A stretch of 64,000 nucleotides of DNA. Origin: Ulvibacter litoralis (lineage in GTDB: Bacteria; Bacteroidota; Bacteroidia; Flavobacteriales; Flavobacteriaceae). Shown here one piece after another: positions 1 to 64,000 of the stretch; positions within the stretch are counted from its first letter, which is position 1; every line of letters begins with the position of its first letter. Position numbers and translations under genes: made by a program. The notes below the pieces were generated by a model. It searched no databases. It was not told where the DNA came from and saw nothing but the letters and a program-made list of their open reading frames with translations. The stretch spans positions 186,001 to 250,000 of the forward strand of contig NZ_FNBA01000001.1 of assembly GCF_900102055.1 (NCBI RefSeq). The letters are read 5' to 3'.

Positions 1-966
1 ATCCCACGATTCCGGAATTGCATTATACATTTCGACCAGCGCAAAATCTGTTAGCGCATTGTTTGCTTTTAATTCGGCACCACTCATGGTAAAATTCGTT
101 TGCAAATCTGGACTTTCTTCGCCCGTTGCGCACACAGGCCCTGGACTCATCCAATTAAACCGAACGGTCCAAAAAGCAGGATCGCTATTATCCAAACAGT
201 GATTTGCGGTAAGTAAATACGGTGTTTTGTCTGCTTGCGAATTGTTCACTAAAGCGGCAGAACACAAATAGCCATTTCCTAAGGTTAATAAAGCAACTGC
301 TTTTTTTACCACATCTTTTTTACTGTCAAAATCATCTCCAATAGGACAATTTACATCATAATTACATGCTCCAGAATCATTCATACCGCGATTTGCTCCT
401 ACAAATTGAGAAACACGATCCATTCGATATCCATGAATTATACTACCAATAGAAATATTCGCCTCTTCATTCACACTCTCTGGCTCAAAATATTCAATCC
501 AGATTAGATCTCCTGTCACAAACCAAGATCCTAATATTTTATTGGCTCGGTTTTGTTTAGAAGAATAGGTCTGTGACACTTCAGAACGATCGCTATTATA
601 AAGATGAAGTGTTGTTCCTTTTGGCAAGTAGAAACTATTAAAATTCACACTTAAATTAAGTGCGTTTGGCGATTTTATAGCACCGCGCCATATTCTTCCA
701 ATATTCGGAATGTCTGTCCATTGGCCTGTTTCAGAAAAATCGATATCAAGCCTTCTTTCAACTCCATAACGCCAAGGAAGTGTTTTATCTAAATCATTTA
801 TACTATCCTCTACAGCCAAAGCTTCTAAGTTAATAGACGGAAGCTGAACAATAGGAACATTTGTTGTGATAGGTAGTCGCCAACTAACAGGAACTGTTTC
901 TATCTCTTGCGAAAAAGAGCTTAGAACAGTAAAGCAGATAAAACATAGAAGTAAAAATCGTTTCAC
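1..966 (-). CDS. Secreted trypsin-like serine protease, 3' part outside the window
   Basis: The reading frame opens with a GTG at 964-966 and runs off the left edge after 322 codons. An in-frame stop lies six codons upstream of the GTG and no ATG lies between, so GTG is the likely start. The N-terminus is a signal peptide (KRFLLLCFICFTVLSSFSQ), so the product is exported. The segment GYLCSAALVNN followed by PYLLTANHC carries the catalytic His of the chymotrypsin fold, and ALTDFALVEM about 50 residues later fits the catalytic Asp. The Ser region is beyond the window. The long N-terminal part before the protease domain resembles lysyl endopeptidase-like enzymes common in Bacteroidetes; the substrate is unknown. 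Confidence 0.8.
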   Translation of the reverse strand, partial: MKRFLLLCFICFTVLSSFSQEIETVPVSWRLPITTNVPIVQLPSINLEALAVEDSINDLDKTLPWRYGVERRLDIDFSETGQWTDIPNIGRIWRGAIKSPNALNLSVNFNSFYLPKGTTLHLYNSDRSEVSQTYSSKQNRANKILGSWFVTGDLIWIEYFEPESVNEEANISIGSIIHGYRMDRVSQFVGANRGMNDSGACNYDVNCPIGDDFDSKKDVVKKAVALLTLGNGYLCSAALVNNSQADKTPYLLTANHCLDNSDPAFWTVRFNWMSPGPVCATGEESPDLQTNFTMSGAELKANNALTDFALVEMYNAIPESWD

Positions 967-1043
967 TCGTAAGGTTTGTTAGTTAGCAAACAATCATACT
1001 AAAATAGCTATTTAAATTGGGATTTGAAAATCAATTTGTTACA

Positions 1044-1077
1044 AAATAAAAAACCCCGATGAAACATCGGGGTTTTA
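1044..1077 (-). terminator. Intrinsic terminator after queA
   Basis: A perfect 12-bp stem (1050-1061 with 1065-1076, 3-base loop) contains CCCCGATG/CATCGGGG. Read leftward it is followed by a run of T, as expected for a Rho-independent terminator ending the pheA-to-queA cluster. It lies 22 bases after the queA stop. Confidence 0.9.
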
Positions 1078-1097
1078 GTAGAATTATTGAACGTTAC

Positions 1098-2153
1098 TTA
1101 GATAATAAGCATTGCGTCTCCGTAGGTATAGAACCTGTATTTTTCTTTAATTGCTTCATCGTACGCTTTCTTAATAAAATCGTGTCCTGCGAATGCAGAA
1201 ACCATCATTAATAAAGTTGATTTTGGCGTATGGAAGTTCGTTATCATCGCATTTGCAATACTAAAATCGTATGGAGGAAAAATAAACTTATTTGTCCAAC
1301 CCGAATATGCATTTAATCTATATCCTGAAGACACCGAGCTTTCTAGAGCACGCATTGCAGTTGTACCTACAGCACACACACGTTTTTTTCTTTCAATCCC
1401 GTTGTTGATAATTTTTGCTGCAGCTTCATCAATGATCATCTCTTCAGAATCCATTTTATGCTTCGAAAGGTCTTCAACCTCAACAGAGCTAAACGTACCT
1501 AGACCTACGTGAAGTGTTACTTCCGCAAAGTCAATTCCTTTTATCTCTAAACGTTTTAGCAAATGCTTCGAAAAGTGCAATCCAGCAGTTGGTGCTGCTA
1601 CTGCTCCTTCATTTTTTGCAAAAATAGTTTGGTAACGCTCTGCATCTTCTGGCTCTACCTCTCTTTTAATGTATTTTGGAAGTGGCGTTTCACCAAGTTC
1701 GGTTAGTTTATTTCTAAACTCTTCATACGAACCATCAAACAAGAAACGCAATGTTCTTCCTCTTGAAGTTGTATTATCGATTACTTCAGCAACTAATGTT
1801 TCGTCATCGCCAAAGTATAATTTATTTCCAATTCTAATTTTACGTGCAGGATCTACCAACACATCCCAAAGACGTGTCTCAGGATTTAACTCACGCAACA
1901 AAAACACTTCGATTCTCGCTCCTGTTTTTTCTTTATTTCCGAACAAACGTGCTGGAAAAACTTTTGTGTTATTAAGAACCAAAACATCATCTTCTTCAAA
2001 ATAATCGATAAGATCTTTAAACATTTTATGCTCAATAGTTTGCTCTTTTCGGTTTAACACCATTAATCGAGCCTCATCTCTGTTATCGGCTGGGTATTCG
2101 GCCAAAAGTTCGTCTGGAAGATTAAATTGAAAAGCAGAAAGTTTCATTCCCAT
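1098..2153 (-). CDS. queA: S-adenosylmethionine:tRNA ribosyltransferase-isomerase
   Basis: QueA transfers and isomerises the ribosyl part of SAM onto 7-aminomethyl-7-deazaguanine in tRNA, giving epoxyqueuosine. The 351 residues match the usual family length. Characteristic segments are [13 protein letters not shown] near the N-terminus, [14 protein letters not shown] near residue 60, APTAGLHFS in the middle and [19 protein letters not shown] near the C-terminus. The protein could start at Met1 or at Met3 ([11 protein letters not shown]); Met3 fits the family better. It is the last gene of the leftward cluster, 76 bases after aroA, and a terminator follows it. Confidence 0.95.
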
Positions 2154-2229
2154 AGTTAAATATTTATGTGTGTAAAAGGTGGCAAATATACAACCTCAGC
2201 ATAGGCGTTGTCAAGTAAATAGCGAATTA

Positions 2230-3480
2230 TTATTGAAAATCTGCAAGAACACCCATTTTCTGTATGTCCTCCCAAAAGCTTGGAAAGGATTTTGTTACCA
2301 CCATCGGGTCGTTCATACAAACCAAAAACTGAAGTGCAAGTGGCGCAAATGCCATTGCCATTCTATGATCAGAATAGGTGTCTACGACAATAGTTTCTTT
2401 TGTTTTTTCTGAAAGGGCTTTGATATTACAAGATTCTAGCTGTAATGAATCGTTAGTAATTGAAACTTGAGCGCCAAATTTTTCAAGTTCATTTTTCAGT
2501 GCTGAAAGGCGATCGGTTTCTTTAATCTTCAGTGTATGTAAGCCTGTGAGTGTACAACCTATTCCTAATCCAAAACAAGTTACCACGATAGTTTGTGCTA
2601 TATCGGGCGTGTTAGCAAGGTCAACAATAAGATTGGTTACATGTTTCTCTTCGGAAGCTGATAGCGTTACGGATGTTTCCGAAGCATTAAAAACAGTTTT
2701 CACCCCCAACTCTTTATAAATTGAAGCCAATGCTGCATCACCTTGAAGGCTTTTTTCCGAATAACTACTTATTGTTACTGAAGGTATTGCGCCCAAGGCT
2801 ACAAAACTGTAAAAATATGAAGCCGAACTCCAATCCGACTCTACAACACATTCTGTTTGTGAAACATTGCTCTTTGGATGTACTGTTAAGGTATTTCCTT
2901 TAAATGTATTTTCAATACTTAAAGCATCTAACAATGCCAATGTCATTTTTATATACGGCACCGATGTGATTTTCCCTTCTAAAGAAATGGTGAGCCCGTG
3001 AGGCAATGAAGGCGCTATAAGTAACAAGGCAGAAATATACTGACTGCTTACATTTGCTTTTAAAGTTACTTGGTTGTGAATGATTTTCTTTCCCGAAATT
3101 TGCAATGGCGGATACCCTTCTTCTTTCAAATACGTGATAGAAGCTCCTAGAGAACACAACGCATCTACTAAAATTTTAATCGGTCTTTCGTGCATTCGTT
3201 TGCTTCCCGAAAGTGTGATTTCGGCACCTTCTTTGGTTGCAAAATAGGCAGTTAAAAACCGCATTGCTGTTCCGGCATGATGTACATCTACCAATCCACT
3301 TTCTACTTGCAATGCTTTTTGAAGTACGCGAGTATCGTCACTTTCTGAAAGATTTTTTATTGCAATAGAAGGATACAATGCTTGCAACAACAGTAATCTA
3401 TTTGATTCACTCTTTGAGCCCGTTACTTTAATGAAAGTTTCTTTTTTAGAGACTCTCGTATGTTTCAATAATGCTTTCAT
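2230..3480 (-). CDS. aroA: 3-phosphoshikimate 1-carboxyvinyltransferase (EPSP synthase)
   Basis: This is the sixth shikimate-pathway enzyme: it joins PEP to shikimate 3-phosphate. The 416 residues are slightly shorter than E. coli AroA (427). TGSKSESNRLLLLQAL (about residues 20-35) carries the phosphate-binding Lys23, HAGTAMRFLTAY matches the NAGTAMRFL motif, and TYSDHRMAMAFAPLAL near the C-terminus is the substrate-closing signature. The start codon overlaps the stop of the small membrane-protein gene by one base (TAATG), which suggests coupled translation. The distal DAHP synthase and pheA genes of the same cluster serve the same pathway. Confidence 0.95.
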   Translation of the reverse strand: MKALLKHTRVSKKETFIKVTGSKSESNRLLLLQALYPSIAIKNLSESDDTRVLQKALQVESGLVDVHHAGTAMRFLTAYFATKEGAEITLSGSKRMHERPIKILVDALCSLGASITYLKEEGYPPLQISGKKIIHNQVTLKANVSSQYISALLLIAPSLPHGLTISLEGKITSVPYIKMTLALLDALSIENTFKGNTLTVHPKSNVSQTECVVESDWSSASYFYSFVALGAIPSVTISSYSEKSLQGDAALASIYKELGVKTVFNASETSVTLSASEEKHVTNLIVDLANTPDIAQTIVVTCFGLGIGCTLTGLHTLKIKETDRLSALKNELEKFGAQVSITNDSLQLESCNIKALSEKTKETIVVDTYSDHRMAMAFAPLALQFLVCMNDPMVVTKSFPSFWEDIQKMGVLADFQ

Positions 3481-3719
3481 TAATGACGCTCTTGATCTTT
3501 CAATTTTGCTTTAAACTTTCCGAAGGTTACAAAAAAACCATATACAAGTCCTGCTGCTAAAACTCCAACGATAAATTTAAGAGGATCTCTTTCAGAAAAA
3601 AATGTTGCACTAAAACCATCGATAGCCCATTTAATAAGAACGAATACTGCCGAAAAAATCACCGCTAATGAAACTACCGATTTCCAAAAGCCTTTATGAT
3701 TCATTACTTTTTTTATCAT
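3480..3719 (-). CDS. Small two-helix membrane protein, function unknown
   Basis: The 79-residue protein has two hydrophobic segments, about residues 14-32 (VVSLAVIFSAVFVLIKWAI) and 47-66 (FIVGVLAAGLVYGFFVTFGK), each flanked by Lys/Arg, so it is probably an inner-membrane hairpin. It overlaps its neighbours by one base at both ends (TAATG at 3717-3721 and 3478-3482), which ties its translation to the mazG-like gene and to aroA. This tight packing argues that it is a real gene. I do not recognise a named family. Confidence 0.75.
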   Translation of the reverse strand: MIKKVMNHKGFWKSVVSLAVIFSAVFVLIKWAIDGFSATFFSERDPLKFIVGVLAAGLVYGFFVTFGKFKAKLKDQERH

Positions 3720-4045
3720 TATTGCAATTTTTTATTGTTGTGATGGCGATCGTGATCGCGCTTGGTTTTTAAATCTAGTTTTTTATTGAAAGCTTCTTGA
3801 AGGTTCACTCCGGTCTGATTTGCTAGGCATAACACCACAAAAACCACATCGGCTAATTCTTCTCCTAAATCTTTATTCTTATCACTTTCTTTTTCACTTT
3901 GCTCTCCATAACGGCGTGCTATAATTCGAGCCACCTCACCTACTTCTTCTGTAAGCTGCGCCATGTTTGTGAGTTCATTAAAATAACGTACTCCGTGTTC
4001 TTTAATCCAATCATCAACTGCCGCTTGGGCGTCTTGAATATTCAT
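3719..4045 (-). CDS. MazG-like nucleotide pyrophosphohydrolase
   Basis: The single-domain 108-residue protein has the all-alpha NTP pyrophosphohydrolase signature: QLTEEVGEVARII (EExxE metal site) followed by LGEELADVVFVVLCLAN (ExxD metal site). Members hydrolyse non-canonical or excess (d)NTPs to NMP and pyrophosphate. The C-terminus is a basic, His-rich tail (KRDHDRHHNNKK). It lies 3 bases after the upstream DUF3857 gene and overlaps the next gene by one base, so it is inside an operon. The substrate cannot be deduced. Confidence 0.85.
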   Translation of the reverse strand: MNIQDAQAAVDDWIKEHGVRYFNELTNMAQLTEEVGEVARIIARRYGEQSEKESDKNKDLGEELADVVFVVLCLANQTGVNLQEAFNKKLDLKTKRDHDRHHNNKKLQ

Positions 4046-4048
4046 ATT

Positions 4049-6079
4049 TTATGCTTTAACTAATACTATTTTTTCTTTCTCTTTTTCTATTAAAAGTTCG
4101 TAAAACTTTTTAAGACTCAAATATTCATCTGCACCGATAAAAGGCTCATTAACAGAATATTCTACTGAAATTTGAATTTTCCCTCCTGCATTTGACAGAG
4201 CATATCGAAAACCTAATACATTTCGCTCGGCTACAAAACTAGCACTCTCCGGCATCGACTCTACTTGATATCCTTCAGGAATAGCAATTGTAACAAGGTA
4301 TCTATCCTTCACAGGGTACATAAAATCTATTGGATACTTTCGATCGTCTAATTTAAAAGGACTTTCTTCAGTAGCCAAATATAACAAAGGAGAAAGATAC
4401 AACTTCCCGCCAACCTCTTCAACAGCATCTGTTTTTTCAAAATCGTAACTTAGAACAACAGGCTTATATAATGTTTTTAAATTTTCAAATTCAATATTAG
4501 ACACTTCTATTTCGCCCTTATCTTTCTCGATTATTTTACGAACATCGTCTTTATTAACATTTGCGTAATTATCTCTATAGAGTTTAGAATAATGACCTGT
4601 AAACCTACTTTTTAAAGACCCTGTCGCTGCTAAATCTTCATTAATAGCAACCGTAAGAAGGGTACTTTCTACCGCAGGCTTAGTTGGAATTAAAGGCACC
4701 CATGTAGAGCTTCCTTCCTCACGAATGATACGCCCTTTCCAGTTTAATAGTTCTGGTTTTAGAATATCAATTTCGGCTTCCTTATCTGTAGCATCAAGCA
4801 ATAAAACATGATTGCTAATCTCAACCCCACAAATTAAATAGTTAAACCCATTTCTGGTAGGAAATAAAGGAATTCCATTTTTCTTAGTACTCAATAGAAT
4901 AGGGTTTGCATTTAACCCTGCATAGCGCAACATTGCCGTTAGCATTAGATTAATATCTGCAACATTCCCTGTACCTTCTTTAAAAGCATTTCTAACTCCG
5001 TTTTGAGAATAAAGACTATTGAAGTTATTCCATGCCATTTTCTTTTTTACAAACTCAAAAATTAGCAGTGTTTTTTCTTCAGGACTACTTACACCACTAA
5101 GCAATGTATCAATTTCGTCTTTGAAATAATTGCTTTTATTTAACTGTACTCCAAAACCACTAGAATTATAAATAGAGTTAGAAACAGCTTCCCAAGTAGT
5201 TGCATAGCTATCCACACTAGAATTTGGATATTGAACGTATGACAACTCCATTTTTAATGAAGCACTATAATTATCTAGATAAGGAGCATAAGGCTCTTCT
5301 TTCAAGGCTGGAACATTATCAATATCTACAGTATAAATATTCTCTTTAAATGTGATATCGGTTCTTTCAACTTTACTTGCATCCCTTAAATCGGCAGCAC
5401 TACCCGATCTAGTTCCTAATTTATAGGAATAAGACATTGTACGATCTCTAGCATTATTTTTAATTTGATAAGGCAGCCATCCGTTTTGATGTAATTTATA
5501 GTTATAATATTCTGGCACTGCAATTCGCAAACTCACTTTATTTACTGGAATTGTTTCTTGAAAACGATACTCATCAATTCCGTTGATATAGGCCGATTTT
5601 ATGGAGTATTTGAATTCGATGACACACCCTTCTTTTAAATCGGGCATGGTAAATTTTTCTTCATTCCAAAACTCATTCACTTCTTCTTTAAAAATCCCAC
5701 TTTTAGTCAGTTTTTTCTCTTGAACTTTACCCGACTCATCCAAATAATACGTGTATGCCTTCAGTCCCGTTAAGTCTTCTTCTTTACCTCCTTCAGCTTG
5801 ATAAAGAATTATTTGTTTTGTAGCCCAATCAAACCCCTCTTTATCGTAAATTTTAATGCGCTCATGAAAATCTTCTACAATATAAAAACCCCAATCTACA
5901 GATTGTTCGTAACTCGCTTTATACTCTCTATACAAGATAGCTGCATGTGCTTCAGGGTCGGTAGGATGTGATTTTTCTTTAAGTTCTTCAACAGATACCT
6001 TTCCAAACTTGAAGTTTTGAGCTACGGAAATTTGAACTGTAAATACAAAAATAAATAAGAATAATGTGTTACGTTTCAT
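4049..6079 (-). CDS. Exported DUF3857/transglutaminase-like protein with degenerate active site
   Basis: The 676-residue protein has a signal peptide (MKRNTLFLFIFVFTVQISVAQ), an N-terminal DUF3857-like beta region and a transglutaminase-like fold around residues 330-430. At the position of the catalytic Cys (GDCKD-type motif) it reads GNVAD (Val373). The catalytic His position reads FNYL (Tyr414). The third acid is kept (LLLDATD, Asp429). It is therefore probably not a peptidase or transglutaminase and may be a binding or structural paralogue of the neighbouring 6090-8003 product. The genes are 10 bases apart. Such proteins occur widely in Bacteroidetes periplasms with unknown function. Confidence 0.8.
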   Translation of the reverse strand: MKRNTLFLFIFVFTVQISVAQNFKFGKVSVEELKEKSHPTDPEAHAAILYREYKASYEQSVDWGFYIVEDFHERIKIYDKEGFDWATKQIILYQAEGGKEEDLTGLKAYTYYLDESGKVQEKKLTKSGIFKEEVNEFWNEEKFTMPDLKEGCVIEFKYSIKSAYINGIDEYRFQETIPVNKVSLRIAVPEYYNYKLHQNGWLPYQIKNNARDRTMSYSYKLGTRSGSAADLRDASKVERTDITFKENIYTVDIDNVPALKEEPYAPYLDNYSASLKMELSYVQYPNSSVDSYATTWEAVSNSIYNSSGFGVQLNKSNYFKDEIDTLLSGVSSPEEKTLLIFEFVKKKMAWNNFNSLYSQNGVRNAFKEGTGNVADINLMLTAMLRYAGLNANPILLSTKKNGIPLFPTRNGFNYLICGVEISNHVLLLDATDKEAEIDILKPELLNWKGRIIREEGSSTWVPLIPTKPAVESTLLTVAINEDLAATGSLKSRFTGHYSKLYRDNYANVNKDDVRKIIEKDKGEIEVSNIEFENLKTLYKPVVLSYDFEKTDAVEEVGGKLYLSPLLYLATEESPFKLDDRKYPIDFMYPVKDRYLVTIAIPEGYQVESMPESASFVAERNVLGFRYALSNAGGKIQISVEYSVNEPFIGADEYLSLKKFYELLIEKEKEKIVLVKA

Positions 6080-6089
6080 GGGTTGGTTT

Positions 6090-8003
6090 TTAAATTGTTT
6101 TTGGCGTAATTAGCATTTTGGTTTTATCGTATTTCGCTATTTTTTTTCTGAAAGAGCGGTATTTAGCATAGTCTTCAGGAGGAAAAACTCCTTTAGTGAT
6201 AAGTAACACTCGTGTATATTCAATTTTGTTTTTAGAAATCTCTTTGAAGCTAATTGTATAACTTCCAAACTTGCTTTCTAGGTGTTTTTCTTCTGGCAAA
6301 CCTTCAAAAACATACCCTTCTGGTAATTCAATTTCAAAACGATCTACGTCTTTATACCCCATTGCAATATTTAGTTTCTGCTTTCTATTGAGAATTCTTG
6401 ATGGAATGTATTGCGACTGATTAAATACATTGACGCAAAACAATAAATCATCACCCACAAGGGTGGTGTATTTAGGAGCATTAACCTCTAAATTTTCCGT
6501 AAAAACAATGTCTGTTCGATTATTATCTAATGTCGCTTTTTCAATTTCTAGCCCCGTTATATAGGACCATCTTTTTTTATAAGCAGTAATAAGATCTTCA
6601 CTCGTTTTCTTTTCGAAATAGTATTTGTCGTCATATTGAAGTCCTTTAGACACTTCCTGAAAACTTGCTGCAATACCTCCTTCAGGATTGACCGCAATTT
6701 TTCCTACTGTTTCTTGTAAATTTTCTTCAGAGCTATATGCTTTTGTATGCACAATCTTGCCTCCTTCTGGTGTTATAATAAGCACGTCTCTATCGTCTGA
6801 AAAATTTCCGCCAAAACCAAACGGTGCATCTTGACTTGTACATTCTAACCAGATTATATCATCGCCTTCAGGAATTCCTAAAATAACGTGATTCCCTTCT
6901 ATTCCTGAAAAGCCTTCAGTAATATCTAATTCATCATCTCCCGAATATAATATCGTGTAATACGATGGAACACCGACCGCATCTAATAACACCTTCATAT
7001 AATTAGAAAGTGCCTTACAATCGCCATAACTTAATTTATCTACATCTGAAGCCAACATCGGTTTCCAGCCTCCAATACCAATTTGCACACTTATATAGCG
7101 CACCTTATCTTGAAGGTATTGATATATTTTACGTGCCTTTCCAATATTGGTAGTTTCATCTTTTACTAAAGATTTCATTTTAGCAACCGTAGCTTCTGGA
7201 ACATCCTTTACATCATACAATAAATTACGTTCCATCCAAGCCCCATATTCGGCCCAATCTTTTGCTCGAGCTTCAACACCACTTAAATAAAACCTATCTA
7301 ATGAAAATCGAGCTCGCGGAGCTATACTCTCAAAAGGCAAACTGCCTTCTTCATATTGGATTGCAGGAATATTGGTTGCTGTATACTCAAATGAATTTGG
7401 ACCTTCCGAAGTATCTATAGTATATCCTTCAAAGTTTGTATGTAATGACCTTGGCTTATTTTCCGGGTCAAAAATCAACTTATAGGTGCTTTTTTTTGTG
7501 CTTGAAGCATAATCTTCTGTTGGCATCCATCCTTTAATAAAAGCGGTAGTAGAACTTTCAAGAGAAGAATTAAACACTAGTGTATAAGGATATGCTGCTG
7601 GAGTATAATTTAAATAAAGAACGCGATCATCACTGTATAAATTTACACCTCCTACCGCACTAGCGTCTGTGAAATCTTTTTTCTTGTAATGTTGAATTTC
7701 TTTACCAAATGCATCGTAAACACGTACTTCTGCTTTTTTAATTGTTGTATAATTATCGTAATGTAAATAACTATCTACATGTCGATTTCCATTTTTATTC
7801 AGCACAGTAATCGCACGATAAGACGTGTACATCATTTTTTTCTCTTCGGAAACATCTATCTCTGTATATTCACTTAGTAATACACTGTTAGCCTTATTAA
7901 CTAACTCTAAAGGAATAGCCGCAATAGAATAATCTGTTTGCGAAAAAACACATTGAAAAACCCCTAAAAATAGAAGTAGGGAACATTTATACATAAGTTG
8001 CAT
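6090..8003 (-). CDS. Exported DUF3857/transglutaminase-like protein
   Basis: The 637-residue protein has a signal peptide ending near residue 21 (CVFSQ). The N-terminal half is DUF3857-like. The transglutaminase-like core holds Cys329 in YGDCKALSNYMKVLL, His372 in GNHVILG and, at the third position, Glu387 in IWLECTSQ where Asp is more usual. It is the plausible active member of the pair with the downstream gene at 4049-6079. The substrate is unknown; it probably acts in the periplasm or at the outer membrane. Confidence 0.82.
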   Translation of the reverse strand: MQLMYKCSLLLFLGVFQCVFSQTDYSIAAIPLELVNKANSVLLSEYTEIDVSEEKKMMYTSYRAITVLNKNGNRHVDSYLHYDNYTTIKKAEVRVYDAFGKEIQHYKKKDFTDASAVGGVNLYSDDRVLYLNYTPAAYPYTLVFNSSLESSTTAFIKGWMPTEDYASSTKKSTYKLIFDPENKPRSLHTNFEGYTIDTSEGPNSFEYTATNIPAIQYEEGSLPFESIAPRARFSLDRFYLSGVEARAKDWAEYGAWMERNLLYDVKDVPEATVAKMKSLVKDETTNIGKARKIYQYLQDKVRYISVQIGIGGWKPMLASDVDKLSYGDCKALSNYMKVLLDAVGVPSYYTILYSGDDELDITEGFSGIEGNHVILGIPEGDDIIWLECTSQDAPFGFGGNFSDDRDVLIITPEGGKIVHTKAYSSEENLQETVGKIAVNPEGGIAASFQEVSKGLQYDDKYYFEKKTSEDLITAYKKRWSYITGLEIEKATLDNNRTDIVFTENLEVNAPKYTTLVGDDLLFCVNVFNQSQYIPSRILNRKQKLNIAMGYKDVDRFEIELPEGYVFEGLPEEKHLESKFGSYTISFKEISKNKIEYTRVLLITKGVFPPEDYAKYRSFRKKIAKYDKTKMLITPKTI

Positions 8004-8062
8004 TATATTGGGAGGGAGTAATAAAGGGTCAATATAAAAAGATTAATTAAAAAATAAAGAAC

Positions 8063-8515
8063 TTATTCTCTTTTTTTAGAATCTATTAAAATTGTTACTG
8101 GCCCATCGTTTACAAGGGCTACGTCCATCATTGCGCCAAAAGAACCTGTCTGAACTATCCTACCCAACTGTTTTTCAAGCTGTAACACAAACAACTCATA
8201 TAACGGAATAGCAACTTCAGGTCTAGCCGCCTTGATAAAGGAAGGTCGGTTCCCTTTTTTGGTGCTTGCATGTAAAGTAAACTGGCTTACTACAATAATA
8301 TCGCCTTGAACATCCACAATCGAATTATTCATTGCATCATTTTCATCTGAAAAAACACGAAGCTTTACAATTTTTGCAACAAGCCAATCTATATCCTCTT
8401 GCGTGTCTTCTGCTTCAATCCCTAATAAAATAAGAAAACCATGTCCTATTGAAGCAATAATATTCTCTTCAACAGTAACAGAAGCTTTTTTAACACGCTG
8501 GATAACTATTCTCAT
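8063..8515 (-). CDS. dtd: D-aminoacyl-tRNA deacylase
   Basis: Dtd hydrolyses D-aminoacyl-tRNA and mischarged glycyl-tRNA(Ala). The protein begins MRIVIQRV and carries both family signatures: VSQFTLHA (SQFTL, around residues 77-81) and NDGPVTI near the C-terminus, the cross-subunit Gly-Pro motif. The 150-residue length is normal. Its start overlaps the rsgA stop by four bases (ATGA type), so the two are probably co-translated. Confidence 0.95.
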   Translation of the reverse strand: MRIVIQRVKKASVTVEENIIASIGHGFLILLGIEAEDTQEDIDWLVAKIVKLRVFSDENDAMNNSIVDVQGDIIVVSQFTLHASTKKGNRPSFIKAARPEVAIPLYELFVLQLEKQLGRIVQTGSFGAMMDVALVNDGPVTILIDSKKRE

Positions 8516-9465
8516 TCGTTGGTATAGATGTCTTTTCGGTAGTGTTCTTCTTCCCCGTCAATTATTTGCAAATAACTTTTATAACGAGTCCATGCAATCT
8601 CTTCATTTTCTAAAGCCTCCTTTACAGCGCAATGCGGCTCTTCAATATGCAAACAGTTGTTAAATTTACAATGCTCTTTCAGTTTAAAAAACTCAGGAAA
8701 ATAACCTCCTAATTCTTCTTTTTCAACTTCAACCACACCAAAACCTTTAATTCCTGGTGTGTCTATAATTTGTGCTCCAAAAGAAAGATCGAACATTTCA
8801 GCAAAAGTAGTCGTGTGCTGCCCTTGCATGTGCTGATTAGAAATTTCGGTCGTTTTGAGGTTTAAATTGGGTTCAATCGCATTTACAAGGGTCGATTTTC
8901 CCACACCACTATGTCCAGAAAACATACTTACTTTCCCTTTCATCATCTCCTTCAGCTTATCGATATTTTTTCCGGTAATGGCAGAGATCCCCATACACTC
9001 GTAACCAATATCACGATAAAGAGCTGCTAGGTATTTTACTTCTAGCAACTCGTCTTCGGTATACGTATCTATTTTATTAAAAAGTAAGATGGCTTTTATT
9101 TCGTACGCTTCCGCAGTCACCAAAAACCGATCTATAAAAGAGGTAAATGTGGGCGGATTATTAAGCGTGATGAGCAGAAAAGCAATGTCAATATTTGCAG
9201 CAATAATATGAGTTTGCTTCGAAAGATTTACCGACTTGCGAATAATGTAATTTTCGCGTTCTTCGATAATGGTGATAATTCCGATGGTTTCATCCCCTTT
9301 TGTTTCTACTTCAAACTGCACGTGATCTCCTACCGACACTGGATTGGTACTCTTAATTCCTTTAATACGAAACTTCCCTTTAATACGGCATTCGTAAAAA
9401 GTACCATCTTCAGCTTTCACCGTGTACCAACTTCCTGTAGATTTATAGACAACGCCTTTCTTCAT
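8512..9465 (-). CDS. rsgA: Ribosome small-subunit-dependent GTPase A
   Basis: RsgA is a circularly permuted GTPase that assists late 30S maturation. An N-terminal OB fold (about 1-75) is followed by G4 NKID (130-133), G1 GHSGVGKST (184-192) and G3 DTPG (about 235), in the permuted order. The C-terminal zinc site is C266-x4-C271-x-H273-x5-C279. The 317-residue length is typical. The gene sits 20 bases after the DAHP synthase gene and overlaps dtd by four bases. Confidence 0.95.
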   Translation of the reverse strand: MKKGVVYKSTGSWYTVKAEDGTFYECRIKGKFRIKGIKSTNPVSVGDHVQFEVETKGDETIGIITIIEERENYIIRKSVNLSKQTHIIAANIDIAFLLITLNNPPTFTSFIDRFLVTAEAYEIKAILLFNKIDTYTEDELLEVKYLAALYRDIGYECMGISAITGKNIDKLKEMMKGKVSMFSGHSGVGKSTLVNAIEPNLNLKTTEISNQHMQGQHTTTFAEMFDLSFGAQIIDTPGIKGFGVVEVEKEELGGYFPEFFKLKEHCKFNNCLHIEEPHCAVKEALENEEIAWTRYKSYLQIIDGEEEHYRKDIYTNE

Positions 9466-9485
9466 CTTGCAAAGTTGCGAACTTT

Positions 9486-10568
9486 TTATTTATTTATGAT
9501 CCTTTTCTGATGATTAATAGACTCTTGGTGAATCGCTTTATAGATTCGAAGCATAAATTCTTCACTCAATTCATTTTCTTCACCTTCCAAGATCATTTTA
9601 CCTAGAATCTCGTTCCACCGTCTGTTTTGTAAAATGGCAACGTTGTTTTTCTTTTTAAGCATCCCAATAGAATCCGCAATTTTCATACGTTTCCCCATCA
9701 TTTCAACCAACTTATTATCGATCACATCTATTTGTGTACGCAAGGTATTTAGCTCATTATTATACACCACAGTATCATCTTCAACCTTTCGAATGCGCAA
9801 ATCTACCGTCATTTGATCCAACGTTTCTGGCGTAATCTGTTGTTTTGCATCACTCCATGCACTGTCTGGGTCGAAATGCGTTTCTACCATTAACCCATCG
9901 TAATTCAAGTCTAAAGCGGTCTGACATAAATCAAAAATGATGTCTCTACGCCCTGCAATGTGCGACGGATCTAAAATTAAAGGCAAATCTGGAAAGCGTG
10001 TTTGCAAATCAATCGGTATTTGCCATTCCGGATTGTTACGGTATTTGGTTTTTTCATACGTTGAAAACCCACGGTGAATTACCCCTAAATTATTGATATT
10101 AGCAGTATGCAAACGCTCTACAGCTCCCAACCAAAGTGATAAATCTGGATTTACTGGGTTTTTCACCAATACTACTTTATCGGTACCTTTTAAAGCTTCT
10201 GCAATTTCTTGTACAATAAATGGAGAAACGGTTGTTCTAGCACCAATCCACAAAATATCTACATCGTGCTTCAAAGCCAAATCTACGTGATTTGCATTGG
10301 CTACTTCCGTAGTTGTAAGCAGTCCCGTTTCTTCTTTTGCTTTTTGCAACCACTTTAAACCCAACGCACCTACGCCTTCAAAATTTCCTGGACGGGTTCT
10401 TGGTTTCCAGATTCCCGCACGTAATACTGTGGTATCTGTATCTTTTAATTGGTGTGCAATTTTAAGCACTTGTTCTTCTGTTTCTGCACTGCAAGGACCT
10501 GCGATAACTAATGGATGATCTAATCCAAAAGCGTCTAACCAAGATCTGAGGTTTTTATTATTTTCCAT
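9486..10568 (-). CDS. Bifunctional DAHP synthase/chorismate mutase (type II, AroQ)
   Basis: The protein fuses a KDPG-aldolase-like DAHP synthase (about residues 1-260; GPCSAETEEQ, RAGIWKPRTRPGNFEG, LPLILDPSHIAGRRD) to an AroQ chorismate mutase (about 270-360; LRTQIDVIDNKLVEMMGKR). It would catalyse the first shikimate step and the chorismate-to-prephenate step. The fusion at about 360 residues is typical of Bacteroidetes. It overlaps pheA by 11 bases, so prephenate made by the mutase is handed to the co-translated dehydratase. Expression should follow the leader-peptide attenuator upstream of pheA. Confidence 0.93.
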   Translation of the reverse strand: MENNKNLRSWLDAFGLDHPLVIAGPCSAETEEQVLKIAHQLKDTDTTVLRAGIWKPRTRPGNFEGVGALGLKWLQKAKEETGLLTTTEVANANHVDLALKHDVDILWIGARTTVSPFIVQEIAEALKGTDKVVLVKNPVNPDLSLWLGAVERLHTANINNLGVIHRGFSTYEKTKYRNNPEWQIPIDLQTRFPDLPLILDPSHIAGRRDIIFDLCQTALDLNYDGLMVETHFDPDSAWSDAKQQITPETLDQMTVDLRIRKVEDDTVVYNNELNTLRTQIDVIDNKLVEMMGKRMKIADSIGMLKKKNNVAILQNRRWNEILGKMILEGEENELSEEFMLRIYKAIHQESINHQKRIINK

Positions 10569-11424
10569 TTTCTAATACTTGTATTAATTGACTCGGTGTA
10601 TTTTCTACGTTATGCTTGTATACCCCTAAAATTTTTAATTCTGAAACCGCTTTTTTCAACACCTTGGTTACTTCGGTGAATAACTGATAATCATCAAACA
10701 TTACATCTACAAAGAAGGCGTACTGCCAGGGCTTCCCTACAATGGGTAATGATTGTATTTTTGTTAGGTTAATATTGAAGGTTGTAAACATCTGAAGCGT
10801 GTTTGACAAGCTTCCTAACGAATGCGACAACTCAAATTTTAACGTGGCTTTGTTTGCATTTTCAGCAGGTGCAATCGCTTCTTTTCCTATCAAAACAAAA
10901 CGGGTCTGATTGTCTTTCTCATTCTGAATATTACTATCCAAAATCTCCAACCCAAATCGTTCAGCAACCTGTTTTCCCGCAATTGCAGCTACTCCTTTTA
11001 AATTTCCTTCTTTTATTTTTTTTGCTTCGGAAGCCGTATCCTTTCCTTCAATTATTTTAAGTTGTGGCGGAAGTTTCCGAAGATAATCTTTACATTGAAG
11101 CAATGCTACTGGATGCGAATGTACTTCGTCTATGTCGTAAATAGTTTGACCTCCTAACGCCATGATAAACATTTGAATATTTAAAAATACTTCGTCGTAA
11201 ATCACCAATCCGCTCGCATCAATTAGATTGTAATTAGGCAAAATGGAACCTGCAATGGTGTTTTCTATGGCCAATACGCCAAAATCGGCACTCATGTTTT
11301 CAATACACTCGGTTACTTTTTCAAAGGTGTCACACATAATAAGTTCTATTTCTGTGTCAGGAAAAAGTAAGCGCGTTGCCATATCGTGAAATGAACTTTC
11401 GATTCCTTGGATTGCAATTTTCAT
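10558..11424 (-). CDS. pheA: Prephenate dehydratase with ACT domain
   Basis: This enzyme converts prephenate to phenylpyruvate for Phe synthesis. The catalytic domain (about 1-180) starts MKIAIQGIESSFHDMA and contains the TRF motif in NQTRFVLIG. The ACT domain (about 195-275) has HSLGSLSNTLQMF and KIQSLPIVGKPWQYAFFVD. The second corresponds to the Phe-binding ESRP motif of other PheA proteins and reads QSLP here, so allosteric control may differ. It is the first gene of the cluster, 26 bases downstream of an intrinsic terminator and an aromatic leader peptide. Confidence 0.93.
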   Translation of the reverse strand: MKIAIQGIESSFHDMATRLLFPDTEIELIMCDTFEKVTECIENMSADFGVLAIENTIAGSILPNYNLIDASGLVIYDEVFLNIQMFIMALGGQTIYDIDEVHSHPVALLQCKDYLRKLPPQLKIIEGKDTASEAKKIKEGNLKGVAAIAGKQVAERFGLEILDSNIQNEKDNQTRFVLIGKEAIAPAENANKATLKFELSHSLGSLSNTLQMFTTFNINLTKIQSLPIVGKPWQYAFFVDVMFDDYQLFTEVTKVLKKAVSELKILGVYKHNVENTPSQLIQVLENGK

Positions 11425-11449
11425 AGCTTCAATTTTAAAAATTAGTATA

Positions 11450-11484
11450 AAAAAAAAGTCTCGGAATATATATCCGAGACTTTT
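11450..11484 (-). terminator. Attenuator terminator of the pheA leader
   Basis: A 12-bp stem (AAAAGTCTCGGA with TCCGAGACTTTT, loop TATATAT) is followed by nine T residues in the leftward reading. It lies between the leader peptide stop and the pheA start, so it would stop transcription before pheA. The 5' arm segment CTCGGAT (11472-11478) can instead pair with ATCCGAG (11519-11525) inside the end of the leader ORF, which supplies a possible antiterminator. Confidence 0.85.
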
Positions 11485-11506
11485 AAATAATTAATATGAT
11501 AATTAA

Positions 11507-11578
11507 CTACATAGCGACCTCGGATCTTTCCGTAAAATAGAAAAACCAAAAGTTAAAATATGTAGTTACTGCTTTCAT
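11507..11578 (-). CDS. Aromatic leader peptide of the pheA operon (proposed)
   Basis: A 23-codon ORF begins ATG at 11576-11578 and ends TAG at 11507-11509. Residues 7-15 read YFNFWFFYF, so eight of nine consecutive residues are Phe, Tyr or Trp. An intrinsic terminator and then pheA follow. This is the arrangement of ribosome-mediated attenuation known from E. coli pheL, though the peptide is not similar in sequence. When aromatic tRNAs are scarce the ribosome would stall here, leaving ATCCGAG free to block the terminator. The ORF and codon content are seen directly; the mechanism is inferred. Confidence 0.82.
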   Translation of the reverse strand: MKAVTTYFNFWFFYFTERSEVAM

Positions 11579-11595
11579 TCTGTAAATCTGAAATG

Positions 11596-11625
11596 CTAAA
11601 GTAATTAAAACTTTAAAACAACAAA
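11596..11625 (-). promoter_or_regulatory. Candidate Bacteroidetes promoter of the pheA operon
   Basis: Read leftward, TTTG (11622-11625) is followed after 18 bases by TACTTTAG (11596-11603). This is one mismatch from the Bacteroidetes -7 consensus TAnnTTTG at about the right spacing. It would start transcription about ten bases before the leader ATG. Confidence 0.5.
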
Positions 11626-11673
11626 GTCTTTTTTTCGTTTTTTTAATTATGTAATTTTACGCAACGAAAAAAT

Positions 11674-12570
11674 ATGTCCATACAAGTCACAAATATTACG
11701 AAAGAATACGGAACGCAAAAAGCACTGAATAACGTTTCATTTTCAATTCAAAAAGGAGAAATAGTTGGTTTCTTAGGCCCCAATGGTGCTGGGAAATCTA
11801 CGATGATGAAAATTCTTACTACCTTTTTAAAGGCTTCGGAAGGCGACGCGGCTGTGAATAACTTTAATGTTTCAGAAGAAACGATAAACGTTCAGAAAAG
11901 TGTTGGATATCTTCCCGAACACAATCCGTTGTACTTAGACATGTACGTTCGCGAATACCTTCAGTTTAATGCAGACATTTATAAAATTCCAAAAACTGAA
12001 GTTGAAAAGGTGATAGAACGCACCGGACTTTTACCAGAAGCGCATAAAAAAATAGAACAGCTTTCAAAAGGGTACAGACAACGTGTCGGACTTGCAAATG
12101 CGTTGTTGCACAATCCGGAAGTATTAATTCTCGACGAGCCTACTACTGGACTCGATCCAAACCAATTAATTGAAATTAGAGAATTAATTAAAAACGTTGG
12201 AACCGAAAAAACAGTTTTACTTTCAACTCATATTATGCAAGAAGTTGAAGCGATTTGCGACCGCGTTATTATCATAAATAAAGGAGAAATAGTACTCGAC
12301 AAAAAGCTAAGTGAGCTTACCAAAAACAAACAACAAATTGTAGAAGTTGAGTTCGATTACCGAGTTGAAGAAGTGATGCTACAACGCATCAACAACGTTG
12401 AAAAGGTTGAAAATACAGCGGGTTTTGTATATCAACTTTATTTCTCGACCGAAAAAGACATGCGAGGTGATGTATTCGACTTTGCTCATGACAACGGACT
12501 TAAAATTCTTCAGCTACATCAAAAAAACACCACGTTAGAAAAGCTGTTTATAGAGCTTACCAAAGACTAA
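11674..12570 (+). CDS. gldA: Gliding-motility-associated ABC transporter ATP-binding subunit
   Basis: The 298-residue ABC ATPase has Walker A GPNGAGKST (about residues 35-43), signature LSKGYRQRVGLANALL, Walker B VLILDEPTTGLDP and switch His in STHIMQEVEAICDRV. Length and sequence fit GldA, the ATPase of the GldAFG complex needed for gliding in Flavobacterium. gldF and gldG are not in the window. It is a single rightward gene between two leftward clusters, converging on the neighbour at 12577 with only six bases between stops. Confidence 0.88.
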   Translation: MSIQVTNITKEYGTQKALNNVSFSIQKGEIVGFLGPNGAGKSTMMKILTTFLKASEGDAAVNNFNVSEETINVQKSVGYLPEHNPLYLDMYVREYLQFNADIYKIPKTEVEKVIERTGLLPEAHKKIEQLSKGYRQRVGLANALLHNPEVLILDEPTTGLDPNQLIEIRELIKNVGTEKTVLLSTHIMQEVEAICDRVIIINKGEIVLDKKLSELTKNKQQIVEVEFDYRVEEVMLQRINNVEKVENTAGFVYQLYFSTEKDMRGDVFDFAHDNGLKILQLHQKNTTLEKLFIELTKD

Positions 12571-12576
12571 TATCTG

Positions 12577-13686
12577 TTACATCCGAATCCCGATTCCAAA
12601 CTCGAAACCTTCCGCTTTTGCCCATTGCGATTTTACAGAAATAGTACCGAACATAGTACCGTCGAAAAAGTAGCGTTTAATCCCTAGTCTATTGTACACT
12701 CGGTCTTCAAACTCGTAGGGCCAATACACATAATACCCTAACTGCGTCATAAATGCGTTTTTATGAAAGCGAAACTCGTGTCCTATAAACATTCCCAATC
12801 GTCTGTAATCTTCCGTTCCTGTTAAGCCATCTTCAGGATACGCAATAGACCGATAGCGAATTAATTCTTTCAGAAAATCGGAGAAAAACACATCTACTCC
12901 TATTTGCAATGTGTTCTTGTACGAAATCCGTTTGTCTACATAAGATGAAAACACATAAAAAGGAAAATGTCCTTGTCCAATCACGTCGCTTTCGTTCCAA
13001 CCGTATCGAAGTACAGCATTAATTTTAACCTGTTCTGAAAAAGATTTTTCTTGTGTTTCTTCTGAAGCAATATACTCAGGAAGCTGTTTGTTGTAAAACA
13101 GATAATTTATCCCAGCATTAAAAACTACCGAATTTGTACTTGTATTAGGAGCTCTGAAGTTCGCGTTGGAATAATGAATAAAAGACAAACCTGCCTGAAG
13201 TCCAAACCCTTTCCATAGATTTTCCCGAACGTAATTAAGCTTAAAAATAGTGGTGCTCAAAAAACGGGTTCCGTAGGCATTATTACTGAAATTGGTCTCT
13301 TTATCAAACGGATTGGTGGCATACGAAACTCCCGTAGCGGCCGAAAACAATAAATTCCGCTTTAAAAAATACCAATTGTAATGCGCGTACAACGCATATT
13401 GATCGCCAAGTGTTTCACTGTGCGAGTTTTGGTATCCAAATGTAAAACCCCAATCGGGATAGTTGTACTGTCGTTCTGCGAGATTAGCGCCAAAGGTCTT
13501 GCGATTGTACGTAATTAAAACACCTGTGGGATGTGCTTCAATTAAATGCGAAATATCTGTATTGTGTTCAAAAATATAGCCGTAAAAGGAGCTTACACCA
13601 ATTGAAAACGGCTTCTGTTTCGTTTCTTGAGCCAACAGTGGCTGGAACAAAAAAGCAACAAACAAAAAAGAAAAAAGAGTTTTCAT
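12577..13686 (-). CDS. PagL-like (acyloxyacyl hydrolase family) outer-membrane protein, copy 1
   Basis: The 369-residue protein has a signal peptide (SFLFVAFLFQPLLAQ) and alternating aromatic beta strands ending in a C-terminal GIGIRM strand, typical of an outer-membrane barrel. The N-terminal half contains HYSNANFRAPNTSTN, matching the His-x-Ser region of the lipid A 3-O-deacylase PagL. The residue 14 after the His, Glu in PagL, is Asn. The second half looks like another set of strands, making the protein about twice PagL's length. It is closely related to the products at 14490-15599 and 16384-17478. Lipid A deacylation is possible but not shown. Confidence 0.75.
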   Translation of the reverse strand: MKTLFSFLFVAFLFQPLLAQETKQKPFSIGVSSFYGYIFEHNTDISHLIEAHPTGVLITYNRKTFGANLAERQYNYPDWGFTFGYQNSHSETLGDQYALYAHYNWYFLKRNLLFSAATGVSYATNPFDKETNFSNNAYGTRFLSTTIFKLNYVRENLWKGFGLQAGLSFIHYSNANFRAPNTSTNSVVFNAGINYLFYNKQLPEYIASEETQEKSFSEQVKINAVLRYGWNESDVIGQGHFPFYVFSSYVDKRISYKNTLQIGVDVFFSDFLKELIRYRSIAYPEDGLTGTEDYRRLGMFIGHEFRFHKNAFMTQLGYYVYWPYEFEDRVYNRLGIKRYFFDGTMFGTISVKSQWAKAEGFEFGIGIRM

Positions 13687-13731
13687 GGTATGGTATACTT
13701 CTATGCGAGAAGAAAATATTCTTTTTGTGCT

Positions 13732-14484
13732 TTACTCAAAAATGAGGCGACCTGTGTACAATTCAATTTTTTCAATTAGTGGCGGTCTATTTTTAGATAT
13801 GACATTTCCAACACTTACCAATTTAGCGTAAATAGATTCTTGCGGATTTACAATAATGTCGTTGGTACTTCGGTGCAAATTTATAGAAACACTTTCAGCA
13901 ATTAAACTTCCAGCGTCTACACTACAATCGCCAGAATACAAACCGATATTTAATGAATTGGTATGCCCTGACAAATAAAATCGAGACAAGCCATTTGCCA
14001 CAATATCTAAACTACCCACGTCTAATTGTAGTTTAAAATCTCCATCAATATGATAGCCATCCTCTGTATTTTGATCTTCGGAAAGTAAACGCAATGAAGG
14101 AAAACTTAACACTCCTATACTTTCGGTAGGCAAGCCTGTACTTGAACGTATTTCGGTGATATTTGGCGAAGTAACATATACTTTGGTCAATCCATAATCC
14201 CGGACGAGATTACAGCTGTTGTAATTGTACACATTGAGTTGTCCATCGATTACCTTAACATCAATATCGTTGAGTAAGTTCTCACCCGTTTCAACAACTA
14301 CTTTTTGTGTTTCTCCTTGCTGAATAAATAGTTGAACGCGCTCCCAAACTATTATTTTAGAAAATTCTTCTACGGTAAATTCTTCCTGAATACTATCGCC
14401 CGCTGCCTGAAAACAATCAAGCGCCTTGTCTGAATCACATCCAAAAAGGATGAATACTCCTAGTATATATAAAAACTTCTTCAT
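13732..14484 (-). CDS. DUF2807 (GIN-domain) lipoprotein, copy 1
   Basis: The 250-residue protein has a lipoprotein signal with Cys16 in LGVFILFGCDSD. The mature part looks like a right-handed beta-helix of the DUF2807 type (VVVETGENLLNDIDVKV, LRLLSEDQ, LQLDVGSLDIVANGLSRFYLSG). It is paralogous to 15626-16378: both share the GENL(I/L)ND, NLVRDYG/NFVRDYG and NRPP segments. It begins 5 bases after the preceding PagL-like gene, the same gap as in the second pair. The role is unknown; surface location is likely. Confidence 0.78.
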   Translation of the reverse strand: MKKFLYILGVFILFGCDSDKALDCFQAAGDSIQEEFTVEEFSKIIVWERVQLFIQQGETQKVVVETGENLLNDIDVKVIDGQLNVYNYNSCNLVRDYGLTKVYVTSPNITEIRSSTGLPTESIGVLSFPSLRLLSEDQNTEDGYHIDGDFKLQLDVGSLDIVANGLSRFYLSGHTNSLNIGLYSGDCSVDAGSLIAESVSINLHRSTNDIIVNPQESIYAKLVSVGNVISKNRPPLIEKIELYTGRLIFE

Positions 14485-14489
14485 ACGTT

Positions 14490-15599
14490 TTAAAATCGAA
14501 CTCCAACACCAAATTCTACACCTTCAGCTTTTGCCCAATGTGCTTTTAATGTAACTCCTGCAAATAGTTTGTCTTGGTAAAAATATCGTTTTAATCCCAA
14601 ACGATTGTAAAATCTATTCTCGAAAGCGTACGGCCAGTACACATAATATCCAAATTGTGATACAAAAGCGACTTTGTTAAATCGTAATTCGTGGCCTACA
14701 AACAATCCTACTCGCTTATAATCTTCATCACCAGACACTCCATCTTCAGGATACGCAATGGATCTATAATTGATATCTTCTTTCAGAAATGTAGCAAAAA
14801 AAACATCGGCTCCTGCTTGTAAGGTGCTTTTATAATTGATCCGTTTATCAGCGAAAGCCGACACCACATAAAAGGGAAATTGCCCTTGTCGTATTACATC
14901 ACTTTCATTTAAACCGAAACGAAAAACTACGTTGTACTTTATAGGCTCAGCATAACTTGAGCTTGGCGGATCGTTTTCATTAATATACTCTGGAAATTCT
15001 TCAGAATTGAATAAATAACTAACCCCAGCATTAAATGCCCAGGTATTTGTACTGTTATTAGGCGCTCTAAAATTTGCATTTGAAAAGTGAAGAACACTAA
15101 ACCCTGCATGAAACCCAAATCCTTTAAACACATTTTCACGAACGTAATTTACCTTCAGAAAAGTGGTACTCAACAAATCTGTTCCGTAGGCATTATTATG
15201 TACATTGGTTTCCAAATCGTACGGATTTGTAGCATACGAAATCCCTTGACCTACACGAATCACTATGTTTCGTTTTAAAAAATACCAATTATAATGTCCG
15301 TATAGCGAATATTGATTTCCCAACACTTCGTTATGAGATCTATGATGCTCAAATGTAAATCCCCAATCTGGAAAATTATACCGACGTTCCCACTCATTAA
15401 AACCGTACGTTTTCCGATTGTAGCTAAGAATAAAACCACTTGGATGTTCGGTTATTAAATGTGCTATGTCTAAATTATGCTCTAAAATACTTCCGTAGAA
15501 ATAATCCAATTCGACCGAAAAAGGAGATTTTTCTTCTTGCTGCGAAAAAAGAGAAAAGGAAATTAAAAAAGAGGCAATTAGAAGGTACTGTTGTTTCAT
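14490..15599 (-). CDS. PagL-like outer-membrane protein, copy 2
   Basis: The 369-residue protein has the signal peptide IASFLISFSLFSQ. It aligns along its whole length with the neighbouring copies, sharing blocks such as NNAYGT, YNWYFLKRN, SATFLKE-like strands, YRSIAYPEDG and YYVYWPY. The PagL-like motif reads HFSNANFRAPNNSTN, with Tyr changed to Phe after the catalytic His and Asn at the expected Glu position. It sits between two DUF2807 lipoprotein genes in a tandem duplication. Likely an outer-membrane barrel. Confidence 0.75.
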   Translation of the reverse strand: MKQQYLLIASFLISFSLFSQQEEKSPFSVELDYFYGSILEHNLDIAHLITEHPSGFILSYNRKTYGFNEWERRYNFPDWGFTFEHHRSHNEVLGNQYSLYGHYNWYFLKRNIVIRVGQGISYATNPYDLETNVHNNAYGTDLLSTTFLKVNYVRENVFKGFGFHAGFSVLHFSNANFRAPNNSTNTWAFNAGVSYLFNSEEFPEYINENDPPSSSYAEPIKYNVVFRFGLNESDVIRQGQFPFYVVSAFADKRINYKSTLQAGADVFFATFLKEDINYRSIAYPEDGVSGDEDYKRVGLFVGHELRFNKVAFVSQFGYYVYWPYAFENRFYNRLGLKRYFYQDKLFAGVTLKAHWAKAEGVEFGVGVRF

Positions 15600-15625
15600 A
15601 GGTTTTTAAGAAGCCTAAATATACA

Positions 15626-16378
15626 CTAATCTTCAAACAATAAACGCCCTGTAAAGAATTCATTGACTAGAACGACTGGAGGCCTGTTAACAGCAATAAT
15701 ATCGCCTGTTCCGCGAATATCACCTATTATTTTATCGATTGGATGTACGATCATTTTATTCGCACTTCTTTGAAAAACAGATAGTTCCGAAATTTGTAAA
15801 TTTTGCCCTTCAAAACGCGGATTTTCATCATTAAAACTAATTCTTGCAGTATCTGCAGTTCCAGAGATGTAAAATACACTTTGCCCGTTTGCCGAAACTT
15901 TAAAATTTTCACAATCTATCTGAAGGTAAAAATCACCTCCTTTACGAACATCTTCGATTCCGCCAGAAGTATCACTAGTTAGCAACAAATCAGGAAAACG
16001 CAACACACCATCGCTCGTAATATCGTACGAAGAGCTGTTACGTAATTCAGTAATATTAGGTGTGGTTACGTAGGCTTTAGTAATGCCATAATCACGTACA
16101 AAATTACACGTATTTTCATCTCTTATGACTAAAACTCCCTCTGTAACACCTACAAAAACATCATTAATTAGGTTTTCTCCTGTTTCAATAATTATCTCTT
16201 GTACGTCCCCTTGTTTGACAACTAAAGAGACCTCGCCTTCAATTCGGATGCTAGAAAACTCAGTGGTTTCAAAAGCAGTTTCAATAATGGTTCCTGTCTT
16301 TTGAAAACAATCGTTTCCGTTTTCAGAATTACAAGCACTAAAAACAACAAATAATATAAGATAGTAAGCTTTTTTCAT
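15626..16378 (-). CDS. DUF2807 (GIN-domain) lipoprotein, copy 2
   Basis: The 250-residue lipoprotein has Cys16 in LFVVFSACNSE and the same length and layout as 13732-14484. Shared segments include DCFQ after the lipobox, IIIETGENLINDVFVGV, NFVRDYGITKAYVTTPNITELR and NRPP near the end, followed by FFTGRLLFE against LYTGRLIFE. It starts 5 bases after the upstream PagL-like gene. A surface or periplasmic beta-helix is expected; function unknown. Confidence 0.78.
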   Translation of the reverse strand: MKKAYYLILFVVFSACNSENGNDCFQKTGTIIETAFETTEFSSIRIEGEVSLVVKQGDVQEIIIETGENLINDVFVGVTEGVLVIRDENTCNFVRDYGITKAYVTTPNITELRNSSSYDITSDGVLRFPDLLLTSDTSGGIEDVRKGGDFYLQIDCENFKVSANGQSVFYISGTADTARISFNDENPRFEGQNLQISELSVFQRSANKMIVHPIDKIIGDIRGTGDIIAVNRPPVVLVNEFFTGRLLFED

Positions 16379-16383
16379 CTAAG

Positions 16384-17478
16384 TTATATACGATATCCAA
16401 TTCCAAATTCGATCGCTTCCGCTTTAGCTCCGTGCGATTTTAACGTAACTGCACCAAATATATGTTTGGTGAAATAATAATTCATACCAGCACGAATATA
16501 AACCCTTCCTTCAAACTCATACGGATAATACGCATAATACCCCACTTGTGTTACAAAAGCCAAATCGTTAAGATGCAATTCGTGCCCTACAAACACACCA
16601 ACCCGTTTGTAATCTTCATCACCTGTAACTCCACTTGTAGGAAATGCTGCTGCAGTATATTCAGCTTGTTTTTGTAAAAATTTTGCGAAAAAGGCTTCCG
16701 CTCCTACTTGCAAGCTACTTAAAAAACTCACGCGTTTATTCGCATAGGCAGAAAATACAGCAAAAGGCTGTTGTCCTAAACCGATATAATCACTTTCATT
16801 CAAGCCGCCACGTACCACAAAATTAAAATTAATAGGTTCGATAAAGCGTTCAAAACTTGAACGGATATAATCTTGTTCTTTTTCTTCTGAAAAATCATAT
16901 TGCACACCTATATTAATAGCAAGTGTATTTGTACTTGAGTTTGGTGCTTTTACGTTTCCATTGGAATAATGTATCAACGAAATCCCACCTTGTACACCAA
17001 ATCCTTTGTAGATATGTTGCTTGTTGTAATTAAGCATCATGTAGGTAGAACTTACGAAAGAACTTCCGTAGGCATTGTTTTTAAAATTGGTCTCTATATC
17101 GAACGGATTGTTTGCATAAGTAATTCCGCTTCCTAATCTGAAAAATAAGTTTCGCTTCAGGAAATAAAAATTATAATGTCCAAAAACACCATAATTCTCC
17201 CCTAAAATACTGTTATGCGGATTGTGATATACAAACGAAAAACCCCAATCTGGATAGTTATAAGCTTGTTGCCAACGTTTCTTTCCGAAGGTCTTAAAAT
17301 TATACCCTAAAATTAAACCGTCGGGATGATTTTTAACCAAATGCGAAATATCTTTATTATGACGCGCAATGGTTCCTGTAAAATAATTGACGTCTATAAA
17401 AGAAGTTGTTTCTTCGTTTTCTTGCGAAAACAAAGTGCTTGAAAAAAGCAAGATAAGTACGATTATTCTGTAGGTCAT
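16384..17478 (-). CDS. PagL-like outer-membrane protein, copy 3
   Basis: The 364-residue protein has the signal peptide RIIVLILLFSSTLFSQ. It is the most diverged and the first transcribed copy of the array. The motif region is HYSNGNVKAPNSSTN, with Asn 14 residues after the His. It ends in a typical terminal beta strand (FGIGYRI). It lies 29 bases downstream of the PLP enzyme gene at 17508, so it may share a transcript. Confidence 0.75.
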   Translation of the reverse strand: MTYRIIVLILLFSSTLFSQENEETTSFIDVNYFTGTIARHNKDISHLVKNHPDGLILGYNFKTFGKKRWQQAYNYPDWGFSFVYHNPHNSILGENYGVFGHYNFYFLKRNLFFRLGSGITYANNPFDIETNFKNNAYGSSFVSSTYMMLNYNKQHIYKGFGVQGGISLIHYSNGNVKAPNSSTNTLAINIGVQYDFSEEKEQDYIRSSFERFIEPINFNFVVRGGLNESDYIGLGQQPFAVFSAYANKRVSFLSSLQVGAEAFFAKFLQKQAEYTAAAFPTSGVTGDEDYKRVGVFVGHELHLNDLAFVTQVGYYAYYPYEFEGRVYIRAGMNYYFTKHIFGAVTLKSHGAKAEAIEFGIGYRI

Positions 17479-17507
17479 TCCTACAAATTAAAGAAATCTT
17501 TGTTTCA

Positions 17508-18449
17508 TTAAAAAGGCAAGTGTAACAAATCGACATTTCCACCCGAAAGTATGATGCCTATTTTTTTATTTCTGAAACGTTCTTTCTCCTTAAGCAAAGC
17601 CGCGAAAGGCACAGCGCTAGAAGGTTCTATCACAATTTTCAAGCGTTCCCAAAGCAATTTCATCGCTGCTATAATTTCCGTTTCATCTACACAGATTATT
17701 TTAGGAACAAGCTCTTTTATAATAGGGAAATTGACATCGCCTAAGTTTGTTCGCAGTCCGTCGGCAATCGTTGGCGCAGTTTTATTTGTTTCTATTACAC
17801 CACTTTGCAACGACCTAAAAGCATCGTCTGCAACACTGGGTTCTCCTCCAATTGTAATGCAATTTTTACCAAAATAATGAACCGACAACGCTGTTCCAGC
17901 TACTAAACCACCACCTCCAACGGGTGTAAGTACTACCTCTAGATCTGGATGGGTTTTTAGCAATTCGAAAGCGGCTGTTCCTTGCCCTAAAATCACGTTT
18001 AAATTATTTGATGGATGTATAAAAGTAGCGCCCGTTTCGGCTACAATTCGAGCTGCTTCTTGTTCTCTTGCAGCTAAGGTTGGTGCTGACTCTGTTATCA
18101 TTCCGCCGTAACCTTTCACAGCTTCTTTTTTTACGGAAGGTGCATTACTTGGCATGACAATATATGCTTTTACCGATAAACTTTTGGCAGCCAATGAAAG
18201 CGCTTGCGCAAAATTCCCTGAGGAATGCGTTACAACTCCCCGACTCCGTTCTTCGTTACTTAATTGTAAAATAGCATTGACAGCACCACGCATTTTAAAT
18301 GCGCCCATCTTCTGAAAATTTTCACATTTAAAATATACGGAAGCACCACAAATCGCATCTAACAAATGAGATGTTACTACGGGTGTTTGATGCACATAAG
18401 GCGCCACACGAACACTAGCTTCTTGAACGTCTTTTTTACTCGGAATCAT
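17508..18449 (-). CDS. PLP-dependent serine/threonine dehydratase or serine racemase-like enzyme
   Basis: The 313-residue fold-type II PLP enzyme has the Schiff-base Lys52 in GAFKMRGA, the catalytic-Ser region HSSGNFAQALSLAAK, the phosphate-binding loop GGGGLVAG and IADGLRTN. That pattern is typical of serine racemase and short threonine/serine dehydratases without an ACT domain. It differs from the biosynthetic ilvA at 35128. It could deaminate or racemise serine or threonine. It is followed by the PagL-like array and preceded by the Rrf2 gene 31 bases upstream. Confidence 0.8.
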   Translation of the reverse strand: MIPSKKDVQEASVRVAPYVHQTPVVTSHLLDAICGASVYFKCENFQKMGAFKMRGAVNAILQLSNEERSRGVVTHSSGNFAQALSLAAKSLSVKAYIVMPSNAPSVKKEAVKGYGGMITESAPTLAAREQEAARIVAETGATFIHPSNNLNVILGQGTAAFELLKTHPDLEVVLTPVGGGGLVAGTALSVHYFGKNCITIGGEPSVADDAFRSLQSGVIETNKTAPTIADGLRTNLGDVNFPIIKELVPKIICVDETEIIAAMKLLWERLKIVIEPSSAVPFAALLKEKERFRNKKIGIILSGGNVDLLHLPF

Positions 18450-18480
18450 AAAATGGCTTGCTGTACTATCTAAAAAAGAA

Positions 18481-18897
18481 TTATTCTTTCGTAATAAGGT
18501 CGGCTAAGGAGGTATTTTCTAAAATCTTAAGATTGCTATCACGAACCTCAACCATTAAATTGTGTACACTACAATGGTCCTCGTCTGGACAATCGACACA
18601 TTTTTCATAAAAATTTAAGCTCACACAAGGCACTAAAGCGATCGGACCTTCAAGCACTCTATACACTGCTGCTATTGAAATGTCTTCTGGACCTTTCATT
18701 AAATAATAGCCACCGCCTTTTCCTTTTTTGGACCCCAAGAAACCTGCTTTGCGAAGCGTTAACAAAATACTTTCTAAAAATTTTAAAGAAATATTTTCTG
18801 AAGTAGAAATTACTGAAATCTGCACAGGGGCATCTTCAATATTTCTAGCTAAATACGAAAGGGCTTTTAAGCCATATTTTGTTTTTCTGGAGAGCAT
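18481..18897 (-). CDS. Rrf2-family transcriptional regulator
   Basis: The 138-residue protein has an N-terminal winged helix (MLSRKTKYGLKALSYLA; GFLGSKKGKGGGYYL wing). A cysteine cluster (Cys91, 100, 103, 109) could hold an iron-sulfur cluster as in IscR or NsrR, although its spacing differs from IscR. It follows metF by 53 bases at the end of the methionine operon, so a role in sulfur or redox-linked control is plausible but unproven. A short palindrome ATTAGCTAAT (18920-18929) lies just upstream and may be its own operator. Confidence 0.88.
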   Translation of the reverse strand: MLSRKTKYGLKALSYLARNIEDAPVQISVISTSENISLKFLESILLTLRKAGFLGSKKGKGGGYYLMKGPEDISIAAVYRVLEGPIALVPCVSLNFYEKCVDCPDEDHCSVHNLMVEVRDSNLKILENTSLADLITKE

Positions 18898-18950
18898 AGC
18901 AAGTTAGTTAAAAGCTAAAATTAGCTAATTATTACGAATATTTAATAGTA

Positions 18951-19907
18951 TTAAAACAATTCCTTTACAATAGATTTAATATTATCACTTTTTCCCATGG
19001 AGTAATAATGTAAAACGGGGATTTGTTTTTCTAATAGTTCTTTACTTTGTTGGGTACACCATTCAATACCAACCTCTCGAACAGCAGCATTGGTCGTACA
19101 TTTCAAGACTTCTTTAATTAACGCCTCTGGTAAATCTGCATTAAAACGATGCGGAATTACATTCAATTGTTTTTTTGTTGACAAAGGTTTTAACCCTGGA
19201 ATAATAGGTACGGTAATTCCTTCTTTTCTACATTTTGACACAAAATTGAAATATTTTTCATTGTCAAAAAACATTTGAGTGACAACATATGTCGCGCCAT
19301 TTTTTATCTTCTTTTTCAGAAAATGAATGTCACTATCCATATTAGGCGCTTCCATATGTTTTTCAGGATAGCCTGCAACCCCAATACAAAAATCGGTTGG
19401 CGTCGAATTTTGCAATGCCGGATCTAAATAACACCCTTTATTAAGCGAGGTAATTTGCGATACCAATTCGCTTGCATACGAATGTCCTTCTTTTTCAGGT
19501 GTAAAATAGGTTTCGCTTTTCACCGCATCACCGCGCAATGCCATTACATTGTCTATCCCTAAAAACCCAAGATCGATTAAAAAATTCTCGGTGTCTTCTT
19601 TGGTAAAACCACCACACAAAATATGCGGAATGGCATCTACATTGTATTTATTCTGAATCGCAGCACAAATTCCAACCGTCCCTGGTCGTTTCCGAACTAC
19701 TTTTTTCTGAAGCAATCCATTTGCCATTTCTTCATACACATACTCTTCTCGGTGGTACGTAACATCAATAAAAGGAGGGTTGAACTCCATTAAAGGATCG
19801 ATCCCATCAAAAATAGACTGAATATTTTGACCTTTTAAAGGCGGTAAAATTTCGAATGAAAACAATGTTTCCCCTTGCGATTGTTCTATGTGCTCTGTTA
19901 CTTTCAT
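18951..19907 (-). CDS. metF: 5,10-methylenetetrahydrofolate reductase
   Basis: MetF reduces methylene-THF to methyl-THF, the methyl donor for MetH. The 318-residue single-domain protein starts with SFEILPPLKGQ and includes DVTYHREE, NVMALRGDA and FCIGVAGYPEKH, the usual flavin and folate motifs, with TYVVTQMFFDNEKYF further on. It begins directly after the metH-C stop (19907/19908), which indicates an operon with methionine synthase. Confidence 0.95.
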   Translation of the reverse strand: MKVTEHIEQSQGETLFSFEILPPLKGQNIQSIFDGIDPLMEFNPPFIDVTYHREEYVYEEMANGLLQKKVVRKRPGTVGICAAIQNKYNVDAIPHILCGGFTKEDTENFLIDLGFLGIDNVMALRGDAVKSETYFTPEKEGHSYASELVSQITSLNKGCYLDPALQNSTPTDFCIGVAGYPEKHMEAPNMDSDIHFLKKKIKNGATYVVTQMFFDNEKYFNFVSKCRKEGITVPIIPGLKPLSTKKQLNVIPHRFNADLPEALIKEVLKCTTNAAVREVGIEWCTQQSKELLEKQIPVLHYYSMGKSDNIKSIVKELF

Positions 19908-22598
19908 CTAATCTGCGATATTCGTTTGAAGCCATCTTTTGGCTGTTTCAAATGTTATATTTTTCCGTGTGGCAAAATCTTCTACCTGATCTTCCTTTAT
20001 TTTTCCGAGGCCGAAATACCGTGCTTCCGGATTACCAAAATAATATCCAGAAACGGAAGCGGCCGGCCACATCGCCAAACTTTCAGTAAGGGTGACTCCA
20101 ATGCGTTTTTCCACCTCTAAAAGCTTCCAAATAGTTTCTTTCTCCAAATGGTCGGGACAAGCAGGATACCCAGGCGCTGGACGAATTCCCTTATAACTTT
20201 CGGCAATTAAATCTTCATTACTCAAATTTTCATTATGCGCATATCCCCAATGTTTGGTTCGTACTTGTTTATGTAAATACTCCGCAAAAGCTTCCGCCAA
20301 GCGATCGGCCAATGCTTTAACTAAAATGGAGTTGTAATCGTCTAAGTTCTTTTCAAATTTCTGGGTTAATTCATCCGTTCCAAAGCCCGTCGAAACACAA
20401 AAACAACCTATGTAATCTTTCTTTTCAGAAGTAGTTGGTGCAATAAAATCGGCCAAGGCAATGTTTGGACGTCCGTCTGCTTTTTTACTTTGTTGTCGTA
20501 AGGTTCTAAATACAAATGTCTTTTCTTCGGAAAGTTTTACTTCAATATCATCGTCGGTGATCGCATTGGCTTCAAACAATCCGAAAACAGCTCTTGCCGT
20601 GAGTAATTTTTCAGAAATAATCGTATCCAACATCACGAGTGCTTCTTTAAATAATTCGGAAGCTTGTTCCCCAACCACCTCATCGGTTAGTATAGCAGGA
20701 TATTTTCCATGCAATTCCCAACTTCGGAAAAAAGGTGTCCAATCAATATAGTCTTTCAGTAATGCCAAATCAAAATTTTCGAGCACTTGAATGCCTAGCA
20801 TATTAGGTTTCGTAATTTCTGAAGCCGTCCAATCTATCTGTAGCTTATTTTTTCGAGCTGCTTTAATAGAAAGGAACTCTTTTACCGTTTGTCGTTTTAG
20901 AAAATTGTTTCTAAACACATCGTATTCGTTTTTCAAGTTCGCTTTAAAAGCTGTCGCCGTTTCTTTCTGAAGCAAATCGCCCACAATAGTTACCGCTCGA
21001 GAAGCATCATTTACATGTACCACCGCATTTTTGTACTGTGGGTCAATTTTTACAGCCGTATGCGCTTTGCTCGTTGTGGCACCACCAATGAGCAACGGAA
21101 CGCTAAATTCTTGTCGCTCCATTTCCTTTGCGAGGTATACCATTTCGTCTAATGAAGGTGTAATTAAACCGCTCAACCCAATAACATCTACTTGATTCGC
21201 TTTGGCTTCGGCAATAATTTTTTCTGGAGCCACCATCACGCCCAAATCGATGATTTCATAATTGTTGCATGCCAAAACAACACCCACAATATTTTTACCA
21301 ATATCATGCACATCTCCTTTCACCGTGGCCATTAATATTTTACCATTAAAGCTTACCACACCATCTTTTTCAGCTTCAATAAAAGGCAATAAATACGCCA
21401 CTGCTTTCTTCATAACGCGCGCCGATTTCACCACTTGTGGTAAAAACATTTTTCCGCTTCCGAAGAGATCTCCAACCACATTCATCCCAATCATTAAATG
21501 CCCTTCAATCACCTCGATGGGTTGCTTTGCTTCCAATCGTGCTTCTTCAACATCTTCAATAATATAGGCATCGATTCCCTTTACCAAGGCTCTTGTAATT
21601 CGGTTTTGCAAGGGTTCTTCTCGCCACGAAAGATCGACTGTTTTCTCTTTTGCCGTTCCTACAACTGTTTCAGCAAATTCTAACAAACGCTCAGTTGCAT
21701 CATCACGACGATCAAACATTACATCCTCTACATATGTCAATAAATCTTTCGGAATGTCATCATAGACTTCTAGCATTGTCGGGTTTACTATTCCCATATT
21801 CATTCCAGCTTGAATCGCATGGTATAAAAACACCGAATGCATGGCTTCGCGCACCGAATTGTTTCCTCTAAAACTAAACGAAACATTACTCACGCCGCCG
21901 CTCACACTGCAATACGGCAAATTTTGTCGCACCCAACGTGTGGCTTCAATAAAATCGATGGCATTTTTACGATGCTCATCCATTCCTGTTGCGACAGGAA
22001 AAATATTTAAGTCGAAAATAATATCCTCTGGCGCAAAGTGTACGTCGTTTACTAAAATATCATAACTGCGTTTTGCAATTTCTATACGTCTTTCATACGT
22101 GTCTGCTTGCCCCTCTTCATCGAAAGCCATTACAATGACAGCCGCGCCATAGCGTTTAATTAATTTTGCTTGGTGTTTAAAGGCAGCTTCTCCTTCTTTT
22201 AAACTAATGGAATTCACCACACATTTCCCTTGCACAACTTGCAACCCAGCTTCTATGATTTCCCATTTAGAGCTATCAATCATAATAGGCACACGAGAAA
22301 TATCCGGCTCGGCAATCACAAGGTTTAAAAACTTCACCATTGCCTCTTTTCCGTCTATCAAGCCATCGTCCATATTAATATCGATGATTTGAGCGCCACC
22401 TTCCACTTGATGTCGCGCTATTGACAAAGCTTCTTCAAAATTGCCTTCTTTTATCAGGCGTAAAAACTTTCGAGATCCCGCAACGTTGGTTCGCTCACCT
22501 ACGTTTATAAAGTTACTTTCAGGCGTCACCACAAGTGGTTCTAAACCGGAGAGTTTCAGGTATCTTTTCTGTGCTATTTTTTCTGAAGTTTCTTTCAT
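19908..22598 (-). CDS. metH: Methionine synthase, folate/cobalamin/activation part (split MetH)
   Basis: The 896-residue protein carries the pterin-binding domain ([23 protein letters not shown]), a cobalamin cap and binding domain ([17 protein letters not shown], with His the lower cobalt ligand) and the C-terminal SAM-binding reactivation domain ([12 protein letters not shown]). The homocysteine domain is missing and is encoded by the separate gene immediately upstream at 22612, so the two must work together. The split is known in Flavobacteriia. There is no sign of a frameshift: the gap is 13 bases with normal start and stop codons. Confidence 0.95.
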
Positions 22599-22611
22599 GT
22601 CCTAAACGCTA

Positions 22612-23616
22612 CTATTCGCAACAACTTTCAATTACTCTCGGCTTGTATTCCGAAGCAATGGAAGCTATCGCTTGTATGTGTTCTGGAGTGGTACCGCAGC
22701 AACCTCCAATTATATTGACTAATTTTTTCTCTAAATACTCTTTAATCTGTGACGCCATCTGCTCCGGACTTTCATCATACTCTCCAAAGGCATTTGGCAA
22801 ACCCGCATTAGGATAGGCAGAAACACCCATACATGATTGTCGTGCTAAAACTTCTAAATGTGGTGTGAGTTGCTTGGCGCCTAACGCACAATTAAATCCA
22901 ACACTCAACAACGGAATATGCGACACTGAAATTAAAAAAGCTTCAGCAGTTTGACCCGATAAGGTCCGTCCAGAAGCATCGGTAATGGTCCCGCTAATCA
23001 TCACGGGAATGCTACTATTTCGTTCTTCTTTAATTTCTTCAATAGCAAAAAGCGCGGCTTTGGCATTTAACGTATCAAATACCGTTTCTACCAATAAAAT
23101 ATCTACACCACCATCTATCAACGCTTCTGCTTGTTGCTTGTATGCGATTCGCAATTCATCAAAACTCACAGCTCTAAAACCAGGATCGTTTACATCGGGC
23201 GACATACTCGCTGTTTTATTGGTCGGACCCATAGCGCCTGCCACGAAGCGAGGCTTGTGTGGTTCTTTTTTAGTGAACTCCGTCGCAACTTGCTTTGCAA
23301 TTTTAGCCGACTCATAATTTAATTCATAGACAAAATCTTCCATGTCATAATCGGCCATGGCAATGGTGGTTCCTGAAAAGGTGTTGGTTTCAACTATGTC
23401 GGCACCAGCTTCAAAATACTTGGCATGTACTTCGGCGATTGCTTTTGGCTGTGTGAGCGACAGTAAATCGTTATTTCCTTTTACGGAAGTATGAAAATCT
23501 TTAAAACGTTCTCCTCTAAAATCTTCTTCGGAAAATTGATAGCGCTGTAACATCGTCCCCATGGCGCCATCGAGAATGAGAATTCGTTCTTGTAATGCTT
23601 TTTCTAAACTATTCAT
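22612..23616 (-). CDS. Methionine synthase, homocysteine-binding part (split MetH)
   Basis: The 334-residue homocysteine S-methyltransferase domain begins with [13 protein letters not shown]. The zinc-binding cysteines are in VGFNCALG and [11 protein letters not shown]. It corresponds to the first third of E. coli MetH, with the rest in the downstream gene. The start is 2 bases from the preceding PLP enzyme gene, consistent with one long methionine operon. Confidence 0.93.
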
Positions 23617-23618
23617 GA

Positions 23619-24785
23619 TTACAATGTTACAAGTGCTTGTTCTATATCGTTTGTAATGTCTTCTATGTGCTCTAAACCCACTGAAATACGCACCAATCCT
23701 TCGGTAATACCCGTTTCCAGACGGTCACTTTCAGGTAGTCTACTATGGGTTGTAGAAGCAGGATGTGTTACAATGGTTCGGGTATCTCCTAAGTTTGCTG
23801 ATAAAGAACACATTTTTAAATTGTTCAAAAAAGTGCGTCCGGCAGCAATGCCTCCGTGTAATTCGATACTTATAATATTTCCGCCTTTTTTCATTTGCTG
23901 TAGGGCAATCTCATACTGAGGATGCGATGGTAAAAAAGGATATTTTACTGTTTTAATTGCGGTGTTACTTTCTAGCGCAGTCGCTAATTGCAAGGCATTT
24001 TCACAATGTTTATCTACTCGAACGGCTAGCGTTTCCAAACTCTTTGACAAAATCCACGCATTAAAAGGAGACAAGGCTGGCCCCGAATTACGACTGAACA
24101 AATAAATTTCTCGAATTAAATCGGCACGCCCTACAGCAACGCCGCCCAAAACACGTCCCTGGCCGTCAATTAATTTTGTTGCCGAATGCAATACGACGTC
24201 GGCACCATATTTTATGGGCTGCTGTAAATAAGGTGTCGCAAAACAATTGTCTATAACAAGAAGGAGATTATGCTTCTTTGCAATAGCCCCTAAAACTGCT
24301 AAATCTAACAAAGCTACGGCTGGATTTGTAGGTGTTTCAGCATAGAGGATTTTGGTGTTTTCGGTAATAAGTGATGTGATTGTATCCACTTCATCCACCT
24401 TAAAAAAGGAGGTTTGGATATTCCACTTCGGAAGGTATTTTGTAAAAAGGCTATGGGTCGATCCAAACACGCTTCTGCAAGAAACAATATGATCACCACT
24501 ATTCAACAAGGCAGCAAATGTTGAAAATATAGCAGACATTCCCGTTGCAAACGCATAGCCCGCTTCGGCACCTTCCAACGCACACATCTTTGAAATAAAT
24601 TCTGAAGTATTCGGATTGGTAAATCTGCTGTAAATGGCGCGGTCTTTCTCTTCTGCAAAAGAGGCACGCATTTCTTCAGCATCATCAAAAACGAAGCTTG
24701 ACGTTACATACAACGGACTAGAATGTTCTTTAAAAGAAGAGCGTTCTAGCTGATTTCGGATGGCTTCGGTTTCAAAATGCATCAT
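23619..24785 (-). CDS. Cys/Met metabolism PLP enzyme (MetZ/cystathionine gamma-synthase-like)
   Basis: The 388-residue protein belongs to the Cys/Met fold-type I family: [36 protein letters not shown] and the PLP Lys in [17 protein letters not shown]. It is shorter than the MetY protein of the same operon and most like O-succinyl/O-acetylhomoserine sulfhydrylase (MetZ) or cystathionine gamma-synthase. It would make homocysteine or cystathionine from activated homoserine. The exact substrate is not certain. Confidence 0.85.
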
Positions 24786-24788
24786 TTT

Positions 24789-25208
24789 TTATATGTTTTC
24801 TCCGTTAAGCACAATGTGATAGGTTACCGGCACACACCCTGCTAATGTTAATGACACCGAACAATATTTTTCAAAACTCAACGCTGCAGCGCGTTTTGCT
24901 TTTTCAGGAGCAATGGGACCTTCCAAAGTAATGGTGACATGAATTGACTCAAAAGGTTTTGCATCGCCTGTATCTTTTCTCGTTCCCTCCACTTCTATCG
25001 CATACGATTCAATTTCCTGACGTTGTTTTTTCAGAATAGAAATAATATCAATTGCATTACATCCTCCTACGGCCATAAGCACCAATTCCATCGGACTTGC
25101 CCCTTGAACGGTATCTTCTGTTTTATTATCAATATTCACCACGACATTATTTGGCCCTTTGGCTTCAAATAGAAAATTTTCGTTTACTCTGTTTAATGTA
25201 ACTTTCAT
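24789..25208 (-). CDS. OsmC/Ohr-family protein
   Basis: The 139-residue OsmC-fold protein has the two conserved cysteines in AVGGCNAIDIISIL and EKYCSVSLTL, a pair that in the family reduces peroxides. It is embedded in the methionine operon, 3 bases before the metZ-like gene and 10 bases after hom. That position suggests a role in thiol or sulfur handling, but this is only context. Confidence 0.88.
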   Translation of the reverse strand: MKVTLNRVNENFLFEAKGPNNVVVNIDNKTEDTVQGASPMELVLMAVGGCNAIDIISILKKQRQEIESYAIEVEGTRKDTGDAKPFESIHVTITLEGPIAPEKAKRAAALSFEKYCSVSLTLAGCVPVTYHIVLNGENI

Positions 25209-25218
25209 GCGTTTTGTT

Positions 25219-26364
25219 TTAATTTACTCGATCGCTAAGACGTAAAATATCTCCAAAAACACCTCGGGCAGTGACAGTTGCTCCCGCTCCTGCGCCTTGA
25301 ATAATGATTGGGTTTTCGCCATAACTTTCGGTATAGATTTCAAATAAAGAGTCACTCCCTTTAAGTTGTCCCAACATACTATTTTTAGGAACCGAAACCA
25401 ACTTTACATCGAGAATTGCACCATCATTTTTTGACAAATCGCCATGTAAATCGCCCACATATCGCAACACGTGATCTTCCGACTGATTGGCTCTTTTTAT
25501 GTGATACGGAACATCAAAATCGGTGAGACTTTTTAAGAATTCTTCTTTTGAAACATTTCGAAGCTGTTTCGGAATTAAATTCTGAATGGTAACATCTTCA
25601 AATTCATTGTGTAAATCCAGCTCGCGCGCCAGTATCAGCAATTTTCTTCCCACATCGTTTCCGCACAAATCTTCCCGCGGATCGGGTTCTGTAAATCCCT
25701 TTTCGATTGCTTTATGAAGTACGCTGCTAAATAATTCTTCTTTTTCTGAAAAGGCATTAAACAAATAGCTTAGCGAACCGGAAAACACACCTTTAATTCG
25801 TGTAATATTTTCACCTGAAAGGTGTAATAATTTAATTGTATCTATTAACGGTAATCCTGCACCAACATTGGTTTCGTACAAGTATTCTTTTTTATGAAGC
25901 GTCAGTTTATTTCGCAATCCATTGTAAAAATCGAGCCCTAATGTGTTCGCTATTTTATTGGACGAAACTAAATTGAAACCGCCCGAAATCAACAACGGAT
26001 AGTTAGCTACGAAATCGGCATTTGCCGTGTTATCGATCGCAATACAGTTTTCAAGGCTGTTATTATGGGCGAATTGAATCACGTCTTCCACCGAATAAGG
26101 AATTCCTTCCGAAGTTTTTGTTTGCTCCCATTGCGCATCGATACCTTTTTCTTGCAGTAGCACACTTTTAGAGTTTCCGATGGCGAATATTGAGATTTCT
26201 ATGTCCCGACGTCTGGAAATTTCTTTTTGCGATGCTACAATCTGGTTTATTAAGAGCGAACCAACATTTCCGTGTCCAAAAACCGCTACGTTGATTGTCT
26301 TTTTCTGAATACTTTCTAAATCAATCAAGGGTGATGGAGTTATTTGTGTTTGCGTTTCTAACAT
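25219..26364 (-). CDS. hom: Homoserine dehydrogenase
   Basis: The enzyme reduces aspartate semialdehyde to homoserine. The NAD(P)-binding motif is NVAVFGHGNVGS (about residues 25-36) and the catalytic region contains NVGAGLPLIDTI, KGVFSGSLSYLFN and FTEPDPREDLCGNDVGRK. At 381 residues it lacks the aspartokinase part found in ThrA-type fusions. Its start lies 44 bases inside metX; no later Met precedes the nucleotide-binding strand, so the overlap seems genuine. It feeds homoserine to MetX. Confidence 0.9.
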   Translation of the reverse strand: MLETQTQITPSPLIDLESIQKKTINVAVFGHGNVGSLLINQIVASQKEISRRRDIEISIFAIGNSKSVLLQEKGIDAQWEQTKTSEGIPYSVEDVIQFAHNNSLENCIAIDNTANADFVANYPLLISGGFNLVSSNKIANTLGLDFYNGLRNKLTLHKKEYLYETNVGAGLPLIDTIKLLHLSGENITRIKGVFSGSLSYLFNAFSEKEELFSSVLHKAIEKGFTEPDPREDLCGNDVGRKLLILARELDLHNEFEDVTIQNLIPKQLRNVSKEEFLKSLTDFDVPYHIKRANQSEDHVLRYVGDLHGDLSKNDGAILDVKLVSVPKNSMLGQLKGSDSLFEIYTESYGENPIIIQGAGAGATVTARGVFGDILRLSDRVN

Positions 26365-27340
26365 GTTGTTTTCTTTTATTATTTTGCTGAAAAGTGGGCG
26401 CTAACAGCGTTTGTAATTGTTCGTATTCAATTAAAAAAGCATCGTGCCCATGACTCGATTCTATGGTGTGATAGCTCACATTTTCTTTAATCGTTTTATA
26501 AGCCAAATAGGTTTCTTCAATTTCAGAATTCATAAAAAACAAATCTGAATCGACCCCAATAAGCACCACATTAGCTTTAATTTTTTCTACGGAAGCTAAA
26601 AAGTTACCGCTGTCTTTTGCAATATTAATGGTCATTAACAAGTGATTCATTAATTTATAAGCCTGCAATTGAAATCGTTCTTCCAATTTTTCGCCGTGGT
26701 AATGCAACCAACTTTCTACGTTATATATTTGTTTCTCTTCGTTAATCGTTCTGTTGAATTTTTGCTGAAAAGATTGTGGTGATCGGTACATAGTTACCGC
26801 GTGCATTCGGGCAATGTGCAATGGTTTTTCTGAATGTTCTAAAATCTGTTTTTGAATACTACAATTAGCCAACAACCAATCGGAAGCTTTCCAGTCGGTT
26901 GCTATTGGAATTAGATTTTCAAATAAATCTGGCGCCAACACGGCCATTTGCCAAGCAATGCTTCCGCCCAAAGAACCTCCAATAACGGTATGTATTTTTT
27001 TCAGTTCTAATTGTGCAATTCCCTTCAGAAAAATAGTCGCAATGTCGTGTACTGTAAAAGCTTCAGCCGAATCGAGAACAAAACCGTCATATCCATTTCC
27101 CGGTATGTTAAATGCCAAAACCGTAACTATTTCGGTATCGATACACTTTCCGAAGCCAACAATCGCATTCCACCAACCCGCATCCCCTGCAACCGTGCTA
27201 TTTCCAGTAAGCGCGTGATTTACCACCACCACAGGCGCAGTGCCCAATGGCGGACCAAAAAGTTGATAACTCAACGGAAGCGTACCGCTAAAACCTAAAT
27301 TTTGCGTTGTATGCGTAATATGTACCGTGTGTAAATTCAT
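26321..27340 (-). CDS. metX: Homoserine O-acetyltransferase
   Basis: The 339-residue alpha/beta-hydrolase has the family segments VNHALTGNSTVAGD, AFNIPGNGYDG and the nucleophile elbow GGSLGGSIAWQ. A likely catalytic Asp lies in GVDSDLFF and the His in ESSHGHDAFLIE. It activates homoserine for direct sulfhydrylation by MetY. It is somewhat shorter than many MetX proteins (about 370), and its low-complexity C-terminal tail overlaps the hom start. O-succinyl specificity cannot be excluded. Confidence 0.9.
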   Translation of the reverse strand: MNLHTVHITHTTQNLGFSGTLPLSYQLFGPPLGTAPVVVVNHALTGNSTVAGDAGWWNAIVGFGKCIDTEIVTVLAFNIPGNGYDGFVLDSAEAFTVHDIATIFLKGIAQLELKKIHTVIGGSLGGSIAWQMAVLAPDLFENLIPIATDWKASDWLLANCSIQKQILEHSEKPLHIARMHAVTMYRSPQSFQQKFNRTINEEKQIYNVESWLHYHGEKLEERFQLQAYKLMNHLLMTINIAKDSGNFLASVEKIKANVVLIGVDSDLFFMNSEIEETYLAYKTIKENVSYHTIESSHGHDAFLIEYEQLQTLLAPTFQQNNKRKQHVRNANTNNSITLD

Positions 27341-27400
27341 AAGATTTATTATAAAGCGACACTCCGTACGAGGTAACTGCCGCCTCTACAAAACAACATG

Positions 27401-28693
27401 TTAACTTAAAACTGTAGTGCCAATATGTGAAAAGGCAGCTTCAAGATCTTGCGTAAGGTCTTGGATGTTCTCCAACCCAACCGACAGTCTAATTAAATCT
27501 TTTGACACTCCTGTAGTTTCTTGTTGCGCATCGTTTAATTGTTGATGCGTGGTGCTTGCAGGATGAATAATTAAGGATTTTGTATCTCCGATATTTGCCA
27601 AGAGTGAGAATATTTTGGTGGTGTCTTGCACTTTTTTAGCCGCTTCGTAACCGCCTTTAAGTCCGAACGTCACGATACCACTTTGCCCGTTTGGCAAGTA
27701 TTTTTGTGCTAAATTATAATATTCGCTTTCTGGCAATCCAGGATAATTTACCCATGCAACTTCGTCTCGTTTTTGCAACCATTTTGCCAATTCAAGTGCG
27801 TTTTCACTATGTTTTTTAATTCTGATTTCTAAGGTTTCAAGTCCTTGAATAATTTGAAACGCGTTAAACGGACTTAAGGCAGCACCAAAATCGCGCAAGC
27901 CTTCAATACGAACTTTCGCAATAAAAGCGGCTTCTTTTAGCACTTCGGAATACACCAATCCGTGGTATCCAGCTGAAGGTTCTGTAAATTCAGGAAACTT
28001 TCCGTTGGTCCAATCGAAAGTTCCCGCATCAATGATGACACCCCCAAGAGAAGTTCCATTTCCATTTATGTATTTTGTAAGTGAGTGAATCACAATGTTT
28101 GCCCCGTAAGCGATCGGATTTAACAAGGCTGGAGAAGCGACTGTATTATCAACAATCAATGGAATCCTGTTACTTTTTGCACTTGCCGCAATCGCTTCAA
28201 TATCTAGTACATCCAATTTTGGATTTCCTAACGATTCGATAAAAACAGCACGGGTATTTTCTTGCACAGCATCGCTAAAATTTTGAGCATCTGAAGCATC
28301 TACGAAAGTGGTGGTAATCCCTAATCTTGGGAGTGTTACGTTTAACAAATTATAGGTTCCACCGTACAAACTACTAGAAGCGACAATATGATCTCCAGCT
28401 CGTAAAAGCGTAAGTAAAGTTGTTGCGATGGCTGCTGTTCCTGAAGCTGTTACTACTGCTGCAAGTCCGCCTTCTAAAGCTGCCAAACGTTGTTCTAAAA
28501 CATCGTTTGTTGGATTGTTTAATCGGGTGTAAATAAACCCAGGTTCGGAGAGGCTAAATAAATTAGCTGCGTGTTCGCTATTGTTAAAAACATAGCTTGA
28601 TGTTTGGTAAATTGGGACTGCTCGTGTACCTCCGTTTTGGGTTACGTCGTGTCCTGCGTGCAACGCTTGGGTTGCTTTTTTGTGTGTACTCAT
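27401..28693 (-). CDS. metY: O-acetylhomoserine sulfhydrylase
   Basis: The 430-residue Cys/Met PLP enzyme has YTRLNNPTNDVLEQRLAALEG, IVDNTVASPALLNPI and the PLP Lys in IHSLTKYINGNGTSLGG. The extra internal segment (FPEFTEPSAGYHGLVY) and the length are characteristic of MetY. It makes homocysteine from O-acetylhomoserine and sulfide. It is the first gene after the SAM-I riboswitch, so it should be shut down when SAM is high. Confidence 0.92.
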   Translation of the reverse strand: MSTHKKATQALHAGHDVTQNGGTRAVPIYQTSSYVFNNSEHAANLFSLSEPGFIYTRLNNPTNDVLEQRLAALEGGLAAVVTASGTAAIATTLLTLLRAGDHIVASSSLYGGTYNLLNVTLPRLGITTTFVDASDAQNFSDAVQENTRAVFIESLGNPKLDVLDIEAIAASAKSNRIPLIVDNTVASPALLNPIAYGANIVIHSLTKYINGNGTSLGGVIIDAGTFDWTNGKFPEFTEPSAGYHGLVYSEVLKEAAFIAKVRIEGLRDFGAALSPFNAFQIIQGLETLEIRIKKHSENALELAKWLQKRDEVAWVNYPGLPESEYYNLAQKYLPNGQSGIVTFGLKGGYEAAKKVQDTTKIFSLLANIGDTKSLIIHPASTTHQQLNDAQQETTGVSKDLIRLSVGLENIQDLTQDLEAAFSHIGTTVLS

Positions 28694-28788
28694 TTTCCTG
28701 TACTTTTTGAATTAATTAAAAATTTAAAACAAAAGCCAAAATGCATCGACCGTTTTGGTTGATGTACTTACTAGAAAAATGTTATTAA

Positions 28789-28821
28789 GAAAAAAAATAG
28801 AAATCACAAGACTGTAATTTC
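28789..28821 (-). terminator. Terminator of the SAM-I riboswitch expression platform
   Basis: Read leftward, GAAATTACA pairs with TGTGATTTC (28800-28821, one G-T pair, four-base loop), followed by a run of eight T at 28790-28797. It lies 6 bases after the riboswitch core and about 95 bases before metY. SAM binding would favour this hairpin. Confidence 0.8.
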
Positions 28822-28827
28822 TTTTTC

Positions 28828-28941
28828 GTTATCTATCTATAAACTGCACGAAACAGTAATAAGTAGAATTTAGCACCTTCTTTACGAGTAAAGGGTTGCT
28901 AAGGTTTCATAGGGTCTAATCCCTCCGCCTTTCTTGATAAC
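28828..28941 (-). ncRNA. SAM-I (S-box) riboswitch
   Basis: Read leftward, the sequence contains the S-box blocks in order: GTTATCAAGAAAGGCGGAGG, ACCCTATGAAACCTTAGCAA and AGGTGCTAAATTC. It is closed by GATAAC (28828-28833) pairing with GTTATC (28936-28941) as helix P1. This is the SAM-I aptamer (Rfam RF00162 family). It precedes the whole methionine operon and is followed by an intrinsic terminator, so control is transcriptional. Confidence 0.95.
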
Positions 28942-28972
28942 AGATTCAATAAGAGTTTGAACTTTGTGAGCA

Positions 28973-29005
28973 CAAATATTCGTTCACAAAAAGTTAATAT
29001 CCAAA
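28973..29005 (-). promoter_or_regulatory. Candidate promoter of the methionine operon
   Basis: Read leftward, TTTG (29002-29005) and AATATTTG (28973-28980) are separated by 21 bases. The second box differs from TAnnTTTG at one position. Transcription would start about 25 bases before the riboswitch. Confidence 0.4.
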
Positions 29006-29041
29006 TTATTTTACATAAAACTTTAAAATTTTAGTTTTTCG

Positions 29042-30586
29042 TTACGGTAATTTGGCCAAATATTTTTGCCTAACCACTTGTCCAACAGGAACATCTGTAA
29101 TTTTACTTTCTAGCCAAGAAATGATGTCTAAATATAAAAATGCACGGCTCTCATACGGATCATTTTCAAATTCTTGTAATTTTTTGTGCAATTTCACAAA
29201 GGCCTTTTTAATTTCGTGAGGGTAAATATCTTGCAATGCTTTTATAAATTTTATCATTTCTTTTTGCACTTCGTACAATTCGTCCATCTTTAATAAAAAC
29301 TTATACGTACTTTTTAATAACGATTGTAAATGATAATCTTGTCCTGCTTCATAATGAGCTACTAAATTTAAAACGCGTGAAAAACAAAGTAAATCTTCCC
29401 GCATGGAAAGGGACTTATTAGAAATTATTTTTTTCAAATAGAAAATACATTCTTTGTTGTTTCCAGAACCAAAATGAAGACATGCAAACTTATAATACAA
29501 GGTCATTATGTGATGTTCATCTATCCGATCTTCAAACTTTTTAATATTCGTTTCAATTTCAGGAATAACGGTTAAACCCTCATTAAAACTACCGTCCATA
29601 AAATACATATTCACTTTATTGGTGCTTAAATAAAGAAATGTAAGGGCTTCCACATTATCATCTTTCGGAAATTCTTTCTGCTTCAGTATGGTTTCAAATT
29701 TTTCGAGATTCTCTTGAAATTTTGTTCTATTTCTACTTAAGAAAAGTGATTCTAGTAAGTAGTTGTTTCCTTTCAGAAAAAATACAGGATTCAGATAAAT
29801 CATTCCTGGATACTGATAAAATAAATCGACCCATTTTAAAGAATACTTGTAACAGTTTAAAAAATCTTGGAGTAAAAAACTGTACCATAAATGTGCCTTG
29901 TACAACCATAGTTTTTCTCGAAATCCAAGGTCTTCAATTTTATATTTGGGCATTCGTTTGTTAAAATAGTTGGTGACCCAATTACTTTCTTCTTCGTTTT
30001 TAACGTATCCCGTTTTAAGAAAAACTCCGTACAACTGTAATGATAAATTCGATAATTTACTTGTAATTACATTTGCTGCACTCAACTCTTTTGCCTGTAT
30101 GGTAAGCTCATCTGCACGCCCACTGATACTTCGTGTGATGTACTGCGACTCTATAATCTTCTCCATTTCTACAATCTCGTAGGCGAGGTTTTTCTCTTCA
30201 TTCTGAATGGCAATGTCTTTCCACTTACTAAGCAATTTCAGACTTTGTTTATACAATCCTTTGTGATATAAAATAGAGGCAAAATCGAGTTGTTCCCGAA
30301 TCTGAGAGCGTATATTTTGATGAGAAGGATTCAATTTTAAACTCACCAATATCTGACGGTACAAATGTGCTTTTACATTTCCAAGCTGTGCTTTTTTTAC
30401 AACTTTTGTTTTTAATATTTGTGCTTCATCATAAGTTTTCAGTTTGTCTAAAACATTAAATAAATTTAGAAATTTAGAATCTGCATTCACACCAATTCGT
30501 CCCACATACAGCTTGAACTGACGTTTTTCCGACTTGGTTAGCGACTTAATAAGTACAAATAAATTATCTTTTTGATCCTTAGTCAT
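29042..30586 (-). CDS. Conserved-looking helical protein of unknown function
   Basis: The 514-residue soluble protein has no signal peptide or membrane segment. It is rich in Leu, Lys and aromatic residues in a helix-turn-helix pattern, with pairs such as ILYHKGLYKQSLKLLSKW and FACLHFGSGNNKECIFYLKKI that look like TPR-type repeats. The N-terminus (KDNLFVLIKSLTKSEKRQFKLYV) is basic. It is divergent from leuA and lies upstream of the methionine riboswitch in the same direction, although an independent promoter separates them. I do not recognise a named family. Confidence 0.75.
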   Translation of the reverse strand: MTKDQKDNLFVLIKSLTKSEKRQFKLYVGRIGVNADSKFLNLFNVLDKLKTYDEAQILKTKVVKKAQLGNVKAHLYRQILVSLKLNPSHQNIRSQIREQLDFASILYHKGLYKQSLKLLSKWKDIAIQNEEKNLAYEIVEMEKIIESQYITRSISGRADELTIQAKELSAANVITSKLSNLSLQLYGVFLKTGYVKNEEESNWVTNYFNKRMPKYKIEDLGFREKLWLYKAHLWYSFLLQDFLNCYKYSLKWVDLFYQYPGMIYLNPVFFLKGNNYLLESLFLSRNRTKFQENLEKFETILKQKEFPKDDNVEALTFLYLSTNKVNMYFMDGSFNEGLTVIPEIETNIKKFEDRIDEHHIMTLYYKFACLHFGSGNNKECIFYLKKIISNKSLSMREDLLCFSRVLNLVAHYEAGQDYHLQSLLKSTYKFLLKMDELYEVQKEMIKFIKALQDIYPHEIKKAFVKLHKKLQEFENDPYESRAFLYLDIISWLESKITDVPVGQVVRQKYLAKLP

Positions 30587-30735
30587 AATGCATTTATTTC
30601 ATTTAAACGTCTGATAAACAGATTTTTATGTGTTATTTTTATTAGTTAAACATCGTAAAACTAAATCTTTAGAGACCTTCTTAGCATACTCCAAAGTATA
30701 TATTCGTAATACAATAAGAAAATATATTTTTATTA

Positions 30736-31911
30736 ATGTTAGATACAAATGTCCAAATTTTTGACACAACGCTCCGAGATGGAGAGCAGGTCCCCGGTTG
30801 TAAACTAAACACTGAACAGAAAATAATTATTGCTCAGCAGTTAGACGAGTTAGGTGTTGACATAATTGAAGCGGGTTTCCCTGTATCAAGTCCGGGAGAC
30901 TTCAATTCGGTATATGAAATCTCTAAAATCGTAAAAAACGCAACAGTTTGTGGCCTTACGAGAGCCGTACAAAATGATATCAAAGTTGCTGCGGAAGCAT
31001 TAGTAAAAGCGAAAAAGCCTAGAATACACACAGGCATTGGCACTTCGGAAAGTCATATCAAGTACAAGTTTAAGACGACTCCTGAAGAAGTTATCGTTCG
31101 AGCACAAGAAGCCGTTCGCTACGCAAAATCGTTTGTTGAAGATGTAGAGTTTTATGCTGAAGATGCAGGAAGAACCGAAAATGAATATTTAGCACGTGTT
31201 TGTGAAGCTGCCATTAAAGCGGGTGCTACCGTTTTAAATATTCCAGATACTACGGGGTATTGTTTGCCTAGTGAATACGGAGCGAAAATTAAATACCTAA
31301 GAGAAAATGTTACCGGAATTCACAATGTGATTTTATCCTGTCATTGTCATAACGATTTAGGATTGGCAACCGCAAATTCGATTGAAGGCGTTATCAACGG
31401 AGCTCGACAAATAGAATGTACTATTAACGGAATTGGCGAACGTGCTGGAAACACTGCCTTAGAAGAAGTCGTCATGGTGTTAAAACAACATCCGTACTTG
31501 AACTTCACCACCAATATCAAAAACAAATTATTATACCAAACAAGTCAGTTGGTATCCTCTCAAATGGGCATGTACCCACAACCAAACAAAGCGATTGTTG
31601 GCGCCAATGCCTTCGCTCATAGTTCTGGAATTCATCAAGATGGGGTAATTAAAAACAGAGAAACCTACGAAATCATGGACCCAAAAGATGTGGGTGTTAC
31701 AGAATCTGCTATTGTGCTTACCGCTAGAAGTGGCCGTGCTGCCTTAGCATATAAAGCTAAAAAAGTAGGGTACGAACTTACCAAACTACAACTGGATATT
31801 GTCTATGCTAATTTCTTAAATTTTGCCGACAGGCATAAAGACATTAAAGACAACGATATTCATCAAATCATTGAATCCTCCGGGCTTTACAAAGAAATAT
31901 TATCTGCTTAA
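30736..31911 (+). CDS. leuA: 2-isopropylmalate synthase, short form
   Basis: This first leucine-specific enzyme condenses acetyl-CoA with 2-oxoisovalerate. The catalytic motifs are [12 protein letters not shown] (residues 14-25), [15 protein letters not shown] and [13 protein letters not shown]. At 391 residues it ends soon after the TIM barrel and accessory helices and lacks the C-terminal regulatory LeuA dimer domain (about 120 residues) through which leucine inhibits longer homologues. Operon context with leuCDB favours LeuA over homocitrate or citramalate synthase. A 149-base spacer upstream shows no convincing attenuator. Confidence 0.88.
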
Positions 31912-33297
31912 ATGAAAAAAACACTCTTCGATAAAGTATGGGATGCGCACGTGGTCAATTCAATTGAAAACGGACCACAAATCTTATATATAGACAAACA
32001 TTTAATTCACGAAGTCACAAGTCCGCAAGCCTTTCAAGAATTGGAAGAACGGAACATTCCTGTGCTTCGTCCAAACCAAATTATTGCCACAGCAGATCAC
32101 AATACACCGACACAAGACCAACATTTACCTGTAAAGGATCTCTTGTCTAGAAATCAGCTTCAAAAACTATCTGAAAATTGTGAAAAGAACGGAATCACTT
32201 TGTACGAACTCGGACATAAATACAACGGAATTGTACACGTAATTGCACCCGAATTAGGGTTTACACAACCTGGAATTACCATTGTATGTGGCGACAGTCA
32301 CACCTCAACACATGGTGCCTTTGGAAGCATCGCTTTCGGTATTGGAACCAGTCAAGTAGCGCAAGTATTTGCAAGCCAATGTCTGTTACTTACAAAACCT
32401 AAAAGTTTACGCGTTACCGTGAATGGCACCTTAAAAAAAGGAGTGCTTCCAAAAGATGTGATTTTGTACATTATTTCTAAAATCGGGACCAATGCAGGTA
32501 CGGGATATTTTTGTGAATATGCGGGAACTGTTTTCGAAAATATGAGCATGGAAGGCCGTATGACCGTTTGTAACATGAGTATAGAAATGGGTGCTCGTGG
32601 CGGAATGATTGCACCAGACGAAACTACATTTGAATACATAAAAGGAAAAGAATTTGCTCCTAAAGGAACCGAATTTGATAAAAAGGTAGCCTATTGGAAA
32701 ACACTTCCTTCAGACGAAGACGCTACATTTGATAAAGAATATTTTTTCGATGCCGACCAAATAGAGCCGATGATTACCTACGGAACCAATCCCGGAATGG
32801 GAATAAAAATTTCAGAAACAATCCCAACACTCGACGATGCTTCTTTTGAAAAGTCTTTAAATTATATGGGCTTTAAAGCCGGCGAAAGTTTGCTTGCAAA
32901 ACCTATTAATTACGTATTTATAGGAAGTTGCACCAACTCTCGTATTGAAGATTTTCGCATCGCAGCTGATTTTATCAAAGGAAAACAAAAAGCCGAAAAT
33001 GTTACGGCTTGGCTCGTACCAGGAAGCAAACAAGTGGAAGCACAAATTGTAGATGAAGGATTGCAAACCATTTTTGAAGCTGCTGGTTTCGAATTAAGAC
33101 AACCTGGATGTTCTGCCTGTTTGGCAATGAATGATGATAAAATTCCGCAGAACGAATATTGTGTATCGACTTCAAATAGAAATTTTGAAGGCAGACAAGG
33201 ACAAGGTGCTCGAACGATTTTAGCAAGTCCGTTAATCGCTGCCGCAACCGCCATTGAAGGTAAAATACCGGATATCACCAAATACTACCTCAACTAA
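31912..33297 (+). CDS. leuC: 3-isopropylmalate dehydratase large subunit
   Basis: LeuC is an aconitase-family 4Fe-4S enzyme that isomerises 2- to 3-isopropylmalate with LeuD. The cluster cysteines are in [11 protein letters not shown] and [10 protein letters not shown]. Other family blocks are [14 protein letters not shown] and [14 protein letters not shown]. The length of 461 is normal. It begins directly after the leuA stop and overlaps leuD by one base. Confidence 0.95.
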
Positions 33298-33887
33298 TGG
33301 AAAAATTTACACGCTTAACAAGCACCGCGATTCCGCTGGATATAGAAAATATAGATACCGATCAAATTATTCCGTCCCGCTTCTTAAAAGCAACAGACAA
33401 CAAAGGATTTGGCGACAATCTATTTAGAGACTGGAGGTTTCAGAAAGACGGAACCGTAAACACTTCTTTTATTCTGAACAATCCAAAGTACAATGGAACC
33501 ATTCTCATTGCAGGAAACAATTTTGGTTGTGGATCGAGTCGCGAGCATGCCGCTTGGGCATTAGCAGGCTATGGCTTTAAGGTCATTGTCTCTAGTTTTT
33601 TTGCCGATATCTTTAAAGAAAACTCACTAAACAACGGACTCTTACCTGTTCAAGTTTCAGAAGCATTCCTGAAAGAACTCATGGAGCTTGTAACATCCTC
33701 TCCAAAAACGGAACTAGAAATAAATCTCGAAGCACAAACCATTTCGGTTGTAAATACTGCCTTAACGGAAGACTTCGACATAAATTCATATAAAAAAATG
33801 TGCCTCATTAACGGCTACGACGATATTGATTACTTGCTGAGCAACAAAGATAAAATCGAAGCTTTTGAAGCAGCACAAACCCTATAA
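33297..33887 (+). CDS. leuD: 3-isopropylmalate dehydratase small subunit
   Basis: The 196-residue swivel-domain partner of LeuC has [28 protein letters not shown] and [16 protein letters not shown]. Its start overlaps the leuC stop, consistent with equimolar synthesis of the two subunits. leuB follows after 11 bases. Confidence 0.95.
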
Positions 33888-33898
33888 AATAACACTCC

Positions 33899-35017
33899 AT
33901 GAAACTTAATATAGCCGTATTACCTGGGGACGGAATTGGTCCCGAAGTTACTCAACAAGCCATTAAAGTATTAAAAGCTGTTGCCTTAGAATTTGACCAT
34001 ACTTTCAACTTTAAAGAAGCACTTGTAGGTGCAATTGCCATTGAAGAAACCGGCAATCCCCTTCCCGACGAAACCATAAAATTATGTAAAGCAAGTAATG
34101 CCATTTTATTTGGCGCTATTGGCGATCCTAAATTCGACAACGATCCTTCTGCGAAAGTTCGACCAGAACAAGGATTGCTTCGCCTTCGGAAAGAGTTCGG
34201 AATGTTTGCAAATATTCGTCCTATCAAAGCGTACGAAAAGCTGTTAGACAAATCGCCTTTAAAGGAAGCAATCATTAAAGGAACCGACATCTGTATTTAC
34301 CGAGAATTAACGGGCGGAATTTACTTTGGCGAGAAATCATTAAACGAAGAAAAAACAATCGCTTCCGATTTGTGTCAATATTCAAAAGAAGAAATTGAAC
34401 GCGTTGCACATTTGGCGTTTAAAGCCGCTCAATCTCGAAAAAAGAAAGTAACGTTGGTTGATAAAGCCAATGTGCTAGAAACCTCTCGTCTTTGGAGAAA
34501 AGTAGTTACTGAAATCGCAAAAGACTATCCAGATGTTTCCTTAGACTTCCTTTTTGTAGACAATGCAGCCATGCAACTTATTCTAAACCCGAAACAATTT
34601 GACGTCATTTTAACCGAAAATATGTTTGGCGATATTTTAAGTGACGAAGCAAGTGTTATTGGAGGTTCAATTGGCTTATTAGCCTCTGCTTCTATTGGCG
34701 GCAAGGTTGGAATGTTTGAGCCTATTCACGGGTCGTTTCCACAAGCCAAAGGAAAAGGCATTGCAAATCCGATTGCTTCCATTTTAAGTGCAGCCATGTT
34801 GTTAGAACATTTTGGCTTGCATAAAGAAGCACGACGCATTCAACAAGCCGTAGAAAAATCGTTAGAATTGGAAATTACAACTTCCGATATTAGTACAAAA
34901 AATAGTGGTGTATCTACCAATCGTGTAGGTGATTTTATTGAAGACTTTATTCTACATCCAGAAGAAACAAACCTGAACCTAAATAATATTCACTTAGGAC
35001 AATCGACTATTATATAA
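33899..35017 (+). CDS. leuB: 3-isopropylmalate dehydrogenase
   Basis: LeuB oxidatively decarboxylates 3-isopropylmalate. The protein shows LPGDGIGPEVTQQAIKVL at the start, the substrate region RLRKEFGMFANIRP, YRELTGGIYFGE, and the metal and NAD site NMFGDILSDEASVIGGSIGLLASAS. The 372 residues are normal. It is the last gene of the leu operon and is followed by a hairpin shared with the convergent ilv operon. Confidence 0.95.
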   Translation: MKLNIAVLPGDGIGPEVTQQAIKVLKAVALEFDHTFNFKEALVGAIAIEETGNPLPDETIKLCKASNAILFGAIGDPKFDNDPSAKVRPEQGLLRLRKEFGMFANIRPIKAYEKLLDKSPLKEAIIKGTDICIYRELTGGIYFGEKSLNEEKTIASDLCQYSKEEIERVAHLAFKAAQSRKKKVTLVDKANVLETSRLWRKVVTEIAKDYPDVSLDFLFVDNAAMQLILNPKQFDVILTENMFGDILSDEASVIGGSIGLLASASIGGKVGMFEPIHGSFPQAKGKGIANPIASILSAAMLLEHFGLHKEARRIQQAVEKSLELEITTSDISTKNSGVSTNRVGDFIEDFILHPEETNLNLNNIHLGQSTII

Positions 35018-35040
35018 CACGCAACCATTCAATTTAAAAA

Positions 35041-35081
35041 GGAAAAACCTATAATGCTGGCACAGCAATTATAGGTTTTCC
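35041..35081. terminator. Bidirectional terminator between leuB and ilvA
   Basis: GGAAAAACCTATAAT-GCTG pairs with CAGCAATTATAGGTTTTCC, with one bulge and a three-base loop. Read leftward it is followed by TTTTT, so it best serves the ilv operon. Read rightward the tail is only partly T-rich. Confidence 0.75.
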
Positions 35082-35107
35082 TATTCTTAACAACTACTAA
35101 CTATAAA

Positions 35108-35131
35108 ACTCTTAAACTCTTAAACTCTTAA
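35108..35131. repeat. Three direct copies of an 8-bp unit
   Basis: ACTCTTAA occurs three times head to tail. The last copy contains the ilvA stop codon (TAA on the minus strand, 35128-35130). It is probably a slippage product; no function is apparent. Confidence 0.8.
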
Positions 35132-36390
35132 ACCAAAAACTGAAAAAGTTCTGGTTTGTCATTTAAATAATCTCCATAGAAATCATACGCTTTCATTCGA
35201 ACCACTAAAGGCTTCAAATCTTCAGGCGTTTTTAATTCCAACCCCACAACAGCAGCTCCATTTTCACGATTTGTTTTCTTGGTGTATTCAAAATGTGTAA
35301 TGTCGTCGTTTGGTCCTAAAACTTCAGCAACAAATTGACGTAACGCTCCAGCCCGCTGCGGAAACTTCACAATAAAATAATGCTTCCGTTTCGCATACAA
35401 CAGCGCGCGTTCTTTTATCTCGGCAGTACGCGTAATGTCGTTATTGCTTCCACTTACCACGCACACTACATTTTTCCCTTTTATTTCTTCGGAAAATAGA
35501 TCTAAAGCAGCAATGCTCAAGGCTCCGGCAGGTTCTACAATAATTGCATCCTTGTTATACAAATCCAACATGGTTTGACATACTTTTCCTTCTGAAACAG
35601 AAATCACTGCATCGAGTGTTTCCCTACAAATTGAAAAATTTAAATCACCAACCCGTTGCACTGCGGCGCCATCTACAAACTTTTCGATAGATGTCAAAGT
35701 CGTATTTTCACCACGCTCGATAGAAATTCGCATGGAAGGTGCTCCCTCAGGTTCTACCCCAATAATTTTGGTAGAAGGAGACAATTGTTTAAATACACTA
35801 CTTACACCAGCCGATAATCCGCCACCGCCCACGGGAAGAAAAATATAATCTAACGGTTCTAGGGCTTGTGCTAGTAACTCCAAACCAATGGTTGCTTGCC
35901 CTTCAATCACTTTTTCGTCATCAAAAGGATGAATAAACACTTTACTGTCTTCCTTACAAGAAGCCATTGCTAGTGTATTTGAATCGTCAAACGTATCGCC
36001 TTCCAATATCACTTCTACAAAGTGTTCGCCGAACATGTGTACCTGTTCAATTTTTTGCTGCGGAGTGGTTGCTGGCATATAAATAGTTCCGTTTATTTTC
36101 AGCAATTTACACGACAATGCAACACCTTGCGCATGATTTCCAGCACTTGCACAAACAATACCTTGCGCTCTTTCCGAAGCACTTAGAGAAACCATTTTAT
36201 GATATGCACCTCTAATTTTATACGACCGAACGGGTTGTAAGTCTTCCCTTTTAAAATAAACGTTACTAGAAAACAACTTAGAATACCGTTCATTTTTAGA
36301 CAAGGGCGTTTTGGTTATAACTCCCGCTAACAATGAGGCAGCTTTCTCTACGTCTTGCAATCTTGGAACATATGTGATCGTAGCCTCCAT
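35128..36390 (-). CDS. ilvA: Biosynthetic threonine dehydratase
   Basis: IlvA deaminates threonine to 2-oxobutyrate for isoleucine synthesis. The PLP Lys lies in RSYKIRGAYHKM, and CASAGNHAQGVALS and GGGGLSAG are the phosphate and substrate loops. A C-terminal ACT-like regulatory segment (VKFPQRAGALRQFVAEVLG) gives 420 residues, the single-ACT form. It is the last gene of the ilv operon, 4 bases after ilvC. Confidence 0.93.
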   Translation of the reverse strand: MEATITYVPRLQDVEKAASLLAGVITKTPLSKNERYSKLFSSNVYFKREDLQPVRSYKIRGAYHKMVSLSASERAQGIVCASAGNHAQGVALSCKLLKINGTIYMPATTPQQKIEQVHMFGEHFVEVILEGDTFDDSNTLAMASCKEDSKVFIHPFDDEKVIEGQATIGLELLAQALEPLDYIFLPVGGGGLSAGVSSVFKQLSPSTKIIGVEPEGAPSMRISIERGENTTLTSIEKFVDGAAVQRVGDLNFSICRETLDAVISVSEGKVCQTMLDLYNKDAIIVEPAGALSIAALDLFSEEIKGKNVVCVVSGSNNDITRTAEIKERALLYAKRKHYFIVKFPQRAGALRQFVAEVLGPNDDITHFEYTKKTNRENGAAVVGLELKTPEDLKPLVVRMKAYDFYGDYLNDKPELFQFLV

Positions 36391-36394
36391 AGAT

Positions 36395-37882
36395 TTATGC
36401 TAATACAGGTTCGGACTGTGTGATCACTTTCATTGCCTTCATTGCTGAACGTAATGTTTTCCCTGTCGCTTCAATTTCGTGTGCTTGAATGGCTTCATTT
36501 ACTTGTATTAATTGAACATTATCAATTGGTTCGGTAGGATATGTACGTCCAATATCTGTTGGTTGTATTGTTTTCATAAAATCGACAAGCAATGGTTTCG
36601 CTGCATGATCGAACAAATAGCAACCATATTCCGCAGTATCAGAAATAATACGATTCATTTCAAACAATTTCTTTCTCGCAATGGTATTCGCAATTAACGG
36701 CAATTCGTGCAACGACTCATAGTAAGCCGACTCTTTTATAATCCCTGAAGCCACCATCGTATCGTACGCCAATTCTACACCCGATTTCACAAAAGCGACA
36801 AGTAACGTACCGTGATCAAAATAAGTTTGTTCACTAATATGATCGGACGTTGCTGTCGATTTCTCAAAAGCTGTTTTACCCGTTTCGGCACGCCATTGCA
36901 ACAAATCGGAATCATTATTTGCCCAATCTTGCATCATTCCTTCAGAAAAGCGTCCGCTCATAATATCGTCCATATGCTTTTCGAATAAAGGTTTTAAAAT
37001 TTCTTTTAATTCTTCGGAAAGTTCATAGGCGCGAAGCTTGGCCGAATTAGACAAACGATTCATCATATTGGTGATTCCTCCGTGTTTTAAAGCTTCCGTA
37101 ATGGTTTCCCATCCATTCTGAATTAATTTTGAAGCATATTCTGGTGCAATTCCTTGCTCCACCATCTTATCAAAGCTCAAAATAGATCCTGTTTGCAACA
37201 CTCCACAAAGAATGGTTTGCTCGCCCATTAAATCACTTTTTACCTCCGCTACAAAAGACGAAGCCAATACTCCAGCACGATGTCCGCCCGTTGCATACGC
37301 ATACGCTTTTGCCTGCGCCCAACCTTTATTTTCAGGATCGTTATTTGGATGCACTGCAATTAAAGTGGGTACTCCAAAACCACGTTTGTATTCTTCTCTT
37401 ACTTCCGTCCCAGGACATTTGGGCGCTACCATGATGACCGTAATATCGTCTCGCACTTGCATGCCTTCTTCCACTATATTAAATCCGTGCGAATACGATA
37501 AGGTCGCACCTTTCTTCATTAACGGAACAATACTTTTAACCACAGCGGTGTGTTGTTTGTCTGGCGTTAAATTGCACACCAAATCTGCTGAAGGCAACAA
37601 CTCATCATAAGTTCCTACCGTAAATCCATTTTCTACGGCATTTTTATAAGAGGCACGTTTTTCTGAAATCGCTGCCTCTCGAAGTGCATACGACACATCC
37701 AAACCACTATCGCGCATATTCATTCCTTGGTTTAATCCTTGTGCGCCACAACCAATAATAACTACTTTTTCCCCTTCTAAAGCCGCGATGCCCTCTTCAA
37801 ATTCTGAAGCATCCATAAAACGGCAGGTTCCTAATTGTTCTAATTTTTCTCTAAGTGATAATGTGTTGAAATAATTTTTCAT
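36395..37882 (-). CDS. ilvC: Ketol-acid reductoisomerase, class II
   Basis: IlvC isomerises and reduces acetolactate and acetohydroxybutyrate with NADPH. The nucleotide-binding motif is [19 protein letters not shown]. The 495-residue length, with a duplicated C-terminal helical domain, matches the class II (E. coli-like) enzyme rather than the 330-residue class I. It lies 12 bases after ilvN. Confidence 0.95.
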
Positions 37883-37894
37883 TTTATTGTTTTT

Positions 37895-38425
37895 TTAAGC
37901 GCTAAAAGCTTGTAATAATGTTGATATTTTTAATTCTTCTTTGGTGACTGCAATACGTCCAGAACGTACAAATTGCATAATCCCGAAGGGTTTTAATTCG
38001 CGATACATGACTTCTATTTCATTTTTATTACCAGACACCTCCAGAACAAAAAAATCGCGTTCTACCGTCACAATGCGTGCGTGATTCGCACTAATAATGT
38101 TTTTAATTTGATCGTCTTCAAAAAGCAAATCACTCTTTATTTTAAAGAGACACGACTCCTGATAAATAATCTGATCGTCGGTGTGGTAATAAGCTTTAAT
38201 CACTTCCACTTGTTTTTCTATCTGACCAATAATTTTCCGAATGCCTTCATCAGAAATTACGACCACGATAGCCCATCGCGTTACTCCTTCAATTTCAGAA
38301 ATAGACGAGTTAATACTTTCGATGTTTATTTTTCTACGCTGAAAAATTGCAGAAATCCTATTGAGAAGTCCAACGTTGTTTTCCGTATAAATTGAAACTG
38401 TATATGTGTTTATTTGTTCGCTCAT
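37895..38425 (-). CDS. ilvN: Acetolactate synthase small (regulatory) subunit
   Basis: The 176-residue protein starts with an ACT domain (YTVSIYTENNVGLLNRISAIFQRRKINIESINSS split over about residues 8-42). The second half is the typical IlvN C-terminal domain. It binds valine and stimulates IlvB. It is 31 bases downstream of ilvB. Confidence 0.95.
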   Translation of the reverse strand: MSEQINTYTVSIYTENNVGLLNRISAIFQRRKINIESINSSISEIEGVTRWAIVVVISDEGIRKIIGQIEKQVEVIKAYYHTDDQIIYQESCLFKIKSDLLFEDDQIKNIISANHARIVTVERDFFVLEVSGNKNEIEVMYRELKPFGIMQFVRSGRIAVTKEELKISTLLQAFSA

Positions 38426-38456
38426 AGTTTTTTATTTTTTCTGAAAAGTTTCAGCC

Positions 38457-40193
38457 TTAACACAATCGTATGTCAGAGACAGAAGCTCCGGTTGGAATCA
38501 TAGGAAAAACATTGTCTTCTTTTTCTACACAAACCTCTAAGAAATACGCCTCTTTACTTGCCATCATTTCTGAAACTGCTTCTTTTAATTCGTCGCGCTT
38601 TGTTACTTTTTTAGCCTCGATGGAATAACCTTTGGCAATGGCTACAAAATCCGGGTTTACCATTTCGGTGGAAGCGTAGCGTTTGTCGAAAAATAGTTGT
38701 TGCCACTGACGTACCATTCCGAGAAATTCATTGTTCAACACCACGATTTTCACAGGTATTTTTTGCTGAAAAATGGTTCCTAATTCCTGAATTGTCATTT
38801 GGTAGCCACCATCGCCTGCAATCATCACAACCTCTCTATCGGGTGCTGCCATTTTAGCACCAATAGCAGCCGGAAGTGCAAATCCCATTGTTCCTAATCC
38901 GCCCGAAGTAATATTACTTCTCGTCGTCGTAAAATTTGCATAGCGACAGGCAATCATTTGATGTTGTCCCACATCCGAAATAATAGCAGCATCTCCTTTA
39001 CTCTGAATATTAATCTCATTAAGAACTTCTCCCATAGTTAACCCTTCTTTGGTAGGATGAATGTCGTTTTTAATGACTTTTTCAAACTCAACAGCATAGA
39101 GATCTTTAAATTGTTGGTGCCATTCAGGGTATTTTTTTTCTTGAAGTAGCGGTAATAATTGTTGCAAACTCTCTTTCGCATTTCCAAGAACCGCCACATC
39201 TGTTTTTACGTTTTTATCAACTTCAGAAGGGTCTATTTCAAAGTGAATGATTTTGGCTTGTTTCGCGTATGTTTTTAAATTCCCAGTAACACGGTCGTCA
39301 AAACGCATTCCGATAGCGATTAACACATCACATTCATTGGTTAACTTATTGGGCGCGTAATTACCATGCATTCCCACCATTCCAATGTTTAAAGGGTGTG
39401 CTGTCGGAATTGCAGAAGCTCCCAATATGGTCCATGCTGAAGGAATTCCAGCTTTCTCTATCACTGCTTTTAACTCCGCTTCGGCAGTTCCTAAAATAAC
39501 GCCTTGTCCCCACACAATCATCGGTTTTTTAGCCGTATTGATTAAATCGGCTGCTTTTTGCAGGGCTGTAACATTTACGTCTGGAACGGGGTTATAACTT
39601 CTGATTGCCGTACATTTTTTGTATTCAAAATCGAATTCTTCAAACTGAGCATCTTTGGTAATATCAATTAAAACAGGCCCTGGACGACCACTCTTAGCGA
39701 TGTAAAAAGCCTTTGCAATTACTTCAGGTATTTCTGAAGCTTTCGTTACTTGATGGTTCCATTTCGTAACTGGCGTTGAAATCCCAACAATATCAGTTTC
39801 CTGAAAAGCATCACTTCCCAATAAATGTGAAGACACCTGGCCTGTAATACATACCATCGGGGTAGAATCTATTTGTGCATCTGCAATACCTGTGATGAGA
39901 TTTGTAGCTCCTGGTCCAGAAGTCGCCATGGCAACGCCTACTTTTCCTGAAATACGTGCATAGCCTTGTGCCGCATGAGTGGCACCTTGTTCGTGTCGCG
40001 TAAGCACGTGATGAATCTTATCTTGATACTTATACAATTCGTCATACACAGGCATAATGGCGCCTCCAGGATATCCGTACAAGACATCTACCCCTTCAGC
40101 CAACAAGCATCTTACAATTGCCTCACTTCCCGAAATACGTTCGGTGGTTTTTGGAGCGTTCTCTTTTTTACTTACTGTTGTTACTATTTCCAT
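38457..40193 (-). CDS. ilvB: Acetolactate synthase large (catalytic) subunit
   Basis: This 578-residue ThDP enzyme makes acetolactate or acetohydroxybutyrate from pyruvate. It has the N-terminal YGYPGGAIMPVYD and the catalytic Glu in RHEQGATHAAQGYAR, while GDGGYQMTIQELGTIF with LNNEFLGMVRQWQ forms the ThDP/Mg site. Nine bases separate it from ilvD. Confidence 0.96.
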   Translation of the reverse strand: MEIVTTVSKKENAPKTTERISGSEAIVRCLLAEGVDVLYGYPGGAIMPVYDELYKYQDKIHHVLTRHEQGATHAAQGYARISGKVGVAMATSGPGATNLITGIADAQIDSTPMVCITGQVSSHLLGSDAFQETDIVGISTPVTKWNHQVTKASEIPEVIAKAFYIAKSGRPGPVLIDITKDAQFEEFDFEYKKCTAIRSYNPVPDVNVTALQKAADLINTAKKPMIVWGQGVILGTAEAELKAVIEKAGIPSAWTILGASAIPTAHPLNIGMVGMHGNYAPNKLTNECDVLIAIGMRFDDRVTGNLKTYAKQAKIIHFEIDPSEVDKNVKTDVAVLGNAKESLQQLLPLLQEKKYPEWHQQFKDLYAVEFEKVIKNDIHPTKEGLTMGEVLNEINIQSKGDAAIISDVGQHQMIACRYANFTTTRSNITSGGLGTMGFALPAAIGAKMAAPDREVVMIAGDGGYQMTIQELGTIFQQKIPVKIVVLNNEFLGMVRQWQQLFFDKRYASTEMVNPDFVAIAKGYSIEAKKVTKRDELKEAVSEMMASKEAYFLEVCVEKEDNVFPMIPTGASVSDIRLC

Positions 40194-40202
40194 ACGATAC
40201 GT

Positions 40203-41879
40203 TTAAAATTCGTCTGTTACACATCCTTTTGATGCAGATGAAACCGTTTTTGCATATTTATAAAGAACACCGCGTTCAAATTTGAGGTTTGGCGCGGCCC
40301 ATTCTTCTTTTCGTTTTTGTAATTCTTCTTCGGAAACTTCCAATTCAATGGAGTTTGTTTCCGCATTAATTGTAATAATATCACCATCATTCACCAATGC
40401 GATGACGCCTCCTTCTTGAGCTTCGGGAGTGATATGTCCAACAACAAAACCGTGTGTTCCTCCTGAAAAACGTCCGTCAGTTATTAAAGCCACATCTTTT
40501 CCTAAGCCTGCACCAATAATAGCAGCGGTTGGCTTTAGCATTTCTGGCATTCCAGGACCTCCTTTCGGACCTTCATAGCGAATCACCACCACGTCTCCTT
40601 TTACGACTTTCCCATCTCGAATCCCGTCATTAGCTTCATATTCACCGTTAAACACTTTTGCTTTTCCTCGAAATAGAAGTCCTTCTTTCCCTGTGATTTT
40701 TGCTACGCTTCCTTCTTTTGCTAAGTTTCCGTAGAGCATGCGTAAATGCCCTGTGACTTTAATTGGATTCTCTATCGGTTTTATCACATCTTGCCCTTCA
40801 GAAAGATCTGGAACATCTAAGAGGTTTTCAGCAATTGTTTTTCCTGTTACCGTTAAACAGTCACCGTGTAACAATCCTTTCCGAAGTAAATATTTTAATA
40901 CAGCTGGAATTCCACCTACGGCATGAACGTCTTCCATGAGGTATTTTCCGCTAGGTTTTAAATCGGCTAAAAAAGGAGTGGTATCGCTTATCTTCTGAAA
41001 ATCTTGCAACGTAAAATCGATGTTTGCGGCTCTGGCGATTGCCAAAAAGTGCAGCACAGCATTGGTAGAGCCTCCTAAAATAGTGACCAATCGGATGGCA
41101 TTTTCTAACGATTTGCGGGTAATAATATCGGAAGGTTTTATGTCTTTCTCCAGCAAATTTCGGATGGCAGCTCCTGCTCGTACCGACTCTTCTTGTTTGG
41201 CATCGCTTAACGCAGGATTTGAGGCATTAAAAGGTAATGCCATTCCTAATCCTTCTATGGCAGAAGCCATGGTATTCGCGGTGTACATTCCGCCACAAGC
41301 ACCTGCTCCTGGACATGCTTTTTCTACAATACTTTCATAATCGGTTTGCGTCATGGTGCCCGCTACTTTACTTCCCCACGCTTCAAATGCCGACACTACA
41401 TCCAACTTCTGACCTTTATGACAGCCAGAATCGATGGTTCCGCCATACACTAAAATGGACGGACGATCCAAACGAATCATTGCCATTAAAGCGCCAGGCA
41501 TGTTTTTGTCGCAACCTACCACAGTGATTAACCCATCGTAGCTCATGGCTTGCACAACCGTTTCCATAGAATCGGCAATTAGATCGCGCGAAGGCAACGA
41601 ATAGCGCATTCCTGGGGTTCCCATAGAAATTCCATCACTCACACCAATGGTGTTAAAAATAAGTCCGACCACGTCTTCTTGTTTTGTTCCTTGCTTTACT
41701 AATTTTGCTAAATCGTTAAGGTGCATATTGCAAGGATTTCCTTCGTAGCCCGTACTCGCAATACCGATAATAGGCTTAAAAAAATCTTCTTTTGTGAGTC
41801 CGATAGCGTGCAACATGGCTTGTGCGGCGGGTTGCGTATCGTCTTGTGTTACTGTTTTACTGTATTTATTAAGTTTCAT
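40203..41879 (-). CDS. ilvD: Dihydroxy-acid dehydratase
   Basis: IlvD dehydrates dihydroxy-isovalerate and -methylvalerate with an Fe-S cluster. Cluster cysteines lie in [20 protein letters not shown] and [29 protein letters not shown] is near the C-terminus. The length of 558 is normal. It is the first gene of the ilvDBNCA operon. Its ATG overlaps the stop of a 48-codon ORF (ATGA, 41876-41879) and it lies downstream of two tandem attenuators. Confidence 0.96.
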
Positions 41880-42022
41880 TTATGTAAGGATTCAAAAGAA
41901 TTTGTAGCTAGATGTACTCGTATTGTTTGATAATTACGCGGTAAAATTGCGTTTGTAAAAGCTTCCGAAGTGATTAAAAAAAAGCTTCTCAAAGCGCTTA
42001 AAATATTTTGATTGATTTGCAT
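41876..42022 (-). CDS. 48-codon ORF translationally coupled to ilvD
   Basis: ATG at 42020-42022 opens a frame of 48 codons ending TGA at 41876-41878, which overlaps the ilvD start in the classical ATGA arrangement. The peptide begins [20 protein letters not shown] and ends SFESLHK. It is moderately rich in Leu and Ile but has no dense run of them. It lies after both attenuator terminators. It could be a short protein, or an ORF whose translation delivers ribosomes to ilvD. No family is recognised and it could be fortuitous. Confidence 0.45.
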
Positions 42023-42070
42023 AGAGTTTATAATTGGATTAAAATTAATTTTTTTGTGTTTTTAAAGAAT

Positions 42071-42091
42071 CCCTACATTTTTTTATAGGGG
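42071..42091 (-). promoter_or_regulatory. CCCTA-TAGGG inverted repeat in the ilvD leader
   Basis: CCCTA (42071-42075) and TAGGG (42086-42090) form an inverted repeat that could fold in the leftward transcript into a roughly 7-bp hairpin with a U-G pair. It shares the string TTTTTTATAGGGG with the strong palindrome upstream of the PII gene. Function unknown. Confidence 0.35.
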
Positions 42092-42183
42092 AAACCCATT
42101 GGTATTACATTTCTTTTTATTTACTGACAATCAGATAGTTAGCTAATGTTGTTTATGATGTTCACTACTCAATATTTATGCAT

Positions 42184-42222
42184 AAAAAAAGCCTGTATCG
42201 CGATTGATACAGGCTTTTTTTT
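42184..42222 (-). terminator. Second (proximal) attenuator terminator of the ilv leader
   Basis: GCCTGTATC pairs with GATACAGGC, extended by flanking A/T runs to about 16 bp, loop AATCGC in the leftward reading, followed by seven T. It lies 19 bases after the stop of the second leader peptide. The arm segment CTGTATC (42206-42212) can also pair with GATGCAG (42236-42242), which overlaps the leader stop codon. Confidence 0.88.
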
Positions 42223-42240
42223 AGAATATAGCAAGCTGCA

Positions 42241-42294
42241 TCAACACCAAGGTATAATGATAATAATGACAAGTATGCTACTAATTAATTTCAT
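42241..42294 (-). CDS. Second Ile-rich leader peptide of the ilv operon (proposed)
   Basis: A 17-codon ORF encodes MKLISSILVIIIIIPWC: seven Ile, two Leu and one Val. It is flanked upstream by one terminator and downstream by another. Five consecutive Ile codons (ATT ATT ATC ATT ATA) are a strong stalling signal when charged tRNA-Ile is low. A stalled ribosome would leave GATGCAG, at and just after the stop codon, free to sequester the terminator arm. The sequence is seen directly; the mechanism follows the E. coli ilv and leu attenuation model. Confidence 0.85.
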   Translation of the reverse strand: MKLISSILVIIIIIPWC

Positions 42295-42303
42295 AAAACT
42301 ATT

Positions 42304-42341
42304 GTATAAAAAAAGCCTTCCGTTTTAAAGGAAGGCTTTTA
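42304..42341 (-). terminator. First (distal) attenuator terminator of the ilv leader
   Basis: AAAAGCCTTCC pairs with GGAAGGCTTTT (42311-42321 with 42330-42340), followed leftward by seven T. It lies 25 bases after the stop of the first leader peptide and ends 10 bases before the second leader ATG. The arm AGCCTT (42332-42337) can pair with AAGGCT (42368-42373) across the last leader codons and stop. It could also end the upstream glt operon. Confidence 0.85.
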
Positions 42342-42365
42342 CATATGTTACGTAAATACCATTCC

Positions 42366-42425
42366 TCAGCCTTGCAAAATAATTGCAGGGATGCTACTAA
42401 TGATATTTATAATTTGTGTATTCAT
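42366..42425 (-). CDS. First Ile-rich leader peptide of the ilv operon (proposed)
   Basis: A 19-codon ORF encodes MNTQIINIISSIPAIILQG, with seven Ile and one Leu. It shares the 11-base string ATTAGTAGCAT and the I-S-S-I core with the second leader peptide, which suggests that the leader-terminator unit was duplicated. A terminator with a possible competing pairing follows. A promoter-like TTTG-N20-AATATTTG ends about 8 bases before the ATG. Confidence 0.78.
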   Translation of the reverse strand: MNTQIINIISSIPAIILQG

Positions 42426-42432
42426 TGTTCTT

Positions 42433-42464
42433 CAAATATTAGAAACTATTACGAGCTATCCAAA
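42433..42464 (-). promoter_or_regulatory. Candidate promoter of the ilv operon
   Basis: Read leftward, TTTG (42461-42464) and AATATTTG (42433-42440) are separated by 20 bases; the second box differs from TAnnTTTG at one position. It lies immediately downstream of the aminotransferase stop and just before the first leader peptide, which would make the 5' end very short. Confidence 0.45.
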
Positions 42465-42468
42465 TTTT

Positions 42469-43632
42469 TTACTGAAGTTTTTGTTGAAATGTTTTTAAGG
42501 TCGTTCCAATTTCGAACGCATAACCTGTTTGCGATAAAGCATATTCTATAGCACTAAGCGTTGCTACGAGGTCTTTTTCTGAAACCGATCCCATGTGTCC
42601 CACTCTAAAGTAAGTGGTTTTAATTTCTGGCAATAATCCTCCAGCAACAATGATGTCTCTATCCGACATCGCTTTTCTAAATTCAGCATCTTGAACACCT
42701 ATAGGATAGTACACAGCTGTTAAGGTATTCGCAGCGTAGTCTTCGTTCTTCGGAAGAATTTTTAGTCCGATAGAAGCCACCGCCAAACGAAACGCAGTTG
42801 CCAATCGCATATGTTTTGCAATCCGTTTCTGGATGCCTTCCGAAGTAATTATTTTTAAACTTGTTTCTAGGGCTAGAATCAAATTTACGGGTGGTGTTCC
42901 GAAATAAGAAGGTTTTCTTTCTTGATACGCCTTCATAATTGGCAACCAATTTCCCCAATCTGCATAATAATTGGGCACTAATGTTTTTCTGTTTTTCCAT
43001 GTCTGTAGTGCTCTTTCCGAAGCAACTAACAACGCCAACCCTGGTGGTACCCCCACTGCTTTTTGAGAAGCCGTAAGCACAACATCTAAACCCCAATCAT
43101 CTTGCTTAATAGCTTCACCAGCCACAGAACATACACCATCCATCACACTCAACACCTTGTATTTTTGAGCTAATAATGCGATAGGCTCTGGCGCTACTAA
43201 AACACCTGTCGAAGTATCTACATGTGTAAACGTTAGCAGTTTGTATTGTTTTTGTTTGAGTTCTTCTTCAATTTCTTCTAGAGAAATGACATCGCCAATA
43301 GCTGCAGATAAAACCGTTACCTTGGCTCCGTAACGCAATAAAATATCACGATATCTTTTTCCGAAGTAGCCTGTAGAAATGACCAACGCATGATCGCCAG
43401 CTTCAATTAAGTTTGCGGCTGCCATGTCCATGGCCAGTGTACCGCTTCCAGCCACAACAAAAGGCTGACCTGCTGGTGCTTTCCAAACATCTTTCATTAG
43501 ATCTAATGCGTTCCCGAACGATTCAATAAAATCTGGTGCTACGTGACTTGTTGTTTCAATACCCATGGCACGTGTTACTTCTGGTTCAAATTCTATGGGA
43601 CCTGGGATCATTAATAATTTTCTTCCTTTCAT
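42469..43632 (-). CDS. Class V aminotransferase (alanine/serine-glyoxylate type)
   Basis: The 387-residue PLP enzyme has MIPGPIEFEPEV at the start, GSGTLAMDMAAANL, VDTSTGVLVAP, MDGVCSVAGE and the PLP Lys in TASQKAVGVPPG. The family includes alanine-glyoxylate, serine-glyoxylate, serine-pyruvate and ureidoglycine-glyoxylate aminotransferases, and the substrate cannot be told from sequence. It follows gltD by 10 bases, which points to amino-group transfer from newly made glutamate or a related donor. Confidence 0.85.
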   Translation of the reverse strand: MKGRKLLMIPGPIEFEPEVTRAMGIETTSHVAPDFIESFGNALDLMKDVWKAPAGQPFVVAGSGTLAMDMAAANLIEAGDHALVISTGYFGKRYRDILLRYGAKVTVLSAAIGDVISLEEIEEELKQKQYKLLTFTHVDTSTGVLVAPEPIALLAQKYKVLSVMDGVCSVAGEAIKQDDWGLDVVLTASQKAVGVPPGLALLVASERALQTWKNRKTLVPNYYADWGNWLPIMKAYQERKPSYFGTPPVNLILALETSLKIITSEGIQKRIAKHMRLATAFRLAVASIGLKILPKNEDYAANTLTAVYYPIGVQDAEFRKAMSDRDIIVAGGLLPEIKTTYFRVGHMGSVSEKDLVATLSAIEYALSQTGYAFEIGTTLKTFQQKLQ

Positions 43633-43642
43633 AATTTAGTCA

Positions 43643-45109
43643 TTAGATTCTAGGTAAATCATTTCCGTCCTTCAAAGGCAATTGAGAAGATCCCATTAAA
43701 AAAGCATCAATATGATGTGCAGCTTGTCGGCCTTCAGAAATAGCCCACACAATAAGTGATTGACCGCGCCTTGCATCTCCCGCGGCGAATATTCCAGGCG
43801 CACTCGTTTTATAATTTGCAATGGTTGCTTTTATGTTACTACGCCCATCTGTATCTAACACAAATTGATCTACTAAGGTTTTTTCTGGCCCTGTAAAGCC
43901 CAATGCGAGTAGCACTAAGTCACATTTCCACTTTTTCTCCGTATTCGGAATTTCTTTTAATTGTGGACGTTCTCCCTTTTTGAAATTCCATTCTACCTCA
44001 ACAGTGACCAATCCTTTTAAATTACCTTCTTTATCACCTAAAAACTCTTTGGTAGAAATGCTCCAAAACCGTTCTACGCCCTCTTTGTGAGACGAGGTGG
44101 TTTTCAACTTCATAGGCCAATACGGCCACGGCTGATTTGCAGGTCTGCCAAGTGTTGGTTTGTCTAAAATTTCAAAATTAGTTACCGATGCTGCCCCGTG
44201 ACGATTGGAAGTACCAATACAATCGGATCCTGTATCACCGCCACCAATGACTATAACATGTTTATCTTTTGCTGAAATAATAGCTTCAAAAGGAGTTTGT
44301 TTATCTACGTATTCGTTATTCAACTTCAGGAAATCCATTGCTTGATGCACTCCTTTTAAATGCGACCCTTTTATAGGAATGCTTCTTCTTTCGGTAGCAC
44401 CATTACACAACAAAACAGCATCAAATTCAGCTTTTATTGTTTCTACACTTAATGAAACACCGACATTGGTGTTTGTTTTAAATGTAATTCCTTCTTCTTC
44501 TAAAATTTCGATTCTACGATCTATAATTGACTTTTCGAGTTTAAAATCTGGAATTCCGTAGCGCAATAATCCGCCAACTTTTGCATCTCTTTCAAAAACA
44601 GTTACGCTATGCCCTGCTCTATTTAATTGTTGTGCCGCTGCCAATCCTGAAGGTCCAGAGCCAATGATTGCAACCTTTTTATTGGTGCGCTGCGTAGGTG
44701 AATGCGCTACAATCCAACCTTCCTCGAAGGCGATTTCCACAATGTTTTTTTCTATGTTCTCGATGGTTACAGGATCTTCATTAATTCCTAACACGCAGGC
44801 TTCTTCGCAAGGTGCAGGACACAATCGCCCCGTAAATTCTGGAAAGTTATTCGTAGCATGTAAAATTTTAGCAGCCTCTTTCCATTTTCCTTTATATACA
44901 TTGTCGTTGAAATCTGGAATTAAATTTCCTAAAGGACAACCACTAGTACAAAAAGGAACCCCGCAATCCATACAGCGTGCTCCTTGTTCTTTCAATCCCT
45001 TTTTCTCTAAAGGAATGGTAAACTCCTTATAGTTTTTGAGTCTTTCGCTTGCAGGATCGTACGCTTCAGTGATTCTGTCAAACTCCATAAAACCTGTTAT
45101 CTTTCCCAT
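43643..45109 (-). CDS. gltD: Glutamate synthase small subunit
   Basis: The 488-residue FAD protein supplies electrons from NAD(P)H to GltB. N-terminal Fe-S cysteines are in CMDCGVPFC, GCPLGN and CPAPCEEACVLGI. The FAD site is VAIIGSGPSGLAAAQQLNRAG and the NAD(P) site VIVIGGGDTGSDCIG. The C-terminal segment TSAPGIFAAGDARRGQSLIVWAISEGRQAA is typical. It lies 4 bases after gltB. Confidence 0.95.
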   Translation of the reverse strand: MGKITGFMEFDRITEAYDPASERLKNYKEFTIPLEKKGLKEQGARCMDCGVPFCTSGCPLGNLIPDFNDNVYKGKWKEAAKILHATNNFPEFTGRLCPAPCEEACVLGINEDPVTIENIEKNIVEIAFEEGWIVAHSPTQRTNKKVAIIGSGPSGLAAAQQLNRAGHSVTVFERDAKVGGLLRYGIPDFKLEKSIIDRRIEILEEEGITFKTNTNVGVSLSVETIKAEFDAVLLCNGATERRSIPIKGSHLKGVHQAMDFLKLNNEYVDKQTPFEAIISAKDKHVIVIGGGDTGSDCIGTSNRHGAASVTNFEILDKPTLGRPANQPWPYWPMKLKTTSSHKEGVERFWSISTKEFLGDKEGNLKGLVTVEVEWNFKKGERPQLKEIPNTEKKWKCDLVLLALGFTGPEKTLVDQFVLDTDGRSNIKATIANYKTSAPGIFAAGDARRGQSLIVWAISEGRQAAHHIDAFLMGSSQLPLKDGNDLPRI

Positions 45110-45113
45110 TGTA

Positions 45114-48100
45114 TTATAGTTTTATAAGTTTTTCTTGTTCTAATCTAATCAAGGCTTGTTTGTATTCTTCAGGAAGCACTTTCACAAAAAACGAAAGTTC
45201 TTTTTCCCATCCTTCTAAAATTCGCTGTGCTTTCGGACTCTGTGTGGCGTTGTAATGATTCTCGATGAGTTGTTTTAGTGTATTGATATCGTCCGTTTCA
45301 GAAACAATTTCTAAATTCAAACCAGCCACATTACAGTGCTTTTTAAAGGTGTTATTTACATCGTATACATATGCAATTCCGCCGCTCATTCCTGCGCCAA
45401 AATTTCGTCCTACTTCTCCTAAAATAACAGCAATACCACCCGTCATATATTCGCAACCATGATCTCCTATTCCTTCCACAACTGCTTGTGCGCCGGAATT
45501 CCGAACACAGAACCGTTCGCCTGCTTTTCCGTTGATGTACACTTCGCCAGCTGTAGCACCATACATGGCTACATTTCCAATAATCACGTTGTCTTCAGGA
45601 ATAATCGTTGCTGTTTCTGGCACTCTAACAATGAGTTTGGCTCCTGAAAGTCCTTTCCCGATATAATCATTGGTGTTTCCGGTTACTACCAGCGTTAACC
45701 CTTTGGTTGCAAAGGCTCCAAAACTTTGGCCTGCAGAACCTTCAAAATTTATTTTCAATGTGTTTTCGGGCAAGCCTTGTGCGCCGTAGATTTTAGAAAT
45801 TTCATTACTTAAAATAGCACCAATTGCACGGTCTTTATTGGTGATTTTAAAATCTAAACTGGTTTTTTCTTTTCTGAACAAAGCAGGATGTGCTTTCCGA
45901 ATAATTTCAAAATCTAACGACTTCTCCAAATTGTGATTTTGAGTTGTTGTGTTGTATAGTTTTGTTTCTTCGGAAACTTTTACCTTATGAAGAATGGGCG
46001 ATAAATCGATACCATGTGCCTTGTAATAATCGATGGCTTCATTTCGGTTAATTTTCTCAACCTTACCAACCATTTCATCTACTGTTTTGAAACCTAACTG
46101 CGCCATTATTTCGCGTAATTCTTGTGCCACGAAATACATGAAATTTACCACATGCTCTGGCTTTCCTTTAAACTTCTTCCGCAGTTCTGGATTTTGGGTT
46201 GCAATTCCGACAGGACAGGTATTTAAATGACACACGCGCATCATCACACATCCTGAAGCCACCAACGGAGCCGTTGCAAATCCAAATTCTTCGGCTCCTA
46301 ACAAACACGCAATGGCCACATCGCGCCCCGTTTTTAATTGTCCGTCGCATTCAACCACGATACGGTTTCGTAAATTATTCATCACCAAGGTTTGTTGTGC
46401 TTCCGCAAGTCCCAACTCCCAAGGCAATCCTGCGTGTTTTAAAGACGTTAATGGTGACGCTCCTGTACCGCCATCAAAACCAGATATAAGAACTACATCT
46501 GCTTTGGCTTTAGCCACTCCAGCCGCTACGGTACCAACGCCGACTTCAGAAACAAGTTTTACATTAATACGAGCGGTTCGGTTTGCCGATTTTAAATCGT
46601 AAATTAATTGTGATAAATCTTCTATCGAATAAATATCGTGATGCGGCGGCGGTGATATGAGTCCAACATAGGGTGTTGAATTTCTTGTTTTGGCAATTTC
46701 AGGATTTACCTTCTCTCCTGGTAATTGCCCTCCTTCTCCCGGTTTGGCTCCTTGTGCCATTTTAATTTGTATTTCTGAAGCACTTGTCAAATAATTTGAG
46801 GTGACTCCAAAACGCCCAGAAGCAACTTGTTTAATTGCACTGTTTTTCCAATCTCCGTTCGCATCTTTATAAAAACGAGTTTCATTTTCTCCTCCTTCAC
46901 CCGAATTACTTTTCCCTCCAATACGGTTCATTGCAACTGCCAAATTTTCGTGCGCTTCCTTACTAATAGAACCATACGACATGGCGCCCGTTTTAAAACG
47001 CTTTACAATATTGGTCCAAGGCTCTACCTCTTCAATAGGAATGGGATCGTAGTTGGTAAACTCGAACATTCCACGAATGGTCATTAATTGCTTAGACTGA
47101 TTGTTTATGAGTTCTGAATACTCCTTATACGTTGCAGCAGTATTGGTTCTGACTGATTCTTGCAATTTTGCTATGGATAAAGGGTTGAACATGTGGTGTT
47201 CTTGATTCCGTCTCCATCGATATTCGCCTCCAATTTCTAAGTCTAACTCACCTTCAATGTCGCGACTTTCATAGACCTTTTTATAGCGTTTGCTAATTTC
47301 TTTTTCTATATGATGCAATCCAATTCCTTGAATACGTGTCGCTGTCTTCGGAAAATATTGATTCACAACTTCCGTATTAATTCCAATACACTCAAACAAT
47401 TGAGAACCTCGGTATGAGTTGAGCGTAGAAATTCCAATTTTATTCATCACTTTCAGAATTCCTTTTCCAATGGCTTTGTTGTAATTCTGAATCGCTTCCA
47501 AAGAAGTTATAGCACTACTATTGAAATCTTCTACCTGATCTTCAATAATCTCGTTGACCATATATGGATTAATAGCACTTGCTCCGTACCCAAATAACAA
47601 GGCAAAATGATGCACTTCTCGCGGCTCGGCAGATTCAATAATAAGACTTACTTTGGAACGTTTCCCGAGTCGTTGAAGTCCGCTATTTACATACGAGCAA
47701 GCCAACAAGGCAGGAATTGGCGCCTGTGTTTCGGTTGAATTTCTATCGGAAAGAATTAAGATATTTACACCTGTTCCGGCGGCTTTTGAAGCTTCTTTTA
47801 AAATAGACTCTAACGCTTCTTCCAATCCGTTGTACCCTTTTTCAATGGTGTATAGTATCGAAATAGATGCTACTTTGAAGCCGTCATTATGCAAGCTTTT
47901 TATTTTATCTAAATCCTGTTTTGAAATCACCGGATTCTGAATTTTCAACTTTTTACAATGCGTTTCATTTATTTCAAAGATATTAGCATCGCTTCCTAAT
48001 GTTAGACTAATATCTGTAATAATCTCTTCACGAATTCCGTCCAACGGAGGATTGGTTACTTGTGCAAAAAGCTGTTTGAAATAATTGTACAATAACTGTG

Positions 48101-49616
48101 GCCGTTGCGACAACACGGCAATTGGTGTATCACTTCCCATAGACCCAATGGGTTCTTTACTGTATTGCGCCATCGGTAATATAATGGTGTCAATATCCTC
48201 TTGTGTGTATCCAAAGATGACCTTTCGTTTTTCTAAAGAGGTTTCATTATAAAAAACAGGACAATCGTTATAAGGAATGTTTTTAAGTTGTAATAAATTG
48301 TGGTCTAACCAGTTTCGATACGGATATTTTGACGCGATTCTTTCTTTTATTTCTTCATCATTTACAATTCTCCCTTCATTCATATTCACCAAAAACATTT
48401 TACCAGGTTCTAATCGACCGTGATATTCCACATTCTTAGGATCAATCTCAATTACGCCAATTTCCGAAGACATTATAACGTAGCCATCTTTTGTAACCGA
48501 ATACCGCGAAGGACGTAAACCATTCCTGTCTAAAACGGCACCGATATACTTTCCGTCGGTAAAAGGAATAGAGGCTGGACCATCCCAAGGCTCCATGACA
48601 CACGAATTGAATTCGTAAAATGCTTTTTTGGTATCGGACATTTCAGGGTTTTTCTCCCAAGCCTCTGGTACTAACATCATCATTACTTCAGGAATAGAAC
48701 GACCTGTCATTAATAACAGTTCGACCACCATATCCATAGAAGCCGAATCTGACTTTCCAGGTAGTACGATTGGTAAAATGGCTTTGATTTCTTTTCCAAA
48801 TAGGTCACTTTCCAATAATTCCTGACGCGAATACATTCTAGAAATGTTTCCACGAAGCGTGTTAATTTCTCCATTGTGACACATATAACGGAAAGGTTGC
48901 GCCAAATCCCACGTCGGGAATGTATTGGTAGAAAACCGTTGATGCACCAATGCCAATCTCGTAACGAATAAAGGGTCGGACAACTCTTTATAAAATAATT
49001 TTATGTCTTCAGGAATCAATAAGCCCTTATAAATAATAATTTTTGTGGAAAGACTCGGCAAATAGAAAAACGCGCTTTCAGAGATTTTAGATGCGATAAT
49101 CTCGTGTTCTGTTTTTTTCCGTGCGATGAAAAGCTTCAAATGAAACTGAAACTCACTTTGGTCTTTAGTTTCTTTACCTACAAATATCTGTTTAATGTAA
49201 GGTTGCGTTACGGCAGCAATTTCACCTAGCACAGTTTCATCAACAGGAACATCACGCCACCCAAGTACTTTTAAGCCTTGTTCTTGAAGGTGTTTTTCAA
49301 AAACAGTGATACAAAACGATCGTTGATTGCTCTTTTTAGGTAAAAAAACATTGCTTACTGCATATTCGTTTTCCTTCGGAAGTTTAAAATCACAATTCTT
49401 TACAAAAAATTCGTGCGGAATGTCAATTAAAATCCCTGCACCATCACCCGTTTTTCCATCCGAACTAACGGCACCTCGATGCTCTAAATTTTCTAAAATT
49501 TGAAGCGCTTTATGAATGATATCATTTGACCGAATTCCCTTCAAACTACATATAAATCCTGCGCCACAATTATCGTGTTCAAATTCTGGTAAATAAAGTC
49601 CTTGTTTCTGCATCAT
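45114..49616 (-). CDS. gltB: Glutamate synthase large subunit
   Basis: The 1500-residue enzyme transfers the glutamine amide to 2-oxoglutarate. The N-terminal amidotransferase nucleophile is Cys17 (HDNCGAGF), so a 16-residue propeptide should be removed. The FMN domain contains GLISPPPHHDIYSIEDLSQLI and GFDGGTGASPLTSLKHAG, the 3Fe-4S cysteines are in CVMMRVCHLNTCPVG, and the C-terminal GXGXG domain ends with DHGCEYMTGG. It is the first gene of a glt operon divergent from the PII/amtB genes, which fits shared nitrogen control. Confidence 0.96.
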   Translation of the reverse strand: MMQKQGLYLPEFEHDNCGAGFICSLKGIRSNDIIHKALQILENLEHRGAVSSDGKTGDGAGILIDIPHEFFVKNCDFKLPKENEYAVSNVFLPKKSNQRSFCITVFEKHLQEQGLKVLGWRDVPVDETVLGEIAAVTQPYIKQIFVGKETKDQSEFQFHLKLFIARKKTEHEIIASKISESAFFYLPSLSTKIIIYKGLLIPEDIKLFYKELSDPLFVTRLALVHQRFSTNTFPTWDLAQPFRYMCHNGEINTLRGNISRMYSRQELLESDLFGKEIKAILPIVLPGKSDSASMDMVVELLLMTGRSIPEVMMMLVPEAWEKNPEMSDTKKAFYEFNSCVMEPWDGPASIPFTDGKYIGAVLDRNGLRPSRYSVTKDGYVIMSSEIGVIEIDPKNVEYHGRLEPGKMFLVNMNEGRIVNDEEIKERIASKYPYRNWLDHNLLQLKNIPYNDCPVFYNETSLEKRKVIFGYTQEDIDTIILPMAQYSKEPIGSMGSDTPIAVLSQRPQLLYNYFKQLFAQVTNPPLDGIREEIITDISLTLGSDANIFEINETHCKKLKIQNPVISKQDLDKIKSLHNDGFKVASISILYTIEKGYNGLEEALESILKEASKAAGTGVNILILSDRNSTETQAPIPALLACSYVNSGLQRLGKRSKVSLIIESAEPREVHHFALLFGYGASAINPYMVNEIIEDQVEDFNSSAITSLEAIQNYNKAIGKGILKVMNKIGISTLNSYRGSQLFECIGINTEVVNQYFPKTATRIQGIGLHHIEKEISKRYKKVYESRDIEGELDLEIGGEYRWRRNQEHHMFNPLSIAKLQESVRTNTAATYKEYSELINNQSKQLMTIRGMFEFTNYDPIPIEEVEPWTNIVKRFKTGAMSYGSISKEAHENLAVAMNRIGGKSNSGEGGENETRFYKDANGDWKNSAIKQVASGRFGVTSNYLTSASEIQIKMAQGAKPGEGGQLPGEKVNPEIAKTRNSTPYVGLISPPPHHDIYSIEDLSQLIYDLKSANRTARINVKLVSEVGVGTVAAGVAKAKADVVLISGFDGGTGASPLTSLKHAGLPWELGLAEAQQTLVMNNLRNRIVVECDGQLKTGRDVAIACLLGAEEFGFATAPLVASGCVMMRVCHLNTCPVGIATQNPELRKKFKGKPEHVVNFMYFVAQELREIMAQLGFKTVDEMVGKVEKINRNEAIDYYKAHGIDLSPILHKVKVSEETKLYNTTTQNHNLEKSLDFEIIRKAHPALFRKEKTSLDFKITNKDRAIGAILSNEISKIYGAQGLPENTLKINFEGSAGQSFGAFATKGLTLVVTGNTNDYIGKGLSGAKLIVRVPETATIIPEDNVIIGNVAMYGATAGEVYINGKAGERFCVRNSGAQAVVEGIGDHGCEYMTGGIAVILGEVGRNFGAGMSGGIAYVYDVNNTFKKHCNVAGLNLEIVSETDDINTLKQLIENHYNATQSPKAQRILEGWEKELSFFVKVLPEEYKQALIRLEQEKLIKL

Positions 49617-49965
49617 AACATCCTAATTTTAATTGCTATTTTACTCTAATATAACAACTTAAATAGCACACTTCATAATGCAAGAATCATTATTATGAAT
49701 ATCAAAATTTGACTGCTTCTAAAAAATGAAATCAACAATTTGAGGCCCTCAATTTTATCAATCATGCAATGAAAAATTACATGAAACTCAGCATTTATAT
49801 CATTTTTTTCTCAACTCTTCTTCAATTTCACCTAAAAATTCACATCAAAAACACCAAAATTTGAATTAATTTTCAAAATTTAAATTGAAAATATATAAAA
49901 AATCAACTTAAAATAAGCACACCCCTTAAAAAAACACACTATAAATTAATAATACTATAAATTTC

Positions 49966-50012
49966 AAACATTACCCCTATTTTTTATAGGGGTAATGTTT
50001 CATTTTTTATAT
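49966..50012 (+). promoter_or_regulatory. Strong palindrome upstream of the PII gene (operator or terminator)
   Basis: AAACATTACCCCTAT (49966-49980) is perfectly complementary to ATAGGGGTAATGTTT (49986-50000) across five T. A T-rich tail follows rightward, so as RNA it would work as an intrinsic terminator. It lies upstream of the candidate PII promoter and in a spacer between two divergent nitrogen operons, so an operator is equally possible. Confidence 0.7.
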
Positions 50013-50083
50013 TTTTATCAAAAAATTTGAAAAATTTATTTAAGTATTATTCATTTTAAACACCAACTTAAAAACAGTCTTTT

Positions 50084-50116
50084 TTTGCCCAAAAATCACA
50101 ATTCAAAGTAGCTTTT
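50084..50116 (+). promoter_or_regulatory. Candidate promoter of the PII-amtB operon
   Basis: TTTG (50084-50087) is followed after 21 bases by TAGCTTTT (50109-50116), one mismatch from TAnnTTTG. Transcription would begin about 80 bases before the PII start codon. Confidence 0.4.
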
Positions 50117-50202
50117 TTCACCTACTAAAAGAAGCTAGTTATTTCAATCATTTTTCAATTTAAATACACTAAAAAAAAACAACAATTAGCAACCTATAAT
50201 TC

Positions 50203-50541
50203 ATGAAAAAAATTGAAGCAATTATTCGGAAATCAAAATACAGCGCAGTTAAAGATGCACTGCACGATGTAGGCATCAATTTCTTCTCTTATTGGGACGT
50301 CACCGGACTAGGAAACGAGAAAGAAGGACACGTATATAGAGGTATTTCTTATAGTACGAGCGACATTCAGCGCAGATATCTTTCTATTGTAGTAAATGAC
50401 AAGTTTGAAGAAGATGCAATTAACGCAATTTTAAAAGCGGCGGCTACCGGTGAAGTTGGTGATGGAAAAATATTTGTTTCAGAAATAAAAGACTGCTACC
50501 GAATACGAACAGGAGAAAAAGGCGCAAATACCTTAGAATAA
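50203..50541 (+). CDS. PII-family nitrogen regulatory protein (GlnK-like)
   Basis: The 112-residue PII protein begins MKKIEAIIRKSK and keeps the T-loop Tyr in EGHVYRGISY, the position modified by uridylylation in enterobacteria. The second PII signature is TGEVGDGKIFV and the C-terminus RIRTGEKG binds nucleotide. It should bind ATP/ADP and 2-oxoglutarate and block AmtB when nitrogen is sufficient. Its position 20 bases before amtB is the classical glnK-amtB pair. Confidence 0.93.
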   Translation: MKKIEAIIRKSKYSAVKDALHDVGINFFSYWDVTGLGNEKEGHVYRGISYSTSDIQRRYLSIVVNDKFEEDAINAILKAAATGEVGDGKIFVSEIKDCYRIRTGEKGANTLE

Positions 50542-50561
50542 ATCATCAGTAACAACTCACT

Positions 50562-51794
50562 ATGGAATTATTTACAATAAATAATGTATGGATGATGATC
50601 TGTACAGCACTTGTTTTCTTTATGCATCTTGGCTTTTCACTTTTAGAAATTGGATTGACAAGACAAAAAAACACCATCAACATCCTCTTTAAAAACACAT
50701 TTATCATCACCGTTGGTCTTTTGCTATATGCAATTGTAGGCTTTAACCTTATGTATCCTGGAGATTTTAATGGATTTTTAGGGTTTGCTGGTCTCGGACT
50801 AGAAGCACCCTTAAATGCAGCTGGAACGTTAGATCTTACGTATAACGAAGGCTATACGTATTGGACCGACTTTTTATTTCAAGGCATGTTTGCAGCTACC
50901 GCAGCCACAATTGTTTCTGGTGCCGTAGCAGAACGCATTAAAATTGTTCCTTTTATGTATTTCGTGATATTTTATGTAGGAATTGTATATCCAATCGCTG
51001 GTTCTTGGAAATGGGGCGGCGGATTTCTACAACAATTAGAAACCCCTTTTTACGATTTTGCAGGTTCAACATTGGTACACTCTGTAGGAGGATGGGCTGC
51101 TTTGGTAGCGGTTTATTTACTTGGCTCCCGCATTGGAAAGTATAAAGACGGAAAACCACAGGCCATTCCCGGACACAACATTCCATTAGCAATGACCGGA
51201 GTATTAATCCTTTGGCTAGGATGGTTTGGATTTAATGGAGGCTCTGTATTATCTGCAAATCCTGAAGCTACTTCCTTAACCTTAGTAACGACTTGCTTAG
51301 CAGCTGCTGCAGGAGGAGTTGTAGCCTTCATGGTATCGACAATTTTACACAAAAACCTAGATTTAACGATGTTTTTAAATGGTATTCTTGGCGGACTGGT
51401 AGGTATTACCGCTGGCGCAGACCAGATGAGTCCAATGGATGCCATACTTATTGGTGGAGTTGCAGGAGCCATTATCGTTTTTGCCGTTTCTTTTATCGAT
51501 AAGTTAAAATTAGATGATCCTGTAGGTGCTATTGCGGTTCATTTAGTCTGTGGAATTTGGGGAACACTTGCCGTGGGTCTCTTCGGAAACTTAGCAGGTT
51601 TCGCACAACTTGTAAGCCAGTTAATTGGTATTGGCGTCTATGCGGTATTTTGCACAAGCACTTCATTTATTATTTTATTTGCACTGAAAAAAACCATGGG
51701 AATTAGAGTCTCAGAAATTGAAGAATTTGAAGGCCTTGATGCACATGAACACGGTATGGATGCCTACCCAGACTTTAGACTGAATGAGCATTGA
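50562..51794 (+). CDS. amtB: Ammonium transporter
   Basis: The 410-residue Amt/Rh-family membrane protein has about 11 transmembrane segments. The twin pore His residues are in LVHSVGGWAALVAVYLLGSR and AVHLVCGIWGTLAVGLFG, and GWFGFNGGS is the family signature. It imports ammonium for glutamine synthetase and glutamate synthase. The cytoplasmic tail ends EHGMDAYPDFRLNEH. No cleavable signal is obvious, unlike some proteobacterial AmtB. Confidence 0.95.
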   Translation: MELFTINNVWMMICTALVFFMHLGFSLLEIGLTRQKNTINILFKNTFIITVGLLLYAIVGFNLMYPGDFNGFLGFAGLGLEAPLNAAGTLDLTYNEGYTYWTDFLFQGMFAATAATIVSGAVAERIKIVPFMYFVIFYVGIVYPIAGSWKWGGGFLQQLETPFYDFAGSTLVHSVGGWAALVAVYLLGSRIGKYKDGKPQAIPGHNIPLAMTGVLILWLGWFGFNGGSVLSANPEATSLTLVTTCLAAAAGGVVAFMVSTILHKNLDLTMFLNGILGGLVGITAGADQMSPMDAILIGGVAGAIIVFAVSFIDKLKLDDPVGAIAVHLVCGIWGTLAVGLFGNLAGFAQLVSQLIGIGVYAVFCTSTSFIILFALKKTMGIRVSEIEEFEGLDAHEHGMDAYPDFRLNEH

Positions 51795-51820
51795 TTAATT
51801 GTTTAAAATTGGTTATTTAG

Positions 51821-51856
51821 AAAAACCGCTACAAATAATTTGTAGCGGTTTTTTGT
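51821..51856. terminator. Bidirectional terminator between amtB and ppc
   Basis: AAAAACCGCTACAAA pairs with TTTGTAGCGGTTTTT (three-base loop), followed rightward by T-rich sequence. The A-run on the other side lets it serve ppc in the leftward direction too. Confidence 0.9.
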
Positions 51857-51878
51857 TTTCTAATATACCACACCTCTG

Positions 51879-54464
51879 TTATGCTGAATTTCTACTCGCA
51901 TTGATATTTCCAAATAGAGATCGGGTGACAATTTTCTCGTAAATTTTGATTTGCTCCTCGTCTCGCACAGGTGCTTTTTCTAATTCTTGAATCTTCTTTA
52001 ATGCAAATTGCTGAATGGTAAGCAACGGCAGCACAATAGACTCGCGAACATCGATTGAAGCTTTCCCTGCTTGTTCATTTTCCATCAATACAGAATATCC
52101 TGTAAGCTTCAGTAATAATCGTTTTGTGGTTTTGTATTCAGTATAAATAATGTTCCAAAAACTTCCAAATTCAGCATCTTCAGCCATATATTTTGTAAGA
52201 TCGAAAAACGATTTAGACAATGACATCATACTGTTTTCAATCAACGTTTTAAAGAAACTAGATTCAGAATACAGTGACACTACTTTATCAAACTGTCCTT
52301 TATCTTCAAAATGTTTTAATGCCGTTCCTACGCCAAAAAATCCTGGCACGTTCTGTTTCAACTGACTCCAAGACCCCACAAAAGGAATGGCTCTCAAGTC
52401 ACTAAAAACCAACGTATCCGATTTTCCTCTTTTGGAAGGTCGGCTTCCAATATTTGTTTTCGCATAGTATTTTAATGTACTCATTCGTTCCAAATACGGC
52501 AAAAACATAGGATGACTTTTAAAAGCTGCATACGTTTCATAACTAATCGTCGCTAACGAATCCATCACTTCAAGCGATGCTTTCGACATGCTTAAATTGG
52601 TTTCGTTCAAGCGATTCGCAATTCCCGAACTTATTAATTGTTCTAGATTATACTGAGACGAATCTAAAGTCCCAAAATTGGAACTAATGGTTTGCCCCTG
52701 AATGGTTAGTTGCACTTCTTTGTCTTCTATGGTAGGTCCTAACGATGCATAAAACTGGTGTGTTTTTCCACCACCTCTCGCTGGAGGTCCTCCACGACCA
52801 TCAAAAAAGATCACCGTTACGTCGTATTTTCTTGAAACTTCGGTCAGCTTCTCTTTGGCTTTAAAAATTGCCCAATTGGCCATTAAATAACCTCCATCTT
52901 TGGTTCCATCACTAAAACCAAGCATGATGGTTTGTTTGTTTCCTCGTTGTTTTAAATGTGCGCTATAGGTTGGATTTGTATACAACTCTTCCATCACCAA
53001 ATGCGCGTTTTCCAAATCGGTAATCGTTTCAAATAACGGCCCAATATCGACGGTCATTTTTTCCTGAAAGGCAATCAACTTTAGCATTGCAAACAATTGC
53101 ATCACGTTTAATGCCGTTTGATTGTTGCTAATAATATAGCGGTTTGCAGCACGCTCTCCATTACTTTCTTGAATGGTTTTTATCGCCTTGATAGTTTCCA
53201 GCGTTTTTAAAACTTCTTCATCTTGAAACAAGGAAATATCTACAGCTCCTTCAACTTTCGATAAAATTGCTATTTGTTCTTTTTCTGAAAGTGAATTATA
53301 ATTCTTCGGAAAGATCTCGCTACCATTTTCAATCAATCCTTCAACCATGGTCGAAAATACACTGTCATGCGCGCGGCTGTCTTGACGAATGTCTAACATC
53401 GCAAAATGAAACCCAAACAAATGAATTTTATTCAGCAAACTATTTAATTCGTTCACATACAGCGATTGGTGCTCTGCGATTACAATTTCTTTAATAGATT
53501 TTAATTCTGAAACAAAAGTGTCAAAACTTGCGTAGCTAATGGCTGAAGGATCTAAAACAGCATCGTATAATTGTTTTTCAATACCAGAGATACGGTCTTC
53601 AACTCCGGTAAACGTTAGTTTTCGTTTTAACGAACGGATGTCTTTGTAATAATTTTTTAAAATGGTTTCTTTCAGTCTTCTCGCAACTTTCAGTGTAGTT
53701 TCTGAAGTTACAAATGGATTTCCATCACGATCTCCTCCTGGCCAAAACCCAATATTAATAATGTCGTTTGCGATTGGTTTTCCGTCAAAAATGTTTTGTT
53801 GAATGTAGTCGTAAACGCTTCCGAAGGACTTATAAAAAACATTTTCCAAATACCAGATCAAACTCACTGCTTCATCGTAAGGGGTTGGTTTTTTATGTTT
53901 GAAAAAAGGCGTTTTCCCTAACTGTGCTAGCAAATCATTAATTTCTAACAAGTTGTTTTTCTTGATAGCCTTCGATAAATCGGTAATGATTCCCAATACA
54001 GAGCCGGGGTAAAACTGTGTGGGATGCGCCGTTAGTACAATTCGCACTTTAAACTCTTCCAAATACTGTTTTAGCTGTTCTTTCTTATTGGTAGAAGTTG
54101 CCGATTCTTTCAAACTTCGAAGTGTTCCAATACCGTCCATATTATTGACAATAGGAAAGGCGGCATCTTCTATTGCATCGAACAAAACAACTTGCCGTTC
54201 GATGTATTGAATAAAACGAAATAACAAACTTATCTGACTCTCGGAAGATCGTCTGGCTTGATACTTATGAAAAAAATCGGTTACAATCTTAGTAGGATTG
54301 TCGCCGTTTTCGAACCCTTTTTGGCAGGTTTCGTGGAAAAGAGGCAATAAAACGCCAGTTTTAGTAATACTATCAAACGGTAATGTCATAAAAATACTAT
54401 TGTAAATTTGGTATTTTGACAATACGTTTTGATTAAATCGGGTAAGTTTAGGTTGTGTAGACAT
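51879..54464 (-). CDS. ppc: Phosphoenolpyruvate carboxylase
   Basis: Ppc makes oxaloacetate from PEP and bicarbonate. Catalytic motifs are LTAHPTQFYPGS, GGDRDGNPFVT and FFDGRGGPPARGGG. I place the start at 54464 (MSTQPKLTRFNQ, 861 residues). The open frame continues 45 codons further to 54599, but that extension is basic, Arg/Phe-rich and unlike the family. The protein ends INASRNSA; the family normally ends in RNTG, so the final residues deviate slightly. Confidence 0.93.
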   Translation of the reverse strand: MSTQPKLTRFNQNVLSKYQIYNSIFMTLPFDSITKTGVLLPLFHETCQKGFENGDNPTKIVTDFFHKYQARRSSESQISLLFRFIQYIERQVVLFDAIEDAAFPIVNNMDGIGTLRSLKESATSTNKKEQLKQYLEEFKVRIVLTAHPTQFYPGSVLGIITDLSKAIKKNNLLEINDLLAQLGKTPFFKHKKPTPYDEAVSLIWYLENVFYKSFGSVYDYIQQNIFDGKPIANDIINIGFWPGGDRDGNPFVTSETTLKVARRLKETILKNYYKDIRSLKRKLTFTGVEDRISGIEKQLYDAVLDPSAISYASFDTFVSELKSIKEIVIAEHQSLYVNELNSLLNKIHLFGFHFAMLDIRQDSRAHDSVFSTMVEGLIENGSEIFPKNYNSLSEKEQIAILSKVEGAVDISLFQDEEVLKTLETIKAIKTIQESNGERAANRYIISNNQTALNVMQLFAMLKLIAFQEKMTVDIGPLFETITDLENAHLVMEELYTNPTYSAHLKQRGNKQTIMLGFSDGTKDGGYLMANWAIFKAKEKLTEVSRKYDVTVIFFDGRGGPPARGGGKTHQFYASLGPTIEDKEVQLTIQGQTISSNFGTLDSSQYNLEQLISSGIANRLNETNLSMSKASLEVMDSLATISYETYAAFKSHPMFLPYLERMSTLKYYAKTNIGSRPSKRGKSDTLVFSDLRAIPFVGSWSQLKQNVPGFFGVGTALKHFEDKGQFDKVVSLYSESSFFKTLIENSMMSLSKSFFDLTKYMAEDAEFGSFWNIIYTEYKTTKRLLLKLTGYSVLMENEQAGKASIDVRESIVLPLLTIQQFALKKIQELEKAPVRDEEQIKIYEKIVTRSLFGNINASRNSA

Positions 54465-54616
54465 CTGCTTTTTAGTTACCCTTAAAAATACTAAAGACTG
54501 CTTACAAACAGCCATTCTAGATGCTTTTTTATGAAAAATTTCACGAAAACGTTTGAGGGAAAAACGAAACCGATTTAAACGAAAACATGAAACATGCAAA
54601 TTAACATATCCTTATA

Positions 54617-54647
54617 TTTTATAGTTATAATATTATCTGTATTTTTG
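54617..54647 (+). promoter_or_regulatory. Promoter of metK
   Basis: TATTTTTG (54640-54647) matches TAnnTTTG exactly. TTTT (54617-54620) stands 19 bases upstream in place of TTTG. A start near 54654 would place the riboswitch at the very 5' end of the transcript. Confidence 0.55.
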
Positions 54648-54659
54648 TAGCCTTAAAAA

Positions 54660-54711
54660 TGAGGAAAGATTTGACTGATTGCAACCTCAAAAAAAAATGC
54701 TAAAGGCAGTG
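54660..54711 (+). ncRNA. SAM-II type riboswitch
   Basis: TGAGG (54660-54664) pairs with CCTCA (54685-54689) as helix P1. The loop contains AGATTTGACTGATTGCAA and the 3' part TGCTAAAGGCAGT, matching the conserved SAM-II core. ACTG (54674-54677) pairs with CAGT (54707-54710) to give the expected pseudoknot helix. It stands before metK, the SAM synthetase gene. It resembles Rfam SAM_alpha (RF00521); a SAM-V relative with the same core is an alternative. Confidence 0.82.
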
Positions 54712-54771
54712 TAAACTTCCTTCGACGTTTTCGTCAAATCGACCTATAATATTATAATTAAAAACCATTTT

Positions 54772-56025
54772 ATGGCGTATTTATTTACTTCGGAAAGTGT
54801 TTCTGAAGGACATCCAGACAAAGTTGCTGACCAAATTAGTGACGCATTATTAGATAACTTTTTAGCTTTCGACCCAGAGTCTAAAGTAGCTTGTGAAACC
54901 TTAGTAACGACAGGACAGGTAATTTTAGCTGGAGAGGTAAAAAGTAACACTTACCTAGATGTACAAACTATTGCAAGAGATGTAGTAAACAAAATTGGAT
55001 ACACAAAAGGAGCGTATCAATTTAGCGGAGATTCTTGTGGTGTTATTTCGTTAATTCACGAACAATCTCAAGACATTAACCAAGGGGTTGATCGTTCTAC
55101 TAAAGAAGAGCAAGGTGCTGGTGACCAAGGAATGATGTTTGGATATGCAACCAAAGAAACTGCGAACTACATGCCGTTAGCACTAGACATTTCGCATAAA
55201 ATACTAATAGAACTTGCAAAATTACGTAGAGAAGGAACTGAAATTTCGTACTTACGTCCAGATTCAAAAAGTCAAGTAACCATAGAATATAGTGACGATA
55301 ACGTTCCACAAAAAATTGTAGCGATTGTGGTTTCAACACAGCACGACGATTTTGACGAAGACGCACCAATGCTTCAAAAAATTAAAGATGATATTATTTC
55401 AATCTTAATTCCGAGAGTAAAGGCACAGCTTCCGAAGTACGTTCAAGAATTATTTAACGACGACATTACCTATCACATCAACCCAACAGGAAAGTTTGTT
55501 ATTGGGGGACCTCACGGAGATACAGGTCTTACAGGACGTAAGATTATTGTAGATACCTATGGTGGTAAAGGAGCTCACGGTGGTGGTGCTTTTAGCGGTA
55601 AAGATCCAAGTAAAGTAGATAGAAGTGCCGCATATGCATCACGTCACATCGCAAAAAACTTGGTTGCTGCAGGTCTTGCTGATGAAGTGTTAGTACAAGT
55701 ATCGTATGCAATTGGAGTGGTAGAACCAACTTCAATCTTAGTAAATACCTACGGTACCTCTCATGTAAACAAAACAGACGGAGAAATTGCAACTTTGGTC
55801 GCTAGCATCTTTGATATGCGCCCATCTGCGATTGAGTCTCGTTTAAAATTACGTAATCCAATCTATTCAGAAACTGCCGCTTACGGTCACATGGGAAGAA
55901 ACCCAGAAACAGTAACGAAAGTTTTTGAAAGCCCTTACAATGGTAGAATTGAAAAAGAAGTGGAACTTTTCACTTGGGAAAAACTAGATTACGTTGACAA
56001 CGTGAAAAAAGCTTTTGACCTATAG
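54772..56025 (+). CDS. metK: S-adenosylmethionine synthetase
   Basis: MetK makes SAM from methionine and ATP. The start [25 protein letters not shown] contains the GHPDK motif, and [20 protein letters not shown]-like sequence (here [16 protein letters not shown]) and [16 protein letters not shown] are catalytic. The length of 417 is normal. The SAM-II element upstream suggests product feedback on expression. A terminator follows the stop. Confidence 0.96.
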
Positions 56026-56045
56026 TTAGATCAAAAACAACATAG

Positions 56046-56082
56046 AAAAACCCTCTTCAGCATATGCTTTAGAGGGTTTTTT
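56046..56082. terminator. Bidirectional terminator after metK
   Basis: AAAAACCCTCT pairs with AGAGGGTTTTT; the loop itself contains the palindrome AGCATATGCT. T-rich sequence follows rightward and an A-run precedes it, so it can end both metK and the leftward response-regulator gene. Confidence 0.88.
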
Positions 56083-56115
56083 ATTTGTCTCACTAAGTAC
56101 GATTTTGGCTACTAG

Positions 56116-56139
56116 TTTTCGACTGCGCTCGAACCGACA
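56116..56139. repeat. Palindromic extragenic repeat, copy 1
   Basis: The core TTCGACTGCGCTCGAA is a near-perfect inverted repeat followed by CCGACA. It matches 19 of 24 bases of a second copy at 59240-59263. The two copies flank the two-component system genes. Similar extragenic palindromes are scattered in many Bacteroidetes genomes. Confidence 0.65.
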
Positions 56140-56140
56140 T

Positions 56141-56791
56141 TTATATAATATTGTAATTCTTGGCCTTTTGCACAGCTTCAATTTTAGAGTGTACTTGTAG
56201 TTTTTTATAAATATTTTCAATGTGTTTTCGGACGGTACTGGGCGATAAAAATAAATTTTCAGCAATGGCCGTGTAGCTCAACCCTTTGCTTAGTTGCTCC
56301 AACACCTCAACTTCGCGTTTTGACAACGATATTTCTTCTTGATCTCTCGGATTTTGAATGTCAATCGGATTCCGAAGTAATTTTAATGTTTTTAATGCGA
56401 TGGAAGGATTCATCGCTGCACCTCCATTTAGCGTATCTACAATACCATTATACAAATCTTTTGGATTGATCTCTTTCAACAAATATCCATCGGCACCCGC
56501 TTTAATCGCATTAAAAATATGCTCGTCATTATCGAAAGCAGTGAGCATGATAATTTTTAGTTGTGGGTATTTCTGCTTTACAATCTGAGTGGTTTCAATA
56601 CCGTTCAATACTGGCATTTCAATATCCATCAAAATCAAATCGAGGTTGTGATTTTCCTCCAATTTGGTTAACAATTCACTTCCGTTGTGAGACGTATGCT
56701 TCACCACGACATCTTCAAAAAAAGAGAGCTTCTCTTTAATCGCATGGATTAAAAAGGAATTATCATCTACAATGGCAATTTTTAAAGGCAT
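56141..56791 (-). CDS. NarL/LuxR-type response regulator
   Basis: The 216-residue protein has a receiver domain (about 1-120; IAIVDDNS, phosphorylated Asp56 in LILMDIEMPVLNG, conserved Thr in MLTAFDND, Lys in GYLLKEI) and a LuxR-type helix-turn-helix (about 150-212; LSKREVEVLEQLSKGLSYTA, LSPSTVRKHIENIYKKL). It is the cognate partner of the histidine kinase encoded 378 bases upstream in the same direction. The target genes are unknown. Confidence 0.93.
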   Translation of the reverse strand: MPLKIAIVDDNSFLIHAIKEKLSFFEDVVVKHTSHNGSELLTKLEENHNLDLILMDIEMPVLNGIETTQIVKQKYPQLKIIMLTAFDNDEHIFNAIKAGADGYLLKEINPKDLYNGIVDTLNGGAAMNPSIALKTLKLLRNPIDIQNPRDQEEISLSKREVEVLEQLSKGLSYTAIAENLFLSPSTVRKHIENIYKKLQVHSKIEAVQKAKNYNII

Positions 56792-56857
56792 CTATTCTTT
56801 TTTTTGAATCGCAAACAATGTATCGCTTCGTTCTCTTTCCGAAGTAAAAAACATCAT
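56792..56857 (-). CDS. Possible 21-codon bridging ORF
   Basis: The stop of the 81-residue protein overlaps an ATG (TAATG, 56855-56859). That ATG opens 21 codons ending TAG directly against the response regulator ATG. The peptide starts MMFFTSERERS and is charged and unremarkable. It may only keep ribosomes moving into the regulator gene. Confidence 0.25.
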   Translation of the reverse strand: MMFFTSERERSDTLFAIQKKE

Positions 56858-57102
56858 TACAATTTAATTTTCGGCTGCACCAAAAGCGCTTCTTCTAGGT
56901 TATAAGTTAAAAAATTATACACATTTAAATGCGTTTGTCGTGTACTAAGTTGCTTTTTGTGCATTTCGAACGCTAATTGCAACTGTCCCAATTGGTCATT
57001 GTGTTGCATTCTCAAATTCTTGTTACGATACAAAAACACAATCATCACTCCTATACCAAGCAATGTAAAAAACACGACTATTACGATTTGTGAAACACTC
57101 AT
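56857..57102 (-). CDS. Small single-pass membrane protein
   Basis: The 81-residue protein has one transmembrane helix at about residues 5-25 (QIVIVVFFTLLGIGVMIVFLY), followed by basic residues and a helix that may form a coiled coil (LRMQHNDQLGQLQLAFEMHKKQLS). It lies between the histidine kinase and response regulator genes on the same strand, so it may modulate the kinase. No family is recognised. Confidence 0.6.
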   Translation of the reverse strand: MSVSQIVIVVFFTLLGIGVMIVFLYRNKNLRMQHNDQLGQLQLAFEMHKKQLSTRQTHLNVYNFLTYNLEEALLVQPKIKL

Positions 57103-57168
57103 TTAGATCAATACTATAATTAAAATTAAGAATTCATCCTTCCATTTAACATACGGCAATTGTCGTAT

Positions 57169-59127
57169 TTATGTGATTAGCGGAAAAGTAACCGAAACGG
57201 AAGTACCTTTATCAAGCGTAGACAAAACAACAGCCTTACCTCCAAGATCCTTTGCTCGTTTTTTAATGTTGGAAATTCCATTCCCCATCGCTGTCTTTTC
57301 TAACAAAAATCCGACACCATTGTCTGTTATAGTGACGGTAATTTGTTTTTGTGCTGCGGAAACTGACACGTTTATTTCTGAAGCTTTTGCATACTTAAAA
57401 GCATTGTTTACGGCTTCTTGAATAATGCGATACATGTTCATTCCTTGTACTGAAGTAAACGTAGTCTCCTTTGAAACAGTAGCAGCCACCGAAAAACGAA
57501 ACTGAACCTCTTGCTTTACCGCGCCTGCTTTTTCTATAAAGTTAGAAATACGTCCTTGCAAATCTTCAAGCGTAATATCTTGCTTGTTCATTGCCCAAAT
57601 AGTATCGCGTAGCTCGTAAATAGTTTGTGATGCAAAGGTGCTAATTGTACTTAATTTTTTAGAAATCTTTGAATTCTCCCCTTCCAACCCAAAGGTTAAA
57701 TTATCGATAGACGAAATAATAAAGGTAAGTTGCGACCCAATATTATCGTGCAAATCTCTCGAAATTCGAAGTCGTTGTTCTTGCAATCTGTTTTGCGTTT
57801 CGATGCGTGCTAAAGCTGTTTTTAATTCGTTTTCTTTCCGCAACTGTTCATTTTTAAGTCGTTGCTGCTTATAAAATAGGTATCCTAACAATCCTAAAAC
57901 CAACGCCAAACCTAGGCTTCCGAAGAGCAGCGTGTTTTTTTGTTCTATTTGCAATTCTCTTTCCGCGAGGTTTGCTCTACTTTCGGCCAAATCTCTTTCT
58001 TTTTCTGAAACTTTAAAACGAGTTTCTAGCGCCGCGACATTTTCAGCATTTTCAGAAGAAAAAAGACTGTCCTTTAAGCGAAGTGTTTTTGTAAGATAGT
58101 GATCGCCTACTTCAATGTTATGTACCGAATATTGCGTTTGTGCTGAAGCCGCATAAAAATCGACCGCCGACGCTTTTAAATCTGAAAACTCCTCCAAAAA
58201 CGACTCGCCCTCCTTGATGTATTGCAAGGCTTTTTTATAATTCCCAATCGTATTAAATGCATGAATACAATTGGCATACGTACTAATATTCGCCCTTCTA
58301 TCAATGTTTGATGTGTTTCTGCCCTCCAAAATTTCTTCGAGTAAAGCAATTGCTTTGCCAGGCGTATCCTGAAGCATGTAAATATTCGACAAACTCGTTA
58401 ACAAATTATAGTACACGCCTTGCTCGTTCACCTCTTTCGCCATTTCGATGCCTTCCAAAAGTGCCTCTTCCGCTTCTTTATATTGTCCTTTTTCGGTTAA
58501 ATTGATGGCGATATTATTGAACGATATTGGGATTTCATACCGAATGTCAAATTTTTTACGAATTTCAAGGGCTTTGAAATGGTACTCCAAAGCCTTATCT
58601 ACCATTTCCATTTCTTGGTAAATAAGCCCTATATTATTGTAGTATGTGCCATTTGACTGTAGGTTATTTTGCTCTCGATTGAGCGCCAAGGCTTGAAAAA
58701 AGAAATCGAGTGCTTCTTGATTGTCTCCTTTATTCCAATGATACATCCCAAGGTTGTTGGTGATCTTTGAAGTCAGTTTCTTGTACTTTTGGGACCGACT
58801 TATAGCCAACGCTTTTTCAAAATAGATTTTAGCAGAATCTGACTTTCCAGTGACGTCCATTAAGATGCCGTAATTATTTGTGAGTTCTGCTTCGGAAAGT
58901 GATAAGTGTAAATTTTTCGCTTCGGAAATACTTGATTTCAATAACCGTTTTGCCTTTTCAGGATCGTTGAAGATATAATGAAATGTAACTTCTCGCACCA
59001 TTCGAAGTCGTGTTGAATCATTTACATGTTTTGAAGCTTCTTGAAGGCTATCAATATGCTTGGTTGCAGACTGACTGAAGGCTATTCCGTAGAAAAGAAA
59101 CAATACAACAAAGAATACGTGCTTCAT
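57169..59127 (-). CDS. TPR-containing sensor histidine kinase
   Basis: The 652-residue protein has a signal peptide (VFFVVLFLFYGIAFSQ), several TPR repeats over about residues 80-350 (NNLGMYHWNKGDNQEALDFF; NNIGLIYQEMEMVDKALEY), a coiled linker and a transmembrane helix at about 401-419. A HisKA_3 domain follows, with phospho-acceptor His460 in RISRDLHDNIGSQL, then an HATPase domain (NNAFKYAKAS; ITDNGVGF; GNGISNIKKRA). The periplasmic TPR region is the presumed sensor. It pairs with the LuxR-type regulator downstream. Confidence 0.92.
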   Translation of the reverse strand: MKHVFFVVLFLFYGIAFSQSATKHIDSLQEASKHVNDSTRLRMVREVTFHYIFNDPEKAKRLLKSSISEAKNLHLSLSEAELTNNYGILMDVTGKSDSAKIYFEKALAISRSQKYKKLTSKITNNLGMYHWNKGDNQEALDFFFQALALNREQNNLQSNGTYYNNIGLIYQEMEMVDKALEYHFKALEIRKKFDIRYEIPISFNNIAINLTEKGQYKEAEEALLEGIEMAKEVNEQGVYYNLLTSLSNIYMLQDTPGKAIALLEEILEGRNTSNIDRRANISTYANCIHAFNTIGNYKKALQYIKEGESFLEEFSDLKASAVDFYAASAQTQYSVHNIEVGDHYLTKTLRLKDSLFSSENAENVAALETRFKVSEKERDLAESRANLAERELQIEQKNTLLFGSLGLALVLGLLGYLFYKQQRLKNEQLRKENELKTALARIETQNRLQEQRLRISRDLHDNIGSQLTFIISSIDNLTFGLEGENSKISKKLSTISTFASQTIYELRDTIWAMNKQDITLEDLQGRISNFIEKAGAVKQEVQFRFSVAATVSKETTFTSVQGMNMYRIIQEAVNNAFKYAKASEINVSVSAAQKQITVTITDNGVGFLLEKTAMGNGISNIKKRAKDLGGKAVVLSTLDKGTSVSVTFPLIT

Positions 59128-59239
59128 AAAGGATTATTTTGATTCTAAAGTAAGAAAAAATAAAAGAGGTTGAATAAAAAGTAAAGTATGTTGTTAAACT
59201 GAAGGCATTTATAACCTATTAATTAGCCTGAAGTTAACC

Positions 59240-59263
59240 CTCTCGACAGCGTTCGAACCTACA
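59240..59263. repeat. Palindromic extragenic repeat, copy 2
   Basis: CTCGACAGCGTTCGAACC is a degenerate relative of the copy at 56116-56139 (19 of 24 positions identical). It lies in the 204-base gap upstream of the kinase gene. Confidence 0.55.
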
Positions 59264-59331
59264 AAAATTACTTTTTAAACAACCTCTTACAAGTTGCTCC
59301 CCACAACTTTAAAATAAATCTGGTTAGTTAT

Positions 59332-61218
59332 TTATTTGGTCAAATCGTATGCGAATATTGAGTTTGAATCTGCTTTGTAGTATAAAATTCCGCCGCGATC
59401 ATCCACTTGGTATTCTGGTTTTTTATCTTTTAAAACAATCTCTTTTTCTTTAGCTCCCGTGTCTTTGTTTAGCTTCACCAAACCAACACCTTCTTCTAAT
59501 TTTGTCAATACAAACTGTGCATTTTCGGTGGCTGCTGTCGCTTTAAAACGTTTCAACATTTCTCCGATAGATTTCCCTGTTGCCATCGCCATATCGGCAG
59601 CTAGTCTAGCATCCCGTTCGCCACGAGCGGTATAGTTCCCTAATTTGTTTCTATTTTGATTTGCCGAATTTTGAGCGGCTGCTGCAGTGGTTGCTGCGGC
59701 TACTGCTGTAACTCCCGCCAAAATTGCACCCATCGCACTTTTTCCTGGCGCTCTGTAATACTCATGCCATTGCTGCTCTCCTTTCCAATCTAGGGTCATC
59801 ATGTTTTGATCGCTCGTACGTAAAATTCCGCCCTCACGAATCTCAATGCTGCTCGGAGCTTCCTTCCCTTCAAATTTAGAGTCTGCCAACGTGCTTACTT
59901 CTCCCGACGTGGCATCGACCGCAAACAAAGTTTCATCGGCACTAATTAAATACCTATCATTTCCTGCATCGTAGGTAGAGCTAATAGCACCCGCACGTTT
60001 GTATTTTAAGGGCTTTTTCCAAACTTGGTCACCCGTTTGTAGGTTTACGATATTCGCATCTTCCGAAGTGATATAAATCAAACCCTGTGGTGTTTCAGAC
60101 ATGGTTAAAATATTCTCGCCTGTTTTTAATGGTTTTTTAAAGAGGGTGTTTCCGTCGTAGGATATTTTATTAATTCCTCCTTGATAGATTCCGAAGAGAA
60201 TTCCATCTTCCATGATATAAAAATGTTGCACATACCCTTTTGTTTTCGGTGCTTTCTCCCAAAGATCTTCACCCGTAGCAGCGCTTAAAAACCCTATTTT
60301 AGATTCATTCTTCGCTGCAAATACACTCGTATTCCCACCATTATCTACATTGCTTACAATTGCCAATCCCTGTGGTAAGATTTCAAAATTAGCGACCTTT
60401 CCTTTTACCTTGGCGTTGTCTGCCCAAAGCTCCTCTCCATTAGGACCTAATTTATATACTTTGGTGTTTTTTCCGCTTTCAGACTCTTCAAAAGCATAAA
60501 TATCTTTTTCGTTAGAATCGGAAACAAGCCAAGTAATTCCTTTAATTTTCGTTTCCCACAGCGTTTCTCCCGTCAATGCTTTCTTCGCAACAAGTCCTTG
60601 TGTAGTTGGCACTATAAGGCTATTTTTCAACAATAATGGACGTCCTGTTACGGCATACACTTTTGCAATTCCTACCCGAGTAGGGTCATTTAAGTTAAAT
60701 ATGTAGTCTTGCTGCCCTGTGTTTAAATCGTAGACGGCTACTGCATTCGCATAATTGTCTTCTGCGCGACGTTGTCCACTTACTACCAATTTGTTTTGAG
60801 GCATCATCACATCGCAGGTTGTAACAACTTTCCAACCGTTGTCTTCGGTACTAAATAATTTTTGTCCCGACATATAATCGATCACCGCTTTTTTGGTAGA
60901 AAGACTTGCAAATCCTGTCTGACCAATAATAACGTACGGCGCGTTTGGCACAAACGTAAGCTCTTCTGGTTTTACGCGTCCGTAGTCTGTAAAGTTAAAA
61001 AGCAGGGAATTACTACCAGGCTTTATCCCCACTAGGCCATCGTTGCTTGCCACAACCATAGTGCCCCCCTGCGTTAGTGTCATTTCATTAATTTTCGCGC
61101 CAACATCATATCTATAATCTGGCGCTTCGGCGCGTTGTGCAGTACTTACAGAAGAAGTAATGAATAGCAATCCGAAACATAAAAAGGTTGTTATTGAAGT
61201 TCTCATAATCGTGTTCAT
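59332..61218 (-). CDS. Exported PQQ-like beta-propeller protein
   Basis: The 628-residue protein has a signal peptide (FLCFGLLFITSSVSTAQ), so it is periplasmic or exported; Met5 is an alternative start. It contains repeated strands of the PQQ-binding-like propeller type, such as LTGETLWETKIKGITWL, ATGEDLWEKAPKTKGYV and LQTGDQVWKKPLKY. An Ala-rich stretch (ILAGVTAVAAATTAAAAQ) near residue 500 may be a membrane or linker segment. There is no sign of a dehydrogenase active site. Function unknown. Confidence 0.75.
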   Translation of the reverse strand: MNTIMRTSITTFLCFGLLFITSSVSTAQRAEAPDYRYDVGAKINEMTLTQGGTMVVASNDGLVGIKPGSNSLLFNFTDYGRVKPEELTFVPNAPYVIIGQTGFASLSTKKAVIDYMSGQKLFSTEDNGWKVVTTCDVMMPQNKLVVSGQRRAEDNYANAVAVYDLNTGQQDYIFNLNDPTRVGIAKVYAVTGRPLLLKNSLIVPTTQGLVAKKALTGETLWETKIKGITWLVSDSNEKDIYAFEESESGKNTKVYKLGPNGEELWADNAKVKGKVANFEILPQGLAIVSNVDNGGNTSVFAAKNESKIGFLSAATGEDLWEKAPKTKGYVQHFYIMEDGILFGIYQGGINKISYDGNTLFKKPLKTGENILTMSETPQGLIYITSEDANIVNLQTGDQVWKKPLKYKRAGAISSTYDAGNDRYLISADETLFAVDATSGEVSTLADSKFEGKEAPSSIEIREGGILRTSDQNMMTLDWKGEQQWHEYYRAPGKSAMGAILAGVTAVAAATTAAAAQNSANQNRNKLGNYTARGERDARLAADMAMATGKSIGEMLKRFKATAATENAQFVLTKLEEGVGLVKLNKDTGAKEKEIVLKDKKPEYQVDDRGGILYYKADSNSIFAYDLTK

Positions 61219-61310
61219 TTGGTTTTACACCTCAAAGATGCTGCAATGCCCAATCGATTTCAATAGGGCAATTGGCGTATAATTTTGATTCATCTAAAGG
61301 TATAGCGCAT

Positions 61311-61348
61311 AAAAAACTGGAAGCATTATAAAAATAACACTCCCAGTT
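61311..61348 (-). terminator. Probable terminator after the small lipoprotein gene
   Basis: Read leftward, AACTGG pairs with CCAGTT around a long loop, then TTTTTT follows. The stem is short and the loop large, so this is a moderate call. It lies about 50 bases after the lipoprotein stop. Confidence 0.5.
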
Positions 61349-61398
61349 CCACGTAAAAACCTCAACACAGAGATTCTCGTACATGCGCTATATTCTAA

Positions 61399-61926
61399 TT
61401 AATTTCTTGTGTACGCTACATTAAAAGCACCATTGGTCACCGAAACAGTATCTCCAATGTTATCTAAATTATAGCCTGTAAAACTGAACGTTCCCGAAAC
61501 AGTGGTATCATCAAACGTTGAGATATTCACCTCTCCGTTATTTCCTTGTGCATTTCCAACTGTGGTGAATACAACCACAGTATTCGGATCTGGGTTACTT
61601 GGATCTGGCAAGTAGCTATACGTTCCAATGTTTACAAAATTCAACGAGTAGGTTCCTACACCGTCAAATCCTGTGATGATAAATTGAATATTTTCTGAGT
61701 CCATTGTTCCGCCACTTACAGCCATCGCTTGGAATTCGCCAGCTCCCGATAATTGCGCCGCAGTCGCTTCTGGAAACGATTCGTAGTTATTTCCATTCAC
61801 TTTTGCTGTAAATTCTCCCGAACTAGCAGCCGTTCCTCCTCCATCGTCGTCTTTTTTACACGACGTTGCCATTAAAAGACTACAACTTAGGAATGTTATT
61901 AAGATTGATTTTGTAAAGATTTTCAT
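61399..61926 (-). CDS. Small lipoprotein (DUF6252-like)
   Basis: The 175-residue protein has a lipoprotein signal with Cys23 in LLMATSCKKDDDGGG; the Lys/Asp-rich residues after the Cys suggest sorting to the outer membrane or surface. The mature part is Gly/Thr/Asn-rich beta structure (FTAKVNGNNYES; SGTFSFTGYN) similar to small Bacteroidetes lipoproteins of the DUF6252 group. It appears monocistronic. Function unknown. Confidence 0.7.
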   Translation of the reverse strand: MKIFTKSILITFLSCSLLMATSCKKDDDGGGTAASSGEFTAKVNGNNYESFPEATAAQLSGAGEFQAMAVSGGTMDSENIQFIITGFDGVGTYSLNFVNIGTYSYLPDPSNPDPNTVVVFTTVGNAQGNNGEVNISTFDDTTVSGTFSFTGYNLDNIGDTVSVTNGAFNVAYTRN

Positions 61927-62008
61927 AATGGTAGGGTTTTTAAGTTATTGAATACCACAAAGGTGGATTAAAAACCAAACTAGAATCAATACGGCATCTG
62001 TCGTATCC

Positions 62009-62956
62009 TTACAATGTAATGTGTGGGTTTTGTTGCTGAAAGTTTTCTATTTTTTGCTGAAGGTTTTTCAAGAAGGCTTGATGCGCTTCACTTTCGGGAT
62101 AAAAAGGCCTGTGACGCAATCCTGATTGAATGCTATCAATTTCCTTCTGAAGCGGCGCCGTTTCCGAAGCAATCCAAGCTGTATTAAATCGTTCCCAAAT
62201 AATAGCGATTGCCAACGCATTTGGATGCAGCATATCTTCCGCATAAAATCGATAGTCACGTAATTCGTCTAATAGCAACTCGTACGAAGGGAAATAATGC
62301 ATTCTGTTTTTCGGTGCAATTAATTCGTGTAAACCTGCTAACAAATGTGCTTTACTCTGTGTATTTTCTACAAAACCATCTTTTAAATGCCGTACTGGTG
62401 AAACGGTATGCACAAAGGTCGCTTGTAGATTTACATCCTTAATTAAGGTAATTGTGTTTTCGATACTTGCGGCAACAGCTTCAGCTGAAAACAACTCTTT
62501 TAAAAATTTTTTCTGCGGAATTTTATGACAGTTCGCGACAAAGTTATCGGTTTCAATGAAGCGATACACCCAAGCCGTTCCGTAGGTAAACACGAAGTGT
62601 GTTGCAGTTTCAAGATACTCCTGAAGTAGTTTTAATTGTGTGTTCAATTTCCGAAGAAACGCTTCTTTATTAGCATCACTCAACAACGAATGAACTTCAA
62701 AACAATGCCATTGCTCGTTGTGAAAAAACAAATCTGCTTCCGTAAAAAGTGTTTCATTGAGTGCACGGGTCACTAACTTTTCAATCGCAACAGGATGAAA
62801 TACTATTCCGAAGGGATTTTGAAGGGTGTTAAACTTGTAATACGCTAGTTTATCGCCGATATTCTCTACAAAACAAGACCCAAGCAACAAGACCTTTGAG
62901 TTGTAATCAATTGGGTTGTGCTCGGGTTGTATGTTTATTTGCGTGTAAAGTTTCAT
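62009..62956 (-). CDS. GSCFA-domain protein
   Basis: The 315-residue protein begins with the family-naming GSCFVENIG (about residues 27-35) and NPFGIVFHP. VFTYGTAWVYR, HTVSPVRHLKDGF and DMLHPNALA are the other blocks of this SGNH-hydrolase-like family, with Ser/Asp/His candidates at GSCF and LHP. The substrate is unknown. It lies 20 bases after the alaS stop and is probably co-transcribed with it. Confidence 0.88.
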   Translation of the reverse strand: MKLYTQINIQPEHNPIDYNSKVLLLGSCFVENIGDKLAYYKFNTLQNPFGIVFHPVAIEKLVTRALNETLFTEADLFFHNEQWHCFEVHSLLSDANKEAFLRKLNTQLKLLQEYLETATHFVFTYGTAWVYRFIETDNFVANCHKIPQKKFLKELFSAEAVAASIENTITLIKDVNLQATFVHTVSPVRHLKDGFVENTQSKAHLLAGLHELIAPKNRMHYFPSYELLLDELRDYRFYAEDMLHPNALAIAIIWERFNTAWIASETAPLQKEIDSIQSGLRHRPFYPESEAHQAFLKNLQQKIENFQQQNPHITL

Positions 62957-62976
62957 TGAAGAAACAAACGTGATTA

Positions 62977-64000
62977 TTATTCAATATACGTAACGGCTTT
63001 TGCCAACGCTTCTGGAATACCGCTTGGATTTTTACCTCCAGCAGTAGCGAAAAACGGCTGACCCCCACCGCCACCTTGAATGTACTTTCCAAGTTCGCGA
63101 ACAATTTGTCCTGCATTTAACTTGCGTTCTGTTGCCAAGTCTTTCGAAATGTAACAAGTAAGCAATGCTTTGCCCTCGTTTTGAGAACCAAATAAGATAA
63201 ATAGATTGTCTATTTCGCCTCCTAATTCGAATGCGAGATCTTTCAATCCTGACGCATCTAAATCTAGTTCTTTTGCTAAAAAGTGAACGCCATTAATTTC
63301 GGTAACTTCCGATTTTAAATCTCCTTTTACATTTTTAGCTTTATCTTTCAACAGTTGTTGTACTTGTTTTTGCAACTGACTGTTTTCTTCTTGCAAACTT
63401 TCAACTGCTTTCACAGGATCTTTTACATTGTTCAATGACTTCTGAAGTTTTGAAAAAGCATCACTACGATCTATAAAATACTGTTTTGCAGCATCGCCTG
63501 TAATGGCTTCAATACGTCTTATTCCGCTAGCCACAGCACCTTCCGAAGTAATAATAAAATGCCAAATATCAGCTGTGTTTGCAGCATGCGTTCCGCCACA
63601 AAGTTCCATCGAGGTTCCAAATTTTATCGCGCGAACAGCATCGCCGTATTTTTCGCCAAACAAGGCAATAGCACCTTCGTCAATCGCTTGCTGGTACGGA
63701 ATATTTCTACGCTCTTCCAACGCCAATCCTTCACGAATACGCGCGTTTACAAAGTCTTCTACTTGTTTCAACTCTTCATCGGTTACCTTGCTAAAGTGTG
63801 AAAAATCGAAGCGTAAATTTCGGCTGTGCACCATCGATCCTTTTTGCCCAACATGTTCGCCCAAAATAGTTCGTAACCCTTGGTGTAACAAGTGTGTTGC
63901 GGTATGATTTGATGCCGTTCTAAACCGTTGTTTCTCATCCACAACTGCTTTAAAAGTACCTTCAGGATTTCGAGGAAGGTGTTTTACAAAATGGATAATT
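62977..64000 (-). CDS. alaS: Alanyl-tRNA synthetase, C-terminal part
   Basis: The frame is open to the right edge of the window, so the N-terminal catalytic domain lies outside. The visible part begins [20 protein letters not shown] and continues into the editing domain with zinc ligands in [13 protein letters not shown] and [12 protein letters not shown]. The C-terminal coiled coil and DHHA1 domain end with [19 protein letters not shown]. An internal GTG at 63940-63942 could be mistaken for a start, but the upstream residues are clearly AlaS. Confidence 0.95.

Follow-up and report, generated by a model that had tools for sequence, protein, structure and literature searches.

Two predicted isoleucine-rich leader-peptide attenuators in series before ilvDBNCA in Ulvibacter litoralis and its relatives

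Attenuation is a textbook mechanism that is usually drawn as one switch per operon, and the trp, his, thr and ilvGMEDA operons of E. coli carry ribosome-mediated attenuators. The leader region considered here precedes ilvDBNCA on the minus strand of a 64,000-nucleotide stretch of the Ulvibacter litoralis genome (the window). It resembles the E. coli-type attenuators in its leader ORFs rich in the product amino acid, its mutually exclusive 1:2, 2:3 and 3:4 helices and its intrinsic terminators, but differs in that two complete units for a single amino acid stand in series behind a predicted Bacteroidota-type promoter, and in that the first leader ORF is predicted to begin almost at the 5' end. 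The host phylum is described as lacking Shine-Dalgarno sites (excerpts of PMC6847099).

Within the literature searched, the nearest printed cases are the Salmonella mgtCBR leader (excerpts of PMC3641672) and mefA/msrD (excerpts of PMC10314930). The former also combines two leader ORFs and two attenuators in one leader, one of them responsive to an amino acid, but it is described there as sensing ATP and proline additively through hairpins unlike intrinsic terminators, whereas both leaders in the window are Ile-rich and both are followed by intrinsic terminators, which sets the window apart from that type. In mefA/msrD, two leader-peptide attenuators for the same signal act on one operon, with msrD under both; the signal, however, is a macrolide antibiotic, and the attenuators are split by mefA, each preceding its own gene. 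The tandem riboswitches before B. clausii metE (passages of PMC3641672) likewise combine two sensors in a single leader, both with a predicted intrinsic terminator, but these respond to two ligands sensed directly by the RNA, with no leader peptide; for rimP, the portion of PMC2965389 at hand describes a tandem terminator without a leader peptide. Among systems closer to the host, the Bacteroid-trp leader (RF01692) is a leader-peptide family of Bacteroidetes to which unit A shows a sub-threshold match (28 of 49 bits, no better than several sRNA families); it concerns a different amino acid and operon, and the excerpts of PMC2864571 and PMC6414381 describe no tandem arrangement. For F. psychrophilum, a member of the same broad group, "strong clues" are given for leader-peptide attenuation upstream of amino-acid operons in excerpts of PMC9723704, which describe no tandem case and come from a main text with no occurrence of ilvD, and possible leader sORFs are mentioned for B. 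thetaiotaomicron in passages of PMC7366714. Tandem same-signal amino-acid attenuators were not found in the open-access literature searched. The parts are known; the arrangement, two complete adjacent units for one amino acid in many genera, is unusual and, within that literature, new.

A first-pass annotation had described two Ile-rich ORFs, each followed by a strong terminator within 25 bases, before ilvDBNCA. On the minus strand the order is a promoter-like TTTGG ... AATATTTG, ORF A, terminator T1, ORF B, terminator T2, 308 nt and ilvD, confirming that description. NCBIfam identifies ilvD (40203-41879), the first gene of the controlled operon, and ilvB, ilvN, ilvC and ilvA (35128-40193). 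In our custom detector, the terminator stems start 26 nt (A) and 23 nt (B) past the stop codons, and each is a perfect hairpin followed by a U tract, with arms AAAGCCTTCC...GGAAGGCTTT in T1 and AAAGCCTGTATC...GATACAGGCTTT in T2. Folding energies of the whole units are -33.1 (A) and -38.0 kcal/mol (B), with both hairpins present in the fold. A consensus terminator scan, the promoters of which are E. coli-type, listed neither hairpin, and hence our own unit detector and a Bacteroidota promoter score were used in its place. Within the 589-nt intergenic region, the detector finds two units on the coding strand and none on the opposite strand; 1500 dinucleotide-preserving shuffles of that region gave no unit in 1499 cases, one unit in a single case and two units in none.

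Unit A begins with leader ORF A, MNTQIINIISSIPAIILQG (42366-42425; 7 Ile of 19), which was called as an ORF and recovered by covariance model R1 at 96.9 bits, this unit being itself part of the R1 training set. Segment 1, UAAAUAUCAUU (42399-42409), spans Ile codons and pairs with 42353-42363, as supported by folding and family covariation; those same bases lie within segment 2, AGGAAUGGUAUUUACGUA (42349-42366), which in the fold can alternatively form the 5' side of an antiterminator. T1, comprising segments 3 and 4 (42311-42340) with a U tract reaching about 42306, is placed by folding and the family alignment. In the consensus for this type, the early Ile codon stretch (UAUCAUUUC) pairs with GGAAUGGUA just past the stop codon, enclosing an inner hairpin UUGUGA:UCACAA; the alternative partner of GGAAUGG, which directly follows the stop codon, is CCUUCC in the terminator, AGGAAUGG:CCUUCC being the conserved antiterminator. 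The complete window unit folds into 1:2 plus the terminator; when the 3' arm of the terminator is removed, it folds into a 16-bp antiterminator interrupted by a single bulge and a single 1x1 mismatch. The AAGGCT:AGCCTT pairing assigned to unit A at first pass is present as complementarity, but the conserved antiterminator is GGAAUGG:CCUUCC instead.

Unit B follows the same logic with different sequences. Leader ORF B, MKLISSILVIIIIIPWC (42241-42294; 7 Ile of 17), was called as an ORF and is scored by covariance model R2 at 90.6 bits, again as a member of the training set. Segment 1, AUCAUUAU (42254-42261), carries Ile codons and pairs with 42240-42247 in the model alignment. Segment 2, GUGUUGAUGCAGCUU (42233-42247), identified from the fold and alignment, overlaps the UGA stop and has as its partner either segment 1 or, as antiterminator, segment 3. 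T2, with segments 3 and 4 at 42188-42217 and a U tract to about 42182, is likewise drawn from folding and the family alignment. Across type B, helix 1:2 joins the last Ile codons to the region of the stop codon, and helix 2:3 joins UGAUACAG, which lies across the stop codon, to CUGUAUCA; the GATGCAG:CTGTATC complementarity noticed earlier exists and is this conserved 2:3 pairing.

To place these units in context, IlvD was searched in 199 genomes of the window's family and found in 164; the survey covers the window and 140 other ilvD-bearing genomes (n = 141, 23 of the 164 being left out), with about 3 kb upstream of ilvD for each (L111 contributes a short stretch of 1677 nt). Two attenuator subtypes emerge from these 141 loci of one family, type A with the terminator arm GCCTTCC and type B with GCCTGTATC, from which R1 (47 A units) and R2 (34 B units) were built on units picked by the detector. 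With these models, which match their training units in the same genomes by construction, 36 loci carry A only, 24 B only, 17 both and 64 neither, counts that drop opposite-strand matches and the weaker of two models per unit (L088, L119, L186 and L201, for example, being assigned to A) and that retain two weak A matches (L121, L149). The check across relatives that was proposed with the original description has thus been run, and 77 of the 141 loci have A, B or both. A comes first in all 17 two-unit loci, with an A-B gap of 2-152 nt in 16 of them and of 687 nt in L136. Leaders average 0.31 Ile and 0.12 Val in type A (n = 47) and 0.27 Ile and 0.15 Val in type B (n = 34); the window A leader has no Val codons, which are usual in its type. 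In the window's own genome, R1 at E <= 0.01 under stricter filters returns unit A and a his leader, and when restricted to the window it picks up unit B as well (48.1 bits); R2 returns unit B, T2 on the reverse strand, a weak match to unit A and another weak one at an ORF end. The genus is represented in the search by one further genome (G056), which has two ilvD copies (G056:C5:237201-238871 and G056:C8:32727-34400); its closest ilvD is among the loci without a unit, and two attenuator-like units with other terminators lie about 0.9 kb before the more distant copy.

By the detector or the models, two units also occur in named records of Tenacibaculum (L005), Gaetbulibacter (L006), Lutibacter (L031), Myroides (L039), Aquimarina (L011, both A-like) and Chryseobacterium (L038 and L043), as well as in a Cyclobacteriaceae (L033), an Ignavibacteriae (L029) and a Flavobacteriales MAG (L017); labels outside the family rest on the detector for all 80 named loci and on R1 and R2 for 60 of them (L001-L060).

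Helices 1:2 and 3:4 covary in both subtypes. For type A, in structures set by hand from the window and the consensus (1:2, inner hairpin and 3:4), 88.1% of alignment cells are paired against 42-55% in slid controls, and 61 cells carry double changes against 20.4 in shuffles, none of 500 shuffles being as high. For type B (1:2 and 3:4) the figure is 95.1% against 32-41%, a lead that is partly expected because RNAalifold had derived the 1:2 helix from that very alignment, and 40 cells are doubly changed against 13.4 in shuffles (again 0 of 500 as high). The shuffles and double changes are stronger evidence than the slid controls. On a weaker measure, pairs changed on both sides, the observed value was matched by 19 of 500 shuffles in A and in B alike, and for B further pair types were reached by 214 of 500. 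These alignments omit G079, matches lying over 2000 nt away from ilvD, and any unit with a terminator of neither type. The 2:3 helix is paired in 96.7% of cells in B (slid 24-42%) and 85.1% in A (slid 43-73%), and in neither family alignment does it covary beyond the shuffles, which may be expected where one arm serves two partners; its conservation is not independent proof. RNAalifold on MAFFT alignments recovered, for A, just 4 bp of the inner hairpin and nothing of 2:3, and for B a 6-bp 2:3. Each unit has an Ile-rich leader, an intrinsic terminator and alternative pairings, 1:2 showing covariation and 2:3 conservation only.

The placement of the control codons fits these helices. In a ribosome-position model that treats the 12 nt starting at the first base of the A-site codon as covered, any of the seven Ile codons in the A site gives an antiterminator probability of 0.86 (A) or 0.90 (B) in the window, as opposed to 0.00 (A) and 0.10 (B) for the stop codon, so that the modelled switch point would lie just past the last Ile codon of each leader, where the control codons of an attenuator should place it. 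Among relatives, moving from the last Ile or Val codon to the stop lowers the probability by at least 0.3 in 40/47 A and 24/34 B units (36 A and 23 B with a 9-nt offset, 42 A and 31 B with 15 nt), compared with 9.4% of 235 (A) and 17.1% of 170 (B) shuffled leaders at 12 nt. For a ribosome-free leader before segment 4 is made, 2:3 is also favoured (0.86 in A, 0.80 in B), and the folding model alone therefore leaves repression without translation unexplained; such repression would, in the model, have to rest on 1:2 forming first.

Upstream, a predicted promoter, P1, combines a -33-like element TTTGG (42460-42464; score 8/9, 20-nt spacer) with a -7-like element AATATTTG (42433-42440, by sequence score), and would start near 42428 with a G at -5, in the numbering used for F. 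johnsoniae (excerpts of PMC6847099), leaving a 5' UTR of about 3 nt. The score counts matches to TTG and TAnnTTTG, spaced by 17-21 nt, over the 60 nt upstream of each leader. At least 8/9 is reached before 27/47 A, 12/19 single B and 0/15 tandem B units, against rates in resampled sequence of 13%, 11% and 5%, respectively (Fisher P = 0.00014 for single versus tandem B). From the end of the -7-like element to the start codon the distance is 5-12 nt in 25 of the 27 A units and 3-5 nt in 11 of the 12 single B units, which with the F. johnsoniae numbering implies that the leader ORF begins at the 5' end or a few nucleotides past it; such short leaders are a minority in that group (passages of PMC6847099 and PMC9723704). 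Since promoter-like sequence precedes none of the 15 tandem B units, the pair probably lies in series on one transcript, and a tandem B would need passage of T1 and internal initiation.

Conservation, covariation, promoter placement and codon position all support the core of the first-pass proposal of two ribosome-mediated attenuators in series, and we consider it highly probable, on this reading of the sequence, that two complete transcription attenuators of this kind on one leader RNA gate ilvDBNCA. A ribosome running through an Ile-rich leader to its stop codon would cover segment 2, so that 3:4 would form and polymerase would stop; a ribosome stalled on an Ile codon by a shortage of charged tRNA would leave segment 2 free to form 2:3, and polymerase would pass. 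We infer from these features transcription from P1, leader translation, stalling and termination. Readthrough of the pair would then approximate the product of two probabilities, with a lower floor and a steeper response to shortage of Ile (in relatives also of Val), an AND-like or multiplicative behaviour suggested by the anatomy.

What the earlier proposal had left out of account is a promoter-like element before ilvD in relatives. Of the 141 loci, 68 have the exact motif TAnnTTTG within 110 nt before ilvD (8.9% for resampled sequence), so that some of the transcription of ilvD may escape the switches, and a box resembling TTGAAYATSATA (one mismatch) occurs within 1700 nt before ilvD in 94/141 loci as opposed to 396/2820 mononucleotide shuffles. 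On visual inspection, a CTGATnnTCAG-like palindrome and a TTGAnTTTA box often come after this box; of the three, the window retains the first two, as a candidate regulator site GTGAACATCATA ... CTGATTGTCAG between T2 and ilvD (42124-42165, minus strand), its form of the box common before ilvD in many relatives. Together, the boxes and the -7-like motif may constitute a regulator-controlled promoter that bypasses the switches, and this is the main threat to a strong role for the attenuators. That ilvD is driven mainly from such a second promoter, P2, with the attenuator pair confined to a minor transcript, nevertheless seems unlikely to us. The exact motif, frequent in B-only (22/24) and unit-less (36/64) loci, is found in only 5/17 A+B and 5/36 A-only loci, and the 110 nt before ilvD in the window contain no exact TAnnTTTG and only a weak promoter-like element; moreover, the attenuators keep covarying helices and hence matter for something, and the two layers can coexist.

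Visual comparison of the regions upstream of ilvD (42124-42165, minus strand) and leuA (30587-30740, plus strand) turns up a CTGAT(A/T)nnCAG-like palindrome and an AACATC(A/G)TA box in both, with the order reversed; a single branched-chain amino-acid regulator could possibly act at these sites.

We think it very improbable that T1 is a mere terminator of upstream genes, ORF A a chance reading frame and B the only attenuator. The upstream neighbour is an aminotransferase gene (42469-43632), adjoining gltD, which like the ilv genes is identified by NCBIfam, and a putative gltB-like ORF of 1500 codons; its end at 42469 lies 43 nt upstream of ORF A, and T1 and T2 are the sole terminators detected in the intergenic region, as such an arrangement would have it. 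Type A units, however, also stand before ilvD where the upstream gene is a different one or lies on the opposite strand (for example L003 and L006), and they possess a conserved leader, a 1:2 helix and promoter-like sequence. T1 may serve both as upstream terminator and as part of an attenuator. On the minus strand, no terminator was detected at 42426-42468, between the gltD-aminotransferase genes and leader A, so that upstream transcripts might enter both attenuators, which would couple glt to ilv when isoleucine is short.

The likeness of short Ile/Val-rich peptides to small membrane toxins could point to hydrophobic peptides acting in trans, with the hairpins as no more than transcript ends. 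We find this hardly credible, given that it was their position before ilv genes, where they recur, that led to the peptides, that their codons lie within covarying RNA helices and that hisG and gatAB follow comparable units whose leaders are His-rich and Asn-rich. Least probable of all is a riboswitch or T-box reading the amino acid in place of a translated leader, since the long structured leader before an amino-acid operon that might suggest it matches no Rfam family at the gathering threshold, and the 39 sub-threshold matches of a permissive search are of mixed kinds, include no T-box and are led by Thr_leader (RF00506) on unit B at 42.9 of 55 bits.

Six R1 matches away from ilv genes were inspected: one before a his gene, three before gatAB and two with no clear leader. 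The first lies in the window's own genome outside the window (L223:2334-2451), where a His-rich leader, MNTQLHHHHSHICSQANRK, and a strong terminator precede hisG; it is likely, judging from its sequence, to be a histidine attenuator, making it plausible that the organism uses leader-peptide attenuation elsewhere. The gatAB cases (L226:539-645, L227:510-620 and L228:579-687) have Asn-rich leader ORFs, MKNNNNNNNFNNPKF among them, with GCCTTCC-type terminators before an amidase gene and then gatB (Pfam reports Amidase in L226 and L228, and GatB in L227), and could possibly be asparagine-sensing attenuators of the tRNA amidotransferase.

As to the origin of the pair, the two leaders do share the word ATTAGTAGCAT, from which the first-pass annotation had concluded that the module looks duplicated. 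Common words of at least 11 nt are indeed more frequent within a genome (6/15 A/B pairs) than across genomes (102/1583), but A and B are distinct subtypes with different terminators that occur across many genera, so the pair is not simply a fresh copy. A recent duplication as the source of A and B is not favoured, given the differing terminators and an order common to 17 loci. Direct evidence of tandem duplication comes from G079 (L210:1673-2072; also L231), where three units stand in series before ilvD and the second and third have almost the same leader and terminator. On a tree of 81 IlvD proteins made by a quick method, in which some rows labelled as having no unit are short contigs, the two-unit state, present in 11 rows, requires 10 changes (mean of 10.6 in shuffles, 180/500 of which go as low), a scatter suggesting that units come and go.

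A second switch might buy lower basal readthrough, a larger range and a steeper response, and because loci with zero to three adjacent units for the same amino acid exist, its benefit is measurable in natural variants. For a phylum without Shine-Dalgarno sites, the survey also supplies leader-peptide attenuators of ilv operons that are backed by covariation. More tentatively, and with somewhat less than even confidence, we propose that same-signal attenuators in Bacteroidota are modular and countable, with units duplicating, diverging and getting lost and their number in series (one, two or, in one relative, three) setting the floor and steepness of the starvation response, and that the first unit would be read from a near-leaderless 5' end, whereas the second would need internal initiation and so would also test translation capacity.

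Elsewhere in the window, a leu attenuator before leuA (30736, plus strand) was considered and set aside, no terminator being found there. Two SAM riboswitch classes, SAM (RF00162) and SAM-II (RF01726), lie within 26 kb of each other at 28826-28943 (minus strand) and 54655-54713 (plus strand).
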